Below, one piece after another: positions 1-64,000 of a DNA stretch of 64,000 nucleotides. Both the position numbers and the translations under genes were made by a program. The stretch spans positions 1 to 64,000 of the forward strand of contig JBBJNV010000004.1 of assembly GCA_037721215.1 (NCBI GenBank), in the 5' to 3' direction. Below the pieces are notes generated by a model. The model was not told the origin of the DNA. It made no database searches and saw only the letters and a program-made list of their open reading frames with translations. The DNA comes from Gemmatimonadaceae bacterium (GTDB lineage Bacteria; Gemmatimonadota; Gemmatimonadetes; Gemmatimonadales; Gemmatimonadaceae). Positions within the stretch are counted from its first letter, which is position 1. The number at the start of each line of letters is the position of its first letter.

Positions 1-1
1 G

Positions 2-214
2 GGCGCGACGATCACCCTGACGGTGAACGGAGCGCCACACGAGGCACGCCCCGATAGCACGGTCGCCGCACTGCTCGCGACTCTCGGCATCGAGCCCCGC
101 CTGGTTGTCGTCGAGCTCAACCGAAAGATTCTCCGCGATCGCGCCGCCTTCCCTCTCATTACCCTCGACAATGGCGATATCGTCGAGATAGTGCACTTCG
201 TTGGCGGTGGCTGA
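2..214 (+). CDS. thiS: Sulfur carrier protein ThiS (5' end probably outside window)
   Basis: ThiS carries the sulfur for thiazole synthesis in thiamine biosynthesis; its C-terminal glycine is thiocarboxylated and passed to ThiG. The protein ends in the GGG tail typical of ThiS, preceded by the ubiquitin-like pattern VEIVHF. A GTG at position 23 could start it, but the in-frame codons before it (TITLT) match the usual first beta-strand of ThiS, so the true start is probably just upstream of the window. The stop codon abuts the ATG of thiG, implying translational coupling. Confidence 0.88.
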   Translation, partial: GATITLTVNGAPHEARPDSTVAALLATLGIEPRLVVVELNRKILRDRAAFPLITLDNGDIVEIVHFVGGG

Positions 215-1021
215 ATGACAGGAACGGCGGTCGAGACGTCGCCCGGCATGCTGCCGCTGACAATCGCAGGCCGTGAATTCCGGTCACGACTCATGGTGGG
301 CACCGGCAAGTACGCCACAAATCTCGACATGATCCGGGCTATTGATGCTTCGGGGGCGGAGGTGGTGACGGTTGCGGTGCGGAGAGTAGATCTGAATCGA
401 GTCAACGACGAAGGAATACTCCGCCATCTTGACCCTGATCATTTTTTTCTGCTGGCCAACACCGCTGGCTGTTATGACAGCGACGAGGCAATTCGCTATG
501 CGCATCTCGCGCGTGCTGCGGGTTTCAACGAGTGGGTCAAGCTCGAGGTGATCGGCGACCTCGAGACTCTGCTTCCCGATACAGCCGGGCTCCTCGAGGC
601 CACCCGCGCGCTGGCGGACGAGGGATTCAAGGTCATGGCCTACACCAACGATGACCTGATAGCAGCCTTGAGGCTCGAAGACGCCGGCGCAGTGGCGGTG
701 ATGCCGCTTGCCTCGCCTATCGGCTCCGGCCTCGGAATGCTCAATCCATTCGCGATTCGCACTATCAAACACCGGCTCCATGTGCCGGTAATTGTGGATG
801 CGGGGGTCGGTACCGCATCGGATGCATGCATCGTGATGGAGCAGGGCGTCGACGGGATTCTGATGAACACCGGGATTGCAGCTGCTTCGGATCCGGTGCA
901 AATGGCATCTGCGATGAAACAGGCAGTCGAGGCCGGGCGTCTGGCGTATCTCGCGGGGAGGATGCCGCGTCGAGAGATCGCCGTACCTTCATCGCCTTTT
1001 ACCGGCATGTTCAACACATGA
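215..1021 (+). CDS. thiG: Thiazole synthase ThiG
   Basis: ThiG condenses deoxyxylulose 5-phosphate, dehydroglycine or iminoglycine, and ThiS-borne sulfur into the thiamine thiazole phosphate in the cytoplasm. The 268-residue protein has the family landmarks: GTGKY near residue 30, the Schiff-base lysine in WVKLEVIGD (Lys109), PLASPIGSG and the phosphate-binding VDAGVGTASDA segment. Length is normal for the family. It starts at an ATG directly after the thiS stop, and its own stop overlaps the next ATG (ATGA, 1018-1021), so thiS, thiG and rsmB look co-translated. Confidence 0.96.
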   Translation: MTGTAVETSPGMLPLTIAGREFRSRLMVGTGKYATNLDMIRAIDASGAEVVTVAVRRVDLNRVNDEGILRHLDPDHFFLLANTAGCYDSDEAIRYAHLARAAGFNEWVKLEVIGDLETLLPDTAGLLEATRALADEGFKVMAYTNDDLIAALRLEDAGAVAVMPLASPIGSGLGMLNPFAIRTIKHRLHVPVIVDAGVGTASDACIVMEQGVDGILMNTGIAAASDPVQMASAMKQAVEAGRLAYLAGRMPRREIAVPSSPFTGMFNT

Positions 1022-2364
1022 CATCGCCGGGCGGTGCCGTTCAGAGCGCAGCCATTGGCGGAGTCACCAGCCCGCGCATTATCGCGGCGGGAATTCTGGC
1101 CGACATTCACGCCGGCGAAATGCTCGACTCGGCGTTCGAGCGCCGGGCCGCGCCGCTCGACGCGCGTGACCGGCGATGGCTGCGGGAGCTTGTTTACGGC
1201 ACCCTCAGGCAGCGCAATGCACTCGACGCTATCCTGGCCGAGCGGGTTCGTCTGGGCCTGGGGCGTGTCGACATCGATTTGCTGGATCTGATGCGGCTCG
1301 GCGTATATCAGCTGTTGCACATGGGCAGCGTCCCGGCGTACGCGGCAATTGCGCAGACTGTTGAACTGGCCAAGGTGAGACATGGAATCGGCGCCAGTAA
1401 ACTCATGAACGCGGTCCTGCGCCGCATCGACAGAGAAAGCGAAAGCCTGCGAGTTCCGGTGCCGGCAGACTCTCTCGAGGCGCTGGCTGTGAAGTATTCC
1501 CATCCGTCGTGGCTGATTGCGCGCTGGCTGTCCCGGTGGGGCGACGAGGCGACGGAGGTTCTTCTGATGAAGAACAATGCGGAGGCGCCCCTCGTCATCC
1601 GGCCGTACGGCATCGTGCGCGAACAACTGGAGTCGATGCTCGAATCAGCCGGAGTAGATGTTGAAGATGCGCCGCTCGCGCGCGACAGTCTCCTTATAAG
1701 CGGCGGGATTTCTCTCAACGAGCTCGGCGCCTTCAGACAGGGGTTGTTTTTCGTCCAGGATCCCGGCTCGACGCTGGTGACACAGTACGCCGCGATCGCT
1801 CCCGATTCCACAGTAGCTGATCTTTGCGCGGCTCCGGGTGGGAAAGCGCTCGAGCTTGCTCGCCTTGCGAAAGCGGTGATCGCGGTTGACCGCTCAGTGC
1901 ACCGGCTCCAGCGACTGATAGAGAACAAAGTTCGCCTCGAAGCCGACAATCTTTTCGTTGTGGCTGGTGATGCGCACTTCCCGGTGGTGAAGGAAATGGA
2001 TGCGGTGCTCATCGACGTTCCGTGCACCGGCACTGGTACGTTCCGGCGGCATCCCGATGCTCGATGGCGCCTCAAGGTCTCGGACATATCTGTCATGGCC
2101 GCACTCCAGGCAGGTATTCTCGACGCCGCTGCAACAGCGGTAAGGCCGGGCGGACTGCTGATTTACAGTACGTGTTCTCTCGAAGCAGAGGAGAACGAGC
2201 AGCAGATCGCGCGATTCCTGGCGCGGAACTCTGCCTTCACGCTCGAAGCGCCGCCGGCGGGATCGGTGCCTCCTGACACAATTGACGAAGGCTTTTTGCG
2301 AGTGCTCCCGCAGGTTCACGGTTCCGACGGAGCGTTTGCCGCGCGTTTGCGACGGGGTCAGTAA
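1018..2364 (+). CDS. rsmB: 16S rRNA (cytosine-967-C5) methyltransferase RsmB
   Basis: RsmB methylates C967 of 16S rRNA using S-adenosylmethionine. The N-terminal ~140 residues form the NusB-like RNA-binding domain (LYGTLRQRNALD...). The Rossmann methyltransferase domain follows, with the SAM loop DLCAAPGGK near residue 268. Two cysteines lie in PCTGTG (Cys336) and STCS (Cys386), the usual pair for release and catalysis in RNA m5C enzymes. The reading frame stays open upstream to 826 inside thiG. I chose the ATG at 1018 because it gives a 448-residue protein of normal length and an ATGA overlap with thiG. Confidence 0.94.
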   Translation: MTSPGGAVQSAAIGGVTSPRIIAAGILADIHAGEMLDSAFERRAAPLDARDRRWLRELVYGTLRQRNALDAILAERVRLGLGRVDIDLLDLMRLGVYQLLHMGSVPAYAAIAQTVELAKVRHGIGASKLMNAVLRRIDRESESLRVPVPADSLEALAVKYSHPSWLIARWLSRWGDEATEVLLMKNNAEAPLVIRPYGIVREQLESMLESAGVDVEDAPLARDSLLISGGISLNELGAFRQGLFFVQDPGSTLVTQYAAIAPDSTVADLCAAPGGKALELARLAKAVIAVDRSVHRLQRLIENKVRLEADNLFVVAGDAHFPVVKEMDAVLIDVPCTGTGTFRRHPDARWRLKVSDISVMAALQAGILDAAATAVRPGGLLIYSTCSLEAEENEQQIARFLARNSAFTLEAPPAGSVPPDTIDEGFLRVLPQVHGSDGAFAARLRRGQ

Positions 2365-3183
2365 GTGGGTTTCCGCGCGCTGCCGAAGCGCGCATTTCCC
2401 TACCTCCTGGTTGCGATGTTCGGGTTCATGATCGCCTATGTGGGTCTCTTTTTTTTCGCCTTCCCGGCCGACGTACTGCCCGACAACGTGCGCGTCCCCA
2501 ATGTTGTCGGGATGAGTTACGATGAGGCAGCGGCGGCTCTCGAAAAGTCCGGGTTTCCGGTAGTCAAAGGCGACACACGCTTTCACAAGACAACCCCCGA
2601 GAATCAGATCCTGCAGCAGGATCCGCCAGCGAACAGTCTTCAGAAACGCGGGGTTGATGTCACGGTTGCGATCAGCGGTGGCCAGCGCGGTGCGACGGTA
2701 CCCAATGTCGTCGGCCTGAGCCAGCAGCAGGCACGAATTGCGATCGAGAACGCGGGCTTTCAGATGGGATCGGTGATGGAGCGAACTGGTGATCAGCCAC
2801 GTGGGGCCGTGATCGACAGTGAGCCGGCCGCCGGTGCGACACTTCAGTTGCCGGCGGTGGTTAACATCGGCATCAGTCAGGGCCCTGCGACCGTAGGGCT
2901 GCCGGATCTCACCGGCAGGACTCTCGCTGACGCTCGGTCGGCCATCGAACAGCTCGGCCTTCAGGTTGGCGGCACCACACGCGACACGAGCTCGATACAA
3001 CCTGAGAACACCGTGATTGGGCAGGTTCCGGCGCCAGGTCAGAAGATCTCAGCCGGCGGCCGCGTCAATCTGACAATCTCGCGTTTTCCACCGGTTCCTC
3101 AGGCTGTGCCAATTGATACACTGGTACCGCCCGACTCGCTTTCGCGTCTGTCGCCGAGCAGCTTGCCGGGCGGTGCCTGGTGA
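2365..3183 (+). CDS. Membrane-anchored PASTA-domain protein without a kinase domain
   Basis: The GTG start follows the rsmB stop with no gap. Residues 11-33 form one membrane helix, followed by three PASTA repeats (VPNVVGMSYDEA, VPNVVGLSQQQA, LPDLTGRTLADA), each about 70 residues, and a short proline-rich tail. PASTA domains bind peptidoglycan fragments and usually sit on Ser/Thr kinases or penicillin-binding proteins. Here they stand alone on a periplasm-facing anchor, so the protein may be a cell-wall sensor or scaffold; its partner is unknown. The stop overlaps the GTG of rpe (GTGA, 3180-3183). Confidence 0.85.
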   Translation: MGFRALPKRAFPYLLVAMFGFMIAYVGLFFFAFPADVLPDNVRVPNVVGMSYDEAAAALEKSGFPVVKGDTRFHKTTPENQILQQDPPANSLQKRGVDVTVAISGGQRGATVPNVVGLSQQQARIAIENAGFQMGSVMERTGDQPRGAVIDSEPAAGATLQLPAVVNIGISQGPATVGLPDLTGRTLADARSAIEQLGLQVGGTTRDTSSIQPENTVIGQVPAPGQKISAGGRVNLTISRFPPVPQAVPIDTLVPPDSLSRLSPSSLPGGAW

Positions 3184-3845
3184 AGGTCCGGATCGCGCCA
3201 TCGGCGCTCAGCGCTGACTTTGGAAAACTGGCGGACGAAATCGCCATGTGCGTCGCCGGCGGGGCAGACATGATTCACATGGATGTGATGGACGGCCGAT
3301 TCGTGCCCAACATTACTTTCGGTGAGAAGATGATTGCGACGGTTCGCCGCATCACGACGCTCCATCTGGACGTTCACATGATGGTGGAGGAGCCCGAGAG
3401 GTATTTCGAGAGCTTCGCAAATGCCGGCGCGACGGGAATGACGATTCACTCGGAAGCCGCACCTCATCTGCAGCGACAGCTTGCCCTGATACGGGAGCAC
3501 GGGTGTCTCGCGGGAGTCGCGATGAATCCCGGGACCTCCCTCGAGCCGCTGCGCGAAGTAGTCGGCGACATCGATCTTGTGCTCGTCATGACTGTCAATC
3601 CCGGCTTCGGCGGTCAGGAGTTCCTTGATGCCTCGACGGGAAAGGTTGCGAGGGCGCGCCGCATGCTCGACGACTCGCGATGCGGGGCGGCACTCGAAGT
3701 CGATGGCGGCATTTCACGTGAGACGATAGAAAAAGTCTGGCGTGCCGGCGCTGATACGTTTGTGGCCGGCAGTGCGATATTTACCTCGGACGATCCGTGT
3801 CGCGAGATCGGGGTGCTTCGCGGACTTTGCGTCGAAACGGCGTGA
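3180..3845 (+). CDS. rpe: Ribulose-phosphate 3-epimerase
   Basis: Interconverts ribulose 5-phosphate and xylulose 5-phosphate in the pentose phosphate pathway. The 221-residue TIM barrel shows the expected motifs: APSALSADFGKL at the N-terminus, metal-binding HMDVMDG and LDVHMMV, VNPGFGGQ for phosphate binding, and EVDGGI with the catalytic aspartate. It uses a GTG start in a 4-bp overlap with the PASTA gene, which continues the translationally coupled run from thiS. Family assignment is secure. Confidence 0.96.
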   Translation: MKVRIAPSALSADFGKLADEIAMCVAGGADMIHMDVMDGRFVPNITFGEKMIATVRRITTLHLDVHMMVEEPERYFESFANAGATGMTIHSEAAPHLQRQLALIREHGCLAGVAMNPGTSLEPLREVVGDIDLVLVMTVNPGFGGQEFLDASTGKVARARRMLDDSRCGAALEVDGGISRETIEKVWRAGADTFVAGSAIFTSDDPCREIGVLRGLCVETA

Positions 3846-3909
3846 CGACACAACAACGGCAACCTCGGAATACGGAGATATTCCATATGGCTTTTCGCAA
3901 GGATCCTGA

Positions 3910-4461
3910 ATGACCAGCCGAAAACAATTCGCGACGGTACTCGGCGTACTCGTCGCCGTGCTTGCGATCGCAATTGTCGGGCGCCAGATGCTGGGCGATG
4001 AGATGTCACCGCTCGGCCTTGGATCCAGGGCCCCTGACTTCACCGCGAGCACTCTGGCGTCGCAGCCGGAATCGAAGTCACTCGAGGATTACCGCGGTCA
4101 GGTAGTGATGCTGAATGTGTGGGCAACATGGTGTGGGCCATGCCGCATTGAAATGCCGAGCATGGAGCTGTTGCACAAGGCGTACGGGGACAAGGGTCTG
4201 CGAATTGTGGCGGTCAGCATCGATGATCCCGGTACCGAACAGCTCGTCCGGGATTTCGTCGAACAGTATGGACTCACTTTCGAGATTCTTCACGATCCCG
4301 CCAAGGCTATCAGCCGACAGTATCAGACCACAGGTTACCCCGAAACCGTGATCCTCGGGCGAGACGGAATAATCCGGAAGAAACTGATCGGTGCGACTGA
4401 CTGGAATTCACCCGACAACCGCGCGCTGATCGAGCGGTTGATTGCCGAAAGCGCAGAGTAG
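3910..4461 (+). CDS. TlpA/ResA-like membrane-anchored thiol-disulfide oxidoreductase
   Basis: A 183-residue redoxin with one N-terminal membrane helix (about residues 6-27), so the thioredoxin fold lies in the periplasm. The active site is WCGPC in the segment ATWCGPCRIEMP. RAPDFTAS precedes it, and TTGYPETVILGRDG supplies the cis-proline region. Such proteins reduce disulfides in apocytochrome c or other exported proteins. Sixty-four bases separate it from rpe, and tsaD starts three bases after its stop. The exact substrate cannot be read from the sequence. Confidence 0.88.
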   Translation: MTSRKQFATVLGVLVAVLAIAIVGRQMLGDEMSPLGLGSRAPDFTASTLASQPESKSLEDYRGQVVMLNVWATWCGPCRIEMPSMELLHKAYGDKGLRIVAVSIDDPGTEQLVRDFVEQYGLTFEILHDPAKAISRQYQTTGYPETVILGRDGIIRKKLIGATDWNSPDNRALIERLIAESAE

Positions 4462-4464
4462 TCG

Positions 4465-5508
4465 TTGCCCCTGATACTTGGAATCGAGACCTCGTGTGAT
4501 GAAACATCCGCGGCGGTCATCGATGGCAGTGGCAACAATGTCGAGCAGCGTTCCCTTGTGATCCTCTCGCAGGACATCCACCGTGTGTTTGGAGGTGTGG
4601 TTCCGGAGATTGCATCCCGCGCCCACCTGACGAGTATCGTTCCGGTAGTCGAGCGAGCTTTGAACGAAGCAAATGTCAGGCTTGAGGACATCGACGCCAT
4701 CGCAGTGACATCTGCCCCAGGCCTCGTCGGCGCATTGCTGGTGGGCGTGTGCTACGCAAAATCACTGGGATTCGCTAAAGGCATCCCGGTTGTTCCGGTC
4801 CACCACATGGAGGGGCACCTGTTCGCGACATCGCTTGAGCATGAAAGTGCGGTGCCGCCTTTCACAGCTTTGCTCGTCTCGGGTGGGCACACGATGCTAC
4901 TCGATGTCGAAGCGTGGGGTCGTTACCGCCTGCTCGGCGCCACTCGCGATGACGCGGCCGGCGAGGCATTTGACAAGGTTGCGAAAATGCTCGGGCTTCC
5001 CTATCCCGGCGGCCGTCATGTTGAGAGGCTGGCGCGCGAAGGCGATCCAACGCGTTTTCGATTCAAGCCGCCGATGGTGCGGCGCTCGGACACTCCCGGC
5101 GACGAGGACTACTATGCGTTTTCATTCAGCGGATTGAAGACTGCCGCCCTGAATGCCGTCCGCGGCAGTTCCGATATCGACGTTGACCGGTCTGCCATTG
5201 CGCGCGGTTTTCAGGACGCACTCGTTGCCTCCCTCGTCGAGAAGACTCTGCGTGCTGCACGTGAATACTCCCGCACGCGGATTGTTCTTGGCGGCGGCGT
5301 GGCCTGCAATACGGCCCTCTCGAGTGTGCTCGCCGAGCGGGCGTTGCAGATTGGTGCTAACGTATTTGCGCCGTCGCCGCGCCTGGCGACGGACAACGCA
5401 GCGATGATCGCACGCGCCGGTCTGTTTCGTCACGAACGTGGCGAGCATGCCGGATTTGATCTCAACGCGCATGCGAGCCAGCCGATCCCCGGCCTGATCG
5501 CGGCCTGA
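4465..5508 (+). CDS. tsaD: tRNA N6-threonylcarbamoyladenosine transferase TsaD
   Basis: TsaD transfers the threonylcarbamoyl group to A37 of ANN-decoding tRNAs, together with TsaB and TsaE. The 347-residue ASKHA-fold protein begins GIETSCDETS, has the metal-binding HxxxH in HHMEGH (His114 and His118), then SGGHT and the late GGGVACN loop and DNAAM. The start is a TTG three bases after the preceding stop; no ATG or GTG nearby would preserve the IETSCDE strand. Length is typical. Confidence 0.95.
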   Translation: MPLILGIETSCDETSAAVIDGSGNNVEQRSLVILSQDIHRVFGGVVPEIASRAHLTSIVPVVERALNEANVRLEDIDAIAVTSAPGLVGALLVGVCYAKSLGFAKGIPVVPVHHMEGHLFATSLEHESAVPPFTALLVSGGHTMLLDVEAWGRYRLLGATRDDAAGEAFDKVAKMLGLPYPGGRHVERLAREGDPTRFRFKPPMVRRSDTPGDEDYYAFSFSGLKTAALNAVRGSSDIDVDRSAIARGFQDALVASLVEKTLRAAREYSRTRIVLGGGVACNTALSSVLAERALQIGANVFAPSPRLATDNAAMIARAGLFRHERGEHAGFDLNAHASQPIPGLIAA

Positions 5509-5525
5509 CAATTTTCATTCACGCG

Positions 5526-6383
5526 ATGCCACGTATCTTTGCACAGATCGTTCATCATCCGCTCGCATACGAACTGGGCCCTTTGCAGATAACAGGGTTC
5601 GGGCTCGCGATACTACTTTCCTTTGTAATCGGGCAGATAATCCTCCAGCAGGAGCTCGACAGGCGCGGGGAGGATCCGGGTCCTGCAGGCGACATGGTTT
5701 TTGCCGCAGTGATTGGTGGCCTGCTCGGTGCGAAGATTTACTATGCAATCCTGACGCAGGACGCCGGCTCGCTCGTCAGCAGGGCGGGGTTTGTTTTCTG
5801 GGGTGGCCTTATCGGCGGCATCCTCGCCGTCTCGGCCCTGGTCGTAGTGAAGAAGCTGGGCCTGGCGCGGATGAGCGATGTATCGGGTATTGCACTCGCA
5901 GGCGCTTACGCCGTGGGGCGAACCGGTTGCTGGGCGGTCGGTGATGATTACGGGCGCCCGTTCAATGGCCCTTGGGCCACAGTATTTCCGGAAGGTGCGC
6001 CGCCTTCGACAGCCGGAAACATGTCCAGCATGTTTGGCGTTGGCTTTCCGCCGGGAACGCCCCAGAATCAGGTGATCGCTGTACATCCCACGCAGATCTA
6101 CGAAGTCGGCATGGGCTTCGTGATGTTTCTCATTCTGTGGCATTTCCGCGATCACAAGCATGCGCGAGGCTGGCTGATGGGTTTCTACTGCGCGCTTGCC
6201 GGTGTGGAGAGATTCATCGTGGAATTTTTTCGAGCCAAGGATGACCGGTTGTTCGGCGGGGCTCTGACGATTGCGCAGGTGATCGCTCTGATCTTTGCGG
6301 CGGGGGGCGTGGCGATCATGTACGCGAGGTGGAACGTGACGCCTACCTCGCCAGGCATTTACGCAAAACGACAGGCGGCTTAA
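5526..6383 (+). CDS. lgt: Prolipoprotein diacylglyceryl transferase Lgt, divergent signature
   Basis: Lgt moves diacylglycerol from phosphatidylglycerol to the lipobox cysteine of prelipoproteins in the inner membrane. The protein is 285 residues with about seven hydrophobic segments and the FWGGLIGG loop. The signature region reads GRTGCWAVGDDYGRP where the classical enzyme has GRxGNFxNGExxG. The arginine and last glycine are kept, but the first asparagine is cysteine and the glutamate is aspartate. Several predicted lipoproteins in this window would need such an enzyme. It ends 18 bp before a convergent gene. Confidence 0.87.
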   Translation: MPRIFAQIVHHPLAYELGPLQITGFGLAILLSFVIGQIILQQELDRRGEDPGPAGDMVFAAVIGGLLGAKIYYAILTQDAGSLVSRAGFVFWGGLIGGILAVSALVVVKKLGLARMSDVSGIALAGAYAVGRTGCWAVGDDYGRPFNGPWATVFPEGAPPSTAGNMSSMFGVGFPPGTPQNQVIAVHPTQIYEVGMGFVMFLILWHFRDHKHARGWLMGFYCALAGVERFIVEFFRAKDDRLFGGALTIAQVIALIFAAGGVAIMYARWNVTPTSPGIYAKRQAA

Positions 6384-6401
6384 GCACACGGATTCGCTCG
6401 G

Positions 6402-8102
6402 TCAAGGCTTCGCCTTTTCACGCAGTGTGGGATAAGTGATGCCAAGCTGCTCTAGATAACTACCGAACTTTTTTGAGTCGTAGTAGAGCTTTCGCATCTG
6501 GGGCCGGTACGCCGACATGATATCGGCGTTCAACCAGATTGCAGGCTTGTCAGTCGCGGCAAAAAACGGTGTGTACTTGACAGCCCTGGTCTGAACCGTG
6601 TTGAAGTACTCCCAGGCGTCGCTTACGATCTTCGGCGTCAGCAGTATGTCCAGCATCGTCATCGCCTGAACCTTTGCTCCTGCGACGACACCCTTGTGGG
6701 CAATCGGCGTCGCCATTGAAATAGCGTTTGCCCAGTTGTGACCGGGCAGGCCGGGAATGTTGGACGGAAAGTTGAGGTTGATGGTTGGCACGTTCCAGCT
6801 CACGTCGCCGATATCGTCTGACCCTCCCCCCATGCGCGTCGCCTCGTTTACCGGCCCGTTCAGTCTTCCGGATTGGGTAATGAGTCCGCTGTCCGGAGCG
6901 CTCAGCTCTCGCTGAATTCCCCTCGCGAGCGCCTGATCCTTTTCATCCCACACCGGCATGCCGACCTTCGCGATGTTCTGATACATCGCCTCGGCGACAG
7001 GCCGCGAGAAATGCGCGCTCCATCCGGATCCAACCATCATGACAGTGTCGACTTCGGTCTCGGTCATCATCGCCGCGCCCTGCGCCATCTTCTTCGCCGT
7101 CTCGAACATCGCGAGCGTGCGAGGATGATCGCGTTCCCGGAAGTAAAACCAGATGCTCGCGGTACTCGGAACTACATTCGGCTGATCGCCGCCATCGGGA
7201 ATCACATAGTGAGAGCGCTGCTGCAGAGTGAGATGCTCACGCTTCATTTCCCACCCTTGCGCCATCAGCATGACGGCGTCGAGCGCGCTCTTCCCACGCC
7301 ATGGCGCGCCAGCCGCATGAGCACTCGACCCTTTGAACTTGAAGATTGCGGATATGAGCGCATTGTTCGATGACTGCCCCCACGCGACTGAGAGCGAATT
7401 GCTCACGTGGGTGAACAGCGTGATATCGACGTCCCTGAAAACACCGGCCCGCACGAGGAACGCCTTGCCCGCCATTTGCTCTTCGGCAACTCCGGGCCAG
7501 AGAACGAGAGTGCCGGGGAGCTTCTCCCGCTGCATGATTTTCTTTACGACAATCGCCGCCGCGATGTTGAGCGGCATTCCGGAATTGTGCCCTTCCCCAT
7601 GCCCGGGCGCACCGGCGATCATCGCGTCCCTGTAGCCAACGCCGGGTTTCTGCCCCGCCTGAGGGATGTCATCGATATCCGAGCCCAGCGATATCACCGG
7701 TTTGCCCGAACCCCAGCGCGCGACGAACGCCGTTGGAATTCCCGCGACACCGCGCTCGACCTTGAACCCATTCTGCTCGAGAATGCCAGTCAGATATTTC
7801 GACGTCTCAAATTCCTGAAACCCCAGCTCGCCGTATGAGAACACCTGATCGACCATCACCTGGATGAGCTTTGCCCGGGCATCGATTTCCTTGACCGCTT
7901 CTGCCTTCAACGCATCGAGGCGCGCGGTGGTCGCGTACCTGTATTTGATGGAGTCGGCGGCACCGGGAGTTGCACCCTGCGATAACACGTGGCGGGGTGA
8001 CAGCGCAGCGACGGCGAATACCGCGGCGATTGAGGCAGCTCGCAGCAAAAATCGGTGAGGTGTCAATTGGTGCTCCAGGATCGGCGTGAGATTTTTGTAC
8101 AT
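6402..8102 (-). CDS. Secreted M20D-type amidohydrolase (AbgB-like)
   Basis: A metal-dependent amidohydrolase of the peptidase M20 family, subfamily D, related to p-aminobenzoyl-glutamate hydrolase subunit B. The metal-binding histidine motif appears as GHGEGHNSG, and EQMAGKAFLV supplies the acidic ligand region. A signal peptide (RFLLRAASIAAVFAVAALSP, then VLSQG) points to export. The ATG at 8102 gives 566 residues. An in-frame TTG at 8066, preceded by GGAG at good spacing, would give a shorter and more ordinary signal peptide. The gene lies 29 bp downstream of the asparagine synthase gene on the same strand. Substrate unknown. Confidence 0.85.
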   Translation of the reverse strand: MYKNLTPILEHQLTPHRFLLRAASIAAVFAVAALSPRHVLSQGATPGAADSIKYRYATTARLDALKAEAVKEIDARAKLIQVMVDQVFSYGELGFQEFETSKYLTGILEQNGFKVERGVAGIPTAFVARWGSGKPVISLGSDIDDIPQAGQKPGVGYRDAMIAGAPGHGEGHNSGMPLNIAAAIVVKKIMQREKLPGTLVLWPGVAEEQMAGKAFLVRAGVFRDVDITLFTHVSNSLSVAWGQSSNNALISAIFKFKGSSAHAAGAPWRGKSALDAVMLMAQGWEMKREHLTLQQRSHYVIPDGGDQPNVVPSTASIWFYFRERDHPRTLAMFETAKKMAQGAAMMTETEVDTVMMVGSGWSAHFSRPVAEAMYQNIAKVGMPVWDEKDQALARGIQRELSAPDSGLITQSGRLNGPVNEATRMGGGSDDIGDVSWNVPTINLNFPSNIPGLPGHNWANAISMATPIAHKGVVAGAKVQAMTMLDILLTPKIVSDAWEYFNTVQTRAVKYTPFFAATDKPAIWLNADIMSAYRPQMRKLYYDSKKFGSYLEQLGITYPTLREKAKP

Positions 8103-8131
8103 GCAACGCGTCTGCGCGCCGATGCAGTCAT

Positions 8132-9730
8132 TCAGCTGTGTCCGCGCCTATTGTACGCGGGCGCGAGCTTCCTTGCCAGCTTCGCAGCCGCCGAGTGTCG
8201 CTCTTTCAGAACATCGGGCTTCCAGTGGTACACGTTGTCGAGTAACACCCGAGCCCCTCCGCACGCGCTGAACAGGAGCTGGTGAAAGACCATCTCCTCA
8301 GCGTCGGCGATCCGATCTTTCGGATTTGCCGCGCGATACTCCGGAAGTGATTGTTTCCCGGCGAATGACGCCAGAATCGCCGGCATTGCGGCGTCGACAC
8401 CACTGCCCCGGTTGAATGTCTCCTTGGGCCGCCAGAGCAGCGGATCGGGGAGAAGCCCGCTGAACGATTGACGCAGGACCCATTTGCCGACCCGTCGGCT
8501 CCATGGCTTTGGCCGGACAATCTTGAGCTGCGGGCTAATATCCATGGCGCACTGAACGACGCCGGTATCGAGAAAGGGAACTCTCGCTTCGACACTGTGC
8601 GCCATCGACATCCGGTCTGCGCGCTGAAGGTTGGTTCGATGCAGCTCCTGCACGCTGCGATGGAGCTCGCGGTGGAGGATCGATGGATTTCTGTAATCCA
8701 TGTGATACCCGTAGCCGGCGAACAGCTCGTCGGCCCCTTCGCCTGTCAGCACTGCCTTTACGTGATTCGACGCGAGCTCGGCGCAGAAATAATTGGGTAT
8801 CGCCGCTCGTACCAGAGGGCTGCTGTACGACTCCAGCCGCCAGATTATCTCGGGAAGCTTTTCAGCGATCTCCAGTGGTGTGATGATCCGTTCATGATGG
8901 CGTGACTGAATGTGCCGGGCGCACTGGCGGGCAGCGATCAGGTCGGCGCTTCCCTCTATCCCAACCGCGAAGGTGTGCAGCTCGCCAATATGCGGGCGTG
9001 CCATCGCCGCCACGAGGCTGCTGTCGAGTCCACCCGAAAGAAACACGCCAACGGGACCATCGCCCATCAGTTGCGATTGCACGGCCGACTCAAGCTTGCT
9101 CCGGATGTCGGCGTACATGGGTCGACGCGTTGGCCGATCGCCTATCCAGCCCTCCGGCACGCTGTAGTATCGCTGAACGCCTTCCTGCGGCGTGAACGTA
9201 CACCCAGGGGGCAAAGGGCGGACTTCGGAGGCACGTCCGAGCAGCGCTTTCAGCTCCGACGCAAAGACCAGCTCATTTTGTTCGCCTGCATTTGTATGGG
9301 ATCCCATGTAAAGGGGCTTGACACCCAGCGGATCCCGGCCGAGCACGAGATTCGATCCGTCGGCGATAGCGAACGCGAAGATGCCGTTCAGTCGCGAAGC
9401 TGCTTCGACGCCGTATGCTTCATACAAGGCGATGATTGCCTCGGTATCCGAGCCTGACGTGAACTGGTAGGTATTTCCCAGAGCCTCTTTCAGCGACAGA
9501 TGGTTATAGATCTCACCGTTGGCAACCACCGCCGTCGAGCCGCCAGCATTGTAGAGCGGCTGGTCGCCGCCCGCGACATCCACGATCGCGAGCCGGGCGC
9601 AACCGATGGCTCCGGCAGCGGCCGCGTGAACTCCGCGTGCGTCAGGCCCGCGATGCCGCAGCACCTCCAGCATTTCGCCGGTTACGCCGGCTCCGTCAAT
9701 CGCTCCCCATGCACCGGCAATTCCACACAT
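8132..9730 (-). CDS. asnB: Asparagine synthase, glutamine-hydrolysing
   Basis: Makes asparagine from aspartate, ATP and glutamine. The N-terminal class II glutaminase domain opens with MCGIAGAWG, so Cys2 is the nucleophile after Met removal. The synthetase domain has the pyrophosphate loop SGGLDSS near residue 237 and LTGEGADELFAGYG. The R(A)DRMSMAHSVEARVPFLD segment is typical of AsnB. At 532 residues it is slightly short for AsnB but shows no gap. It may share a transcript with the M20D gene downstream. Confidence 0.92.
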   Translation of the reverse strand: MCGIAGAWGAIDGAGVTGEMLEVLRHRGPDARGVHAAAAGAIGCARLAIVDVAGGDQPLYNAGGSTAVVANGEIYNHLSLKEALGNTYQFTSGSDTEAIIALYEAYGVEAASRLNGIFAFAIADGSNLVLGRDPLGVKPLYMGSHTNAGEQNELVFASELKALLGRASEVRPLPPGCTFTPQEGVQRYYSVPEGWIGDRPTRRPMYADIRSKLESAVQSQLMGDGPVGVFLSGGLDSSLVAAMARPHIGELHTFAVGIEGSADLIAARQCARHIQSRHHERIITPLEIAEKLPEIIWRLESYSSPLVRAAIPNYFCAELASNHVKAVLTGEGADELFAGYGYHMDYRNPSILHRELHRSVQELHRTNLQRADRMSMAHSVEARVPFLDTGVVQCAMDISPQLKIVRPKPWSRRVGKWVLRQSFSGLLPDPLLWRPKETFNRGSGVDAAMPAILASFAGKQSLPEYRAANPKDRIADAEEMVFHQLLFSACGGARVLLDNVYHWKPDVLKERHSAAAKLARKLAPAYNRRGHS

Positions 9731-9757
9731 GCATTACTCTAATCGCGGGAATGCGCT

Positions 9758-10345
9758 TTGACAGCGGTCATTTCGTCAGGCCGCCGGGGAATGGCTACTT
9801 TTCCTCGCATGGCAACTCCGTCTCCATATCGAACGTTGATCCCTGAACGCCGCGTCGCGCTTGTACTCTACGCATTGCGTACGACACCCGAGGCACGCGA
9901 ACGCTACGTCCAGCGGCTTGTGAAACGTGGCGGCGGGTTCCGTGCGGCAACGTTAAGGACCTGGCCCGTGGACCGTCTCGCGCGTGAAGTCGTACGCGTA
10001 CGTGCCGAAGACTCGCAGGATGAGCTGGATCTGCTGCAACTGCTGTACGTCGATCTCGAGCCGGCAATCCAGGTGACTTTCCTCGATGCCGCCGGGGTCG
10101 AGCACACCGATGGGAAGATCTCCGAGGATCTGGAGCCGCCCTACGCCGACGCTTCGTCGGTGCGGCGCGCGGCGGATGTAGTTCTGGACAAGCATGGTGA
10201 CGACGGGGCGCGGTATCTCCAAACCCTCGCGCGCTACAGCCTTGGCTGGTGGCCTGAGATCGATTTGGTGGTGAATGAAATGGCAAGCGCGGCGCCCACT
10301 GATACCGTGGCGGCCACTGATACCGCTGCAGCCAGAGACAGATAA
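9758..10345 (+). CDS. Uncharacterised protein, alpha/beta, acidic
   Basis: I do not recognise a family. The longest reading (TTG at 9758) gives 195 residues; ATGs at 9791 or 9809 give about 184 or 178 and look more natural, as the sequence before PYRTLIPERR is low in structure. The central part (residues 30-165) is rich in Arg, Asp and Leu with no signal peptide or membrane helix, suggesting a cytoplasmic protein. The tail repeats a TDT(V/A)AA pattern. It sits 12 bp before the DUF2007-like gene. Confidence 0.6.
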   Translation: MTAVISSGRRGMATFPRMATPSPYRTLIPERRVALVLYALRTTPEARERYVQRLVKRGGGFRAATLRTWPVDRLAREVVRVRAEDSQDELDLLQLLYVDLEPAIQVTFLDAAGVEHTDGKISEDLEPPYADASSVRRAADVVLDKHGDDGARYLQTLARYSLGWWPEIDLVVNEMASAAPTDTVAATDTAAARDR

Positions 10346-10357
10346 CCGGGGTTATCG

Positions 10358-10588
10358 ATGCCCGAAAATGCCCCCACATGGGTTACGGTGACTACCTGCA
10401 GCTCAGGCCTGGAGGCCGACTTCGGGGTGCAGCAACTCGCGTCGGCGGGTATCGACGCGGTGGCCCGCGGAAATGACATCATCGGCATCTTCGGCCCCGG
10501 ATTTTCGGGGGCTACTGCACGCGGTGTCGACGTCATGGTGCCGTCGCATATGCTGGAGGATGCCCGCGAAGTGCTGGGCGGGGGCTAG
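10358..10588 (+). CDS. Small DUF2007-like protein
   Basis: A 76-residue protein starting at an ATG. The pattern TVTTCSSGLEADFGVQQLASAGIDAVARGND...VDVMVPSHMLEDAREVL matches the compact GlnB-like fold of DUF2007 (putative signal-transducing) proteins: an early beta-strand, a helix that scans for paralogous elements, and a final strand followed by an AREVL helix. The role of this family is not established. Its closeness to the preceding unknown gene suggests one transcript. Confidence 0.7.
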   Translation: MPENAPTWVTVTTCSSGLEADFGVQQLASAGIDAVARGNDIIGIFGPGFSGATARGVDVMVPSHMLEDAREVLGGG

Positions 10589-10657
10589 CACGGCGGCGAC
10601 GGTCGCTCTTCGGTGAAGGCAGCCGTTGCCGTTCCGGCAATGAACTTTGCGAACTGA

Positions 10658-12448
10658 CTACGCAGCGTTCGCGGGTTCCTCTGAGTCCCGAGCGGGAAGA
10701 AAGGTTTTCAGCAGCGCAAACACCAGCAGCAGGAGAAGAACCCCCTGTGCCACCAGTGTTTCCGCGCTTGGAAATATTCCCATCGCCGGGATGCTGGGCA
10801 TTGCGTTGAGTACCGTAATCGGTACCACATTTCCTTCCTGAAGCTCGCGTATACCCTTCCCCAGAAACACGAAAGCCAGATAATAAAGGAGCACGCTTGT
10901 CCCGGCGAAAAACGGCCGCATCGGTATTTTCACACCGAACCGGTAGAAGAGGGTAAAGATCACAGCGAGCAAGGCGAATCCCGCAACCATTCCAAGCACC
11001 AGGGGGATGGCGACATCGCCCTCACTGAAGAGCGCCTGATAGAACAATGCCGTCTCAGCGCCTTCGCGAAACACCGCGAGGAAAGCAACGATTGCCAGTG
11101 CCTTGCCGCCGCCGTGATCCAATGCGGTATTGACCTTTTCACGGATGAACTTCTGCCACTTGGCAGCTTCGACCTTGGAAATCAGCCAGTAACTGACGGA
11201 GAACAGGACGGCGACAGCGATCAGCATCGTCATCCCTTCGATGATCTCGCGGCTGGCAGGGAGTCGCGCGAAGAAACTCTGCAGGACGATCGCCATCAGC
11301 ACACTCGCGGCGAGCCCGGCCGCAACGCCGGTCCAGATTGCGCGAAGGCGTTCGCGATGACCGGTCTTGATGAGGAATGCGACGACGGCGCCGATCACCA
11401 GAATTGCCTCGAAGCCTTCGCGCAGGATGATCAGGAGCGACTGAAGAAACGTTCCCCATCTACCTTCCGTTGGACGCGTGAGCGCCACGACGCGGGGCAG
11501 GTCGAGGGCAATCGCGTCCCGCGCACGCTCGGCGATACTCAGGTCTTTCCCGCGCAACGCTCCCTTGAAGTCGGCGAACTGTCGTTCCATCGAGGCGACG
11601 AGCCCGGGTTGCTTCGCGCGGGCCGGGGTTTCCAGCGGTTCGAACGCGATGTAAGCGTCGAACGCCCTGTCACCGGCGTCGGCAGTTCGACCCGCTCTTG
11701 CGAAATCGAGGGCACTGTCCAGCAGTGCGAGAACCGAGCGCGCGGCTTCGTCGCCGGGCGCTGCGGTTGCGTCGGCAGCGGCGGGAATCTGCATCTGCGT
11801 GCCCCGCAGCGTGTACACGTAGTTGACGATATTCCAGCGCTGTTGCGGCGACAGGCTTGCAAAAGACGGCATCGGGCTGCCGCGAATACCGACGGTCACG
11901 ACGTTATATGCGAGCGTCGGGCTGAGATCGGGAAGACCCGAGGACGATCCGATCGGTGGGGGCTCGATGGGGAGGGATCTGGCGGCAGGGCCATCACCCA
12001 GACCGCGGTCGCCGTGGCAGGAAGCGCAGTTGGCAGTGTAGAGGGCATGTCCCGCGCTGGTGTCGAGGGCGGCGGTGGGCAGGTCCAGGGCACCGGCCGC
12101 CCCAAGTGCACCATTGAAGCGGGCGTGAATCAGGCTCACTTCGGGTGGAGCACGCTTGGCCAGCACCGCGGTGGTCAGCGTATCGAGCAGGGCCTGGCTG
12201 GCGCGTGCATTGTAGCCACGAAGGCGTTGCGCCACCTGCCGCGCGTCCTCGAGAAACGACGTCGTTTCGGCGTACTCGACCTGTGATACGAGCCGGCCTT
12301 TCTCGTCGAATGCCTTACCATACTCTTCAATGGCAACACCGACGATACTCGAAAGTCGCTTTGCGGGGTTCTCCTGCGCCTCCCCGACCGCCGACGTCAG
12401 CGCCGCGAAAACGAGGGCGGCGAGACCAAATTTCAAGCCCGGCTTCAT
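10658..12448 (-). CDS. Cytochrome c / FTR1-type iron permease fusion
   Basis: A 596-residue fusion. After a signal peptide (about residues 1-24) comes a helical domain, then a class I cytochrome c domain with the haem site CASCH (141-145) and a likely axial Met193 in SPMPSF. A second helical linker leads to seven membrane helices of the FTR1 iron permease family, with both iron-binding motifs, REGFE and REGAE. FTR1 proteins move iron across the membrane, in yeast coupled to oxidation. Here the attached haem domain could pass electrons during ferrous iron oxidation (inference). The divided layout is intact with no frameshift. Confidence 0.9.
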   Translation of the reverse strand: MKPGLKFGLAALVFAALTSAVGEAQENPAKRLSSIVGVAIEEYGKAFDEKGRLVSQVEYAETTSFLEDARQVAQRLRGYNARASQALLDTLTTAVLAKRAPPEVSLIHARFNGALGAAGALDLPTAALDTSAGHALYTANCASCHGDRGLGDGPAARSLPIEPPPIGSSSGLPDLSPTLAYNVVTVGIRGSPMPSFASLSPQQRWNIVNYVYTLRGTQMQIPAAADATAAPGDEAARSVLALLDSALDFARAGRTADAGDRAFDAYIAFEPLETPARAKQPGLVASMERQFADFKGALRGKDLSIAERARDAIALDLPRVVALTRPTEGRWGTFLQSLLIILREGFEAILVIGAVVAFLIKTGHRERLRAIWTGVAAGLAASVLMAIVLQSFFARLPASREIIEGMTMLIAVAVLFSVSYWLISKVEAAKWQKFIREKVNTALDHGGGKALAIVAFLAVFREGAETALFYQALFSEGDVAIPLVLGMVAGFALLAVIFTLFYRFGVKIPMRPFFAGTSVLLYYLAFVFLGKGIRELQEGNVVPITVLNAMPSIPAMGIFPSAETLVAQGVLLLLLVFALLKTFLPARDSEEPANAA

Positions 12449-12518
12449 TGCCGAGTAAATCTATCAGGATACTTCGCGTCTGAAAGGTGGCCTGGAGTTC
12501 TGGATCAGAAATACGCTG

Positions 12519-13505
12519 TCAGGGTTCGTACTTCTGCAGCAGCGCTTTGGAAGAGGAACCCTCGTTGTTCACTGGCACCTGACGCAGGCGGATAATGACT
12601 TTGGAGAGTTCACATGCTGCCTCCGTGGAAATGGATGGTGATGGGGGAAGCAGCGGGCGAAGCCCGCATTCTCCGAGTGAAGCCGAGGCTGCACGCGTAA
12701 GGAACACAGGTTCGGATCGGTCGAGTTCGGCAATCGCCCCGTCGTCCTCGGCAAGCACGACCCGTATCCTGTCACGGACCGTTTCATCGGTGCCGTGCAT
12801 TGCGAAAATGCGGTCTCCGAAAAGCGGATCCGCTACGACGAAGGTCAGCGGTCGTTCCGCAAGGCATCGGTCGATGGCTCCCGAAAGTTCAGCGTGGACG
12901 GCGACCACGACGATCGGCTTACCCAGTTGCCTCGCGATTTCGCGAACGGGTCCGGCGTGGAAGGTAAGCGTCACTACCAGATCGGAAGCTACGATGGCAT
13001 CGCGAAGGCTCTCGAGCTCCGCTGACGGCTCAGCGCCGCTGTCACCGGCCGTTGCGAAGCGAAACGGCGTTGTATCCAGCCCGAAATCCTCGCTCAGCTC
13101 ATCGCAAAGAGCAACCAGACAATCTTCACTCGACTCGACACACAGGCACCGAAGCCGGCCTGCTTCTGTGTACCTGCGTACCAGGTCGGGAAGATCAGGT
13201 ATACGAACACGCTGGCGCCACGCGTCGACCATCAGGTCTGCCATCCATGACGCTTCCGCGATGGCCCCGGTCTCAGGCATCCATGCCTGCCTCGACAGGT
13301 AGACTCCAGACCTGCCCCGGATTTCGACCAGCCCTTCCTGCTCGAGAGTGCGATACGCGTTCGCCACCGAACGATGATCGGCTCCCATGTCGCGGGCGAG
13401 CTGCCGAATTCCAGGAACGCTGCAGCCGTGCTCGAGATGCCCCAGGTGCAGGCCAGCGAGGATACGGTAGCGAATCCTGTCAGTGAGGTCGGAATGCTTT
13501 CTCAT
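12519..13505 (-). CDS. GntR-family transcriptional regulator with unusual C-terminal domain
   Basis: The N-terminal ~75 residues form a GntR winged helix: LTDRIRYRILAGLHLG, VPGIRQLARDMGADHRSVANAYRTLEQEGLVEIRGRSGVYL. The remaining ~240 residues do not match FadR, HutC or MocR effector domains that I know. They look like a Rossmann-type sensor, with alternating strands in DLVVTLTFHAGPVREIARQLGKPIVVVAVH and LTFVVADPLFG. I chose the ATG at 13505 over one at 13544 because the wing domain begins right after it. It lies upstream of the cytochrome/FTR1 gene on the same strand, about 70 bp apart, so iron control is possible but unproven. Confidence 0.8.
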   Translation of the reverse strand: MRKHSDLTDRIRYRILAGLHLGHLEHGCSVPGIRQLARDMGADHRSVANAYRTLEQEGLVEIRGRSGVYLSRQAWMPETGAIAEASWMADLMVDAWRQRVRIPDLPDLVRRYTEAGRLRCLCVESSEDCLVALCDELSEDFGLDTTPFRFATAGDSGAEPSAELESLRDAIVASDLVVTLTFHAGPVREIARQLGKPIVVVAVHAELSGAIDRCLAERPLTFVVADPLFGDRIFAMHGTDETVRDRIRVVLAEDDGAIAELDRSEPVFLTRAASASLGECGLRPLLPPSPSISTEAACELSKVIIRLRQVPVNNEGSSSKALLQKYEP

Positions 13506-13744
13506 CTCAGTCCCCGAAACGATGTTGATATGGCAGGCGAGCAACCGGACGCCGGGTAATCCAAGCTACAGCGCGTGTTCAAATCCAGCAAAACGGCATT
13601 GCAGGAGAAAAAAAGTCGGACTCGGCAGCGCAAGCGAGCCACCATTGGTACAAACTGATACTATCCTGTGTTGCAGAAAAGGCATGGCTGTTGCGTTTTC
13701 GTGCGATGCTGTTCAAACCGCAAGACTGACCAGGGAGAAGAATT

Positions 13745-14398
13745 ATGAGGGAATTGATGGTACGAAGCATTGGGATGCTGTTCGCGGGTACTACGGTTTT
13801 TGCGATGCTTGGCGCCGCTGGCGGGACGGCACCGGAGGACGCGGTGACAACCGAGTCGCAGGCACAGGGCAGAGGCCAGGGCCGAATGAACCGAGCCCAG
13901 GTGCAGCGCATGACGAGTACGTGGCCCAAAGCGTCGCGGGAGGCGATTGCCTTTCTGACGAACAAATACGGTGCGCCGGCCGCAATGTCCTCGGATATGG
14001 TGGTCTGGGGCCGCACTGGGCCGTGGAAGCGGACGATTGTGTATCGCACGGAATACCAGCACAACTTCCCCGGGCCGCACACTGATGTCATGCAGCAATG
14101 GATCGACTATCGGGCACCGGCGTCCAGCTACGACGAGCTCGGCGAGTACGACGGCAGCGTGGTGATGGAGCGTACATCAGGCGAGATGTCGGCAAGGTGC
14201 GACAAGGAAGGCGCCAATTTCCTCGCTTTGAACCTCGCCAACGACATCGTTACGGGGAAACGCAGCGTCGACGAAGCTCGGAAGATGTATGGCGAGCAGA
14301 TCATGGCGATGAAGGCCGGCCGGCCGGCTCCGTATACGGCGCGGCTTCTGTTCACGGTGTCGTCAGGAACAGCGGATACCGATAAGCCGGTAATGTAG
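13745..14398 (+). CDS. Exported protein of unknown function
   Basis: A 217-residue protein with a convincing ribosome site (AGGGAGAAG before ATG at 13745) and an N-terminal hydrophobic stretch (residues 6-27) that reads as a signal peptide. A Q/G/R-rich linker precedes a folded part starting at WPKASREAIAFLTNKYGAP, rich in Trp and Tyr. There is one cysteine in the mature region. I recognise no family. It stands alone between the divergent GntR gene and a very strong terminator, so it is a single-gene unit. Confidence 0.72.
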   Translation: MRELMVRSIGMLFAGTTVFAMLGAAGGTAPEDAVTTESQAQGRGQGRMNRAQVQRMTSTWPKASREAIAFLTNKYGAPAAMSSDMVVWGRTGPWKRTIVYRTEYQHNFPGPHTDVMQQWIDYRAPASSYDELGEYDGSVVMERTSGEMSARCDKEGANFLALNLANDIVTGKRSVDEARKMYGEQIMAMKAGRPAPYTARLLFTVSSGTADTDKPVM

Positions 14399-14447
14399 CA
14401 GCAGCTGCAGGATTGTTACGGCGCGCGTATCGCGTCGGCGTTCGTAG

Positions 14448-14487
14448 CAGAGGGGACAGCGGCCGCTGTCCCCTCTGTTGTTTTTTT
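14448..14487 (+). terminator. Rho-independent terminator
   Basis: A perfect 30-nt palindrome at 14448-14477 (arms CAGAGGGGACAGCGG and its complement) is followed by TTGTTTTTTT. It lies 50 bp after the stop of the exported unknown protein and is the clearest intrinsic terminator in the window. Confidence 0.93.
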
Positions 14488-14545
14488 GAGCTTCGGGGCT
14501 TGATCGAGGCGAACCGCAACGGGGGTTGCCACGCGGCTCCTGGAC

Positions 14546-14884
14546 GTGTCACTTCACCACGTGCATTCCGACAAGCTCGCATCAGGCATGCCCGACCGGT
14601 TGCTCGCCGCGAGATATGTCCGGCGCGCGGCCGGGTTCTGGGTGGCCGTGCACATCTTCCTGGGCGTCGTCAGCGGGGGTGTCGTCCTGGCACTCGATCC
14701 GCCCGCCGCGCTGTTGCTGTTCGCGATTGCAGGAGGGCTCGGGGTGTTCGACGCATTGAAACGCCATGAGCTGCTGTTTCTCCAGAATCTTGGTGTCCCT
14801 CGGTCGATGGTCGCGGTGCTCTGGATCGCAACGGCCGCCACGCTCGAGCTGTCGGCGCACCTTGTATCGCTGGCGGTACGGTGA
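14546..14884 (+). CDS. Small membrane protein paired with an ABC ATPase
   Basis: A protein of up to 112 residues starting at GTG 14546; in-frame GTG 14561 or ATG 14588 could also serve, and none has a clear ribosome site. Three hydrophobic segments lie at about residues 30-52, 55-68 and 87-110. The stop overlaps the GTG of the ABC ATPase by four bases, so the two are probably made together. It is far smaller than a normal ABC permease. It may be an accessory subunit or form the channel as an oligomer. Confidence 0.62.
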   Translation: MSLHHVHSDKLASGMPDRLLAARYVRRAAGFWVAVHIFLGVVSGGVVLALDPPAALLLFAIAGGLGVFDALKRHELLFLQNLGVPRSMVAVLWIATAATLELSAHLVSLAVR

Positions 14885-15687
14885 CGATTCTTCACGCGGA
14901 TAGCATCGCCAGGCGCCTCGGTGGTCGGAAGATTCTTTCAGCCGCCACGCTTACGGCGGATAGCGGAACAATCACTGGCCTGCTGGGACGCATGGGGGAG
15001 GGCAAGTCAACCCTCATGAAAATCTGCGCTGGCCTGATTCCGCCGGACAGCGGCTGGGTCAGATTCGATGGGATCCAATACATTCGCCCGCGATTGCATC
15101 GATTGAGCAAGGGTGGACTTTATTACCTTGCCGATTCAGGGAATCTCGCATCGTCGCTTACACTCCGGCAGCATATGGAAGCCGTCCACCGGAGATTCGC
15201 CACGGCAGCGTCCGACGAATCCATCGTCTTGATGCACCTCGAGGGTCTCCTCGATTCCCCGCCTGGTCAGATGTCCAGCGGTGAGCGCCGCCGCGCGGAA
15301 ATCGGCCTCGCCATTGCCCGCAGGCCGAAATGCCTGATAGTCGACGAACCCTTTCGAAGTCTGGATCCGCTGATCTGCGACATGGTGGGCAGCGGCCTGC
15401 GAATGGCCGCCCAGAATGGGTGCGCAGTAATAATCAGCGGACACGAAGTCAGGGCACTTACACCGTGGCTGGATTCGATAGTCTGGCTGACCTCCGGCAC
15501 CACTCATCCCCTTGGCTCGCCTGCCGAGGCCAGGAAGAACGAGGCATTCAGCCGCGACTACCTGGGTTCGAATCTCGAACGGTCACCCATCGCCGTTCCG
15601 GAAGTCGTACCTCCCTTCCAGTTCTCTTCTGCTCACGGCAGCTCTCTGCCCGGTGCGCTCCTCAAACCGGGCCACAAAATCGGGTAA
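14881..15687 (+). CDS. Atypical ABC transporter ATPase subunit
   Basis: A 268-residue ATPase starting at GTG inside a GTGA overlap. Walker A is GRMGEGKST (about residues 36-44), the signature is MSSGERRRAEIGLA instead of LSGGQ, Walker B is CLIVDEPF, and the switch histidine lies in ISGHEVRAL. The Q-loop glutamine is not obvious at LYYLADSGNLA. All key ATP-binding parts are present, so it should be active. Its only visible partner is the small upstream membrane protein. The last ~35 codons overlap the end of the convergent CYTH gene by 105 bp. Confidence 0.83.
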   Translation: MTILHADSIARRLGGRKILSAATLTADSGTITGLLGRMGEGKSTLMKICAGLIPPDSGWVRFDGIQYIRPRLHRLSKGGLYYLADSGNLASSLTLRQHMEAVHRRFATAASDESIVLMHLEGLLDSPPGQMSSGERRRAEIGLAIARRPKCLIVDEPFRSLDPLICDMVGSGLRMAAQNGCAVIISGHEVRALTPWLDSIVWLTSGTTHPLGSPAEARKNEAFSRDYLGSNLERSPIAVPEVVPPFQFSSAHGSSLPGALLKPGHKIG

Positions 15688-16176
15688 CCGCTGGGCAGTG
15701 AACCCTGCCCTCGGCAACTGCGTAATCCGAATTGCATCCTCGATTGCCCCGGGGGGGCCCTCGACCTCGACGAGGGCGTCCATTCGCGGGTACTGCTCGA
15801 ATCGCACGGTGGCGCCCACCACTTCGTACTGCATTATGGTCCGGTCAATTTCCTTGACGACGACGAATCCCAGTCTGCTCAGCATTTCAGCCAGCGCCGC
15901 GGGATCGCCGGCGGGCGTCGACAGCTCCTCGCGAACCTTGTACCCATCCTCGTACCGCGTCGAGCCCTTCCAATCCAGATGACCGTGGCGCTGCCCATCG
16001 CTTTCGTAAATCCGGAGGCGAAGCACATGATCCCGCCCCACCAGCGCACCCGCCTCGGAATCGTAGCGCACATCCGCGAGCGAGCCTGCGAAGACCAGAC
16101 GCCCGCCTGCTGCTTCAACACGCGAACGGCACGCGTCGATATCCTCGACCACACTTTTCACTTCAACTTCACGCAT
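15583..16176 (-). CDS. CYTH-domain protein (class IV adenylate cyclase / triphosphatase-like)
   Basis: CYTH proteins bind triphosphate substrates with metal ions inside an antiparallel barrel and act as adenylate cyclases, thiamine triphosphatases or inorganic triphosphatases. The 197-residue sequence starts with the hallmark ExExK (EVEVK, residues 3-7) and continues with LRLRIYE, LDWKG, KVREELST, RTIMQYE, VRFEQYP and LVEVEGP, alternating charges as expected for the tunnel. Which activity applies is not decidable here. The start overlaps the end of the HAD gene by 8 bp; the 3' end overlaps the ABC ATPase gene. Confidence 0.87.
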   Translation of the reverse strand: MREVEVKSVVEDIDACRSRVEAAGGRLVFAGSLADVRYDSEAGALVGRDHVLRLRIYESDGQRHGHLDWKGSTRYEDGYKVREELSTPAGDPAALAEMLSRLGFVVVKEIDRTIMQYEVVGATVRFEQYPRMDALVEVEGPPGAIEDAIRITQLPRAGFTAQRLPDFVARFEERTGQRAAVSRRELEGRYDFRNGDG

Positions 16177-16861
16177 CCATGATTCTCCGAACTACCTCAT
16201 CAGTGTCCGCCAGATTCTCGAATACAGCATAAGGTTCGTGCTCGGCGAGCTGATCCACCGTATACCGGCCGGTCGCGACCCCAATGGCACTCGCGCCAAT
16301 CGACTCGCCGCATCGTATATCGGCGGGCGTATCACCGATAACGATCATGCGATTGCCTTCTATGTCGGCGCCGAGGAACTCACGTGCGCGCCGCTGCGCA
16401 ACGGCGGGCAGCTCCGGTCTCAGCTCGTGATCGGACCCAAAAGCATTCACACGGAAGCGGGTGACGTCGATACCCGCGGCCCTCAGCTTGGCATATGCCC
16501 CCTGCTGGATATTGCCAGTCAACAGACCGAGCACCACCGCATCCAGCTTCTCGAGTGCATCGAGCAGGTCAAACACCCCCTCAAACACATGCACCGTTCG
16601 ATCGCCGCTGGCCAGCCCACGTTCCAGACCGGCCAGATAAGATGCGAGCAACTGGTCCATCTGAGAATCGATGTTCGCATCAGCGAATCCTTCGAGACGC
16701 ATCAAATCGCGAACGATCTGCCGGTCTGTCTTGCCATCGTAGTGGTAGGCAGCGTCGCCAGAGGCTCCGAACACCTCTTTGAGGGCTGCCTCCATTGATA
16801 CCCGGCCAACTCCTCCGCTTTTAAGCAGCGTCCCGTCTATGTCGAACAGAACCACCCTCAT
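16169..16861 (-). CDS. HAD-family phosphatase (phosphoglycolate phosphatase-like)
   Basis: A 230-residue haloacid dehalogenase hydrolase. Motif I is FDIDGT (Asp7 nucleophile, Asp9 acid/base), motif II LLTGN and motif IV IGDTPADIRCG, with a helical cap between motifs I and II. The ATG at 16861 overlaps the stop of the EamA gene (ATGA), and the catalytic motif begins six residues later, which argues against a longer start at 16915. Substrate specificity is not fixed by sequence; phosphoglycolate or a similar small phosphate is plausible. Confidence 0.88.
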   Translation of the reverse strand: MRVVLFDIDGTLLKSGGVGRVSMEAALKEVFGASGDAAYHYDGKTDRQIVRDLMRLEGFADANIDSQMDQLLASYLAGLERGLASGDRTVHVFEGVFDLLDALEKLDAVVLGLLTGNIQQGAYAKLRAAGIDVTRFRVNAFGSDHELRPELPAVAQRRAREFLGADIEGNRMIVIGDTPADIRCGESIGASAIGVATGRYTVDQLAEHEPYAVFENLADTDEVVRRIMDA

Positions 16862-17742
16862 GAGCGTGTCAAAAACAGTCCTGTCATGATCGTACCCGTA
16901 CCGATCCCCTGCCACATCGTCGGCGCCTCATGAAGAAAAATCCACGCGACCGCGATGGCGATTGCCGGCTGAAGGTTTCCATACACGGCGGTACGGGTCG
17001 GCCCCAGCACGCGCAGGCCGCGATACCAGAACAGATACGCGATCACCATCGAGACGATGCTTGCGTAAAAAAGAGCACCCCACGCCCCGGGTCCGATGGC
17101 TCCCCAATTGGTTGCAAGCAGTGCACGCGGGGTTGCGACTAACATCGGCAGTGTTCCGCCAAGCATCGTCAGTGCCGATATCTGGACTGGATCCACGCGT
17201 TTGGCGTAGGGTTGCAGGAAAACGGTGAAGATCGCCCAGCAGAAAACACCGGAGAATACGAGCAAGGTGCCCAGCGTTGTCCCACTGGGAGATTCTGTCC
17301 GCGTGCTGCCAAGAATCACCAGCGCGACACCGCTGATTGAAACGCCGACACCGGCTATAGTCCGCCACTTCAGACGCTCCAGCCCGCGAATTCTGCTTGC
17401 GATCATAATGAACGCCGGTGCTGCAGCGATCATCAACGCCGCATTCGCAACCTTGGTGCGGGAGAGGCCTTCGATGAACAGGAGTTGATAGATCCCGTTC
17501 CCGATGACCCCCAGGGCGATGAGGACAAGTATATCGCGACGCTGTGGCCACTTCTTCCGCTGGATTGCAGTGATCAGCAAGAGAACCGCCGCTGCCAATG
17601 CTACCCGAAGACCGGTGAACGCCAGCGGAGAGAAAACGCCGGTCGCGAACTTGATGACGCTGAAATTCACGGCCCAGATGATCGCCATCAACAACAGCAG
17701 CGCATCCGTTTTCCCGAATCGGGTCTGGGGGTGGTCATTCAT
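16858..17742 (-). CDS. EamA/DMT-family transporter
   Basis: A 294-residue inner-membrane protein with ten hydrophobic segments arranged as two EamA repeats (first from about residue 14, second from about 155). Landmarks are AVNFSVIKFATG in repeat 1 and ARNLQPAIA-like YGNLQPAIAIAVAW in repeat 2. DMT exporters move amino acids, nucleosides or other metabolites. It heads a three-gene overlapping unit with HAD and CYTH genes. Confidence 0.88.
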   Translation of the reverse strand: MNDHPQTRFGKTDALLLLMAIIWAVNFSVIKFATGVFSPLAFTGLRVALAAAVLLLITAIQRKKWPQRRDILVLIALGVIGNGIYQLLFIEGLSRTKVANAALMIAAAPAFIMIASRIRGLERLKWRTIAGVGVSISGVALVILGSTRTESPSGTTLGTLLVFSGVFCWAIFTVFLQPYAKRVDPVQISALTMLGGTLPMLVATPRALLATNWGAIGPGAWGALFYASIVSMVIAYLFWYRGLRVLGPTRTAVYGNLQPAIAIAVAWIFLHEAPTMWQGIGTGTIMTGLFLTRS

Positions 17743-17789
17743 GGGGCGAAACCTAGCTAGTGCCCGGCGCGGCCTGCTACTTTGCGCGA

Positions 17790-18218
17790 ATGCACATTTC
17801 GTTTGCAGTGTTCGCCGATGGCGCCAATGTTTCTCAGGAAGGAAAGCTAAACGTTCTTGGCGTTTTCGACGCTCTGCAGGTTGGAGGATTTCCTTCGGTC
17901 CACCCGCGCACGCATTTTGTCGTCCGGCTCAAAGGCAGCGTCGAAGACACAGGTACGCACACACTCACATTCAGCTGGGTGAATCCGTCAGGCGAGGTGT
18001 TGTGGTCCTCTGACGGCGAGCTGAATGTGGCTCCGGGTCCCAACCCGGCGTTCGAGATGGACCTGCCGATTATCGGCGTCATCGATCTGCCTCTCAACTC
18101 GCCGGGCCTGTATACGATGCAGGTCGCCCTGGACGGAGAGCACACGGCCGATGTGCGACTCTATGTGGCGGCAGCAACTCCTGTTGTAATGCCACCCCCG
18201 CATGGGATGTTCAGCTGA
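17790..18218 (+). CDS. DUF6941-like protein
   Basis: A 142-residue protein starting at the ATG at 17790; a longer frame begins at 17760 but the conserved opening MHISFAVFADGANVSQEGKL fits the later start. The rest is mostly predicted beta-strand (THTLTFSWVNPSGEVLW, GLYTMQVALDGE) and resembles the DUF6941 family of small beta-sandwich proteins. No signal peptide. Function unknown. It is divergent from the EamA unit and ends 9 bp before the convergent NlpC/P60 gene. Confidence 0.72.
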   Translation: MHISFAVFADGANVSQEGKLNVLGVFDALQVGGFPSVHPRTHFVVRLKGSVEDTGTHTLTFSWVNPSGEVLWSSDGELNVAPGPNPAFEMDLPIIGVIDLPLNSPGLYTMQVALDGEHTADVRLYVAAATPVVMPPPHGMFS

Positions 18219-18227
18219 CAGGAAGAC

Positions 18228-18998
18228 TCAACTGATGATTCGCCGCGCAAACAGGAATCGGGCTGCCAGCCCGCGCGAATAGTCGTCGTCGGCCGACAGT
18301 CGCTCGAGACTATAGCCACCGCGCCCCAGTGCGGCGTGGACGATGTTCGACGAACCAGTAGAAATCGCCACGTGAGTGATGCGACGATCGTCACGGTCCG
18401 AGAAGAAAAGCAGATCGGCCGGTTTCAGACCGTCCAGGCCTCCGTCAACCGCTTCTCCCTCCATGGCCTGCTGCCACGCATCCCTCGGCAGCTTTATCCC
18501 GTGAAGCGCGAATGTACTCTGCACGAGCCCCGAACAGTCGGCGCCCCAGGGTGATATGCCTCCCCACTGGTAATACGTCCCCGGAAACAGCCCCATGGCT
18601 GACGCAACGATCGCCTCCGGCTCTCTTGCAAATGTCTCGCGCCGGTGCTCGAGGTCGAGGGACCGCCCGGAAATCCGGTGCGCGCGCCCAATAAGTGCGC
18701 CGAGAGGAAGATCGAGCGTGGTACCCTGCTCGTTGCGGATACCGCAGCCGAGTGACATCTCGCCAGATGCGTTCCAGCCCCACTCTGCGGTATCTGCGCC
18801 GTCGCAGGTCTCGACGTAACCCTGGTGAATCCACCCTTCGTAACCATCGCCGCCGGTAACGCGAATCCACATGCCATCGCGAGTCGTCACTGTGGCGCAA
18901 TGTCCATACAGCAACTGCGATACCTGGGTTGCCGAGGCCCTTGGCTCGGCAACCAGGGGCGCGAGCGGGGTGGTAGCGACAACGATATCGCCACTCAA
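18228..18998 (-). CDS. NlpC/P60 (C40) peptidase with SH3-like domains
   Basis: A 256-residue cell-wall peptidase cutting gamma-D-Glu to diaminopimelate-type bonds in muropeptides. Residues 1-65 and 66-115 look like two bacterial SH3 domains (IRVTGGDGYEGWIHQGYVE). The catalytic domain has Cys155 in GADCSGLVQ, a histidine in THVAIS and a third polar residue in VHAAL. No signal peptide is visible, which suggests a recycling enzyme like YkfC or dependence on another export route. It starts at TTG in a 4-bp overlap with the zinc-ribbon gene and is last in the Tam operon. Confidence 0.87.
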   Translation of the reverse strand: MSGDIVVATTPLAPLVAEPRASATQVSQLLYGHCATVTTRDGMWIRVTGGDGYEGWIHQGYVETCDGADTAEWGWNASGEMSLGCGIRNEQGTTLDLPLGALIGRAHRISGRSLDLEHRRETFAREPEAIVASAMGLFPGTYYQWGGISPWGADCSGLVQSTFALHGIKLPRDAWQQAMEGEAVDGGLDGLKPADLLFFSDRDDRRITHVAISTGSSNIVHAALGRGGYSLERLSADDDYSRGLAARFLFARRIIS

Positions 18999-19219
18999 TG
19001 TTCAGGCCAGTCGATAACAGGAATCTCGCGGGCCGGGGTCGGAGGATTCTCCGGTTCGACGTGATCCAACGAGCATTTGCGGCATCGCATTATTCCGCGA
19101 AAGCTGCAGATCACGCAGATGAACGTACCGCACCCGGAGCAGGAATATCCTTCGGAAGCGCGCTCTTCGTTTCCGCAGGTCCGGTAGCCCATCCCTTCCT
19201 TGTCGTGAAGATCCGGCAC
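18995..19219 (-). CDS. Small zinc-ribbon protein
   Basis: A 74-residue protein with six cysteines in CG...CSGCG...CVIC...CRKC, a pattern fit to bind one or two zinc ions. The start is set by GGAGG eight bases before a GTG at 19219; that ribosome site overlaps the end of tamB. Its stop overlaps the start of the NlpC/P60 gene. Function is unknown; the location suggests a role in the Tam/cell-wall operon or in its control. Confidence 0.7.
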   Translation of the reverse strand: MPDLHDKEGMGYRTCGNEERASEGYSCSGCGTFICVICSFRGIMRCRKCSLDHVEPENPPTPAREIPVIDWPEH

Positions 19220-19221
19220 GG

Positions 19222-22200
19222 CTAAAACCTCCATGTGCGGAAGAAATCGAAACCCAGCTGTCGGGGTGTCTGTTGCTGGATCTGCGTGGAGTTTCGGGCG
19301 CATGTGAGATCGCTCGAGCCCGGCTCGACACCAGCCTGCGCGGAATAGACTGGGTTGAAGCGATACTCGAGCTTCAATCCGAAATTCTCGAAGAAGTTAT
19401 TGGCATTCACGACGCAGAGTCCAGTGCTCAATCCAAAGAACAGCTGGTTGCCAATCTGCTTTCCCAGTATTGCGCGTGTATTCAGCAGGCTGTTCACATA
19501 CGGGTCACTCGCCTGCGCCTGAAGGCCGCCCCGATTATTGACGCGCGCCGTCTGAAACTCGACAATGTCCAGCAGATTTCGCGGAATTGCACTCGTTATG
19601 AGGTTGCCACCGTACCGCAGCGCGAACGACGCGATCTGTGAGCTGTAAAGGCCGTCCGTCCCGGCGAGTGCGATGCCCGGCTCACCGGTGATCAGGTAGC
19701 TCAGCAAATCGGACTGCGACAACGGCAGATTATCCGGATTGTCGAGACTGAGCACTGGTTGGGCAAGTGTACCGCCGATCGTCACTCGCACCCTGATGTC
19801 CCGCAGATTGGCGGTCTGCTGCCGGGGCTGCCGGATAGTGTGTATTGCCGTGATGTTCAAAGTCGGATTCAGTTCCGGTGTGCCGAAGAAACGAAGGCTT
19901 CCGCTGGAAACTTCGAACGTCGGCTGCACGAATGGATCGACGAGATTGAGGCGGTATGTGCCGCGAACTGCATTGAGTGAGCCTTCGAGCGCCAGCTGCG
20001 AGCGGTCGCCTGTCGGCCGGCTTCGGCCCAGCGTGACATTGAGCGATCCGCCGAGCTTGACGTTTGCTTCGGAAGAGCGGAGCCAGACACCATCGCCAAT
20101 GTTCACCGCCACGTTTTCCAGCGTGAGGTTGCGCGCGAAATCGCTCGGCGTTTCGGGGAGCAGTTTACGGTCGCGGGATAACAGGGTATCGACAATGCCA
20201 GCGAACTCGGGGTCACTCAGATCGACGATTTGTTTCGTGATCAGCTCGGGAATGTAGACGGTCCCACGATCCACCCTTATTGCGCCCGTCACTCGCGCAT
20301 TCCGATACGGGCCCCTGAGGGTGAGCACGCTGTCGGTGGAGATGTCGAGCGAGGCCAGTCCCGCCTTCTCGATGATGTGAAAGTTCTGCGCCCGTGCGCG
20401 AAGCGAGAAGATCGGGTTGCTGTACTCCTCGAGACTGACAGTTCCATCAATTCCGAGGGTGCCTCGCCGCTCGCGGTTCGTCTCAGCGGTCATGCGCTGG
20501 ATGAACACCGTGTCGCGCTCGAGAAGGATATCCGCGTTCACCCGCGCCAGTGTCAACCCCACATTGGTAAGCGTTGCCGCGCCGTTTTTTACCCGGAACT
20601 GGCCGTCGATGATCGGCTGCTTGACGGTGCCACGAACGTCCAAGTTTGCGAGGAGTGACCCGCTTGCTCTGACGAATCCCGGCACGAAGGCTTCGAGTAC
20701 GCCGAGGTCGACACTGTCGGTACGAACATTCCCGCGCACGGAGTCGCCCGTGAGCCGCACATCCCGCACCGCCAGCCGAGCGGTGCTGGTATGACGAAGG
20801 AGCAGGGAGTCGAGCGACCCGCCGCCCGGATACATCGTAAATCGGCTTGGCGCTTCGAGCCGGTAAACGCTTCCGCTCGAGACCGTCACTGCGCCGCTGT
20901 CCACTACCAACCGGGTAATGTCGCCAGCGCGGGCAGCACTTCCGGCGATCGTCGAGACGACACTGCCTTCGGTCGCCAGCCGGGCATCGAACGTTGCGCT
21001 GGTTCCGGACAGCACATTTGCGCGCGCGGTAAGATTACTGAACCCGAACGGGCCGGCGCGAATTGTATCGGCGTTGAGCGTTATACTGCCCGTCGGCTGA
21101 TTCATGATATCGGCCAGAGCAAATTCCCCCCGCAATGCTTGCATACTTCTGCTGTCTACGGACAGCCCGCGGCCCGAAAGAGTGCCGGCAATCGCCAGCT
21201 TTTCCGTAGTTCCGCGGAGCTCGCCGGTGACGAGAAGCGAGCCACGCAAAGAGTCGCCGGGGATTGCGGTCGCGCTTGCGACGTAGCGTTTTACATCGGC
21301 GAGCGAATCGACAGACACTGTGAAGCCAAGCCGCCCCTCGATCCCGGGGCGCAGGCCCACGGTGCCGGACGCGCTGCCGTGCGCTACATCGCTGCGCACC
21401 AGCAGCGTATCGATGCGGGCGAGGCCGTTCTCGAGGCGCACGCGCGCCGTGGACGAAACAATCCGCAGCTGGTCAACCGTTCCCGCGAGCGAGGCACCGA
21501 TTGTCCCGTTGCCAGTGACGAGGGAGTCGCCGACAAAATCGAGAGTATAGCCGCCCCCGAGCAATGTGCGAGGCGCCCTGGGATTCTGAAGCAGCGCCCT
21601 CATATCGAGGTTTGTGACTGTACCGGTTCCGCTGGCGCCATACAATGGGAGATTGCTGTCCACGGTGCCGGTATAGCCGATCGTGCCGCCAACTCCCGTG
21701 AGCGTCGTGATCACACGCAGTGCCTGGGGGCTGCCACTTATCGTCATCGGGCCGGTATAGTTGCCGCGCAGCGGGATGTCCGGATACGAGCGTGCAAGAG
21801 TCGTCATCGACACAGGTGCGGCAACGAGATCCATGTCATAGGTCATTGCCAGCTTGCCGTAACTCACACGGCCGCCGCCCGTCACGCGCGACACAGGGGC
21901 ATCGGCATCGTGATGAACCAGGTCTGCGTTCGAGAAGCGTACATCGAGCCAGGATGAGTCGAGCCGCAACGCCCCTGAAACTGTACCCTTCAGCACAGGA
22001 AACAGCGGATTCAGGTACTGCAGCGTGCGAAGGTCGAGCGTCTCCACATTCACATCCAGTCCGCGGAATGTGGTTAACGCAGGATACAGAATGTCGAGCT
22101 CGCCGCGTGCGCTGCCTCTGGTCACGGCACCGGGGACATTCGCGTCGGCAAAAACGAAGCGGGATTCGTCGACGCGGAACCGGTTGAGTGGACCCCCCGC

Positions 22201-23421
22201 CGCCCGCACGCTACCCGTGAATTGTCCCCGCCAGTCATAAGGAAAAGGCTTACCGTTCAGCGCCTTTATGAAGCTGAAATCCAGTGGCGCTGCCTGGAGA
22301 TTCACATTCTTTACCGCCATGATGCGGCCGCCGACGCCATAGGTCATTGCGCCCATCAATCGCGAGCCAGTGGTACGCATGTCCATCTTCGAAATCGCGA
22401 AGTTGACAACTCGCGGGTTGGCGATGTTGTTGATATCAAGCTCCATCCGTCCACCGCCGGTCGTCGGGAGAGTTGGATAAACCCAGGCAACATCGCGGAT
22501 CGAGACAGAATCACCCACGACATGAATTGCATACCGCGTCGGCAGTTCACCGCCCCACACGATCTTGCCACTGGCGCGGCCGGTAGATCCGGGGAGATCG
22601 AAGTGCGGCGCGGAGAGCCAGATCGAATCGCCGATGTGCGTGATCTCGGCCGCAACGTTTGCCAGCTCGAGCGGCGGATCGGCTGACGTCACCCGCGCCT
22701 TTGCAATCCGGAAGAATCGACCTATGCTATCCGGATCCGCGATTCGTGCGTAGGCAACGCTGCCGGTGGCGCCGGAAAAACGCCATGTCCTTGCCATGCC
22801 TTCCCGCGTGCGCCGGATCTCGGTCCGCCACTGATTGCCCGGCGATACGCGGGTGAGCGATCCGAGTGCCCGCGTGATTGCACTGTCCCGCTGGTATCCG
22901 CGCAGGTAAACCGCAGGGTGCCACGGCTGCGTGACAGCAATCGACGCATCGTGAACGTCGGCGGAATCGACGATGATGAAATCACCAAAATCACGTGACG
23001 CAGTGCGTGACTTCTTTGGTCTCTCGGGAAAGATCCGGCGGTAATTCCAAACACCGTCTTTATGCTGGCGAACGTGTACTACCGGCCGCTGAACCTCGAC
23101 GTGGCTAAGCAGAAGTCGCCTGTCGAGCAGGTCCCGAAGATCGTACTTCACTCTGATGCGGCCGGTCCGGACAAAAAGAGAGTCCTCCTCATCACGGATC
23201 TCGAGCGAGTCTATCGTCACGCCGTTGAACATGCCGCCGCTGATCCGGCCGATGTAAATCGTGCCACGCGCTTTCTTCGAGATCCACGACTGAGCCAGGC
23301 GCCGCACCTGCCCCTGTCCGTACTGGCTCTGCGTGAGCGACAGCACGAGTGCAAAGGCGAGCACAACGAGCGTCAGCAGCCCAATCGCGCTTCCGGCGAC
23401 AATGCGTTGGCGACGTGACAT
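19222..23421 (-). CDS. tamB: Translocation and assembly module subunit TamB-like protein
   Basis: A 1399-residue AsmA/TamB-type protein with an N-terminal membrane anchor (about residues 7-30), a very long periplasmic beta-rich body (repeating strands such as GSASGTVGLRPGIEGRLGF) and a C-terminal DUF490/TamB domain ending in the beta-strand motif FFRTWRF. TamB forms a hydrophobic groove that links inner and outer membranes and serves in outer-membrane protein insertion or lipid transport. It follows tamA by 6 bp, the classical arrangement. Length is close to the family average. Confidence 0.91.
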   Translation of the reverse strand: MSRRQRIVAGSAIGLLTLVVLAFALVLSLTQSQYGQGQVRRLAQSWISKKARGTIYIGRISGGMFNGVTIDSLEIRDEEDSLFVRTGRIRVKYDLRDLLDRRLLLSHVEVQRPVVHVRQHKDGVWNYRRIFPERPKKSRTASRDFGDFIIVDSADVHDASIAVTQPWHPAVYLRGYQRDSAITRALGSLTRVSPGNQWRTEIRRTREGMARTWRFSGATGSVAYARIADPDSIGRFFRIAKARVTSADPPLELANVAAEITHIGDSIWLSAPHFDLPGSTGRASGKIVWGGELPTRYAIHVVGDSVSIRDVAWVYPTLPTTGGGRMELDINNIANPRVVNFAISKMDMRTTGSRLMGAMTYGVGGRIMAVKNVNLQAAPLDFSFIKALNGKPFPYDWRGQFTGSVRAAGGPLNRFRVDESRFVFADANVPGAVTRGSARGELDILYPALTTFRGLDVNVETLDLRTLQYLNPLFPVLKGTVSGALRLDSSWLDVRFSNADLVHHDADAPVSRVTGGGRVSYGKLAMTYDMDLVAAPVSMTTLARSYPDIPLRGNYTGPMTISGSPQALRVITTLTGVGGTIGYTGTVDSNLPLYGASGTGTVTNLDMRALLQNPRAPRTLLGGGYTLDFVGDSLVTGNGTIGASLAGTVDQLRIVSSTARVRLENGLARIDTLLVRSDVAHGSASGTVGLRPGIEGRLGFTVSVDSLADVKRYVASATAIPGDSLRGSLLVTGELRGTTEKLAIAGTLSGRGLSVDSRSMQALRGEFALADIMNQPTGSITLNADTIRAGPFGFSNLTARANVLSGTSATFDARLATEGSVVSTIAGSAARAGDITRLVVDSGAVTVSSGSVYRLEAPSRFTMYPGGGSLDSLLLRHTSTARLAVRDVRLTGDSVRGNVRTDSVDLGVLEAFVPGFVRASGSLLANLDVRGTVKQPIIDGQFRVKNGAATLTNVGLTLARVNADILLERDTVFIQRMTAETNRERRGTLGIDGTVSLEEYSNPIFSLRARAQNFHIIEKAGLASLDISTDSVLTLRGPYRNARVTGAIRVDRGTVYIPELITKQIVDLSDPEFAGIVDTLLSRDRKLLPETPSDFARNLTLENVAVNIGDGVWLRSSEANVKLGGSLNVTLGRSRPTGDRSQLALEGSLNAVRGTYRLNLVDPFVQPTFEVSSGSLRFFGTPELNPTLNITAIHTIRQPRQQTANLRDIRVRVTIGGTLAQPVLSLDNPDNLPLSQSDLLSYLITGEPGIALAGTDGLYSSQIASFALRYGGNLITSAIPRNLLDIVEFQTARVNNRGGLQAQASDPYVNSLLNTRAILGKQIGNQLFFGLSTGLCVVNANNFFENFGLKLEYRFNPVYSAQAGVEPGSSDLTCARNSTQIQQQTPRQLGFDFFRTWRF

Positions 23422-23427
23422 CAGACC

Positions 23428-25719
23428 TTAGAACGCCTGGCCGATTGCCAGCCCAAACGTCAGCCGGCTGAGAAACCCGCGATCGGTGCGGGGCGTGAAA
23501 CCGGCGGGACATCTGCCCTCAGCCTGACTGAGAAAGTCGCCCTCCCGGCGCACCGGGAGAACGTTCCCCGGGCTTACGCAAGGCAGCGAACCCGGTTCGG
23601 CCAATGCACTGCTGGTGTCCTGATTACGCGGGACTTCGAAGTAGAGCGGTCCGGAGGGCCGGTCGTATGGATTGTAACCCACCACAATGCGAATCGGCCC
23701 GACCGGCGAAAACGCAGTGAGCTGAACGCCGGGAGTGACCTTTATCGCAAAATTCTGAAAGCTCCCGAAACGCCCGCGATTGTAGACATCGCCTGCATCA
23801 GTGAACAACGTCCACTGCAGCAACTCCGGGTAGAAGGGGCTCCGCAGCCGCAGCTCGAGGTTGGCGACCACCAGACTGTTTCCGCCAACGGGCACTGCCC
23901 TTCTGATTGCCGCGGTATCGCTGGCTCTGAACAAGGTATCGGCCAATCCCGACTCGCCGGGCAGCACGACACGGTACGATTGCGAGATGTAAATCGCCGA
24001 ACCCAGCTCATTCTGGGAAAATCCTCGCACACTGGTGGGGCCTCCGGCATACAGCCTTTCCTGCGGCGGGATGAAACCCGTCGCCGAGCGCAGTGTCCTT
24101 CCAAATACGGCACCGCCTCGCAGGCGAAACGCAATCACCGACCCGCCTGCTGTGCCCCAGTACTGCGACCGCTCGGCGAGCAGCTTGTTGAACTGCAGAG
24201 CAGTGTCCGAAAGGATGAACTTCGATGCGTGCCTTGCCTCGACACGCCATTGTGACCCACGGGTAGGCGAGATGAAGCTGTTGGAATTGTCGCGCGATAC
24301 GACGGCACTCAGCACGGCCAGGCGCTGAGTCTGCTGCACGCGCTGCCGGTCCTCGCGATCGCAGAGGTTGAAGACGGCGCAGAACAGCGCGGGCTGTGCC
24401 TCGGTGCGGCCGAGATCCATCGAATAGGCAAATGTAACCGGCGTGCGTGTGAACCGGCGCCAGTCGAGCGAAGCTATCCCGCCTATCGCAGTCGTGCGCA
24501 GGTACGCGTTGTACTCCGAGATGCGCTCGCTGAACACCGTGATGGTCGGAAGCGCCCGGAGCCCGAAGAACACCGGTTGTCGGAGTGTTGCGCCCGCGTA
24601 ATAGTTGAGCTTGGCGCTGAAAGGGTCGCGCTTCGCCTGTGGACACAGCTCCTTCGCTCCGCCGAGCGGCTCGCCAATTCCGATCTTCGAAACCCGGGTG
24701 GTGAGGTCAAGTCGGCGGGCACTCCTCAGAAAGTTGTAGTTCGATAGCTCGCCGGTGACGCGAAAACAATCGAGCGTTCCGTAACCTGCGCCAAGGCGAG
24801 CGGACCGCGTCGTGTTCTCAACGAGTAGTGCATTTATTCCGATGAGAGAATCCGTTGCGCTCGTCGCCGTGTCCGGCACCAGAGTCACGTGCTGATATGC
24901 TTCCGTTCTGTAAAGCGTGCGTTGCGCGTTGAGGAGATCGTCCTCGCGGTAGACATCGCCCGAATCGAGTCCGACGATCCGTCGTACAATTTCGTCGGGA
25001 ACCTGACGCCCTTTCGACTCGAATGGAATGACTTCGAAGTTCACACCGCCAATTCGGGTGAACGGACCGGCGGTTACGGTCAGTGTATCGAAGGCTGCGC
25101 GGCGGGTATCATCGACTGCAAAACTGTTGGCAACCTTCGCTCGCGGATATCCGCTATTCCGAAGCCGCCGCGCGAGCGTATCGCGCGCAGCTTCGATCGC
25201 CACCCTGTCGAACCTGTCGCGGGCGCGCACCGGGAGATTCCGGATGATTGCGGTGCGATCGGCCACCGAGTCGAGCCCACGCACGACAAACGATTCGAGA
25301 ACAGTGGGTAATCCTTCTTCGATCATGAACTTTATCTGGACCCCGTTGCTGCCCGAAGCACTGACGGCTGTATCGACGGCGGCCTCAGGGTATCCGCGGC
25401 GGCGGTAGTAGACCACGAGACGGGCACGGTCTCGCGGCAACTCTGTACGATCCAGGCACCGGCGTGTGGTAAACGGAAGTCGCAGTGCCCGCCGCGCAAA
25501 TGCGGAGGGTGTGGTGACGATCACCCGCGCCAGCTCGGCATCGGAAAACGCCGTGTTGCCAGTGAACTCGAGGCCTCGCACTTCGACGTCGCCGGGATCG
25601 CATGCGACGTCCTGAGCTGAGGCGGGAACCGAGACTATCGAAATAACGAGAACAGAGCAGAACCGGAGGATCGTGCGGCCATCTACGCGTTGGGTCAACC
25701 GCCGGGTGGCTTGTCCCAT
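23428..25719 (-). CDS. tamA: TamA/BamA-family outer-membrane protein
   Basis: A 763-residue Omp85 protein. A signal peptide (to about residue 36, ...PASAQD) is followed by three POTRA-like domains (VRGLEFTGNTAFSDAEL, LESFVVRGLDSVADR, RIGGVNFEVIPF) and a 16-strand barrel from about residue 310. The barrel contains the lid motif GGPTSVRGF. It pairs with TamB directly downstream for outer-membrane assembly. BamA is less likely because BamA normally has five POTRAs and does not neighbour TamB. Its start overlaps the preceding small membrane gene by 25 bp. Confidence 0.9.
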   Translation of the reverse strand: MGQATRRLTQRVDGRTILRFCSVLVISIVSVPASAQDVACDPGDVEVRGLEFTGNTAFSDAELARVIVTTPSAFARRALRLPFTTRRCLDRTELPRDRARLVVYYRRRGYPEAAVDTAVSASGSNGVQIKFMIEEGLPTVLESFVVRGLDSVADRTAIIRNLPVRARDRFDRVAIEAARDTLARRLRNSGYPRAKVANSFAVDDTRRAAFDTLTVTAGPFTRIGGVNFEVIPFESKGRQVPDEIVRRIVGLDSGDVYREDDLLNAQRTLYRTEAYQHVTLVPDTATSATDSLIGINALLVENTTRSARLGAGYGTLDCFRVTGELSNYNFLRSARRLDLTTRVSKIGIGEPLGGAKELCPQAKRDPFSAKLNYYAGATLRQPVFFGLRALPTITVFSERISEYNAYLRTTAIGGIASLDWRRFTRTPVTFAYSMDLGRTEAQPALFCAVFNLCDREDRQRVQQTQRLAVLSAVVSRDNSNSFISPTRGSQWRVEARHASKFILSDTALQFNKLLAERSQYWGTAGGSVIAFRLRGGAVFGRTLRSATGFIPPQERLYAGGPTSVRGFSQNELGSAIYISQSYRVVLPGESGLADTLFRASDTAAIRRAVPVGGNSLVVANLELRLRSPFYPELLQWTLFTDAGDVYNRGRFGSFQNFAIKVTPGVQLTAFSPVGPIRIVVGYNPYDRPSGPLYFEVPRNQDTSSALAEPGSLPCVSPGNVLPVRREGDFLSQAEGRCPAGFTPRTDRGFLSRLTFGLAIGQAF

Positions 25720-25913
25720 GCTCCTGCTGGCCCGCTCTTCGCGTCGGGCAGTTTCGGCTCGGTCACCGGCGCGTGCGGAGGAACAAGGGGAGTGCGCTGG
25801 ACTAACAGTTGCACCAGATAGAAACCCACGAGTCCAGCGGCAATTCCAACGCCTACCGCGGGCATCAGCTCAGCAGCTTTGAGTTTGCGCCTGTAGTAAT
25901 AGTCTTCACTCAT
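25695..25913 (-). CDS. Small single-span membrane protein heading the Tam operon
   Basis: A 72-residue protein from the ATG at 25913 (MSEDYYYRRKLKAAEL), with GAGGG eight bases upstream; a start at 25961 is possible but adds an unstructured leader. One membrane helix spans about residues 17-40, followed by a proline-rich tail. It overlaps tamA by 25 bp, so it is the first gene of the unit. No family recognised. It could be a Tam accessory anchor. Confidence 0.6.
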   Translation of the reverse strand: MSEDYYYRRKLKAAELMPAVGVGIAAGLVGFYLVQLLVQRTPLVPPHAPVTEPKLPDAKSGPAGAWDKPPGG

Positions 25914-25962
25914 GTTTGACGCCCTCTCGACGGCTGGATAAGTTCTCGCGTCCATACCCACA

Positions 25963-27537
25963 ATGTCAACGGTTCAACTGATGCGCATCCGGCCGATACT
26001 GTTCGCAACTCTCGCAGCGGCACTCGCGTGCACTGGCGGTGAATCATCCCCAGCGCGTCGCACTCTCATCGACTCGCGTGACACCTACGACCCGCGCTCG
26101 CTCGATCCTGCTCTTTCCACCGACGTGCCTACCGGACGCGCGGTCGGCTATGTATTCGACGGCCTGGTCCGTTTTACCCCCGACGCCCAGGTGGTGCCGG
26201 GCCTCGCTCGGTCATGGGACATTTCCCCTGACGGTCTGAGGTATACGTTTCACCTTCGGAACGGGGTAAAGTTCCACGACGGCCGGCCATTCACCTCACG
26301 CAACGTCGTGGCAACATTTCAGCGGGTGCTGGACCCGAAAACAAAGGGTGGCCGTGGCTGGCCGCTTTTCCCGATCGCCGGCGCGAAGGACTACGCCGAT
26401 GGAAAGGCGAAGTCGGTTTCCGGTCTTGCCGCGCCAAACGACAGCACTGTCGTGGTGACACTCACGGAGCCGCTGGCCATTTTCCCCAAACTCCTGGCGA
26501 TGCCGGTGGCCGCGATCGTCCCTGATTCTCCAGCCGCCAATTTCGGCGAGAACCCAATCGGCACGGGCCCGTGGAAGTTCGTCGAATGGAAGCATGACGA
26601 CTATCTGCTATTCGCGAAGAACCCCGCCTATTTCGACGGGCCCCCCAAGGCCGACAGCCTGATGGCGCGCATCGTCCCCGAGCCGAGTACGGCGGTCGCG
26701 GAGTTCGAGAGCGGGAATGTGGATGTGTTGTATGTACCGGAGGGCGAGACCCGGAACTGGGAGCAGACCGACGAGAAAAAAGCGATGCTGCTTTCGGCGC
26801 CTGCGCTGCGGATGATGTATATCGCAATCAATACGACCCGCGGGCCGCTGGCCGACGTACGTGTGCGGCAGGCGCTCAACTATGCAACTGACTCGAAGGC
26901 GATCCTCGAGACGATCGTCAGCGGCCGCGGAAATCTTTCAGCGGGGGTGATTCCACCGGCACTCCCTGGCGGCGATTCCACCCGCCGCGGATACACTCGT
27001 GATGTGGCCAAAGCAAAGCAGCTGCTTGCTGCCGCCGGACATCCGAACGGGATTACACTGGAGCTCTGGTCGTCGCAGACACCGCCGTTCCCGCGAATTT
27101 CGCAGGTGGTCCAGGCGAACCTGCTCGAGGCAGGTATCAAGGTGAAGCTCGTGCAGCGCGACGCGTCTTCAATGCGTGAGGCAGCACGTGCCGGCCAGAC
27201 CGACCTCGCGCTTAAGGACTGGTTCGCTGACTATCCCGACGCGGAAAACTTCCTGTATCCGTTGCTGCACAGTGCCAACAAGGGAGTCGGCGGAAACGTC
27301 TCTTTCTATAACAATCCGCAGTACGATGCTTTGGTTACCAGCGCGCGCCGCGAGCTCGACGATGCAAAGCGGACCGCCATGTACACTCAGGCCGATCAGA
27401 TGGCGTACACCGACGCACCCATGATCTATCTGTTTTTTTACAAGGAGCTGTACGCCGTTCAGCCGTGGATCAGGGGATTCGTGGTGCCGACCATTTTCAC
27501 CGGACAGCGGTGGACTAACGTGCAGATTCAGCGTTAG
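25963..27537 (+). CDS. Peptide-type ABC substrate-binding lipoprotein
   Basis: A family 5 solute-binding protein (DppA/OppA-like), about 520 residues. The export signal ends in a lipobox-like LAAALAC, so it is probably a lipoprotein made by Lgt. The conserved body includes DPRSLDPALSTDVPTGR, YTFHLRNGVKFHDGRPFT, NPIGTGPWKF and VRQALNYATD. An in-frame ATG at 25981 would give a shorter signal. It precedes a DppB-type permease by 12 bp; other transporter parts are not nearby. Ligands in this family range from peptides to nickel or haem. Confidence 0.9.
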   Translation: MSTVQLMRIRPILFATLAAALACTGGESSPARRTLIDSRDTYDPRSLDPALSTDVPTGRAVGYVFDGLVRFTPDAQVVPGLARSWDISPDGLRYTFHLRNGVKFHDGRPFTSRNVVATFQRVLDPKTKGGRGWPLFPIAGAKDYADGKAKSVSGLAAPNDSTVVVTLTEPLAIFPKLLAMPVAAIVPDSPAANFGENPIGTGPWKFVEWKHDDYLLFAKNPAYFDGPPKADSLMARIVPEPSTAVAEFESGNVDVLYVPEGETRNWEQTDEKKAMLLSAPALRMMYIAINTTRGPLADVRVRQALNYATDSKAILETIVSGRGNLSAGVIPPALPGGDSTRRGYTRDVAKAKQLLAAAGHPNGITLELWSSQTPPFPRISQVVQANLLEAGIKVKLVQRDASSMREAARAGQTDLALKDWFADYPDAENFLYPLLHSANKGVGGNVSFYNNPQYDALVTSARRELDDAKRTAMYTQADQMAYTDAPMIYLFFYKELYAVQPWIRGFVVPTIFTGQRWTNVQIQR

Positions 27538-27549
27538 GGCGGTCGGCTC

Positions 27550-28470
27550 TTGCTCGCCTTCATCATCCGGCGTTTGGCGCTCGCGATCCCGACATTGTTC
27601 GGGGTAATGGTGGTCGTCTTCCTGCTTCTGTACGTGGCGCCCGGCGATCCGGTCCAGGATATGGTCGGTGAGCGAGCGGATGCCGAAACGATCGCGCGGT
27701 TGCGAAAGGAGCTCAAGCTCGATGAACCGCTCTACACACAGTTCGCGTCATACACTGGCGGCGTGCTGAGGGGCGACCTCGGCAACTCCTACATTACGCA
27801 GCGGTCGATTCTCTCGGACATCAAGGAACGGTTCCCGAAGACCCTGCTGCTCGCGGGTTCGGCGATGCTCCTTGCCTCGGTGCTGGGAATCACCATCGGC
27901 GTGCTGAGTGCGCGCAACCCAGGCGGCTGGTTCGACCGTCTTTCGCTGGGATTTGCCTACATCGGGATTTCATTCCCGGTTTACTGGGTAGGGTTGATCC
28001 TTATCCTGATTTTTGCGGTAAATCTCAAGTGGCTGCCGCCATCGGGTTACGGCGGAATCAAGTTTCTCATTTTGCCTGCGCTGGCGCTCGGTTCGCGGTC
28101 GATAGCGTTTCTGGCGCGTGTCACGAGGTCGTCGATGCTCGAGGTGCTGGGTGGCGATTTCGTGAGGACTGCGCGGGCCAAGGGGTTGAAGGAGAGAGTC
28201 GTCATCACGCGGCATGCATTGAGGAATGCATTGATCCCCATCATTACCGTACTCGGGCTGGACTTCGGGTATTATCTCACGGGGAGCATTCTCACCGAGA
28301 CGATCTTCAGCTGGCCGGGAATTGGCCGGTATGTCGTTAACGCGATTGCGAGGCGTGATCTGCCGGCGATTAACGGGTCGGTGTTGTTTCTGAGTGTGGT
28401 GTTTGTGCTGGTGAATCTGATTACCGATCTCGCGTACGCGAAGGCGGATCCGAGGGTGGCGTATAATTAG
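27550..28470 (+). CDS. Dipeptide-type ABC transporter permease (DppB-like)
   Basis: A 306-residue inner-membrane permease with six hydrophobic segments and the cytoplasmic EAA-like loop VRTARAKGLKERVVITRHALRNALIP. The N-terminal LAFIIRRLALAIPTLFGVMVVVFLLL and GDPVQDM are typical of DppB/OppB. It starts at TTG 12 bp after the binding-protein gene. Transporters of this class normally need a second permease (DppC) and ATPases (DppD/F); the next gene is on the opposite strand, so those must be elsewhere or missing. Confidence 0.91.
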   Translation: MLAFIIRRLALAIPTLFGVMVVVFLLLYVAPGDPVQDMVGERADAETIARLRKELKLDEPLYTQFASYTGGVLRGDLGNSYITQRSILSDIKERFPKTLLLAGSAMLLASVLGITIGVLSARNPGGWFDRLSLGFAYIGISFPVYWVGLILILIFAVNLKWLPPSGYGGIKFLILPALALGSRSIAFLARVTRSSMLEVLGGDFVRTARAKGLKERVVITRHALRNALIPIITVLGLDFGYYLTGSILTETIFSWPGIGRYVVNAIARRDLPAINGSVLFLSVVFVLVNLITDLAYAKADPRVAYN

Positions 28471-28548
28471 GTAAGTGCGGCGGCAAACGGCACAGGCGCC
28501 GAACCTCCCGGCAGCTTGTACACGCGTGTCGATGCACTCCCGAAACGT

Positions 28549-29958
28549 CTACTGCTTCGCGAGCCGCTCAACCATCGCTTTCGCAAATTCCAGCCCCTCA
28601 TAAAACCGCCTGACCTCGACCCGCTCGTCCCGCCCGTGCGCTCGCGACTCGTCGGGCTCCGCGAAAATTCCCCCAATTCCGTATACCGGAATGCCGGCAT
28701 TCCGCACCAGACTGCCATCCGTCGCTCCAGATGACATCACTGGTACCACGACCACCCCCGGCCAGAACTTCACGGCTACCTGTTCAATCGCGCCCAGAAT
28801 CGCGGGCGTAAGCGGCGACGGCGGAGACACCGTTGCAGGATTCACCTGCGCAAACTCGACAGTGGTGTCCGCCACCGCAGTCCTCAACGCGCGAACGACT
28901 ACCGAGGTATCGGTGCCGGGAAGAATCCTGCAGTTCACTGTTGCCTGAGCCATCTGCGGCAGCGCGTTGTCCGCATGTCCGCCAGTAAGACGCGTGGCCA
29001 CACAGGTAGTCCGCAGCTGCGCGTTGAAACGCGTGATCGAAGTAAGCCGCCGTGCGGCGACCGGGTCCATGGGCGTTCGCGCGACGAGACGCATGAGACC
29101 GGCAATACTATCCGCCTCGAACGCCGCCGAGCGCTGAAGCCCCAGCCTGGCGGTCGCACTTACCTCGATCGGAAAATCATATGCGGCAACGCGTGTCAGC
29201 GCACGCGCCAGCGCATAGATCGCATTGTCCGGCCGCGGCTGCGACGAATGACCACCCGTGTTTCGGACGGTCAAGCGATAAGAGACGTAGACTTTCTCGC
29301 TCGTCTGAACGCCTAGCCTCGCTTCCCTGCCGCCGTAGATCGTGCCCCCGCCCGCATCGAAATTGAGCGCAAGCCCGGGATTGCCGATCAGCTTCCGTCC
29401 ACCACCCGACGCGAACCAGTCGATCTGATCCGAAAGAGTTTCCTCGTCGCCGGTGAGAACGGCGACGATGTCACGCTCCGGAATGAATCCGTCCCGCTTC
29501 CACCGGATAAGGTTGGTGACGATTGTAGTGACACCCTGCTTGTTGTCGATCGTACCGCGGCCGTACCACCAGCCTTCCTTTTCAGTCATCGTGAACGGAT
29601 CGGTCGACCAATCCTCCCGAAGCGCGGGCACCACGTCGAGGTGTGCCATGAGCAGTACCGGTGGTCCATTACCGCGCCCACGCAGACGCGCGACAACGTT
29701 GCCGACAGAATCCGGCGCACCTGTGACAAGGGCGTCCTGTTCGCTGAATCCCGCCGTGCGCAGGCGCTTTACGAGCGCCTGGGCCGCAACAACTGTCTCC
29801 GGCGAACCCGAAACCGATCGAATTCCCACAACCTCGGCCATAATAGACCGGGCCAGCGCGGAGTCAGCCGGGGATGTGCGAGGGCGGGCAAGCGGCTGTG
29901 CGTCCAATGCTGCGGCAAAGATGAGACTTGCCAGAGGTACAAGTTTGCGCGGATTCAT
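28549..29958 (-). CDS. Secreted M20 (ArgE/CPG2-type) peptidase
   Basis: A 469-residue zinc carboxypeptidase/deacetylase. A signal peptide at the N-terminus (MNPRKLVPLASLIFAAALDAQ) indicates export. Metal ligands are visible in LMAHLDVVPA (His), GRGTIDNKQG (Asp) and TGDEETLS (Glu pair), with the dimerisation domain after them (SYRLTVRNTGGHSSQPRPDN). I chose the ATG at 29958 because the reading frame upstream (to 30087) has no signal-like sequence. It is divergent from the S9 peptidase gene; both probably digest peptides outside the cytoplasm. Confidence 0.88.
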   Translation of the reverse strand: MNPRKLVPLASLIFAAALDAQPLARPRTSPADSALARSIMAEVVGIRSVSGSPETVVAAQALVKRLRTAGFSEQDALVTGAPDSVGNVVARLRGRGNGPPVLLMAHLDVVPALREDWSTDPFTMTEKEGWWYGRGTIDNKQGVTTIVTNLIRWKRDGFIPERDIVAVLTGDEETLSDQIDWFASGGGRKLIGNPGLALNFDAGGGTIYGGREARLGVQTSEKVYVSYRLTVRNTGGHSSQPRPDNAIYALARALTRVAAYDFPIEVSATARLGLQRSAAFEADSIAGLMRLVARTPMDPVAARRLTSITRFNAQLRTTCVATRLTGGHADNALPQMAQATVNCRILPGTDTSVVVRALRTAVADTTVEFAQVNPATVSPPSPLTPAILGAIEQVAVKFWPGVVVVPVMSSGATDGSLVRNAGIPVYGIGGIFAEPDESRAHGRDERVEVRRFYEGLEFAKAMVERLAKQ

Positions 29959-30122
29959 CTTCTGATGGTGAGGGGTGAAGAACACTGATAGTACCGAGCG
30001 GGCGGCTGGATGTGTGCATAGCACTGGCCATACACTGCCTGCCGCTGTCGATTGCCAACCGCGGGACCCCGCTGCAGTATACCTCACACCACGACTTCAA
30101 GCTTCCCCAAGGAGATGGCATC

Positions 30123-32138
30123 ATGCGATCAGCTTCGTACCTGTCCTGCGCATTGCTGGTCATGCTGGGTGGATTTAGCCAAGCCTCCGCGCAAACCGCA
30201 CCGTCCTCCTGGTCGCCGGCTCTGCAGGTCAGAACCCGCCTCGTAGCCACGCCGCGGCTTTCGCCCGACGGCAAGCGGGTAGTCTATACAATCAACGATG
30301 CTGTGATGACCGCCGACAAGAGCGAGTTCGTCACGCAGATCTGGCTCGCGTCCAGCGATGGCAGCACCAATTATCAGGTGACCTTTGGCGAGAAATCGTC
30401 AACGAATCCGAAATGGTCACCCGACGGCGGGTCGATTGCCTTCACATCGAATCGAAAAGACAACAGAAACAACCTCTATGTTCTGCGCGTAAATGGCGGT
30501 GAAGCCGAGCCGTTGACCGAGGTGAAATCTTCTGTCGGCGATTTCGAGTGGTCGCCCGACGGCCGCTGGATCGCATTTGCATCAACCGATGCAAAGACCG
30601 ACGATGAAGAAAAGGACGACAAGGGCAGGAATGACTTTCGCTGGGTCGACGAAAATACAAAGGTCGCAAGACTGTATGTCATCCCGATTGCGAAAGACGC
30701 CAGCGGCAAGCGGGAAGGGCGGAAACTCACAGCGGAAAATCGTCACGTAGACGACCTGAGCTGGTCGCCTGATGGAAGAAACATCGTCTTCAGCCATGTG
30801 AAATCGCCGGTCGCCAACGATTGGACTTCGTCGGATATCTCGATCGTCGAGGTCGCGAGCGGGCGCGTCCGGCCATTCGCGTCGAGCGCGGCGGCCGAAG
30901 GCACACCCTCCTACTCACCGGATGGAAAGTGGATTGCCGCAGCTGTCAGCGATCTTCCGGTGCGCTGGGCACAGAGCGATCAAATCAACATTTATCCGGT
31001 TGGCGGCGGAGCACCGCGCGTTGCACCGATGTCGCACGATGGACAGCCAGGGATTGCCGGCTGGTCGGCCGATGGCTCGAAGATTTATTTCGTCGAGGCG
31101 AAAGGCACCGCGACGTCCCTTTACGCGCTGAACGTCGCCGCAAAGACCATTACCGAAATACAGAAAACGGACGGCGTGATCGCGGGAATCGGCCTCGACC
31201 AGAAAACTTCGACCTTCAGCTTCGTGATGCAGAAACCCGACCGCCCGCCCGAGGTTTTCGTCGCTCGCCTGCACGGCGGAAGTCCGACACAAGTCTCGAA
31301 AGCCAATACAGACCGCACGATGGCTGTCGGCAGAACCGAAGTTGTCCGGTGGACGAGCACCGACGGCAAGCAGATCGAAGGGTTGCTCACCTACCCCGCC
31401 GGCTACCGATCAGGGAGCCGAGTTCCCCTCATTCTGAACGTTCATGGCGGGCCTGCCGGTGTTTTTCAGCAGAGCTACGTCGGTGGGCGAGGTTCATATC
31501 CCCTTGCTACGCTTGCCTCCCGCGGGTTTGCGATTCTGAGGCCAAATCCGCGCGGCTCGAGCGGCTACGGAACAGAGTTTCGCCGGGCGAATGTCAACGA
31601 CTGGGGTTTCGGGGATTATGCCGATCTGATGACCGGGGTCGATAAGGTGATCGCGATGGGCGTAGCCGATCCCGAGCGACTGGGCGTTATGGGATGGAGC
31701 TACGGCGGTTACATGACGTCGACCATCATCACGAAGACTAAGCGTTTCAAAGCCGCTTCAGCCGGCGCGCCGGTAACCAACCTTATGAGCTTCAACGGAA
31801 CAGCTGACATTCCCTCATTCATCCCCGATTATTTTGGCGGCGAGTTCTGGGACAATCCGGATGCCTACCGCAAACATTCGGCGATGTTCAACATCAAGGG
31901 TGTCACTACACCGACCCTCATTCAGCATGGGGACGCAGACGTTCGCGTTCCGATCTCTCAGGGTTACGAACTGTACAATGCGCTGAGATCCCAGGGCGTT
32001 CCAACGCGGATGATCGTCTTTCCGCGGCAACCCCATGGCCTCAACGAACCCAGGATGCAAATCGCTGCGATGCAGAGCAATCTCGACTGGTTCGAGAAAT
32101 ATCTCGGGAACAATCGGACGGCCTCGAGCAGGGAATGA
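30123..32138 (+). CDS. Secreted S9-family prolyl oligopeptidase / acyl-peptide hydrolase
   Basis: A 671-residue serine peptidase. The ATG at 30123 follows AAGGAG at good spacing and opens a signal peptide ending in SQASA. A WD40/TolB-like beta-propeller occupies about residues 35-390 (repeats such as NPKWSPDGGSIAFTSN, DFEWSPDGRWIAF). The alpha/beta hydrolase domain follows, with Ser526 in GWSYGGYM, an aspartate in HGDADVRVP and a histidine in PHGL. The lid-like propeller restricts substrates to short peptides. Confidence 0.92.
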   Translation: MRSASYLSCALLVMLGGFSQASAQTAPSSWSPALQVRTRLVATPRLSPDGKRVVYTINDAVMTADKSEFVTQIWLASSDGSTNYQVTFGEKSSTNPKWSPDGGSIAFTSNRKDNRNNLYVLRVNGGEAEPLTEVKSSVGDFEWSPDGRWIAFASTDAKTDDEEKDDKGRNDFRWVDENTKVARLYVIPIAKDASGKREGRKLTAENRHVDDLSWSPDGRNIVFSHVKSPVANDWTSSDISIVEVASGRVRPFASSAAAEGTPSYSPDGKWIAAAVSDLPVRWAQSDQINIYPVGGGAPRVAPMSHDGQPGIAGWSADGSKIYFVEAKGTATSLYALNVAAKTITEIQKTDGVIAGIGLDQKTSTFSFVMQKPDRPPEVFVARLHGGSPTQVSKANTDRTMAVGRTEVVRWTSTDGKQIEGLLTYPAGYRSGSRVPLILNVHGGPAGVFQQSYVGGRGSYPLATLASRGFAILRPNPRGSSGYGTEFRRANVNDWGFGDYADLMTGVDKVIAMGVADPERLGVMGWSYGGYMTSTIITKTKRFKAASAGAPVTNLMSFNGTADIPSFIPDYFGGEFWDNPDAYRKHSAMFNIKGVTTPTLIQHGDADVRVPISQGYELYNALRSQGVPTRMIVFPRQPHGLNEPRMQIAAMQSNLDWFEKYLGNNRTASSRE

Positions 32139-32277
32139 CCGCAGGCCGCACCGCGGAATGTTTCAATTGAGGGGGGCGAGCGCTATCGGTTCGCAACACT
32201 GGGCCAATTGACTCAAAAGGTTCCCGACAGCGCGCGGGTGCACAGATTCTGGGCTGTGACCGCTAACTTTCGCGACA

Positions 32278-32550
32278 ATGCGGAAAACCCTCAAAAACGT
32301 TCTCGCCGAGTACGGTGCGATTGCGGTCGTTATTTATCTTGCCCTTTTCACCGCGGTATTCGTCGGCTCGTATTTCGCGATCCGGCTCGGCTGGACTCCA
32401 GGTAGCGGCGTGGGACAAGCGGGCGCATGGACGGCGGCATACATTTTTACCAAGATCACGCAACCGCTGCGGATCGGCGCCACCGTCGTTGCTGCAACGT
32501 TCCTGGGTAAGCTGCGCGAACGCAGACGAAAACCGGAGCCGACGCTTTAG
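32278..32550 (+). CDS. DUF1279 (FAM210-like) small membrane protein
   Basis: A 90-residue protein with the DUF1279 pattern: LKNVLAEYGAIAVVIYLALFTAVFVGSYFAI, then a variable loop and TQPLRIGATVVAATFLGKLRERR. Two membrane helices at about residues 12-37 and 65-80. Eukaryotic FAM210 proteins share this domain; bacterial function is unknown. The stop codon sits in the loop of a strong hairpin that probably ends transcription from both sides. Confidence 0.8.
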   Translation: MRKTLKNVLAEYGAIAVVIYLALFTAVFVGSYFAIRLGWTPGSGVGQAGAWTAAYIFTKITQPLRIGATVVAATFLGKLRERRRKPEPTL

Positions 32551-32562
32551 GCGTCGGCTCCG
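32534..32562. terminator. Hairpin between convergent genes, likely bidirectional terminator
   Basis: A perfect 12-bp stem (CGGAGCCGACGC and its complement) with a 5-nt loop TTTAG that contains part of the DUF1279 stop codon. On the minus strand it is followed by GGTTTTC, a short T tract, so it serves the LVIVD gene better than the plus-strand gene. Confidence 0.7.
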
Positions 32563-32571
32563 CATCAGAAC

Positions 32572-34581
32572 CTAAGAGCCGCCGCCCCGACTGGACGCGG
32601 CTGCCAACTCCCTGACCGATGCGGCCAGCATCTGCACTTTGGCCGCGCTTCCGCCTTTAGCATCCCCATCGAGCTGAGTCGCCAGTACCGAGAGCGCGCT
32701 GCCACGCTGAGTGCCCGAGGCGGTCTCGGCGCTCGAAAGCGCCTGGCGTACCGCTGCAATCCTCGCTCCCGTGAGCCCGTTCGATCTTGCAAGCTGATCG
32801 ACGTATGCACGAGCCAATGCGAAGCTCGGCGGCCATACGAACTTCTGCTGGCCCTGCACATTCAAATAGTCCAGCTTCACTGTCTTCGACGCATCGATCT
32901 CGTTCTGCGAGATAAACGCGCTCGGCGCCAGCTCGAGGATGTCGAGACCACGGGCGATTTCGGAACTCACAATGGCGCCGTTGTACCAGTAGACGGACCA
33001 GGTTCCTCCCTCACCGATTCTGGTGGCGTCCGACGGGCCGCGATCGAAAAATGCGATTTCCTTCGGCCGTGCGGCGTCGGTCCATTCGAAAACCGAGATG
33101 CCACCCTGATACCACGACTGCACCATCACGTCACGGCCCGGGATGGGAATCAGCGAACCGTTGTGCGCGACGCAATTCTCCTGTGGTGTCTGCGCTGCCG
33201 GGAGCTTGTAATAACTCTGAAAACGCATCTGCTGTCCGACTACCGTGAATATTGCGTTTGCTCCCCACTCCTTCTTGTCCGTGGCGCGGCACTTGGCACC
33301 GCCGCCGCCGCCCCATTCATCCGAGAAGAGAATTTTGCTGCCGTCGTTGTTGAACGTCGCCGAATGCCAGTACGAGAAGTTCGAATCGGACACAGCGGCC
33401 ATTCGCACCGGATGCGCCGGGTCACGGATGTCGATCAGGAAGCCGTAACCTTCGCATGCACCACCGGCCAGGCCGATCGCCGGATAAACCGTGATGTCGT
33501 GGCATTGCGTGGGTCCCGGTTGAGGCCCAGCCTGCCTGGCGGCAACTTCGGCGAGCATCCCGGGAAGTGCTGTGCGCAACGCGGCGCTGTCGGCGCCCGT
33601 GGCCGGACCCGTCCCACCGCGAGCCTGGACGATTCTCGCCAGCAGAGGCGCGATAAACCGCGACGACACAACCCGTTCTCTGCCTTCAATTACCGCAGTG
33701 AAACCGCCTCGGGCCTTTGCTGCGGCCACTCGCTTCACTTCGGCTGCAATGTCTTCCGCTGCGTCACCATGTTCCGGGGGCGCAACCAGGTCGCCAAAAA
33801 TTCGGGGCGAGCTTACGATGGCCGCCCGCTCTGGATTCGCAACAGGAACCTTGATGACTTCAATGCGGAACAGCGCCGAGTTCGGATCGTTGGGAGTCTG
33901 TGAACAGCCAGCGAGTTCCGTCGGCGAACGCACGCCCGCCGAGCCAGAAATGTAGACGTAAACATTCGCGGGGTCCTTCGGATCGACAACCACTGAATGC
34001 GTGTGCGAGCCCCGGCACGTCTGGACGTTGCCGACATTTTTCGGATTCGCGATGTCGCTGATGTCGAAAATGCGAAGGCCGCGCAACCGATCGCTGCTGA
34101 CGGTGTCCTTCACCCCCTGAGTGCCACAGTCGATGCGTCCGCCCAGACCCTCCCCAGAGATGAACAGCAGGTTCCTGTAAACAGAGACGTCGCTTTGCGA
34201 TGCCGGGCACACGTACGCTGTTTTCAGTTTCGGGGCCGACGGATTCGAAATGTCCCAGACCTGATACCCGTTGTAGCTGCCCTGAATTGCGTAGTTCCCC
34301 GAGAACGCAAGGTCCGAATTGGTCTGCCCGACGAACTTTTCAGAGGGCGGGGTCTTCGAGAGCACCCGCATATTCCATACTGCTTCGCCGGCGTCCATCA
34401 TTCCGGGACGAAGTCCGACACGCGGATCAGGGCTCGGCGCCGATCCCCGCATGCCGGCAGTGCCCGAACCGGAAGTGGCGGCGCACGCCGAGAGCGAAAG
34501 GACAAACGACAGCTTCAGCAGCCGGGCGGCGGTAAGGAAAGCCACCGAGCGCCGGACAACGTGTACGGATTCCATCAATGA
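32572..34581 (-). CDS. LVIVD-type beta-propeller lipoprotein
   Basis: A 669-residue exported protein. The signal ends in LSLSAC, a lipobox. The body has repeats of the LVIVD type (YQVWDISNPSAPKLKTAYV, LRIFDISDIANPKNVGNV, FLIDIRDPAHPVRMAAV, SVFEWTDAARPKEIAFF), which build a surface beta-propeller. Start chosen at ATG 34581, which follows GAGG by eight bases; a TTG at 34632 overlapping the upstream stop is possible. Function of the family is not known. It lies directly behind the DUF305 gene and likely shares its transcript. Confidence 0.77.
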   Translation of the reverse strand, partial: SLMESVHVVRRSVAFLTAARLLKLSFVLSLSACAATSGSGTAGMRGSAPSPDPRVGLRPGMMDAGEAVWNMRVLSKTPPSEKFVGQTNSDLAFSGNYAIQGSYNGYQVWDISNPSAPKLKTAYVCPASQSDVSVYRNLLFISGEGLGGRIDCGTQGVKDTVSSDRLRGLRIFDISDIANPKNVGNVQTCRGSHTHSVVVDPKDPANVYVYISGSAGVRSPTELAGCSQTPNDPNSALFRIEVIKVPVANPERAAIVSSPRIFGDLVAPPEHGDAAEDIAAEVKRVAAAKARGGFTAVIEGRERVVSSRFIAPLLARIVQARGGTGPATGADSAALRTALPGMLAEVAARQAGPQPGPTQCHDITVYPAIGLAGGACEGYGFLIDIRDPAHPVRMAAVSDSNFSYWHSATFNNDGSKILFSDEWGGGGGAKCRATDKKEWGANAIFTVVGQQMRFQSYYKLPAAQTPQENCVAHNGSLIPIPGRDVMVQSWYQGGISVFEWTDAARPKEIAFFDRGPSDATRIGEGGTWSVYWYNGAIVSSEIARGLDILELAPSAFISQNEIDASKTVKLDYLNVQGQQKFVWPPSFALARAYVDQLARSNGLTGARIAAVRQALSSAETASGTQRGSALSVLATQLDGDAKGGSAAKVQMLAASVRELAAASSRGGGS

Positions 34582-34628
34582 TGCCTCACATAGGTCGGAC
34601 TGAAGAGACGAACGTCCGCGGGGGCGGG

Positions 34629-35345
34629 TCAAGGGAAAGGTACTCCAAGTGTAAGGCTGACGAGCATCTTCTGCATGCGATCGATTTCAGTTGCCTGATC
34701 GACGTTGACGTCGGACGCAAACTTGAACACCGTCGCGTCCTGGCCGGCACCGTACGTTCCGAACAGGTCCTTTACCATGGAGACGGCGCCCCGATGGTGC
34801 TGGATCATGTAAGTGAGGAACAGTCGATCGAACTCCGGTCCGCGCGCATCGTCCAGCTGCTTTAATTGAGCCTGAGACAGCATCCCTGGCATCGACGCGT
34901 GGTCCATCGAGTGATCCATTCCGTCCATCGTCATCTTCATCGCGGTGGCACCGGCCCGTGGTACAGGCTGTCTTCGATCAGAAAGCCACTGCTGCATGAT
35001 TACGATCTCATCCTTCTGCCCGTTGACGATGCGCTCCGCCAAACGGCGGACAGAGGCATTCGCGCCGTGAGAAGGCGCCCACGCAGCAATGGTAGCGGCC
35101 TGAGAGTGATGGCCGATCATCGCGTACATAAAATGGATATCGGCCATCGTGTAAGGATTGCGAGCACTGTCCGCCCTGGCCTCGGCGAGGCCGGCCGCGT
35201 TGGTCTGCACGGGCGTAACCGCCCCTGACAAAACATCGGCTTGTTTCTGGCCGGAGCTGGCGCAGGCGGCGAGCGCGGCAGCCGCAACAACTGCGGCAAA
35301 TTGTTTCAATCGCCTCGCGGTCTTGCGGTTAGTGTCTGAGGTCAT
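34629..35345 (-). CDS. DUF305 ferritin-like lipoprotein, Met/His-rich
   Basis: A 238-residue lipoprotein (lipobox LAAC) starting at ATG 35345 with AAGGAG eight bases upstream. Two DUF305 halves are visible: MYAMIGHHSQAATIAAWAP...VNGQKDEIVIMQQWL and YMIQHHRGAVSMVKDLF. Between them is a Met/His-rich stretch (MKMTMDGMDHSMDHASMPGM) similar to periplasmic copper- or silver-binding segments. DUF305 proteins are four-helix bundles linked in some genomes to metal resistance. A copper role is inference. The longer frame to 35543 lacks a signal and was not used. Confidence 0.85.
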   Translation of the reverse strand: MTSDTNRKTARRLKQFAAVVAAAALAACASSGQKQADVLSGAVTPVQTNAAGLAEARADSARNPYTMADIHFMYAMIGHHSQAATIAAWAPSHGANASVRRLAERIVNGQKDEIVIMQQWLSDRRQPVPRAGATAMKMTMDGMDHSMDHASMPGMLSQAQLKQLDDARGPEFDRLFLTYMIQHHRGAVSMVKDLFGTYGAGQDATVFKFASDVNVDQATEIDRMQKMLVSLTLGVPFP

Positions 35346-35651
35346 ACCATCTTCTCCTTGCCGGACCACCGGCTGCATCATGGCGTTCTGAATCAGAGCT
35401 TTCTGCTCCGATGGCACCTTCTCGAATTTTATTCCTCGGCCTTCCTTGTTACACGCGATGAGCGCGGTCGTTGCCCCATGCGCTTGCCGCTCAAGGAGAG
35501 GGCCAGCATCCGCCGGCGCCCATCCCAGGATCGCGCAATGCATTCACGACATCCGCCGCGATCACGCCCGGGTTGCCCGTTCGGCATGCAGAGCATTCAG
35601 ACGGGCTCGACGATGCCTGTTACCTCACAGTCCTGCTACCTAACAGTCCTG
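35346..35651. other. 306-bp intergenic stretch with a short tandem repeat
   Basis: No gene is recognised. It should hold the promoter for the DUF305/LVIVD pair at its left end and the 3' flank of the DGSG-repeat gene at its right end. The only structure seen is the 16-bp tandem repeat at 35616-35656. Confidence 0.6.
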
Positions 35652-35656
35652 CTACC
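35616..35656. repeat. 16-bp tandem repeat, 2.6 copies
   Basis: Three units of CCTGYTACCTMACAGT (two full, one partial). The last partial unit supplies the TAG stop codon of the minus-strand DGSG-repeat gene, so copy number changes would alter only its 3' flank. Confidence 0.85.
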
Positions 35657-36482
35657 GGTTGCTGCGCCGGCCCCGCTTCCGGTCGGGGATGTCCACAGTC
35701 CCTCTTACGCCGGAATGGCTGATCGATCGTCCACCGCCATCATCAACGACGAAATCGCCTCCAATGCGATCGACGTCAATGTTTCCTGATCCGTCATTTT
35801 CCACCCGCATCGTGCCGCCCACTCCGGACACATTGATGCTCCCGGAGCCGTCGGAATCGACAGTGAGGTCCCCCGAAATGTTCCGCGCGCGAATCTCACC
35901 CGAGCCGTCGTGAATTCTCAGATTCCCCTGCACGCCGTCAACGTCGATTGTGCCGGACCCGTCGTGCACCCGCACGTTTCCCTTCGCACCGCGAATCTCG
36001 ATCTCACCCGAGCCATCGTTCAGTGTCAGAGCGCCAACGTTCACGAACGCGGCCTCACCGCTTCCGTCTCCAACGTCGAGAGCAAGCGACGGAGGAACTT
36101 CAATCACAAGGTCGAGACCCCGGTAGTGCGAGTTACCTCCCATCGCGTCCCATACGGTGCGGTTGTCGTCCGGAATTTCCACCTTGATGAAAACAAGGTC
36201 GCCGCGTCGCTCGGCGACGAGCTTGATGCCCTCAAGCCACTGGCGCTCCGACGCGCGTGCGGTGCCGCGGACGCGCACCTGCGAGAGGCCGGAACGCCCT
36301 TCGACACGGAGACTCCCCGCGGAGGCCGATATTTCGGCACTTCGCGCGCCGCGTGCATCGATGTCGGCGTTACGCGGCGACGTATATCCATCCTGCGCTC
36401 GTACGTGGCCGGGAATGAAAGACGCCGTTACGATGAAAGCCATTGCAATACCCAACCTGATACCGTTGCGTGTCGTACTCAT
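35652..36482 (-). CDS. Exported DGSG-repeat protein (DUF4097-like beta-helix)
   Basis: A 276-residue protein with a signal peptide (to about residue 30, HVRAQ). After an N-terminal beta domain, about residues 130-260 consist of repeats of ~20 residues centred on DGSG: GDGSGEAAFVNVGAL, NDGSGEIEIRGAKG, HDGSGTIDVDGVQG, HDGSGEIRARNISG, SDGSGSINVSGVGG, NDGSGNIDVDRIGG. Each turn should form one rung of a beta-helix, as in DUF4097/DUF2807 adhesin-like proteins. It ends in a basic tail (KRGRRSNR). Role unknown; surface binding or envelope-stress sensing are possible. Confidence 0.75.
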   Translation of the reverse strand: MSTTRNGIRLGIAMAFIVTASFIPGHVRAQDGYTSPRNADIDARGARSAEISASAGSLRVEGRSGLSQVRVRGTARASERQWLEGIKLVAERRGDLVFIKVEIPDDNRTVWDAMGGNSHYRGLDLVIEVPPSLALDVGDGSGEAAFVNVGALTLNDGSGEIEIRGAKGNVRVHDGSGTIDVDGVQGNLRIHDGSGEIRARNISGDLTVDSDGSGSINVSGVGGTMRVENDGSGNIDVDRIGGDFVVDDGGGRSISHSGVRGTVDIPDRKRGRRSNR

Positions 36483-36687
36483 GCGATCTCCGTTGTCTCA
36501 GAAACCTGCCGCCGTCGTCCCTCGTGGACGTCCTGCGCCTGCGGATTATTGGACGCGCCTGCGGCCAGTACGGTTTGAACGTTGGTCGGTTTCAGGGTAT
36601 GCCCCTCTTGTCACCGGGGGAAACCAGGGCCCCGTGGTTTAACATCGGGCGTAGCGCGAGGACGGGCACAATCACCATAATTGCGGC

Positions 36688-38007
36688 GTGATGACGCGCG
36701 TTCGTTCGATCGCAGCTGCTATTCCCCCGTGCTTCCTGCTCGGCTGCACCAGCGCGAATCAGGGTGCCCTGCGACCGGCGACTTCCGGCATCGGCCTGCA
36801 ACGAGGCATCGCTGCGGCCGACTCCCTCGTCACGGCCGCGCTCGGCACACTGATTCCCGGCGCCGTGCTGCTTGTCGCCAGAGACGGGACAGTTCTGCAC
36901 GAACGCGCCTACGGTTACGCCGAGCTCAACGACTACTCGGTCAAGCGGCTGCCGTCGCCGCGACCGATGCGTACGTCAACGGTTTTCGATCTCGCCTCAG
37001 TGACGAAAGTAATGGCGACCACCTTCGCCATCATGCTGCTGGCTGATCGCGGGCAGGTCGACGTCGACGCGCCGGTCCACCGGTACCTTCCCGACTTTCG
37101 TGGCCCGCACCTCGACAGCATCACTGTCCGCCACCTGCTCAATCACTCGTCAGGTCTCGTACAGTGGCAACCACTGTATTATCAGGCTGCCAACAGCGCC
37201 CAGACCTACGCAGCGATTCGCCGCATGCCGCTCGGCTGGGGCGTCGGTGAGGCGCGACACTACAGCGATCTGGGATTCATGCTCCTCGGCTACATCGTCG
37301 AGCGAGTGAGCGGGCAGCCCATCGACAGATTTATCGAGCGTGAGCTGCATCAACCCCTCGGTCTGCGCACAACAATGTTCAATCCGCGGAAACGGGGGCT
37401 GACTGAATTCGCCGCAACAGAGCCGGGCAATGTCTACGAACGGCGCATGGTTTATGACTCGACCTTCGCGTACGTGTATCGCGGCAACCCCGCATCGTGG
37501 GACGGATGGAGGAACGGCGTTCTGGTCGGAGAAGTGGACGACGGTAACGCCGCATACGCCAATGAAGGCGTTGCAGGGCATGCCGGGCTGTTCTCGACCG
37601 CTGCCGATCTTCGTGTTCTCCTCGATCTGCTCAACAATCGTGGCATGTACAACGGTCGACGATATCTTCGCCCCGCGACCGTCGACCTGTTCCTGACGCT
37701 CGACAAATTCGAACATTATCTCGGCTGGCAGTTCCCGGCCGGCATGCCCGAAGGCACATTTGCCCACAGCGGCTTTACCGGCACCTGGGTCGCGGGGATC
37801 CCGAAGCACAAGCTGTCCATCGTGCTGCTTACCAACAGGCAGAATCTCGGCACTGATGCTCGCGGCTATTTCCGCGATGTCACACCGTTACGCGAAGCGG
37901 TCACTCGCGCAATCGTGAATGGGGCCGAGGCCGACGCCGGTAAGGGTGTCGCCACATCCGGAATGCCTGGCTTGGATGCGGCCAGGTTTCAACAGGGGCG
38001 TTCGTAG
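36688..38007 (+). CDS. Serine hydrolase of the beta-lactamase/EstB family, lipoprotein
   Basis: A 439-residue protein (GTG 36688 or ATG 36691) with a lipobox at LLGC. The penicillin-binding fold is marked by SVTK (Ser104, Lys107) and YSD (from Tyr192), with a C-terminal HSGFTGT in place of KTG. Family members include esterases, D-amino-acid peptidases and class C beta-lactamases; the HxG variant points to an esterase or peptidase rather than a resistance enzyme. The methyltransferase gene begins 4 bp downstream. Confidence 0.87.
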   Translation: MMTRVRSIAAAIPPCFLLGCTSANQGALRPATSGIGLQRGIAAADSLVTAALGTLIPGAVLLVARDGTVLHERAYGYAELNDYSVKRLPSPRPMRTSTVFDLASVTKVMATTFAIMLLADRGQVDVDAPVHRYLPDFRGPHLDSITVRHLLNHSSGLVQWQPLYYQAANSAQTYAAIRRMPLGWGVGEARHYSDLGFMLLGYIVERVSGQPIDRFIERELHQPLGLRTTMFNPRKRGLTEFAATEPGNVYERRMVYDSTFAYVYRGNPASWDGWRNGVLVGEVDDGNAAYANEGVAGHAGLFSTAADLRVLLDLLNNRGMYNGRRYLRPATVDLFLTLDKFEHYLGWQFPAGMPEGTFAHSGFTGTWVAGIPKHKLSIVLLTNRQNLGTDARGYFRDVTPLREAVTRAIVNGAEADAGKGVATSGMPGLDAARFQQGRS

Positions 38008-38011
38008 AGCA

Positions 38012-38695
38012 ATGAGCATCGATCCGCTGAGCGATGAGAAAGTCATCGAATCATGGCGAACGAACGCGGCTCCCTGGACGGATGCCGTCCGGGAAAGCCG
38101 GATCGAAAGCCGTAAGCTCGTCACGAACAAAGCAATCGTGGATGCGGTGTTGAGCCGATCGCCCGTGACAATGCTAGACATTGGATGTGGGGAGGGATGG
38201 CTCGTGCGGGCGCTCGCCGAGCACGGTGTCGAGGGAATAGGAGTGGATGTCGTGCCGGAGTTGATCGAAGATGCACAGCGCGCCGGGGGAGGCGATTTTC
38301 GTATCGCATCGTATGAGTCTATCGCCGCCGGCGAGTTGCATGTCACCGTCGAAGTGGCCGTTGCGAATTTTTCGCTCATTGGAAAGGAATCCGTGAGTGC
38401 CCTTGTCTGCCGTATGCCTGAGATGCTCGCCACACGCGGCGCTTTCATCGTCCAGACGCTGCACCCGATTACAGCCTGCGGTGATCTGCCGTACGAGGAT
38501 GGCTGGCGCACAGGCTCGTGGGCCGGTTTCAGCGAGGCGTTCTCCGATCCTGCACCATGGTACTTTCGCACGATGGAGAGCTGGCAGCAGCTATTCAAAG
38601 ACAACGGGCTCACCATGTCCGAAATCAGGGAACCGATAAACCCGGTTACAGGAAAGCCTGCATCGGTCATCTTCATCGCCGAATCCGATTGCTAA
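38012..38695 (+). CDS. SAM-dependent class I methyltransferase
   Basis: A 227-residue cytoplasmic protein. The SAM-binding motif I is MLDIGCGEGWL, followed by GIGVDVVPELIEDA (acidic motif II) and VEVAVANFSL. A longer open frame goes back to 37919 but overlaps the serine hydrolase; ATG 38012 lies 4 bp after that stop. The substrate cannot be deduced; the general layout is that of UbiG/Methyltransf_11-type small-molecule enzymes. Confidence 0.84.
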   Translation: MSIDPLSDEKVIESWRTNAAPWTDAVRESRIESRKLVTNKAIVDAVLSRSPVTMLDIGCGEGWLVRALAEHGVEGIGVDVVPELIEDAQRAGGGDFRIASYESIAAGELHVTVEVAVANFSLIGKESVSALVCRMPEMLATRGAFIVQTLHPITACGDLPYEDGWRTGSWAGFSEAFSDPAPWYFRTMESWQQLFKDNGLTMSEIREPINPVTGKPASVIFIAESDC

Positions 38696-38781
38696 AGCAA
38701 AGTCCCGATACTAACGTTGCCCGCCTGATACGCCGGCCGGTGGGAAGCTTCTCACCGACGAACCGAAATGGAGACACTCGC

Positions 38782-41700
38782 ATGACGACTGCATTCGTCC
38801 GACGCTGCGCTGTTTTGCTCGCGCTCGTTCTTTCTGCACTTCCTTCATTACTGACTAGCCAGGCCTCGCCTGGTGTCGTTCGTGGGCGAGTGACTGACGC
38901 CGGGTCCGGCAGAGGGTTAGCCGAGGCGCAGGTGGTTGTGACGGGCACACGAATTGGTGCGCTTACCAACAGCGCCGGAGAGTTTACTCTCTCTGGTGTT
39001 CCGGCCGGCGCTCGCACCGTTACCGTACGGCGGATAGGATATCAGGCGGTGACTCAGCCGGTCAGTGTCGCCGCCGGAGCTACGGCAACAGTGACAGTCG
39101 CGCTGCGGGTCAGTGCGGTCAACCTCGACGAGGTCGTAGTCACCGGCACTGGGAGTGCCACTGAACGACGTAAGCTCGGAACCAGCGTTGCGTCGATCGA
39201 CTCGACTCTCATCAGCCGTGCGCAGGCGGTGACGCTCGACCAGGCACTGCAGGGCAAGATTCCCGGAGCGCAGATCTCACAGAACTCGGGTGGCCCCGGC
39301 GGCGGCGGAATGTCGGTGCGCCTTCGCGGTGTCAATTCGTTCATCTCCGGATCCGATCCTCTTTACATCATCGATGGCGTCATCATCGACAACGGGTCAG
39401 CGCAGCTGGCCGATCTGGGTGGGCGATCCAATCCGCAGAACCGCCTGGCCGATATCAACCCCGCCGACATCGAGCGGGTCGAAGTAATTCGAGGCGCAGC
39501 TGCCGCAGCGTTGTACGGTTCGCGAGCGAACAACGGCGTTGTTCAGATCTTCACGCGGCGCGGCACCATCGGCAAGCCGCATTTCAGCTTCACCAGCCGT
39601 CTCACCACCAACGAATTGCGTGAGCAGCAGCCGTTCAACTTCTACCCTTTCGATGCGGCAGGCCTCCCGATTGCCCGCTTCAATTATCAGAACGACATCT
39701 TTCGCCGCGCAATGGGGAGCGAGCAGAACCTGACAGTCGAAGGCGGTAACGACCAGACGCGGTACTTCGTCAGCGGTAATTTCGCGAAGGAGGATGGTAT
39801 TCTCCGGTCGACGTCGTCTCAGCGTGCGGGCGCGCGAGTCAATCTGCAGCAGCATCTTTCGTCGCGGCTCATCGGTAGCGTAACGGCCAATTACGTCACG
39901 ACTCAGAACGAGCTTCAGGCGTTCGGAGAGCAGAACAACTATGGAGTGCTGGGTTCGCTTTTCTTCGCTCCCACCAGTGTGAATTTCCAGCCGGTGAACG
40001 GTGTCTATCCATTGCCGCCAACCCTTGGGACCAACCCGTTACTGGCGATCGATCGTATTCGGAATCCGCAGACCATCGACCGCTTCATCGGTGCTACCAA
40101 GCTGACGTGGACGCCGATCACCAGCCTTGTCGTTGACTACACGCTGGGAATCGACAACACCGGATTCGAACAGGGACAATTCATTCCGCGCAACGCTGTC
40201 CTCGGCACCAGTCCGCTTGCGACGGGCCGATCGCTGTCCGTGTTTCAGGGAACGCGCGTCGTCAATCAGGACGGCGTGGCCGGGTATACGTGGCGACCAA
40301 TGGGTCCTGTCGAGATGCGCACGACCGGTGGATTCAACTACACCTCGCAGCGCGTGAAAACCACAACAGCCGAAGCGAATGGGCTGGCCCCTGTCGGAGA
40401 GTTGGTCAGTGCCGGGTCGGCGCCGAGGGCAGCTCAGACTGACATCGAGCTGCGCACGCTTGGCTTTTACGGACAGCAGGAAGTTGCATGGAACGACCGG
40501 CTTTTCCTGACGGGAGCGGTTCGATACGACGCATCGTCGACATTCGCACCTTCCGAGCGCTGGCAGGTTTTTCCGAAATTTTCGGCATCCTATGTTGTCG
40601 TCGCCAATCAGCCTGGGCGACTGAATAATCTCCGTTTGCGATCCGCGATTGGCTGGGCGGGAAGCCAGCCCGGCATCGTCAATGCGTATTCACAATACGT
40701 CACCTTTGCACAGTCTCCATTTGCACTCCGGCCCGGTTTCGTAAACGACGTCGTTTTCGGCAATCCCGACCTACGCAACGAGCGCGCGAGGGAGTGGGAA
40801 GTCGGGACAGAGCTCGGACTCCTGTCCGGACGCGTCGGGATCGAGGCGACATACTACGATCGTCTCGTATCAGATCTGTTGTTTTTTCGCCCGCTCGCGT
40901 CGAGCACGGGATTCTCGCGCCAGTTTTTCCCTATTGGCTCGATGTCCAACAAGGGATTCGAGCTTCTGGCGCAGACCAGAAATTTCGACACGCCCAGGTT
41001 CGGATGGTCGACCACTGCCACGTACACGCGCAACCGCAATCTCGTCGAGAAGCTCGATATTCTGGACTTCCAGTCTGCCGGCGGCTATCCGAACCGCATC
41101 CGGACAGGGGAGCCCGCAGGAGTGTTCTACGGCTCATACGCAGCCCGCGATTGCGTGACGGGAGCGTTGCTGGTCGACTCGCTCGGCCGATACCGCCGCA
41201 GCAACCAGACCGCAGATCTGGGCACGCTCGCCCAGCGTCGCGCAATCAGCAACGGAACCTGCAACGATTCACTCAACAAGGTCATCGGCGATCCGAATCC
41301 GGATTTCATGGGATCCCTGCTGAATGAAGTCACAATCGGCAAAAAGCTGCGCGTGCGTGCTTTGCTCGATGGCGTGTTCGGCAACGACGTCATGAACCTG
41401 TCGACGCGTGCGCAGAATGCCGGTATTGCAAGCAACTCAAAGGAATACGAGCGGGAGCTGCTTCCATATGGAGACCCGCGGAAGCTGCCGCCGACCTTTA
41501 ACTCGCGTACTCAGGGAATCTTCGAATACTGGGTGGAGGATGGCACCTTTGTGAAACTCCGCGAGGTATCAGCCAGCTACAAGTTCGATGGCGCGCCGGT
41601 GCGCCGGTTCTTCAGGGAAGGCCTGGATGTCACGGTCTCCGGCCGCAATCTCTATGTCTGGACCGATTACAGTGGTTTCGATCCGGAGATCAACTTGTTC

Positions 41701-41817
41701 GGCACGAACGCGGGAGGCCGGGAGTCGGTACAGACGACAGCGGCCGACCGCGGGTTCGACTTCGGGGGCTATCCCATCCCGCGCGTGTGGTCCGTAAGTG
41801 CGCGACTCAATTTCTGA
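38782..41817 (+). CDS. SusC/RagA-family TonB-dependent outer-membrane receptor
   Basis: A 1011-residue receptor. Signal peptide (residues 1-30), a carboxypeptidase-regulatory-like beta domain (VRGRVTDAGSGRGLAEAQVVV...), a SusC-type plug (DQALQGKIPGAQI, SDPLYIIDGV, VEVIRGAAAAALYGSRANNGVVQI) and a large barrel ending in aromatic LNF. The Ser/Asp-rich ALYGSRANNGV motif is diagnostic of SusC. It partners with the SusD gene that follows. Start at ATG 38782; the frame upstream runs through the methyltransferase gene in another frame. Confidence 0.92.
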   Translation: MTTAFVRRCAVLLALVLSALPSLLTSQASPGVVRGRVTDAGSGRGLAEAQVVVTGTRIGALTNSAGEFTLSGVPAGARTVTVRRIGYQAVTQPVSVAAGATATVTVALRVSAVNLDEVVVTGTGSATERRKLGTSVASIDSTLISRAQAVTLDQALQGKIPGAQISQNSGGPGGGGMSVRLRGVNSFISGSDPLYIIDGVIIDNGSAQLADLGGRSNPQNRLADINPADIERVEVIRGAAAAALYGSRANNGVVQIFTRRGTIGKPHFSFTSRLTTNELREQQPFNFYPFDAAGLPIARFNYQNDIFRRAMGSEQNLTVEGGNDQTRYFVSGNFAKEDGILRSTSSQRAGARVNLQQHLSSRLIGSVTANYVTTQNELQAFGEQNNYGVLGSLFFAPTSVNFQPVNGVYPLPPTLGTNPLLAIDRIRNPQTIDRFIGATKLTWTPITSLVVDYTLGIDNTGFEQGQFIPRNAVLGTSPLATGRSLSVFQGTRVVNQDGVAGYTWRPMGPVEMRTTGGFNYTSQRVKTTTAEANGLAPVGELVSAGSAPRAAQTDIELRTLGFYGQQEVAWNDRLFLTGAVRYDASSTFAPSERWQVFPKFSASYVVVANQPGRLNNLRLRSAIGWAGSQPGIVNAYSQYVTFAQSPFALRPGFVNDVVFGNPDLRNERAREWEVGTELGLLSGRVGIEATYYDRLVSDLLFFRPLASSTGFSRQFFPIGSMSNKGFELLAQTRNFDTPRFGWSTTATYTRNRNLVEKLDILDFQSAGGYPNRIRTGEPAGVFYGSYAARDCVTGALLVDSLGRYRRSNQTADLGTLAQRRAISNGTCNDSLNKVIGDPNPDFMGSLLNEVTIGKKLRVRALLDGVFGNDVMNLSTRAQNAGIASNSKEYERELLPYGDPRKLPPTFNSRTQGIFEYWVEDGTFVKLREVSASYKFDGAPVRRFFREGLDVTVSGRNLYVWTDYSGFDPEINLFGTNAGGRESVQTTAADRGFDFGGYPIPRVWSVSARLNF

Positions 41818-41836
41818 TCCGCGGAGAAACGTCACC

Positions 41837-43189
41837 ATGCGAAAAATGATGCGTTGCGCGGCTGTGGGCGCGGCGGCAGCGGTCGCGGGATGCGAGCTGA
41901 ATCTTCAGAATCCCAACTCACCAACCGAAGGCCAGGTAACAACGAGCCCCGACGGGGTGATCGCACTTGCAACCGGGCTTCAGGGACGTTTTGCGACCTC
42001 ATACGGCAACTTTGCCTACATGGCGGGGCTCGTGACCGATGAATTCGCGTCCGTTTCGGCGGCACTGATATCCATCAGCGACTCCGAGCAGGGGTCGGTT
42101 GCCCCCGGTACTGCGATAGCGGACAACGTGTTCAATTCTGTCTACCGCACGGTGCGAACGGCCGACGATTTGCTCATCGGAGCCGACGCCTTATCCGGCA
42201 GTTTCGACGCGGGAACACGCAGCGGACTTCGCGCGCTCGCCTTCGCGCTCAAAGCCGAGGCGCTTGGCGAGGCGTTGCAATCTTACCAACGCATTCCGGT
42301 CGCGACCTTCGGACAGACGACACCGGTGTACGTCAGCCGGGCAGAGGCGCTTACAGTGATTCGTCAGCTGCTCGACTCAGCGGCCAACGGAATTGCGACG
42401 ACCCCGCCGAGTGCGTTCTTCAACAACAGCATTCTGACGCCGGGCGTGAATCTTCCCAATGTCATACAGCTTTTTCGGGCACGCTACGCACGCATCGGTG
42501 GCGATGACGCGACAGCGCTTGCGGCGGCAAACCTCGTGGCCCGAACGGGTTCGGGAGCGCTGTCGGTGCTGACGTTTCCGTCTCCAACAGTGAACTTTTT
42601 TGCGAGCGTGACGGGCGGTGAATTCGGTATTGCGCCGCGCCGCCAGTTCAGGCTTTCAATGAGCCCGCAGGACCAGAGGGCATCGTACTTCGTTATTCCG
42701 TCGTCGACTCTCAGCGGCCGGGTGGGTGCGCAGCTCGATCCGTTCAGCCGTCTTGCGAATCCGCAGGCGCCTCTCCCCGTCTATTACCCCGACGAGGCGC
42801 TGCTAATCAAAGCCGAAGCGCTGGCCAATCAGAATCAGCTTTCCGCAGCGCAGGCGGCGCTCGATTCTGTTCGCACCGACTGCACGGGTGGCCGCGGGGT
42901 CGACGATCCCAAGGCATGTCTGCCGGCTCTTGGTGCACAGCTCACTCAGAGTCAGCTGCTCGCCGAGATCTATGTGCAGCGGCGCTACGAGCTGTTTGGT
43001 ACCGGTTTGCGATGGGAAGACGTTCGCCGGCGTAACGCGATTCGGGGTCCAGCGGCTGCTCCCGCGGTTCCGATCGACGGCCAGCGCTGCTGGCTCCCCT
43101 ACTCGCTTGGCGACCGGAATGCCAATCCAAACGTTCCCGCAGATCCGACAGAGCCTTCGTCATTCCCCTCCGGCTGCGCGCTTCAATAG
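41837..43189 (+). CDS. SusD/RagB-family nutrient-binding lipoprotein
   Basis: A 450-residue lipoprotein (AVAGC lipobox) of the SusD fold: NPNSPTEGQV at the N-terminus, TPR-like helical repeats in the first half and the C-terminal RYELFGTGLRWEDVRRRNAI. It caps the SusC channel and captures substrate, often oligosaccharides or peptides. ATG 41837 lies 19 bp after the susC stop. No glycoside hydrolase is adjacent, so the substrate may be peptide-derived, in keeping with nearby peptidases (inference). Confidence 0.9.
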   Translation: MRKMMRCAAVGAAAAVAGCELNLQNPNSPTEGQVTTSPDGVIALATGLQGRFATSYGNFAYMAGLVTDEFASVSAALISISDSEQGSVAPGTAIADNVFNSVYRTVRTADDLLIGADALSGSFDAGTRSGLRALAFALKAEALGEALQSYQRIPVATFGQTTPVYVSRAEALTVIRQLLDSAANGIATTPPSAFFNNSILTPGVNLPNVIQLFRARYARIGGDDATALAAANLVARTGSGALSVLTFPSPTVNFFASVTGGEFGIAPRRQFRLSMSPQDQRASYFVIPSSTLSGRVGAQLDPFSRLANPQAPLPVYYPDEALLIKAEALANQNQLSAAQAALDSVRTDCTGGRGVDDPKACLPALGAQLTQSQLLAEIYVQRRYELFGTGLRWEDVRRRNAIRGPAAAPAVPIDGQRCWLPYSLGDRNANPNVPADPTEPSSFPSGCALQ

Positions 43190-43192
43190 AAC

Positions 43193-43993
43193 ATGAAAAT
43201 ACAATCGACTACCATGGGAAAATCGCATATGTCGAATCGGGCAAAGGCAGCCGTATCGGGATGTCTCGCCATTTTCCTGTCTGCCTGCGGAACTACGACG
43301 GCACCGGATGCCCTTGTACCGTCGGGCCCGCAGGGGCGGGTGCGACTGGTCAACGTCATTACGGATGCAACGCGGGGCCGCGTCAACGCCTCGCTCGAGG
43401 GGCTCGTATTCGGAGTCGATATCAACTATGCGGTAAGTGCGCCCGCAAATCTGGGGGCGCCGGCCACCGCTCCGTACGCCGCAGTGCTGGCGGGGAATCG
43501 CGCCTTTGTTCTCAAGCGCACGGCCGACACCACCGTAACCGTGGCGACGCTGAGCTTCGCTGTAGCGGATGGCCAGGATGTCACCGTTTATGCAATTGGA
43601 GGGGTGGGCGGAAGCGCGATCACATCGGTCGTGACAACAGACATCAACACAGCGGCGGCATCTACCGAGACCCGGATTCGTCTCGTCAACATGAGTCCAA
43701 CCGCCGGCGCTGTAGACGTGTTCTTCACTGCTGTGGGTGCCGATCTGGCGACGGCTACGCCGCGTGCGACTGCACTGGCCTATAGAGGCCAGTCCGCCTA
43801 TTTCACCGTGGCGCCAGGGACTTATCAATACCGCGCCGTTCCCGCCGGCACCGCACCAGCAAACCGCGCCGCGGCCGTTCTGATCACGTTGTCGCCTGTC
43901 ACGGTTGCGGGCGGGACAGGGCGAACGATTGTCGCGGCGGACAACAACGTCGGCGGGGCTCCGCTCCGGGCTTTCGTCCTAACTGATCGTTAG
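43193..43993 (+). CDS. DUF4397-domain lipoprotein
   Basis: A 266-residue lipoprotein (lipobox LSAC at about residue 32 from ATG 43193; later ATGs at 43214 and 43229 also fit). Two DUF4397 beta-sandwich halves begin GRVRLVNVITDA and TRIRLVNMSPTAGAVDVFF, followed by FTVAPGTYQYR and GGTGRTIVAAD. The function is unknown; DUF4397 proteins are often cell-surface and accompany SusCD pairs. It starts 3 bp after susD. Confidence 0.85.
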   Translation: MKIQSTTMGKSHMSNRAKAAVSGCLAIFLSACGTTTAPDALVPSGPQGRVRLVNVITDATRGRVNASLEGLVFGVDINYAVSAPANLGAPATAPYAAVLAGNRAFVLKRTADTTVTVATLSFAVADGQDVTVYAIGGVGGSAITSVVTTDINTAAASTETRIRLVNMSPTAGAVDVFFTAVGADLATATPRATALAYRGQSAYFTVAPGTYQYRAVPAGTAPANRAAAVLITLSPVTVAGGTGRTIVAADNNVGGAPLRAFVLTDR

Positions 43994-44061
43994 GCTTCAC
44001 CGAACCAATCCTCGTAGCCGGTTCCTTTCTCTTGTCCCACGTGACGCCTCCGATCACGCCG

Positions 44062-44395
44062 ATGTCCGACACCTCCGCACTGACCCGGGAGGACCTTGCC
44101 GCGGTAACCGCGACGTATCGAAACGAAACCCGAAAGTTCGATCGGTGGGGGGGCAGCGCTATTCGTTGGTGGCCTTTCGGTTGGCTTACTCCTAATGCTC
44201 GCTGGTGATCGTTTTAGGTGGAGCGACGGGTGGGATCCTGTCTTTCTTGCGTTGGGATGGGGCTTGGCCTTAGGTGGCATGTCGATACCTTGGTGGCGCC
44301 GCCAGCGTGCAATGGAAGGCCTCAAGGTCGAATGTGCCTCGTGCTCGATGCCTAAACACACGCTGATGCTAACGAGCGATCGGGATAGGCAGTAG
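44062..44395 (+). pseudogene. Membrane-protein gene broken at a G7 run and overrun by an intron end
   Basis: From ATG 44062 the frame reads sensibly for 30 codons (MSDTSALTREDLAAVTATY...RKFDRW), then meets seven Gs at 44147-44153 and soon stops. Shifting frame at that run joins it to a second frame with two membrane helices (ALFVGGLSVGLLLMLAG, PVFLALGWGLALGGMS) and a CASC motif, ending at 44395. One extra G explains it. The last codons (44382-44395) lie in the domain 6 sequence of the group II intron remnant, so the natural C-terminus is also lost. Either a true pseudogene, a phase-variable run, or a sequencing error. Confidence 0.6.
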
Positions 44396-44458
44396 GAGAG
44401 AATCCTCTCCTACTGCCCTCCCACACCACCGGACATGCAGGTCCGCATCCGGCGGGTC
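44380..44458 (-). mobile_element. Group II intron 3' remnant (domains 5 and 6)
   Basis: On the minus strand, arms CCGCCGGA (44448-44455) and TCCGGTGG (44426-44433) form an 8-bp helix with one G-U pair. The 14 nt between them give a 4-bp upper helix, a tetraloop and a 2-nt bulge, the geometry of intron domain 5 with a CGC-type triad. Domain 6 follows: GGGA...TCCC closing (44382-44385 with 44419-44422) around a 13-bp stem, with an unpaired A beside TATCCC as possible branch point. No reverse transcriptase or upstream domains are found, so this is a solo 3' fragment of a bacterial class C-like intron. Confidence 0.62.
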
Positions 44459-44544
44459 GGCTGACTTATGGTCTTGTGTCACCTATCCCGTCTCGTCGAC
44501 AATCACCATGCCTTCAGTGGCGTCGAATCTGAGGGGGAGGTCCA

Positions 44545-44868
44545 GTGAAGATCATCAATACGTTCTCGCGCGACGAGCGCATCGCTGCGTTCCAGAGGGT
44601 GCTCCTTCCCGATGACACCGAGGAGCAGGCAGATATCATGAGCGCACCCATTGACGAGGTCGACGAAAACGGCGTTCCGTGGTTTCCGCCAAGTTACGTC
44701 GGTGATCCACGGGTGTACTCGGCAGCGTTTCTCGACCTTGTCTCGCTCGTGTCCGACGAGACTGCCGCAAAGGTTTGGGCGTCGATGAAGCTCTCGCCGA
44801 CTGAAGGGCAGGAACGCCGCGCACGGTTTCAGGACACCTTGAATCGCGACGAGCCGCCTTCCGTGTGA
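44545..44868 (+). CDS. Small protein of unknown function
   Basis: A 107-residue acidic protein beginning at GTG 44545 with a strong ribosome site (GGGGGAGGTCCA). It is predicted helical with no signal or membrane span; the stretch VPWFPPSYVGDPRVY is rich in proline and aromatics. No family recognised. It lies in the scarred accessory region between the intron remnant and the dehydrogenase fragment, so it may be a recent arrival. Confidence 0.55.
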   Translation: MKIINTFSRDERIAAFQRVLLPDDTEEQADIMSAPIDEVDENGVPWFPPSYVGDPRVYSAAFLDLVSLVSDETAAKVWASMKLSPTEGQERRARFQDTLNRDEPPSV

Positions 44869-45186
44869 AGCACCTGGCGGAGAGTTGCCCGCAAGAGCGT
44901 GTCGCTCCTACTGCGTCGGTCTGTACAGTGGCTCGCTATACCTCGAAACGGAATAACGCTGAACGGAAAGACTGGAAACTCATTACACGCCACTGGAATG
45001 GTTTGCTCTACGATTGAGCGGACCTTCCCGCGATGAGCTGGGTCGATCTTCTATTAGCCGTCATATCACGTGCGTTGGAGCAGACGGAGCGTCATGCACG
45101 CCACGAGTTGAAGCGCAGATCGGTAGGTGGCGGGATATCGCATTTCGTCATAATGAAGTGGCCTTACTCTCAGATGGTGCCCGCCT
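44869..45186. other. 318-bp stretch without a recognisable gene
   Basis: No convincing gene, RNA or terminator. Short open frames exist on the plus strand (for example one from 45014), but none shows a family motif or ribosome site. The stretch separates the small unknown gene from the dehydrogenase fragment and is probably debris from the same rearrangements. Confidence 0.5.
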
Positions 45187-45480
45187 CAGGGGACGAACGA
45201 CTACAGGAAGGTGATGCAGTCGTACGTGGACAGCCATCCGCCGGAGGAGTTCACGAAGGTGAGGGACGGCGGGAACTACGGCTGGCCGTTCTGCAATCCG
45301 AACCCGGACAGTCCTTCGGGAATGAACGGGATGCCGTTTGACCGGGATGTGGAGCAGAACGCGGACGGGTCGCGTCTGGACTGCGCGACGGCGGACCGGA
45401 TATCGAAGGGGATCCAGGCGCACTCGGCGCCCCTGGGAGTGACGTTTCTTCAGGGTACGAACGCGCCTTTCCCCAGTGGG
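45187..45480 (+). pseudogene. Internal fragment of a PQQ-type glucose/sorbosone dehydrogenase
   Basis: The plus frame at 45187-45480 reads YRKVMQSYVDSHPPEEF, RDGGNYGWPFCNP, MPFDRDV, RLDCATADRI and GIQAHSAPLGVTFLQGT, a run typical of the soluble glucose/L-sorbosone dehydrogenase beta-propeller. The N-terminal domain with its signal and the C-terminal third are absent, and no proper start codon precedes it. The match stops near 45480, where the sequence becomes the antisense of the ABC1 kinase gene. About 98 codons remain of an enzyme that normally exceeds 400. Confidence 0.72.
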
Positions 45481-46279
45481 GATCCGCATGCAGCGCCTGC
45501 ATTTCCATCAGCTGAAAATAGAACAGCTCGAACAGGCGCTCGCCAACCAGATTTCTCAACCGCTGCGACGGACGCTTCGCCAGAAACGAATCGAGATACT
45601 CGCCGCGTACCACAGACATCGTCAGCACCTTGTCTGTCGAGAGTTTCGCATGGACGTACGGCACATCGACGTAAGGCAGGCGCGCGAGATGCCTCCGAAA
45701 GAAGGCCACGTTCTCTGCCTCCCGTTCATAGTCGCACTCGGCGATGATCTGCGCCCGTAGCTCGTCAACAGCACTCTCCGGCAGGTATTGCGACAACTGC
45801 GCGGGCTTCGACACGGCCCGAAACCACTTGAAGTCGTTCTCGATTGCGTCGCGGATACCCGGATACTGAATCTTGACCGCCACCTGCTCGCCATTTTTCA
45901 GCGTCGCGTAGTGCACCTGCCCCAGAGAAGCCGCGGCAAACGGTTCTGGCGTGAACGTTTTATAGCTTTCCTCCGGGTCCCGGCCGACGCTGCTTCTGAA
46001 CTGCGCGCGCACCAGCGACGGGTGCATTCCGGGAGCCTGCATCTGCAGCTTCGACAGCTCGGCCAGGGTTTCCGCGTGAAGCAGATCGGTGTGCAGGCTC
46101 AAGGTCTGACCGAGTTTCATCGCCGGACCCCGGAGCGCCATGAGATCCTCGCTGACTCGTCTCGCCGCCTTCGTGTGGGTGGCTTTCAGCTTCCTGCCGC
46201 GTTTCTCCTCGGAGAGAAACGCACTCTGCGCGAGATACCCGAGATAGCTGCCTGTGACGCCGGCGCTCATCGCTGCCAT
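45480..46279 (-). pseudogene. Truncated ABC1/UbiB-family atypical kinase
   Basis: About 265 codons match the N-terminal part of ABC1/UbiB kinases: SAGVTGSYLGYLAQ, the KxGQ motif (MKLGQTLS), the A-rich loop (AAASLGQVHYA), the ATP-site lysine (VAVKIQYPG) and ALHADPH. At the point where DPHPGN and the metal-binding aspartate should follow, the sequence switches to the antisense of the dehydrogenase fragment (DPHWGKARS...), and the open frame runs on to 45251 as noise. Catalytic residues are lost, so it should be inactive. The gene begins 37 bp after the TetR stop. Confidence 0.75.
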
Positions 46280-46315
46280 TCGAAGTGCCCCTGCGGGCGG
46301 GTCCGTCGCTGACGC

Positions 46316-47122
46316 TCATACAATCGTCCCCTTGCGAAGCACGCTGACTCCGAGGCGCAAAGAGCGCTCGAGAAAGGCCAGAGTGTTCTGCTTCGACGCA
46401 GACGAATCGTGCAGCCAGTACAGCAGCACACCCACGTAGTAGATCCAGAACGCATGCGGCGCGACCCAGGTCATGGAGCTGATGCTTCTGTTCGGCAGTG
46501 ATTCCTCGATCAATTCCTCAACGAATGCCATGTACCGGGTTCGAAGGGCCATTGCCTGGAGACTGAATCCGAGCCTTGACGAAGGACGGAGTGCCTGTAC
46601 GAAAGCCGCCCCGATGAAATTTTCGTACGGGGTGAGATACTCGATCTGACTCTGGATGAGGGCGAACAGCTTTTCTTCGAGAGGTGCCTTGCGGAGCGAC
46701 TTTCTGGCCCGGACAGCAGCAATTGCGTGATCTACCTCGAGCTCGAAGAAATGAAGTGCAATATCCTCCTTCGTTGCGAAGTAATTGAATACCGTGCCTT
46801 CCGCGATTTTCGCCCGGCGCGCTATCTGCCGGGTCGTTGCGGCTTCAAATCCCCGCGTCTCGAACAGGTGCAGGGCTGCAGCAACAATCCGCTGTCGCGT
46901 TGCTTCCCTGTTCGTTTCTCTCCGTCCCGGCGAGACTTTCTTGGTTCCGAGCGCAGGTTTTTTCGTTCCGAACGCAGCTTTTTTTGCCCGAGGCGCGACT
47001 TTTCTCCGTCCGGCTGCAGCCTTTTTCCCTTTGGGCGCGACCTTTTTCGTTGAACGCGCAGGGCGTCCGCGAGCAACAGATGTGTTTCGGGTTCCGGGGG
47101 CTGAGTTTTCAGGCATCGGCAT
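46316..47122 (-). CDS. TetR-family regulator with long basic N-terminal tail
   Basis: A 268-residue protein. Residues 1-75 are a low-complexity, Lys/Ala/Gly/Arg-rich tail with KK-A-x-G repeats (KKVAPKGKKAAAG, KKAAFGTKKPALGTKK), histone-H1-like. The TetR DNA-binding domain follows (QRIVAAALHLFETRGFEAATTRQIARRAKIAEGTVFNYFATKEDI), then an all-helical ligand domain of about 130 residues. Its own promoter lies in a large palindrome 17 bp upstream, so it probably represses itself. The truncated ABC1 gene follows on the same strand and may once have been its target. Confidence 0.87.
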   Translation of the reverse strand: MPMPENSAPGTRNTSVARGRPARSTKKVAPKGKKAAAGRRKVAPRAKKAAFGTKKPALGTKKVSPGRRETNREATRQRIVAAALHLFETRGFEAATTRQIARRAKIAEGTVFNYFATKEDIALHFFELEVDHAIAAVRARKSLRKAPLEEKLFALIQSQIEYLTPYENFIGAAFVQALRPSSRLGFSLQAMALRTRYMAFVEELIEESLPNRSISSMTWVAPHAFWIYYVGVLLYWLHDSSASKQNTLAFLERSLRLGVSVLRKGTIV

Positions 47123-47138
47123 TTGTCACAGGACAAAA

Positions 47139-47185
47139 ACAAAGGTGAGCGTGCTCATTAATTATATGAGCACGCTCACCTTTGT
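47139..47185. promoter_or_regulatory. 47-bp palindrome with two operator-like sites for the TetR regulator
   Basis: Perfect 20-bp inverted arms (47139-47158 and 47166-47185) around TAATTAT. Each arm contains its own near-symmetric 12-mer: TGAGCGTGCTCA at 47146-47157 and TGAGCACGCTCA at 47167-47178. Centres are 21 bp apart, two helical turns, suited to two TetR dimers on one face. Confidence 0.8.
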
Positions 47186-47188
47186 CCA
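47161..47188 (-). promoter_or_regulatory. Sigma-70-type promoter of the TetR gene
   Basis: On the minus strand, TGGACA (47183-47188) and a perfect TATAAT (47161-47166) are spaced by 16 bp. The right-hand operator fills the spacer and the left-hand operator covers the expected start of transcription, so bound repressor would block polymerase. Confidence 0.7.
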
Positions 47189-47279
47189 CTGCCGGCATCA
47201 GCCAACCAATTGCCGGGCCGCCCGGCATATCGCCAAACGCAGGCTTTATCCCGCGGAACCGGCGCGTGAGCGCGACCGT

Positions 47280-47909
47280 TCAGCGCCCGAGCATGCCTCC
47301 CAGCTTGCCAAGGTCGTTGAGCGGGTTGCCGTCACCGTCCCGGTCGAGGATGCCGATCAGACCGCCGAGTCCGCCCGGAGCACGGCGTGTCGCCTCGCGC
47401 GCTTCGTTGTCCAGCATCGGGCCAAGGTCTCCGGCTTCCTGATATCCTCCCGGTGCGCCGCTGGGCGCCGGTGTTCCCGGCATCGAAGCCCGTGGGGCCT
47501 GGGCGCGCTTCTGCGCCAGAACCGACATCACGATCGGTGCGAGCACCATCAGCAGCTTCCCGATCTGCGACGGATCGAGTCCCGTCGCCTTGCTCACGCC
47601 CGCCTCGACAGGCGTGCGCCTGCTCCCGAAGATATGTCCAAGGATTGCGCCGCCCGGCCCGGACTGCGCGTTACCGAGCAGCCCTCCAAGACCGCCGAGC
47701 ACTCCACCCCTGTGGTCCTCGAGCGCTGTGCTTAGCGCCGCGGCACCCTGGGGCTGGGCGCTGTTTCGGGCAAGCCCGGCGAGGAGCATGGGCAAAGCAG
47801 TTTGCACAGCCGTGTGGGTCGTTGCCTCATCGGCGCCGAGCTGCTGGCTCAGTTGCGTCATGTTCGAGCCTCCGAGCTGATCCATCACTGAGTCGTAAAT
47901 GGTATTCAT
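47280..47909 (-). CDS. DUF937-family protein
   Basis: A 209-residue protein from ATG 47909, preceded by GGAG at eight bases. DUF937 features: MNTIYDSVMDQLGG, ISQQLGADEATTHTAVQTALPMLLAGLARN, a glycine-rich loop (GLGGLLGN), ILGHIFGSRR and a helix of the form LLMVLAPIVMSVL. The C-terminal 60 residues are Pro/Gly-rich and end with an acidic DRDGDGNPLNDLG segment that resembles a calcium-binding loop. Function unknown. The gene reads toward the TetR gene. Confidence 0.8.
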   Translation of the reverse strand: MNTIYDSVMDQLGGSNMTQLSQQLGADEATTHTAVQTALPMLLAGLARNSAQPQGAAALSTALEDHRGGVLGGLGGLLGNAQSGPGGAILGHIFGSRRTPVEAGVSKATGLDPSQIGKLLMVLAPIVMSVLAQKRAQAPRASMPGTPAPSGAPGGYQEAGDLGPMLDNEAREATRRAPGGLGGLIGILDRDGDGNPLNDLGKLGGMLGR

Positions 47910-48097
47910 TGTGTCGGCTCCAGCCGCTGGTTGAGTGTCGGTGTATCGGTGATTGTCATGAATGAAAGATTCGAGCCAGAACACACGTTCAGGCGTTTAT
48001 CAGACCGCGCCAGCGACCGCTGGCCGTCAAACCCGGTGCCGGCTGTTAGATATCGCTGGTACATTGCCGGCAACTCACTGCCCACCCTGCCACTGTC

Positions 48098-48922
48098 ATG
48101 TATTGCCGAGACCAGCTCAGTATCGACCTTCGATCGCTTGGCGTGTCAGCCGGGGATGTCGTCATGGTGCATGCTTCAGTGCGTTCGTTTGGTGAGCTTG
48201 CGGGAGGACCGGACGACATTCATCTCGCACTGAAGGACGTCCTCACTCCGACGGGCACGTTGATGATGTACGCCAGCTGCCCGCGCTACGTCGATGAAGT
48301 TGGCCGCGGTGGGCTGACCCCCGAACAGGAACTGGAAATCCTCGAGAAGCTCCCGCCATTCGATGCCGCCACCGCTCGCTCGGATCGAAGCAACGGCGCT
48401 CTGGTCGAGCTGTTCAGAACGTATCCCGGAGCCCGGGTCAATAATCACGTCGCGCGATTTGTTGCGTGGGGCGCACGCGCGGACGAATTATTTGCCAGGC
48501 AGCCGTGGGATTATGCGTTCGGACACGGTTCCCCTCTCGAGCGATTTGTCGATCTCGACGGCAAGATCCTGCTGCTCGGCTCCGATCACGACACAGTCAC
48601 GTTTCTGCACTACGCTGAGCACATTGTGCAGATCCCGGAAAAGCGGGTGGCCCGTTTCAAGGTTCCAGTGGCAGTCAACGGTGAGCGGGTCTGGCGTGAC
48701 ATGGAGGAATTCGATACATCCTCCACCGGTGCTCACGCAAACTGGCCAGATCGTTTTTTCGCGGAGATAGTCGACGCGTACCTGGCAGCGACCGCGAACG
48801 CGGGGGGCCGGATTGGGGATGCGCATTCGCATCTCCTCAGCGCTCGGGGCCTGCTTGCCTTCGCGCTGCCGATCATGGAGCAGACCGCCTATTCCCCGAG
48901 GGGTCTTGGCGTTTCCTCGTAG
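48098..48922 (+). CDS. Aminoglycoside N(3)-acetyltransferase family protein
   Basis: A 274-residue acetyl-CoA-dependent enzyme of the AAC(3)/YokD family. Motifs: LGVSAGDVVMVHASVRSFG at the N-terminus, the DAATARSDRSNGALVELFRTYPGARVNNHVARFVAWG stretch, the histidine motif GHGSPLERF and the CoA-side loop LLGSDHDTVTFLHYAEH. Antibiotic AAC(3) enzymes modify gentamicin-type drugs; chromosomal homologues like this may have another amine substrate. No mobile element is close by. The 3' end overlaps the convergent YpdA-like gene by 34 bp. Confidence 0.86.
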   Translation: MYCRDQLSIDLRSLGVSAGDVVMVHASVRSFGELAGGPDDIHLALKDVLTPTGTLMMYASCPRYVDEVGRGGLTPEQELEILEKLPPFDAATARSDRSNGALVELFRTYPGARVNNHVARFVAWGARADELFARQPWDYAFGHGSPLERFVDLDGKILLLGSDHDTVTFLHYAEHIVQIPEKRVARFKVPVAVNGERVWRDMEEFDTSSTGAHANWPDRFFAEIVDAYLAATANAGGRIGDAHSHLLSARGLLAFALPIMEQTAYSPRGLGVSS

Positions 48923-49926
48923 AGCTCGGTGGCGCGCCTGCGAGCGTCAGGTCCACCGAAGATTTTTTCTCCATCGTAACGCCCATTCTCGATGAACACT
49001 TCGGAGATGGCGCGGCCTGACACGATGCTGCCCGCCATGTGAATACCCTCGACGTTGGTCTCGAGCGTATCCGGATTCAGTGAGGGTCGCTGGGTAACTG
49101 GATCGAGATCGATCCCCATCGACTGGAACAAGTCGAATTCCGGCGTGAACCCGGTCAGTGCGTAGACTCGATCCGCGGCCAGTCGCTCCGTTTCACCATC
49201 GCTGGTCCGAATCGTCATCGCCCCGGGTTCGATCGAGTCAACCGTCGCGCCGAGCCGTGTCTGTATTTCGCCGGCCTTGATCCGATTGTCGAGGTCGGGC
49301 CGAAGCCAGAACTTGACGCTCGGCTTGAGCGCGTGACCGCGATAGACGAGCGTGACCCTCGCGCCCGCCCGGTAGAGCTGCAGCGCCGCTTCAACCGCCG
49401 AGTTCTTGCCGCCGACGACGACGACATCGAGTCCCCAGCTGATGTGTGCCTCATCAAAATAGTGGCGGACGTGCGGAAGACTTTCGCCCGGCACGTTCAG
49501 CTGGTTGGGCCGGTCGAAATAACCGGTGGAAAGCACCAGCCGGTCGCATGTGATGTGCTGAGGGCCGGTTGCGGTCTCGAGAGTACAGATGACATGACCA
49601 CCCGTGCGTTCGGCTCTCGCCAGGCGTGTGAATGTCCGCACGCGGAGCTGCTCCGCTCGCGCGACTCCGCGGTAGTACATCATCGCCTCCTCGCGGTTCG
49701 GCTTGGCGCCTGCGCAGACGATCGGATGGTTGCCTATTTCGAGCCGTTCCGGCGTTGTAAAGAACATCATTCCGGTCGGATATCGGACAATTGAGTTCAC
49801 GATGGCGCCTGCGTCGATCACCAGCGGATCGATGCCGCGCCGGCGGGCGGAAATGGCGCAGGCGAGTCCGATTGGTCCGGCGCCGGCAATGATGACTGCC
49901 TCGTGCGCGTCGATACGTGGCTGCAT
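48889..49926 (-). CDS. ypdA: YpdA-like FAD/NAD(P)-dependent reductase (putative bacillithiol-disulfide reductase)
   Basis: A 345-residue flavoprotein with an N-terminal FAD loop (AGAGPIGLACA) and a second Rossmann loop VVVGGKNSAVEAA for NADPH. The segment NSIVRYPTGMMFFTTPERLEIG is characteristic of YpdA, which reduces bacillithiol disulfide in Firmicutes. The redox CxxC of thioredoxin reductases is absent, as in YpdA. Whether this organism makes bacillithiol cannot be seen here. It follows the FNR-like gene by 30 bp, and both probably share one transcript. Confidence 0.85.
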   Translation of the reverse strand: MQPRIDAHEAVIIAGAGPIGLACAISARRRGIDPLVIDAGAIVNSIVRYPTGMMFFTTPERLEIGNHPIVCAGAKPNREEAMMYYRGVARAEQLRVRTFTRLARAERTGGHVICTLETATGPQHITCDRLVLSTGYFDRPNQLNVPGESLPHVRHYFDEAHISWGLDVVVVGGKNSAVEAALQLYRAGARVTLVYRGHALKPSVKFWLRPDLDNRIKAGEIQTRLGATVDSIEPGAMTIRTSDGETERLAADRVYALTGFTPEFDLFQSMGIDLDPVTQRPSLNPDTLETNVEGIHMAGSIVSGRAISEVFIENGRYDGEKIFGGPDARRRATELYEETPRPLGE

Positions 49927-49956
49927 GTGAGAAAAGTAGCGGCGCTTCCGCAGGCC

Positions 49957-50970
49957 CTAGTCGTCCTTCTGCCCGAACACCGCCAGATTGGAACTGTGAC
50001 CCGGATTCACCTTCTTTTCCGGATAGATCCAGTGGAAGGCCTGGTTCACGGCGGTCGCAGCCTCCGCGAATCCCGTCGCAATCAGCTTCAGCTTTCCGGG
50101 ATATGAAGTGATGTCTCCCGCTGCGTAAATACCTGGCCGGCCGGTCTCCATGAGGGAGTTCACGACAATCTCGTGTTTTTCGAGGTTGAGCCCCCATTCC
50201 GCGAGCGGACCGATGTCGCTGATGAACCCGAGCATCGGCAGCACCGCGTCGGCGTCCACATGCCGCGTTTCCTTCGTCTTCACTTCGCGAAGGGTGATCC
50301 CCGTGAGCCGGCCCCCCTCGCCGATGACCTCGTGCAGCTCATGAAAGGGCAGCATCGTCGTTCGTCCCGCCGCCGCCGCAGCATTCACCTCGGCGACAGT
50401 GGCTCCGTGAGCGCGGTACTTGTCGCTCCGGTGAACGAGCGTCACCGCTGAAGCACGATCGCTCAACTGATGCGCCCAGTCGAAAGCGGAATCGCCGCCG
50501 CCGATGATCACGATCTTCTGGCCCCGGAATTTTTCGGGATCGGCGACGTTGTCGAAGATTCCCCGCCCATACCACGGCTCAGCGCACTGCTGTGGCAGGC
50601 GCCGCGGTGAGAAAGCTCCGATCCCGGCAGCGATCAGCACCGACCTGGTGGGGAACCGGTCAGTATCGGTGACGAGAACGAAATGACCATCCTCTTCTTC
50701 CAGACCGGTTACATGCTCGCCCAGGAAAGACGGGAACGCGAACTGGGCCGCCTGGGCTGCCAGATCGCGGACGAGATCCTTGGCGAGCACCTTCGGAAAC
50801 CCCGCGACGTCGAAGATGTATTTCTCAGGGTAAAGCGCGGTGAGCTGGCCGCCAAGCTGAGGCAGCGTGTCGACGATCCGGGCGGTTGCGCCGCGCATGC
50901 CCGCGTAGAACGAAGCGAAAAGCCCCGTCGGACCGCCGCCGATAATTGTGATGTCGGAGATGACGTGCAT
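49957..50970 (-). CDS. Thioredoxin-reductase-like ferredoxin/flavodoxin-NADP reductase
   Basis: A 337-residue FNR of the YumC/TrxR-like type. FAD loop IIGGGPTGLFASFYAG, PQLGGQLTALYPEKYIFDVAGFP, NADPH loop VIIGGGDSAFDWA and C-terminal AAGDITSYPGKLKLIATGFAEAA. No CxxC active site, so it passes electrons to ferredoxin or flavodoxin rather than thioredoxin. ATG 50970 is chosen because MHVISDITIIGGG puts the FAD loop at the normal distance; a longer frame to 51045 is unlikely. Confidence 0.91.
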   Translation of the reverse strand: MHVISDITIIGGGPTGLFASFYAGMRGATARIVDTLPQLGGQLTALYPEKYIFDVAGFPKVLAKDLVRDLAAQAAQFAFPSFLGEHVTGLEEEDGHFVLVTDTDRFPTRSVLIAAGIGAFSPRRLPQQCAEPWYGRGIFDNVADPEKFRGQKIVIIGGGDSAFDWAHQLSDRASAVTLVHRSDKYRAHGATVAEVNAAAAAGRTTMLPFHELHEVIGEGGRLTGITLREVKTKETRHVDADAVLPMLGFISDIGPLAEWGLNLEKHEIVVNSLMETGRPGIYAAGDITSYPGKLKLIATGFAEAATAVNQAFHWIYPEKKVNPGHSSNLAVFGQKDD

Positions 50971-51117
50971 TTTGGGGAAATATACGCCCGTCGCCCGTAA
51001 CCCGTTGTGTGGCCCGCATGCGCGTCGCCATGCGGTGTGATTCAATCGTTAGCGCGCACTGGAGGCTCCGAACGCCAGCGGCAGCGTCGATCACTGTCGC
51101 ACCTGTGACATGCACGG

Positions 51118-51149
51118 CGCAAGCCCGGCCGAATGAAGCCGGGCTTGCG
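51118..51149. terminator. GC-rich hairpin after the Oar-like receptor gene, no T tract
   Basis: Perfect 12-bp arms CGCAAGCCCGGC (51118-51129) and its complement (51138-51149) with an 8-nt loop lie 19 bp past the receptor stop. There is no run of T on either strand, so termination would be weak or Rho-assisted. Confidence 0.4.
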
Positions 51150-51168
51150 GAAACATGGAGTACTATCG

Positions 51169-54100
51169 TCAAAAACTATAGCGAACGCCTGCCTGAAGCT
51201 GGTAAGGGTCACCGGTCCTGCGAAGCACGCCCACATTTTCGTTCACCCGGTACTTGTACTGTCGGGTAGTCTGATCGAAGCTGACGACATCGTAGAGCGA
51301 CTGTGTGCCGCCAGCAAATCGTTGTCCGCCCCACTCCTTGTTCAGCAGGTTAAGGAAATTGAAGACATCGACCGAAAGCTCCGCCTGTTGCCCGCGGATC
51401 GTCGCAAGACGTTTCGTCAATCCGATGTCGAAGCGATTAACCCACGGAGCACGGAGGCCATTCCGCTCCGCAAACTGACCGATTCGACTGCTGATGTAGT
51501 GGCGGGCAATGCTGCTGTCGTTGGCCATCACTCGCCGGAGCGCGTCGGCGACATCACGGGGTGTTGACGGACTGTTCGGATCGAAGATAAACGCGAGGTC
51601 GTTCGCCGCCGCGTCATCACCATTTATGTCGCGATTGACGACGAGCGAGAAAGGCCGGCCGCTGTTTCCGACGTAGCGACCACCAATCTGGAAGCCCCAG
51701 AGATTCGGCAGCGTTCCGAAGACGGCGAGCTTGTGTCGAAAGCTGTTGTCCGACGGAGCCCGCAGCGCGTCGAGGTCATTCGGATCACCCGTGTTCGGCG
51801 TGAACAGCGTCGCGGTACGCGAAACACAGCAGTTGTACGAGCTGTTGTCGCGTGTGTCATTCAGCGTGTACGACGCATTCAGCGAGCTCGATCGCGGCAG
51901 GCTCAGCCCTGCCTCCAGGATTGCCGCTTTCTGCTGGAGTTTTCCTGCCGAAACGAGCTGAAGGACTCGCCCAACCTCCTGCGTCTTGAAAGAAGCCGGC
52001 TGAAATGTCTGCCCTGCGGATGTGATGCTGCTCGCCGGAACCCACACCGGCCGGCCGCCTTCGTTGCTCAGCGTGAAGAAAGGCTGCTCCACCCGGTTCC
52101 GGTCGATGTAATGATAGTTGTCGGCGGTGCGGGAATACTGAAGCGTGCCCGAGACCGAGAGGAAGCGCCCGAAAAGGTGCTGATAGGTGGCGTTCGCCTT
52201 CCATGTTGACGGAATCTGGAAGTTCTCACTGAAGAGATCGATCGAAGTCGTCGTCGCCGCTCCGGCGGGAACGCCGGGAATACTCCCCCGGTCCTCGCGG
52301 TAGCGCAGAAAGTCCGGAACTGGGACGTCGGCACCACGAAGGTCGACGCCGGCCAGTTCCTCGCCGCTCTTGAGGATGTGGTTGACATGATTGTAGTACG
52401 CGGCCTGGGAGGTGAAAGCGCCTCCGCCAACGCGAACGACATTGCGTCCATCGCGCGTGACGTCCCACGTAACCTGGGCGCGTGGCTGCAGATTGTTCCA
52501 GTCGCTGGGGCTCACATCGGTTCGGAGCCCGAGCGTGCGCTCGACGATCTCGTTGCGCGCCGGCTTGGTGAGGAAGCTCGTCACGTCGTATCGGAGGCCG
52601 GCGGTTGCGGTGACCCACGGACTGGGACGCCACTCGGTCTGCGCGAACGCGGCCAAATCGGCCACGTACTGTTTCGACGTCGGCTCCGGCGAGAGGAGGG
52701 GTACATCACGGCGGTAGCGCGAAGCCCGCATCGCCTCGAGATCGGCGAGGCTGTTGAAGTCGAAAAGGCCTCCGGTCTCGATCGACAGATATGTGTTCAG
52801 GTAGGTGACGGAGTTGTCGACGCCGAACGTAAAGATCTGATTTCCGCGCTGCAGGTAGGTCGTGTTGATGAGCTGGTACTGCACTTCGCGATTGCGCTCC
52901 GGGGCATAGCGATGTCCGCCGAAGCGGACCGTCTGCTCGCGCTGCGAGCCGTTGGGCAACGTCGAGCGGATGCGCACGTCGCCCCGCGGAAGTATCACGT
53001 TCGGCGACCATCGGCGCTGGGCGTCGGTTACGGCGAACTTGAGCTCGTTCTGAACGCTCGGCGACAGGTTTGATCTCAGCGACACGAGCCCCTGGTTCTC
53101 CTGCGACCAGAAACTGTGCCGCGCCTCATAAAGCAGCTGGCGCCCCTGGTCGCTGGTGCCGTTCTGGGGATTGGTCCAGTTGCTGAAGTTGTGGCGCATG
53201 GTCAGCCGGTGCCGTCCATTGAGATCCCAGTCGATCCGACCGAAGATGGTGTTCGCGACCGGCGCGCGAGTGTACGCTCCGACTGCCTGCTCGCTCGTGG
53301 TCATCCCGTACTTGCGCCCCAAGATATCAATCAGGCGGGTAAGTGAGTCCTTCGCGATGCCCGCGTCGTTCTCGTCCTGTGGTGTGCGCAAGTCAAGCAC
53401 GAAGAAGGGTTCTTTCTGATCCTGGCGATCAAACGTGAAGAAGTAGTGCGCCTTGTTCCGCACGATCGGACCGCCGACACTGCCGCCCCATTGAGTTATG
53501 TCCTGCTGGCGCAATTCGCGACCACGCCCAATGAAGTCACGGGCTCCAGCGAGATTTTCGTTGCGGTGATAGCCGAAAACGGCCGCCTGAAAATCATTGG
53601 TACCGGTCTTGGTAACCGCGTTGACCGATCCGGCCCCGCCTCGACCGTGCGTAACGTCGTAGGAGTTCGTGACGATCTCGAACTCGCGGATGGCTTCGAG
53701 TGAGAGTGTGAACGGGCCGCGACCGACCTCTCCTCCGCCGAGCTGGCTGCGCGCCTGCACGCCGTCGACACGGACGTCAACGGCGGTCGTGCGGTTGCCG
53801 CCGATGTTCAGACCGTTGCTGACAGTCGGGGCGAGACTCACGAGGTCGGTGAAATTCCGGTTGGCCGTCGGGATCTCCTGAATTTCGCCGCTGCCGATCT
53901 TGGTGCTTGCCCCCAGCCGTTCCTTGCGCGCGCCTGTTGCGGCTTCACCGCTGACGACAACGGCGGCAAGGTCGGCCGCCGCCGGCGTGAGCGTGAAGTC
54001 GACCTGAACGCGCTCGCCCTGATTGACCTGATACCCCTGCTTCGCCTCTGCGCGGAAGCCCAGGCGACGGACAGACACGGTGTAGGGGCCGCCCAGCGGC

Positions 54101-54396
54101 AGCTGGGGGAAAAGAAATCCGCCATTGGGGCGAGTCTGCTGCTGCGACTGGAATCCCGTCGAGACGTTGCGCACTATTACGAGTGCTGCGTCGACAGGCT
54201 GACCATCCGACGCGCGGATCGTACCCATGACCGATGCATCCGTACCCTGTGCGCCAATAGGCGCGACGTGGGCGGCCAGGGCCACGAAAGCGGCAGCCGC
54301 GGTTATTGCCATGCGGGCCAACCGTGGCATCGCGGGCCGGCGACGCCCGACAAAACGCAAGAAATGGTGCCGGTTAAAACGAGTGATGAAGCGCAT
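51169..54396 (-). CDS. Oar-like TonB-dependent receptor with carboxypeptidase-regulatory domain
   Basis: A protein of about 1075 residues from ATG 54396 (an alternative ATG at 54330 starts nearer the signal helix [22 protein letters not shown]). The N-terminal beta domain ([23 protein letters not shown]) is followed by a plug ([44 protein letters not shown]) and a large barrel ending in VRYSF. The plug lacks the SusC ALYG signature and matches the Oar/OmpA-related group instead. Substrate unknown; no SusD partner is present. It is divergent from the PduO gene. Confidence 0.88.
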
Positions 54397-54587
54397 GTGA
54401 TTATGGCTGCAGAGGGTGGCCGTGCGAACCCGCCGGAGCGGGATCGACGCGGCGTCCCAGGCACTCACGGAACGCCGCGCAAAGGCCAATGATCGGTCCC
54501 ACAAGTCACGTTCAGGCGACCGCGTTGTATGGGTCTGGTATCGGCGTTCCCTCGTGCAGCAGCCAGGTTGTCGCGACATTACTCCAA

Positions 54588-55133
54588 ATGAAGATCTACA
54601 CGAAGACTGGAGACGAGGGCCAAACCGGCCTGTTCGGCGGCGGCCGGGTCTCCAAGGACGACCCGCGCGTCGAAGCCTACGGTGACGTCGATGAGCTGAA
54701 TGCCGTGCTCGGCGTGGTTCGCGCCGCCGATGTCATGCCCCGCATCGATGAGGTCATCGTTCCAATCCAGCGAGACCTGTTCAGTATCGGCGCCCTTCTC
54801 GCCACACCTGACATCGTGAAGATGCACCAGCACCTCGACAAGGCTCAGATTCATGACGCTCGCATCTTTGAGCTCGAACAGCAGATGGACGAGTGCGATC
54901 GCGAGCTCGAGCCGCTCCGGGCATTCATCGTCCCGGGGGGTACTCCGAAAGCTGCCTCGCTGCACGTTGCGCGCACCGTTTGCCGGCGCGCCGAGCGTCG
55001 GGTGATTCACCTGCAGCGAGAGGTGGAGATTCCGCAAATCGTGGTGGTGTATCTCAACCGCCTTTCCGACCTGCTGTTCACGCTCGCCCGGCTGGCAAAC
55101 GCGCGGGCTGGTGCCGGGGAAGTCACCTGGTAG
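54588..55133 (+). CDS. Cob(I)alamin adenosyltransferase, PduO type
   Basis: A 181-residue trimeric enzyme that makes adenosylcobalamin from cob(I)alamin and ATP. Diagnostic motifs: [39 protein letters not shown] at the N-terminus (ATP site), and [15 protein letters not shown] plus [14 protein letters not shown] near the C-terminus. ATG 54588 is the start; the frame extends upstream to 54489 but the motif block begins right at this ATG. It overlaps the likely aroB start by a few bases. Confidence 0.93.
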
Positions 55134-56209
55134 ACCCGGCGGGATTACTCCCGTATCCGACCATCGTCGAGAATGGAGTACTGGCGCGGCTGGGCAGGAT
55201 AGTACGGCGTGCCGCACCGGCGCACAGGTACGCAATCATCACCGATTCGAATGTGGGCCCGTTGTACGCTCTAAGGGCGGAGGAAAGCTTTGACGGCGAA
55301 GCAGTAGGCACACTGACGATTCCCGCGGGCGAGGTGCACAAGACCCGTGAGACATGGGGGCGCCTCACGGATGAATTGCTCTCTCTGGGTTTTGGACGCG
55401 ATACTACCCTAGTTGCGCTCGGCGGCGGCGTCGTGGGTGATGTGGCCGGATTTGTGGCCGCCACGTACATGCGGGGAGTGCCGGTCGTGCAGGTTCCCAC
55501 GACTCTGCTGGCGATGATCGACGCCTCGATTGGCGGAAAGACGGGTGTGGACACGCCCCATGGCAAGAACATGGTGGGGTCGATTCACCCGCCCTCGGCG
55601 GTGGTTGCGGACCCGCAAACCCTTGTCACCCTTGGGGTCGAACAGTTGAGGGCGGGGTTGGCCGAAGCAATCAAGCATGGCGTAATCGCCGACAGCGCAT
55701 ACTTTGAAAGCGTAGGAAGAGCGATCCCCGCGATCCTTTCCGGTGGTGGGGAGGCAAGTGACGCGGTGTTTGCCCTTGTCGTCCGTAGTATAGAAATAAA
55801 GTCGTCGATCGTGCTGCATGATGAGCGCGAGGGCGCTCTCAGAAAGATTCTGAATTTTGGTCACACGGTTGCGCATGCTATCGAAGCCGCAAGTGCGTAT
55901 GACGTGTCCCACGGTGACGCAGTCGCAATCGGGATGACAGTGGAAACCCGGGCGGCGGAGCTCGCGGGGGTGGCGGAAGCGGGTACTGCCGACGCCATCG
56001 TGCATGTTCTGAGGGCAGCCGGGCTTCCGTTCAGGTGTCCGCCTGGCATCTCTGTGGATCGTGTTATGGAGCTCATGAGGAGCGACAAGAAGGTACGCTC
56101 TGGAAGAATCGAGTATGCTCTTCCAGAGCGCATTGGCGCGATGGCCGGGGCCAATTCCGGCTGGGCTGTCGCGATAGACGAGAACACCGTCAGGGAGGCC
56201 TTCGCATGA
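55127..56209 (+). CDS. aroB: 3-dehydroquinate synthase AroB (start codon uncertain)
   Basis: Second step of the shikimate pathway: DAHP to 3-dehydroquinate with NAD and zinc. About 360 residues with AIITDSNVGPLY, GGGVVGDVAGFVAATYMRGVPVVQVPTTLLAMIDASIGGKTGVD and the zinc histidine region NFGHTVAHAIE. No in-frame ATG, GTG or TTG lies at the needed position. The first is a GTG in NVGPLY at about 55252, which would remove the first nucleotide-binding strand. A CTG at 55127, seven bases after GGGGA and overlapping the PduO stop, gives a normal length and is my best guess. Confidence 0.9.
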   Translation: MVDPAGLLPYPTIVENGVLARLGRIVRRAAPAHRYAIITDSNVGPLYALRAEESFDGEAVGTLTIPAGEVHKTRETWGRLTDELLSLGFGRDTTLVALGGGVVGDVAGFVAATYMRGVPVVQVPTTLLAMIDASIGGKTGVDTPHGKNMVGSIHPPSAVVADPQTLVTLGVEQLRAGLAEAIKHGVIADSAYFESVGRAIPAILSGGGEASDAVFALVVRSIEIKSSIVLHDEREGALRKILNFGHTVAHAIEAASAYDVSHGDAVAIGMTVETRAAELAGVAEAGTADAIVHVLRAAGLPFRCPPGISVDRVMELMRSDKKVRSGRIEYALPERIGAMAGANSGWAVAIDENTVREAFA

Positions 56210-56865
56210 AACGTGGCAATGTGATCCAGCTGGCGCTGGCGCTGGTCGTTGCCACCATCTTCATCCAGACGGGCGCCGTACGGCTGCCGATTGGCCAGAC
56301 TGTCGTCAGGCATTCACCAGTCGCGGTTTTCGCCGAGCCGCTGTTGGATCCGCTGGTAGTGACCGCGCGGAAGGTGATTCAGGAGCGAGGGCAGTTCAGG
56401 AGAGCCACCGCGGGCGAGGCAATCCGAATGCGAGCCGCAGGCATCATTCCCGACCCGAGCCGGTTCGCCCGGGCCGGAGCTGGAGAAGAGATCCCGGTGT
56501 CGCTCACGCAGTACTGCCTGCAAGGAACGACCAGGCGTGGCCGCTTCGTGCGTCCCGGGATCGTGGCCGCGGATCCGCGCATCTTCCCCCTCTCCCGGTA
56601 CGTCGAGGTTTTCATGGGAAAGAAGTACATTGGCCGTTTCCTTGTCGATGACACCGGCGGCAACGTGATCGGAGCTACCCTGGACATCTGGACTCCGTCG
56701 TGCCGGGAAGCGACGAGGTTCGGCAGACAGCACGGCAAGGCGGTACTCGTTGCGCGAGAGACAGAGCACCTTCCCTTCTCGGCGATGTTGGAGCTCGACC
56801 TGGTTCCCGACCTAAGCGCTGTTTCCGCTATTTTTGAAGCCGCTGCGAGACGCGAAACGCCCTAG
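56206..56865 (+). CDS. 3D-domain (YuiC/MltA-like) exported protein
   Basis: A 219-residue protein whose ATG overlaps the aroB stop (ATGA). One N-terminal hydrophobic helix (about residues 7-24) is a signal or anchor. The C-terminal ~90 residues hold the 3D domain with its three aspartates: AADPRIFPL, VDDTGG and LDIWTP. These residues form the active site of Rpf-like and MltA-type lytic transglycosylases acting on peptidoglycan. The middle part is unfamiliar. It is likely a cell-wall hydrolase. Confidence 0.86.
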   Translation: MKRGNVIQLALALVVATIFIQTGAVRLPIGQTVVRHSPVAVFAEPLLDPLVVTARKVIQERGQFRRATAGEAIRMRAAGIIPDPSRFARAGAGEEIPVSLTQYCLQGTTRRGRFVRPGIVAADPRIFPLSRYVEVFMGKKYIGRFLVDDTGGNVIGATLDIWTPSCREATRFGRQHGKAVLVARETEHLPFSAMLELDLVPDLSAVSAIFEAAARRETP

Positions 56866-56951
56866 GCTGGACCGCATCTGCACGAAGCCGTGCTGCACCC
56901 GCTGGCCCTGTAATTGCTCGATGTGCGCTCAACCGTAACCGGGATTTACGA

Positions 56952-57134
56952 ATGTCATCATTCAGTACCTACCTGATCGGATTCATTGTTCTCATCATTG
57001 GCCTGGCGGTTGCGGCCTACCTGCTCGGAGCGCCGCCGCTCTGGATTGGAGTGGGGGTCATAGTGATGATCGGCATCGGGATCCTGTCCGGTACCAGCCG
57101 GACCAAGACCAAAGATCCGCCGCCCATGCCCTGA
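56952..57134 (+). CDS. Small two-helix membrane protein
   Basis: A 60-residue protein from ATG 56952 with two hydrophobic helices (about residues 5-24 and 28-46) joined by a short APPLW loop and a Lys/Pro-rich tail (SRTKTKDPPPMP). No family recognised. It lies alone between the 3D-domain gene and the sigma factor gene, in an 86-bp and a 124-bp gap. Confidence 0.55.
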   Translation: MSSFSTYLIGFIVLIIGLAVAAYLLGAPPLWIGVGVIVMIGIGILSGTSRTKTKDPPPMP

Positions 57135-57169
57135 TTCGGGCGGTTTGCCGCTGGCACGAAACATGGCTG

Positions 57170-57198
57170 TTGACCAGACCCAGCCCCGCCATTAACGT
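57170..57198 (+). promoter_or_regulatory. Possible promoter of the sigma factor gene
   Basis: TTGACC (57170-57175) and TAACGT (57193-57198) are spaced by 17 bp, 61 bases before the ATG. The -35 box is near perfect and the -10 box is weak. Confidence 0.35.
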
Positions 57199-57258
57199 GG
57201 CTCTCACAGGTCATTCGCGAGCAAACTTCGGCTCGTCAAACCATTTTGAGAGGGGTCC

Positions 57259-58152
57259 ATGCAGACTTCGGCTGAGAGCAAGTCTAAAGGCTTTTTTCGT
57301 TCTTCCCCCTCCACCGCTTTCGACCAGTACCTTCAGGACATACAGAAACTCCCCCTCATAACCGACGCCGAAGAAGAGCGTCGGCTCGCGCGACGCGCAC
57401 AGGGTGGAGATGAGAAAGCCGCCGAGCGACTGGTCACCGCGAATCTGCGTTTTGTCATTTCGTACGTCAAGAAATATCAGGGACACGGACTCGACTTGAG
57501 TGAACTGGTTGCCATTGGCAACGAGGGGCTCCTCAAGGCGGTCCGGAAGTTCGACCCTGAGCAGGGTGTGAAGTTCATTTCATATGCTGTCTGGTGGGTT
57601 CGTCAGGCAGTGCTCAAGGCCTTGGCCGAACAGACGCGGTCGGTACGGATTCCCCTCAATCAGAACTCCCAGCTCATCAAGCTGGCTCGCGCGCAGACCG
57701 TTCTTTCCCAGGTTCTCAAGCGAGACCCTACCGATCATGAAATCGGCCGCTTGCTCGAAGAGACACCCGAGGCGGTAAGATCCGCGAAGCAGATGTCTGC
57801 CACCGAGATCTCGCTCGACGCCCCCATCGATCGCTCCGATCGTGAGGCATGTACGCTTGGCGAACGATTCGCAGGTGTAAATGGCGACGAGATTGAAGAG
57901 GTCACCGATTTTCACCTGATGAAGGAATTCATCGACAAGGTTTTCAGAAAGTACCTGACGGCGCGGGAGCGGAAAATCCTGCACCTGTACTATGGTCTCG
58001 AACAGGGCTCCGATGCGATGACGCTGGAAAAGATCGGTGCCCTGATGGGTGTCACCCGGGAACGCATTCGCCAGATCCGCGAGCGCGCGTTCGAAAAACT
58101 GCGCGAGTCACCCGATGGTGCCGCGTTGTCGGGGTTCTGGACCGCCGACTAA
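57259..58152 (+). CDS. RNA polymerase sigma factor, primary (RpoD/SigA) type
   Basis: A 297-residue sigma-70 protein starting at ATG 57259 after GAGGGG. Region 1.2 (FDQYLQDIQKLPLITDAEEERRLARRAQ), region 2 (TANLRFVISYVKKYQGHGLDLSELVAIGNEGLLKAVRKFDPEQGVKFISYAVWWVRQAVLKALAEQ), region 3, and region 4 (MTLEKIGALMGVTRERIRQIRERAFEKLR). Region 1.1 is missing, so it is either a compact housekeeping factor or a group 2 sigma. It precedes the lipid kinase by 9 bp. Confidence 0.92.
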   Translation: MQTSAESKSKGFFRSSPSTAFDQYLQDIQKLPLITDAEEERRLARRAQGGDEKAAERLVTANLRFVISYVKKYQGHGLDLSELVAIGNEGLLKAVRKFDPEQGVKFISYAVWWVRQAVLKALAEQTRSVRIPLNQNSQLIKLARAQTVLSQVLKRDPTDHEIGRLLEETPEAVRSAKQMSATEISLDAPIDRSDREACTLGERFAGVNGDEIEEVTDFHLMKEFIDKVFRKYLTARERKILHLYYGLEQGSDAMTLEKIGALMGVTRERIRQIRERAFEKLRESPDGAALSGFWTAD

Positions 58153-58161
58153 GCGACAGCG

Positions 58162-59064
58162 GTGACGGACGCGCCTCTGATTCCCGCGTTCGTCAATCCG
58201 GGATCGGGTAACTCAGAGAAGGCCCGTGACGCGCTTGCGTCCACGGGCCGCTTTGATATCCGGGAGATCGAACCCGATAAACTCGGGGACGAAATCCGGC
58301 AGGCTATCGAGGGAGGGGCGAAACGTATTCTCGTCGCCGGGGGTGATGGCACCATCGGCATTGGCGCATCGATTGTCGCTGGTACCGACGTGGAACTGGC
58401 GGTGCTTCCCGCCGGAACACTCAACCACTTCGCCCGCGACATGAACCTCCCTGTCGATCTTCCGGAGGCCGCGGGATTAGCCGCCGGAAACTCGACTGTG
58501 CTTTCGGACGTCGCGTACGTAGGCGATAAGCTGTTCCTGAACACGAGCTCGATCGGAGCGTACGTGACGTTCGCGCGGGTCCGTGAACGACTGGAGGCCC
58601 ACCTCCCCTACAAGCTCGCAAGCATACTCGCAATGCTGAGCACCTTTGTCCGAATGCGGGTGATCGCGGTTGAACTGGAGATCGAAGGCAAGGCGCAGGT
58701 TTATCGGACGCCGCTTGTTTTTATCGGGGTGGACGAGCGGGAGCTGCAGTTCCCGACGCTTGGCAACCGGGTTGAGAATGGGCAAAGCGGGCTCCATGTG
58801 ATGGTCGTGCGATGGCGCGGCAAGGGGAAACTGCTATCGGTCGCAGCCACTGCTATCTTCCGGGGTGTCGATGAAGTGTCGCGCACCGTGGAGTTCGACA
58901 GCTACATAGTCGACCGATGCACGATCAGCATGAAGAAACCACTGGCCAGAGTCGCACGAGATGGCGAGATCGAATCCATGTCTACACCTCTGGAATACCG
59001 GATCGAGCGCGGTGTGCTGCGCGTCGTCGCGCAAGCCGCCACCGACGGCCCGAAGCTCAGCTAG
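58162..59064 (+). CDS. Diacylglycerol/sphingosine-kinase-like lipid kinase (YegS family)
   Basis: A 300-residue kinase using a GTG start 9 bp after the sigma gene. The ATP-binding motif is VAGGDGTIGIGAS, preceded by FVNPGSGN and followed by LPAGTLNHFARDM, all typical of DAGK_cat. The C-terminal half has the beta-sandwich of YegS/DgkB (VIAVELEIEGKAQ, PTLGNRVENGQSGLHVMVV, RDGEIE). It phosphorylates a membrane lipid. The true acceptor is not known. Confidence 0.9.
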   Translation: MTDAPLIPAFVNPGSGNSEKARDALASTGRFDIREIEPDKLGDEIRQAIEGGAKRILVAGGDGTIGIGASIVAGTDVELAVLPAGTLNHFARDMNLPVDLPEAAGLAAGNSTVLSDVAYVGDKLFLNTSSIGAYVTFARVRERLEAHLPYKLASILAMLSTFVRMRVIAVELEIEGKAQVYRTPLVFIGVDERELQFPTLGNRVENGQSGLHVMVVRWRGKGKLLSVAATAIFRGVDEVSRTVEFDSYIVDRCTISMKKPLARVARDGEIESMSTPLEYRIERGVLRVVAQAATDGPKLS

Positions 59065-59073
59065 GTCAGTCTG

Positions 59074-60492
59074 ATGATCGACGCGACGCTCGCCGAAACG
59101 CTGGCGTCGATCGTTGGCGGGCGCTTCGTTCTTCATCGCCCCGCCGACCTGCTGGTCTACAACTCGGACGGCCTCCCCGGCTACCGGAGAATGCCTCGTC
59201 TGGCCGTTTTTCCCGGAACGCGGGAGGAAACAATTGCCGTCGTACGAGCGCTGGCAATAGATGGGATCCCATATGTTCCGCGTGGCGCAGGCACCGGGCT
59301 CTCCGGTGGCGCACTCGCCGATGACGTCGTGTTGCTCGGACTCCACCGGCTCAAACGCGTTATAGCGATCGACCGGGAGAATCGCAGAGCAGTTGTCGAG
59401 CCGGGCGTCGTCAACCTTGTGCTCAACCGGCTTGTCGCACCACTCGGCCTGCTTTACGCCCCCGACCCGTCGAGCGAAGCGGCATGCACTATCGGTGGAA
59501 ACGTCGCCGAAAACGCCGGCGGGCCACACTGTCTGAAATATGGCGTGACCCTCAACCATGTCCTTGCGATCACCGCACTGCTCCCGGACGGCGAAGTTGT
59601 GTCGCTTGGGAACCCCGCAGGAGAGAGCTCGGGATACGATTTGCTCGGCGCGTTCATCGGGTCAGAAGGCTGCTTCGGAATCGCTCTTGATATCACTGTC
59701 AGATTGACGCCGAAGCCTCAGGCGGTTCGTACCATGCTCGCCGATTTTGTTTCGGTGGGGGAGGCAGCGCAGGTCACGTCTGAAATCATCGGCGCCGGCA
59801 TTGTGCCGGCCGCACTCGAGTTCATGGACGGCGCGACGATACGAGTAGTGGAAGCGTCGATCTATGCCGCGGGCTATCCCGCCGACGCAGAAGCAGTGCT
59901 GCTGATCGAGCTCGACGGGCTTGCAAGCGGAATCGACGCCGATCAGGAAACCGTGCAGAACATCTGCATGTCGGGTGGCGCGCGTGCGGTGCGCATTGCG
60001 CGAAATGATGCGGAAAGGCTGCGCCTCTGGCAGGGACGGAAGAAGGCGTTCGGGGCAATGGGCCGGCTCGCGCCTCACCTGGTGGTGCAGGATGCGGTGA
60101 TTCCGCGCACGAAGCTCGCGTCGGTACTGGCACGCATCAGCGAAATTGCGGCTAACCGTCGAATCCACGTATGCAATGTGTTTCATGCCGGCGACGGCAA
60201 TCTGCATCCCAACGTCACCTATAACGCAGATGATCCGCAAGAGGCGGAGCGGGTGCACGAAGCGATGCGCGAGATCATGCAGGCGTGCGTGGATGCGGGC
60301 GGGAGCATCACCGGCGAGCACGGTGTGGGGCTCGACAAACTGGCCTACATCGATCTCATTTTTTCGCCCGATTCACTCGCGGCGATGTGTCGGCTCAGGG
60401 AGGTGTTCGACCCTCAGCGCAGATCGAATCCGGGCAAGGTCATTCCAATACATTCCTGCCAGGAATGGAAAGTCACGCCGGCGGGCCGGTGA
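59074..60492 (+). CDS. glcD: Glycolate oxidase FAD subunit GlcD
   Basis: A 472-residue flavoprotein oxidising glycolate or D-lactate to the 2-oxoacid. The FAD-binding type 4 domain reads PRGAGTGLSGGAL, VEPGVVNL, APDPSSEAACTIGGNVAENAGG and GLLGAFIGSEGC; the C-terminal domain ends with HVCNVFHAGDGNLHP and GSITGEHGVGLDKL. It starts at ATG 59074, 9 bp after the lipid kinase, and overlaps glcE. With GlcE and GlcF it forms the membrane-associated glycolate oxidase. Confidence 0.94.
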   Translation: MIDATLAETLASIVGGRFVLHRPADLLVYNSDGLPGYRRMPRLAVFPGTREETIAVVRALAIDGIPYVPRGAGTGLSGGALADDVVLLGLHRLKRVIAIDRENRRAVVEPGVVNLVLNRLVAPLGLLYAPDPSSEAACTIGGNVAENAGGPHCLKYGVTLNHVLAITALLPDGEVVSLGNPAGESSGYDLLGAFIGSEGCFGIALDITVRLTPKPQAVRTMLADFVSVGEAAQVTSEIIGAGIVPAALEFMDGATIRVVEASIYAAGYPADAEAVLLIELDGLASGIDADQETVQNICMSGGARAVRIARNDAERLRLWQGRKKAFGAMGRLAPHLVVQDAVIPRTKLASVLARISEIAANRRIHVCNVFHAGDGNLHPNVTYNADDPQEAERVHEAMREIMQACVDAGGSITGEHGVGLDKLAYIDLIFSPDSLAAMCRLREVFDPQRRSNPGKVIPIHSCQEWKVTPAGR

Positions 60493-61607
60493 CGGTCGCC
60501 GCGATTCAGGCCGAGATCGACGATGCACGGCGCCGCTCGACGCCTGTCAGAATTGCGGGCCGCGCACACTGGATGGACGCTGGCCGCCCGGTTGCCGCGG
60601 AACGCACAATAACCACCGCCTCATACAGCGGCGTTGTGGACTACGTGCCCGGAGACCTCACCATAACAGTACGATCGGGCACCACACTGGGAGAAATCGC
60701 AGGCACAACGGGCGAGGAAGGACAGTGGTTCCCGCTCGCTCCATATGGCGATGATGCCGGTACAATCGGAGCTACCATCGCCACCGGGTCTTCCGGCCCC
60801 CTGGCGCAACGGTTCGGCGGGATTCGTGATCTCGTACTTGGCCTCGAGTTCGTGTCGGGCGAGGGAAAGATCGTCCGGGGCGGCGGACGCGTTGTCAAGA
60901 ATGTCGCAGGCTTCGACCTCACCAGACTGATGACTGGCTCATGGGGTACCCTCGGCATAATTACCGAGGCCACCCTCCGGCTTTATGCCTCGGAGGCGCG
61001 ACCGGCCACCCTTGTTGTTGGGCTGCCCCACAGCGGTACGCACTTCGCCGCGCGGATAGCCGCCGTCCTCGCCGCACCCATCGTGCCCAATGCGATTCAA
61101 CTGATCGATGGGGCGACAGCAACGCGACTGAAACTTCAGGCCCGCACTTCTCTACTGATTGAAGTCGGAGGAAATGCTGCCGCGGTGAAGTCGCAGCGCG
61201 ATGCGCTGGCTGCGCTCGGCGCCGAGGAAATCGGCCCCGAGGTATGGACGACGCTCAGGCTGCTCGATGGCGAGGGATCGAGCGTCCTTCGGATATCCAC
61301 GCTCGTTACGAGGCTCGCGGAACTCTGGCAGACCCTTCAGCACTCGATCGAAGAGGCGAGCGGCACACTCATGAATGCGAGCCCCGGCCTGGGGATGGTG
61401 AGATGCATAGTTCCCGCCAGTGCAGATGCTGGCACTGTTGCGCGAATCGCTGCCGCCGGTGGTGATTGCAGCGTGGTGTTCGAGAAGATGTCGCCGCAGA
61501 TGTGGGAGGCCCTGTCGCCGAGCGTAGTGGCAGATCGCGTGTCGCGGGGTATCAAGCACGCGTTCGACCCCGCGAACATTCTGAATCCGGGCATCCTGGG
61601 TGAGTGA
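60489..61607 (+). CDS. glcE: Glycolate oxidase FAD-binding subunit GlcE
   Basis: A 372-residue FAD-binding subunit. It starts at GTG 60489 in a 4-bp overlap with glcD; a longer open frame upstream is inside glcD. The FAD fold shows YVPGDLTITVRSGTTLGEIAGTTGEEGQWFPLAP, GTIGATIATGSSGP and GGRVVKNVAGFDLTRLMTGSWGTLGIITEATLRL. The C-terminus ends KHAFDPANILNPGIL. GlcE works with GlcD and GlcF; its stop overlaps glcF by 8 bp. Confidence 0.93.
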   Translation: MTVAAIQAEIDDARRRSTPVRIAGRAHWMDAGRPVAAERTITTASYSGVVDYVPGDLTITVRSGTTLGEIAGTTGEEGQWFPLAPYGDDAGTIGATIATGSSGPLAQRFGGIRDLVLGLEFVSGEGKIVRGGGRVVKNVAGFDLTRLMTGSWGTLGIITEATLRLYASEARPATLVVGLPHSGTHFAARIAAVLAAPIVPNAIQLIDGATATRLKLQARTSLLIEVGGNAAAVKSQRDALAALGAEEIGPEVWTTLRLLDGEGSSVLRISTLVTRLAELWQTLQHSIEEASGTLMNASPGLGMVRCIVPASADAGTVARIAAAGGDCSVVFEKMSPQMWEALSPSVVADRVSRGIKHAFDPANILNPGILGE

Positions 61608-62943
61608 TTTGACTGAAACCACACCGTTCGTCATCGATGATCCTGCGTACGCTGATTCAGTACCCCCATGTGCGCTTCCCGGCAGTCCGCTCGAGGGGAT
61701 GCTGGCGGGAATCAACGCGTGCGTTCACTGTGGATTCTGTCTACAGGCATGCCCCACTTATCTCGCCCTGGAGGATGAGAACGAGAGCCCGCGCGGCCGT
61801 ATTTTCCTGATGCGGTCGTTGCTCGAAGGGACGGTCGAGCCGGGAGACGCATCAGTTCAGGCCCACATCGACCGTTGCCTCGGCTGCCGGGCGTGCGAGA
61901 CAGCGTGTCCCTCGGGAGTTCCGTACGGACATCTTCTCGAGGCTACCCGCGCGACCTTGCGTGAAGTCAGGCCGACGCCTTTCGTGGCGCGGATGATACT
62001 TCGGGTTTTCGCGCAACCGATGTTGCTTCGCATGGTGATGTTCGCCTCGAGACTGCTTGCGGCGACGCCTATTCCAACTGTGCTCTCCCGAACCGATGGT
62101 CGCCTTGGCTTCGCGATGGCGATGCTGGCTTCCGCAGGTTCGCCTCTCGAGCGTGCAGGGTATTTAACGCCTTCGGGAGGCGTGCGAGGAAAAACGGCGG
62201 TGCTCCTCGGTTGCGTAATGGAGGGACTTTTTACCGATACCAACCGCGCCACTGAGCGCGTTTTGCGTGTGAATGGATACGAGACCGTCGATGCTCCCGG
62301 CCAGGGTTGTTGCGGAGCGCTTCATGCCCATGCCGGCGATCTCGAGACGGCCCGGGCTCTCGCGCGACGCAACATCGCTGCCTTCGAAAAATCAGGAGCC
62401 GATCTGATAGCGGTCAACTCGGCGGGCTGCGGCGCGATTATGAAAGAGTACCAGCATCTGTTGCATGAGGACGCCGAGTGGGGTGAACGGGCGGTGGCTG
62501 TAGCGGCCCGTGTCAGGGACGTCAGCGAGCTCCTCGTGGCAGCCGGTCCGGTTCCCGGGGGTCCCTTGCCGCTTTCTGTGACTTACGACGCGCCTTGCCA
62601 TCTCATGCACGCGCAGCGTGTGGTGACTCAGCCGCTCGCTGTCCTCGCGGCCATTCCGCAGCTGAAGCTGACTCCGCTTCGCGACTCCGAGCAGTGCTGC
62701 GGCAGCGCCGGCATTTACAATCTGATCGAGCCTGCAACATCGGACGCGGTGCTTATCCCGAAACTCGACTGCATTGCCGAGTCAGGTGCTCCCTACGTTG
62801 CAACTGGCAATCCGGGGTGCCTGATGCAGATAGGCGCTGGACTGCTTCGGTCAGGGTCGGCTGCGCGTGCAATCCACCCGGTCGATCTGCTCGACGCATC
62901 CTACGCCGGTATGGCCGAGCCGGGCGGCCCCGCCACCCAGTAG
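61600..62943 (+). CDS. glcF: Glycolate oxidase iron-sulfur subunit GlcF
   Basis: A 447-residue protein carrying two [4Fe-4S] clusters: CVHCGFCLQACP near residue 40 and CLGCRACETACP near residue 90. Two CCG domains follow: GCVMEGLF...GQGCCGALHAHAGD and APCHLMHAQRV...EQCCGSAGIYNL. It takes electrons from the GlcD/GlcE flavins to the quinone pool. Start at GTG 61600, overlapping glcE; a TTG at 61609 is an alternative. Confidence 0.94.
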   Translation: MSDLTETTPFVIDDPAYADSVPPCALPGSPLEGMLAGINACVHCGFCLQACPTYLALEDENESPRGRIFLMRSLLEGTVEPGDASVQAHIDRCLGCRACETACPSGVPYGHLLEATRATLREVRPTPFVARMILRVFAQPMLLRMVMFASRLLAATPIPTVLSRTDGRLGFAMAMLASAGSPLERAGYLTPSGGVRGKTAVLLGCVMEGLFTDTNRATERVLRVNGYETVDAPGQGCCGALHAHAGDLETARALARRNIAAFEKSGADLIAVNSAGCGAIMKEYQHLLHEDAEWGERAVAVAARVRDVSELLVAAGPVPGGPLPLSVTYDAPCHLMHAQRVVTQPLAVLAAIPQLKLTPLRDSEQCCGSAGIYNLIEPATSDAVLIPKLDCIAESGAPYVATGNPGCLMQIGAGLLRSGSAARAIHPVDLLDASYAGMAEPGGPATQ

Positions 62944-62949
62944 CATTCG

Positions 62950-62979
62950 TCATAGTCGCTGGTTTAATTGCGACTATGA
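62950..62979 (+). promoter_or_regulatory. Hairpin covering the ygfZ-like start codon
   Basis: A perfect 10-bp stem (TCATAGTCGC at 62950-62959 and its complement at 62970-62979, loop TGGTTTAATT) includes the ATG of the following gene in its 3' arm. It also lies just after the glcF stop, so it might dampen translation or act as a processing site. Confidence 0.55.
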
Positions 62980-63974
62980 CCGACGCTAGCGAATACGCGG
63001 CGATGCGCTCAGGCTCGCTGCTCGTCGATCGCAGCGAGCGAGTGCGGATCCGGTTCACGGGACCGAGGGCCGCCGAGATCATTACCGGGCTCGTCACCAA
63101 TGACGTCTGTTCCCTTGTGGCTGGCCAGGGGCAGTACGCGGCAGCGCTTACGCCAAAGGGAAAAATTGCCGCCGACATCAGAATATTTGTCGGCGATGCC
63201 GATGTGCTTACCGACACGTCCGCGCGCGCGGGTCCGGGATGGCAGGACATCGTGCGCCGGTACGTCAATCCACGTGTAGCCCCGTACCGTGATATCACCG
63301 GGGAAAGCCGCAGTTTCGGGGTATTCGGTCCAAAATCAGTTCGGGCTGTAGCGAGTGCGACGGGCATCGGTGAGGCGGTTCTGGGAGCGCTTGCGGCATA
63401 TTCCCATGTAACTGCGGGCGCCGATGGTAATCGCATGACCGTCGTGCGTGTAGCTGAGATCGACGTCCCGGGTTTCGAGATTGTGGCAGGGATCGCTGCT
63501 GCCGATTCTCTTCGCGACCGCCTCATTGCCGCAGGCGCGACGTCGGGATCGATGAGTGCCTGGGAGATTGCGCGCATCGAGGCTGGGCGCCCGGAGTGGG
63601 GTATCGATATCAACGACTCCACCATTCCGCAGGAAGCCAACTTCGACGAGCTCGGCGCCATTTCCTACACGAAAGGCTGCTACACTGGTCAGGAGACCGT
63701 CGCACGAGTTCACTTCCGAGGGCATGTAAACCGGTTTCTGCGCCGCCTTCACTTCGTCAGTGCATCGCTGCCCGCGGCAAACGCCGAACTCGTCGATGAC
63801 GCCGGAAATGTCGTTGGAGATGTGAGAAGCGTGGCGATGTCACCGCGCCATGGAGGGGTTGCCCTGGCGATGGTGCGGCGAGAGGTCGGGCCCGGGACAA
63901 CCCTGCATGCGAGGTGGGCAGGCGGCGAATGTACGATGCAGATTGCCGCACAGGAAAAAGGCGCGACTGGTTAG
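62976..63974 (+). CDS. YgfZ/GcvT-like folate-binding protein
   Basis: A 332-residue protein related to YgfZ, a tetrahydrofolate-dependent factor for iron-sulfur enzyme maturation and repair. It has LVTNDVCSLVAGQGQYAALTPKGKIAADIRIF near the N-terminus and the hallmark KGCYTGQE near residue 230. The reading frame continues upstream to 62595 inside glcF, but ATG 62976 starts the domain and gives a normal length. Linkage to the Fe-S protein GlcF fits its role. Its stop is in the loop of the terminator. Confidence 0.86.
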   Translation: MTDASEYAAMRSGSLLVDRSERVRIRFTGPRAAEIITGLVTNDVCSLVAGQGQYAAALTPKGKIAADIRIFVGDADVLTDTSARAGPGWQDIVRRYVNPRVAPYRDITGESRSFGVFGPKSVRAVASATGIGEAVLGALAAYSHVTAGADGNRMTVVRVAEIDVPGFEIVAGIAAADSLRDRLIAAGATSGSMSAWEIARIEAGRPEWGIDINDSTIPQEANFDELGAISYTKGCYTGQETVARVHFRGHVNRFLRRLHFVSASLPAANAELVDDAGNVVGDVRSVAMSPRHGGVALAMVRREVGPGTTLHARWAGGECTMQIAAQEKGATG

Positions 63975-63985
63975 TCGCGCCTTTT
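63956..63985 (+). terminator. Rho-independent terminator, bidirectional in form
   Basis: A perfect 12-bp stem AAAAGGCGCGAC/GTCGCGCCTTTT with loop TGGTTA; the loop and right arm contain the TAG stop of the ygfZ-like gene. The A and T tracts allow termination on both strands. Confidence 0.85.
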
Positions 63986-64000
63986 CTGATCCGCGAGCGG

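Follow-up and report, generated by a model that had tools for sequence, protein, structure and literature searches.

What a pair of very stable hairpins is doing antisense to the tail of a small gene, and how it came to lie there, is the question raised by the first 64,000 nucleotides of contig JBBJNV010000004.1 from a Gemmatimonadaceae bacterium (the window). An initial annotation had read the minus strand as a domain 5 (D5) followed by a domain 6 (D6) with a bulged A, that is, as the solo 3' end of a group II intron, and the window does hold a group II intron D5-D6 there, although one base away from the proposed 44380-44458 at either end (Table 1). In a whole-window Rfam scan the covariance model RF00029 is matched in full (positions 1-77) by 44457..44379 of the minus strand, with 40.6 bits and an E value of 1.6e-4, a thin margin over the gathering score of 40, and nothing else in the 64 kb reaches an Rfam gathering threshold. 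The predicted RNA fold of 44370-44470 has an energy of -53.4 kcal/mol (z -5.7), reached by none of 200 shuffles. In an alignment of nine sequences (A2), which includes the window copy, nine of 30 pairs have changed on both sides, a count equalled by 0 of 500 shuffles, and one measure, the count of additional pair types, does not exceed shuffles (184 of 500). Because A2 and the search model R1 both contain the window copy, its R1 score of 89.1 bits is not independent. The unpaired A of D6 is the eighth base from the intron 3' end as read from the sequence, and the terminus, ..CCCGAT, is an AY 3' end. The D5 triad at 44454-44452 is C-G-C in the window and in its relatives and A-G-C in the Rfam consensus; either AGC or CGC is accepted in the available part of one source (PMC4424553).

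Table 1. Features at the remnant and in its surroundings, and intron copies of the survey that lack a 5' end.
Feature	Position or copies	Strand	Basis and remarks
Possible R'-type core GTTAGGC, cassette left edge	43989..43995	+	Read from sequence; a 7-mer is weak evidence
Probable cassette ORF, small membrane-type protein	44064..44395	+	Three-frame translation; frame-shifted
attC 5' half (R''-L'')	44350..44381	+	Model R2, alignment with the G018 site, shuffles
Group II intron 3' end (D5+D6), probably class IIC	44379..44457	-	RF00029, blastn, covariation; intron 3' end at 44379
Domain 6 stem	44382..44422	-	Fold, pair counts; unpaired A (branch-point position) at 44386
Domain 5	44426..44457	-	RF00029 alignment, read from sequence; A-U bulge 44436-44435
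Copies lacking the 5' end, part 1	window, G013_C33, G013_C22, G015_C58, G015_C102, G015_C2, G029_C95		
Copies lacking the 5' end, part 2	G070_C33, G096_C331, G266_C400, G051_C87, G051_C10, G254_C270		

Searched with RF00029, 61 genomes (60 relatives and the genome of the window) yielded 13 matches, which are spread over 10 genomes and include that of the window, and it is these relatives that tell what kind of intron the remnant came from. Three of them (L016-L018) are complete introns of 1,885-1,897 nt with a 3' end of the window type, to which the window stretch is identical by blastn at 93% over 87 nt, 92% over 84 nt and 85% over 81 nt, respectively, the first being the 3' end of a complete intron that bears a reverse transcriptase (RT); their 5' ends read GTGTGCCCAGCATG or GTATGCCCAGCATG. 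Compared with PDB sequences, the RT of another intron of the same type (L077) finds its best match in the GsI-IIC RT (442 bits, residues 73-481), ahead of 7uim, an intron RT/maturase (309 bits), 6me0 (126 bits) and LtrA (117 bits), 7uim belonging to a IIC intron and 6me0 to a IIB intron. A CGC triad is, in addition, a mark of class IIC. The class C assignment of the initial annotation thus appears sound by way of the relatives' RT, the window itself having no intron-encoded protein (IEP).

These results also bear on an alternative, that the hairpins are a transcription terminator or some other host RNA structure unrelated to introns. A very stable stem after a gene is what such a reading would expect. 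However, terminator calling marks nothing at the remnant on the plus or the minus strand; its one call in 43900-45100 lies at 44225, against an average of 1.0 in shuffles. RT-bearing introns end in this very sequence, of which no second copy was found in the genome, and we give the reading next to no credence. A GC-rich stem with a T-run, the form of an intrinsic terminator, was not found, and that candidate is refuted by the identity with complete introns.

Nothing of the rest of the intron accompanies the remnant, as the initial annotation had also said. The intron 5'-domain profile has no match at E 0.01 within 2.4 kb upstream (its best match in the window, with E 0.035, is at 30318), and the GUGYG 5' end and domains 1-4 of complete copies of the same type were not found for the window copy, which is for that reason a fragment and not an intron. 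Over the 3.5 Mb of the window's genome this is the only RF00029 match, the RVT_1 profile PF00078 and the 405-nt intron 5' end both have no match, and a DNA search returned, besides the stretch itself, a 30-nt inverted match of its own D6 hairpin. A 29-nt D5/D6 stretch had no exact match in a scan of genome contigs, and a distant blastn search of plasmids gave no more than a 44-nt stretch of D5 in each of two Streptomyces records. Since no domain 1 and no RT were found in the genome, the remnant should be unable to move or splice alone; nothing points to a present function, and it is a dead fragment.

The surroundings of the intact relatives and those of the window copy differ. In all 12 intact copies tested, the 50 nt before the intron form a hairpin that is matched by no more than one of 200 dinucleotide shuffles (16 were tried, and the four in which the pattern for finding the 5' end failed were dropped). 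Class IIC introns are described as inserting behind hairpins (PMC4028801, PMC4424553, as far as the available parts of both go), and the hairpins before all 12 intact copies fit the terminator target of that class. By contrast, no hairpin above shuffles precedes the solo copies in the window, G013_C33 and G015_C58 (75, 130 and 175 of 200 shuffles are as good). With terminator-targeting introns such as GsI-IIC and B.h.I1 the window's family shares the relationship of the relatives' IEP, the hairpin before intact relatives and CGC as the triad, and the window copy differs from them in being a remnant and in its place, which is half of an attC site. Its neighbour is not the terminator hairpin that the initial annotation had suggested.

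A model fit, an alignment and shuffles show that the intron's 3' terminus lies directly against one half of an integron attC site. In a DNA search of genomes of the genus with 43900-45000, 33 bases were found at 91% identity in genome G018, ending at the intron junction, and there they open an attC-type palindrome (GCCTAAC ... GTTATAT) whose arms are complementary and which scores 13.5; three shuffles of the locus gave nothing of at least 9.5. The window half agrees with the G018 site in 27 of 29 aligned columns, with one gap and one mismatch. Relatives of the G018 site occur in 11 of 19 genomes of the genus (blastn, E of at most 0.05, some matches short or weak), and 15 of them, the query included, were made into the covariance model R2. 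In 1,382 bases of the window searched, 44352-44381 fits R2 positions 1-30 with 20.3 bits and an E value of 3e-5, a match cut at the searched end. When the 45-nt 3' flanks of 40 of 43 intron copies (three being too short, absent or N) were scored against 31 attC sites, the window ranked first with 24, a score reached by 0 of 320 shuffled flanks, followed by G013_C33 with 20 (0 of 320) and by G020_C68 with 17 (0 of 320, a gapped alignment and borderline), while the remaining flanks scored at most 14, within the null (G013_C22 had 13, with 42 of 320). The shuffles used for the G018 palindrome, for its alignment with the window and for the 3' flanks preserve base composition only. R2 detects no attC half at G013_C33 or G013_C22.

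Within the attC the remnant lies opposite to the cassette ORF. The last bases of the attC half, GATC (44378-44381), overlap the intron 3' end, and a second half beyond the remnant was not found in 44455-47000 with R2 or pairwise alignment, so that only one half is present and the insertion can be seen from one side alone. None of the intact copies has a clear attC flank (G020_C68 is borderline), and G013_C33, the other solo copy with an attC-like 3' flank, lies on the top strand of attC and not on the bottom strand.

The gene antisense to the remnant, a "broken membrane gene" in the initial annotation, is probably the cassette ORF that precedes the attC half. Its start is in one frame and its main part, 44195-44395, in another; the tail runs through the attC half and then 17 nt into the remnant. 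The antisense arrangement was thus described correctly, but the remnant sits in the attC that follows the ORF, and a replacement of the gene's 3' end is not supported. No Pfam match was found for 44195-44395, and none of 52 pattern matches in genome contigs was confirmed as a homologue. On the left, GTTAGGC overlaps the stop codon of a DUF4397 gene, which is present in seven other genomes of the genus, and its TTAGGC complements the GCCTAA of R'' at 44350. Blastn similarity to the closest relative, G012, ends at 43992; over 1.5 kb beyond that point G012 shows no similarity except a few short tblastx pieces, and no empty or complete site was found at this locus in relatives, among which the G012 flank was the one inspected closely. 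On the other side of the remnant, window 44946-44995 is a 50-bp repeat with copies, 79-84% identical, on two further contigs of the same genome (C10, C27) and at three places in G018, the other copies being partly self-complementary by eye. Farther along, 45175-45490 holds a broken sugar-dehydrogenase-like piece (by eye, about 45175-45460) and 45251-46279 an ABC1 kinase ORF that matches profile positions 1-197 of 244, a decayed stretch beside the cassette.

Gemmatimonadota are among the phyla listed with integrons in the available part of one source (PMC8618304), and it is to this phylum that a tblastn search points, with Gemmatirosa plasmids at the top of 169 records (29.8% identity). An integron integrase over the curated cut-off is found in four of 19 genomes of the genus, and of eight regions searched that hold integrase genes or pieces, five have R2 matches of at least 80 bits (L059, L060, L061, L063 and L066, of which L063 and L066 include sites used to train the model), with nothing above 17 bits in L058, L062 and L064; it is from their palindromic form and their place beside integrase genes that we take these sites as attC. 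The window's genome has no integrase over the cut-off: its five matches reach at most 92 bits, the best of them reading as XerC/D-type and another being a 72-bit piece with a stop. It does have nine R2 matches, two of them training sites, with eight on contig C12 and one on C2. The eight (C12:26000-38000) fall within 7.8 kb and, in a genome whose integrase matches all stay below the cut-off, form a CALIN-like array. Class C introns and attC clusters thus occur together in one genus.

A class C intron 3' end that lies in an attC and faces the other way from the cassette gene is shared with the IIC-attC introns (S.ma.I2 and relatives; UHB.F1), which, in the available part of PMC7923331, lie "directly after or into" the stem-loop of the attC bottom strand, opposite to cassettes, most of them at a TTGT/T site. 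The window copy differs from these in consisting of D5-D6 only, with no piece of the IEP, in the missing other half of attC and in having complete relatives which, where tested, sit behind terminator-type hairpins. Its 3' exon starts with CGCT and its 5' exon is lost; the exon not being TTGT/T, we do not file the copy in the IIC-attC lineage. Introns truncated at the 5' end have been described in cassette arrays, UHB.F1 among them, and H.ha.F1 and H.ha.F2, in a CALIN, are likewise 5'-truncated and keep DV and DVI, in a genome that has an attC cluster and lacks intI, but belong to group IIB and retain part of the IEP ORF; for these two the authors considered incomplete reverse transcription (all in the available part of PMC7923331). 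Since most bacterial group II copies are truncated according to the parts available of PMC4028801 and PMC4424553, a stub such as that of the window is expected. A literature search, mostly limited to papers outside subscription, found no report of this intron family in papers on Gemmatimonads or on integrons, attC or class C introns. The stub is ordinary in kind, and the new details are its attC context and its host group.

How intron copies are shortened can be judged from a survey of 288 genomes of the order with R1, which gave 43 matches in 25 genomes. The genomes are drafts and copies were classed with up to 2.4 kb of upstream DNA, which left 11 copies limited by contig edges and 32 that are not. 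Among these 32, nine have an RT and the 5' domain (G072_C38 with the RT in pieces), three belong to a different subtype with an RT and no 5'-profile match, seven are internally deleted, with both ends kept and the RT mostly or wholly lost, and 13 lack the intron 5' end (Table 1). Leaving out the divergent G015_C2, G266_C400 and G051_C87 (the last with only 940 nt of upstream DNA), break points were placed by eye in 10 copies: eight lie no more than about 50 nt from D5, and the other two are farther upstream, in the RT tail (G096_C331) and in domain 1 (G013_C22). A search for the 405-nt 5' end in the same 25 genomes found 24 places, two of which, outside contig edges, have no 3' end (G275:C224 and G051:C41, where R1 gives no better than E 0.83). 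Complete, ORF-less, internally deleted and 5'-truncated copies form a small natural series on the decay of bacterial retrointrons, and the relatives of the remnant show where class C introns land and how they get shortened.

We estimate a probability of about three in four that the window copy is the dead 3' remnant of an endonuclease-less IIC intron, left by an insertion into attC that was abortive or was later deleted. This reading starts from the observed D5-D6 anatomy, the class C relationship of the relatives' RT, the intron 3' end abutting the attC half and the antisense position to the preceding ORF, and explains an otherwise puzzling antisense hairpin: two mobile systems met here, one a class C intron and the other an integron cassette. 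An intron ribonucleoprotein would have reverse-spliced into the bottom strand of attC, whose folded stem-loop could have taken the place of the terminator hairpin normally targeted by these introns, and reverse transcription would have begun from the 3' exon. Loss of the intron's 5' part, together with the 5' half of its target, would have followed, either because cDNA synthesis ended shortly after D5 and the cDNA end was attached to DNA lying past the target, or by a later deletion across the 5' junction. Abortive reverse transcription and later deletion both fit the 5' loss, and the data do not decide between them.

Taken by itself, the second route supposes that a full-length IIC intron stood in attC and that one later deletion took away D1-D4 together with the IEP and the far half of attC, with no abortive reverse transcription, and to this we would give somewhat less than an even chance. 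It would account for a 5' flank with neither an attC half nor a hairpin above shuffles, it agrees with the scrappy state of the DNA on that side (the sugar-dehydrogenase-like piece and the partial ABC1 kinase match), and deletions do occur in the family, as the seven internally deleted copies and the two non-edge 5' ends without a 3' end attest. Against it, the survey copies keep the 3' end and break at varying points, mostly no more than about 50 nt from D5, and 5' ends alone were met just twice outside contig edges, an excess of 3'-only over 5'-only fragments that is soft because the searches for the two ends differ in sensitivity.

If abortive reverse transcription were instead a habit of these introns, solo D5-D6 inserts would be a recurrent product of IIC retrotransposition, in which the RT tends to stop soon after D5 and new DNA is attached to the short cDNA. 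We regard this generalization as improbable; were it true, inserts of about 80-125 bp would interrupt integron attC sites and could remove cassettes from circulation. Slightly less probable still is a minimal element mobilised in trans, with introns elsewhere copying and inserting D5-D6 alone, either as a non-autonomous retroelement or as a strong-stop product. Several solo copies do break near D5, and relatives hold ORF-less introns behind terminator-type hairpins. Yet the break points differ among copies, solo inserts were not seen in identical multi-copy sets, the window's genome has one copy and no RT, and domain 1 is needed for group II intron target recognition. The dead remnant of an insertion into attC remains our preferred reading.

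Some further copies deserve mention in their own right. An ORF-less IIC type of 641-653 nt (L023:77-737 in G006:C305, L141 in G275:C48, L145 in G234:C129 and L066 in G013:C22) can be aligned end to end between genomes of two families (76% over 665 nt, 72% over 670 nt), with three copies behind terminator-type hairpins and G013:C22 being a 5'-cut copy (85% over 415 nt), and looks like a non-autonomous lineage moved in trans. A mini-intron of 215 nt (L144, G275:C40) consists of a hairpin, the first ~85 nt, an RT-tail-like piece (by eye) and D5-D6. Four near-identical intron 3' ends in G130 (L093, L095, L097 and L099) lie exactly at contig ends, so that this draft probably hides several longer introns. 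Finally, in genomes of two families D5-D6-like structures follow a similar coding tail, ..WM.AHGYA stop (by eye), with no group II RT within 2.4 kb (L135 in G015:C2 and L150 in G266:C400), and are perhaps another type of element.
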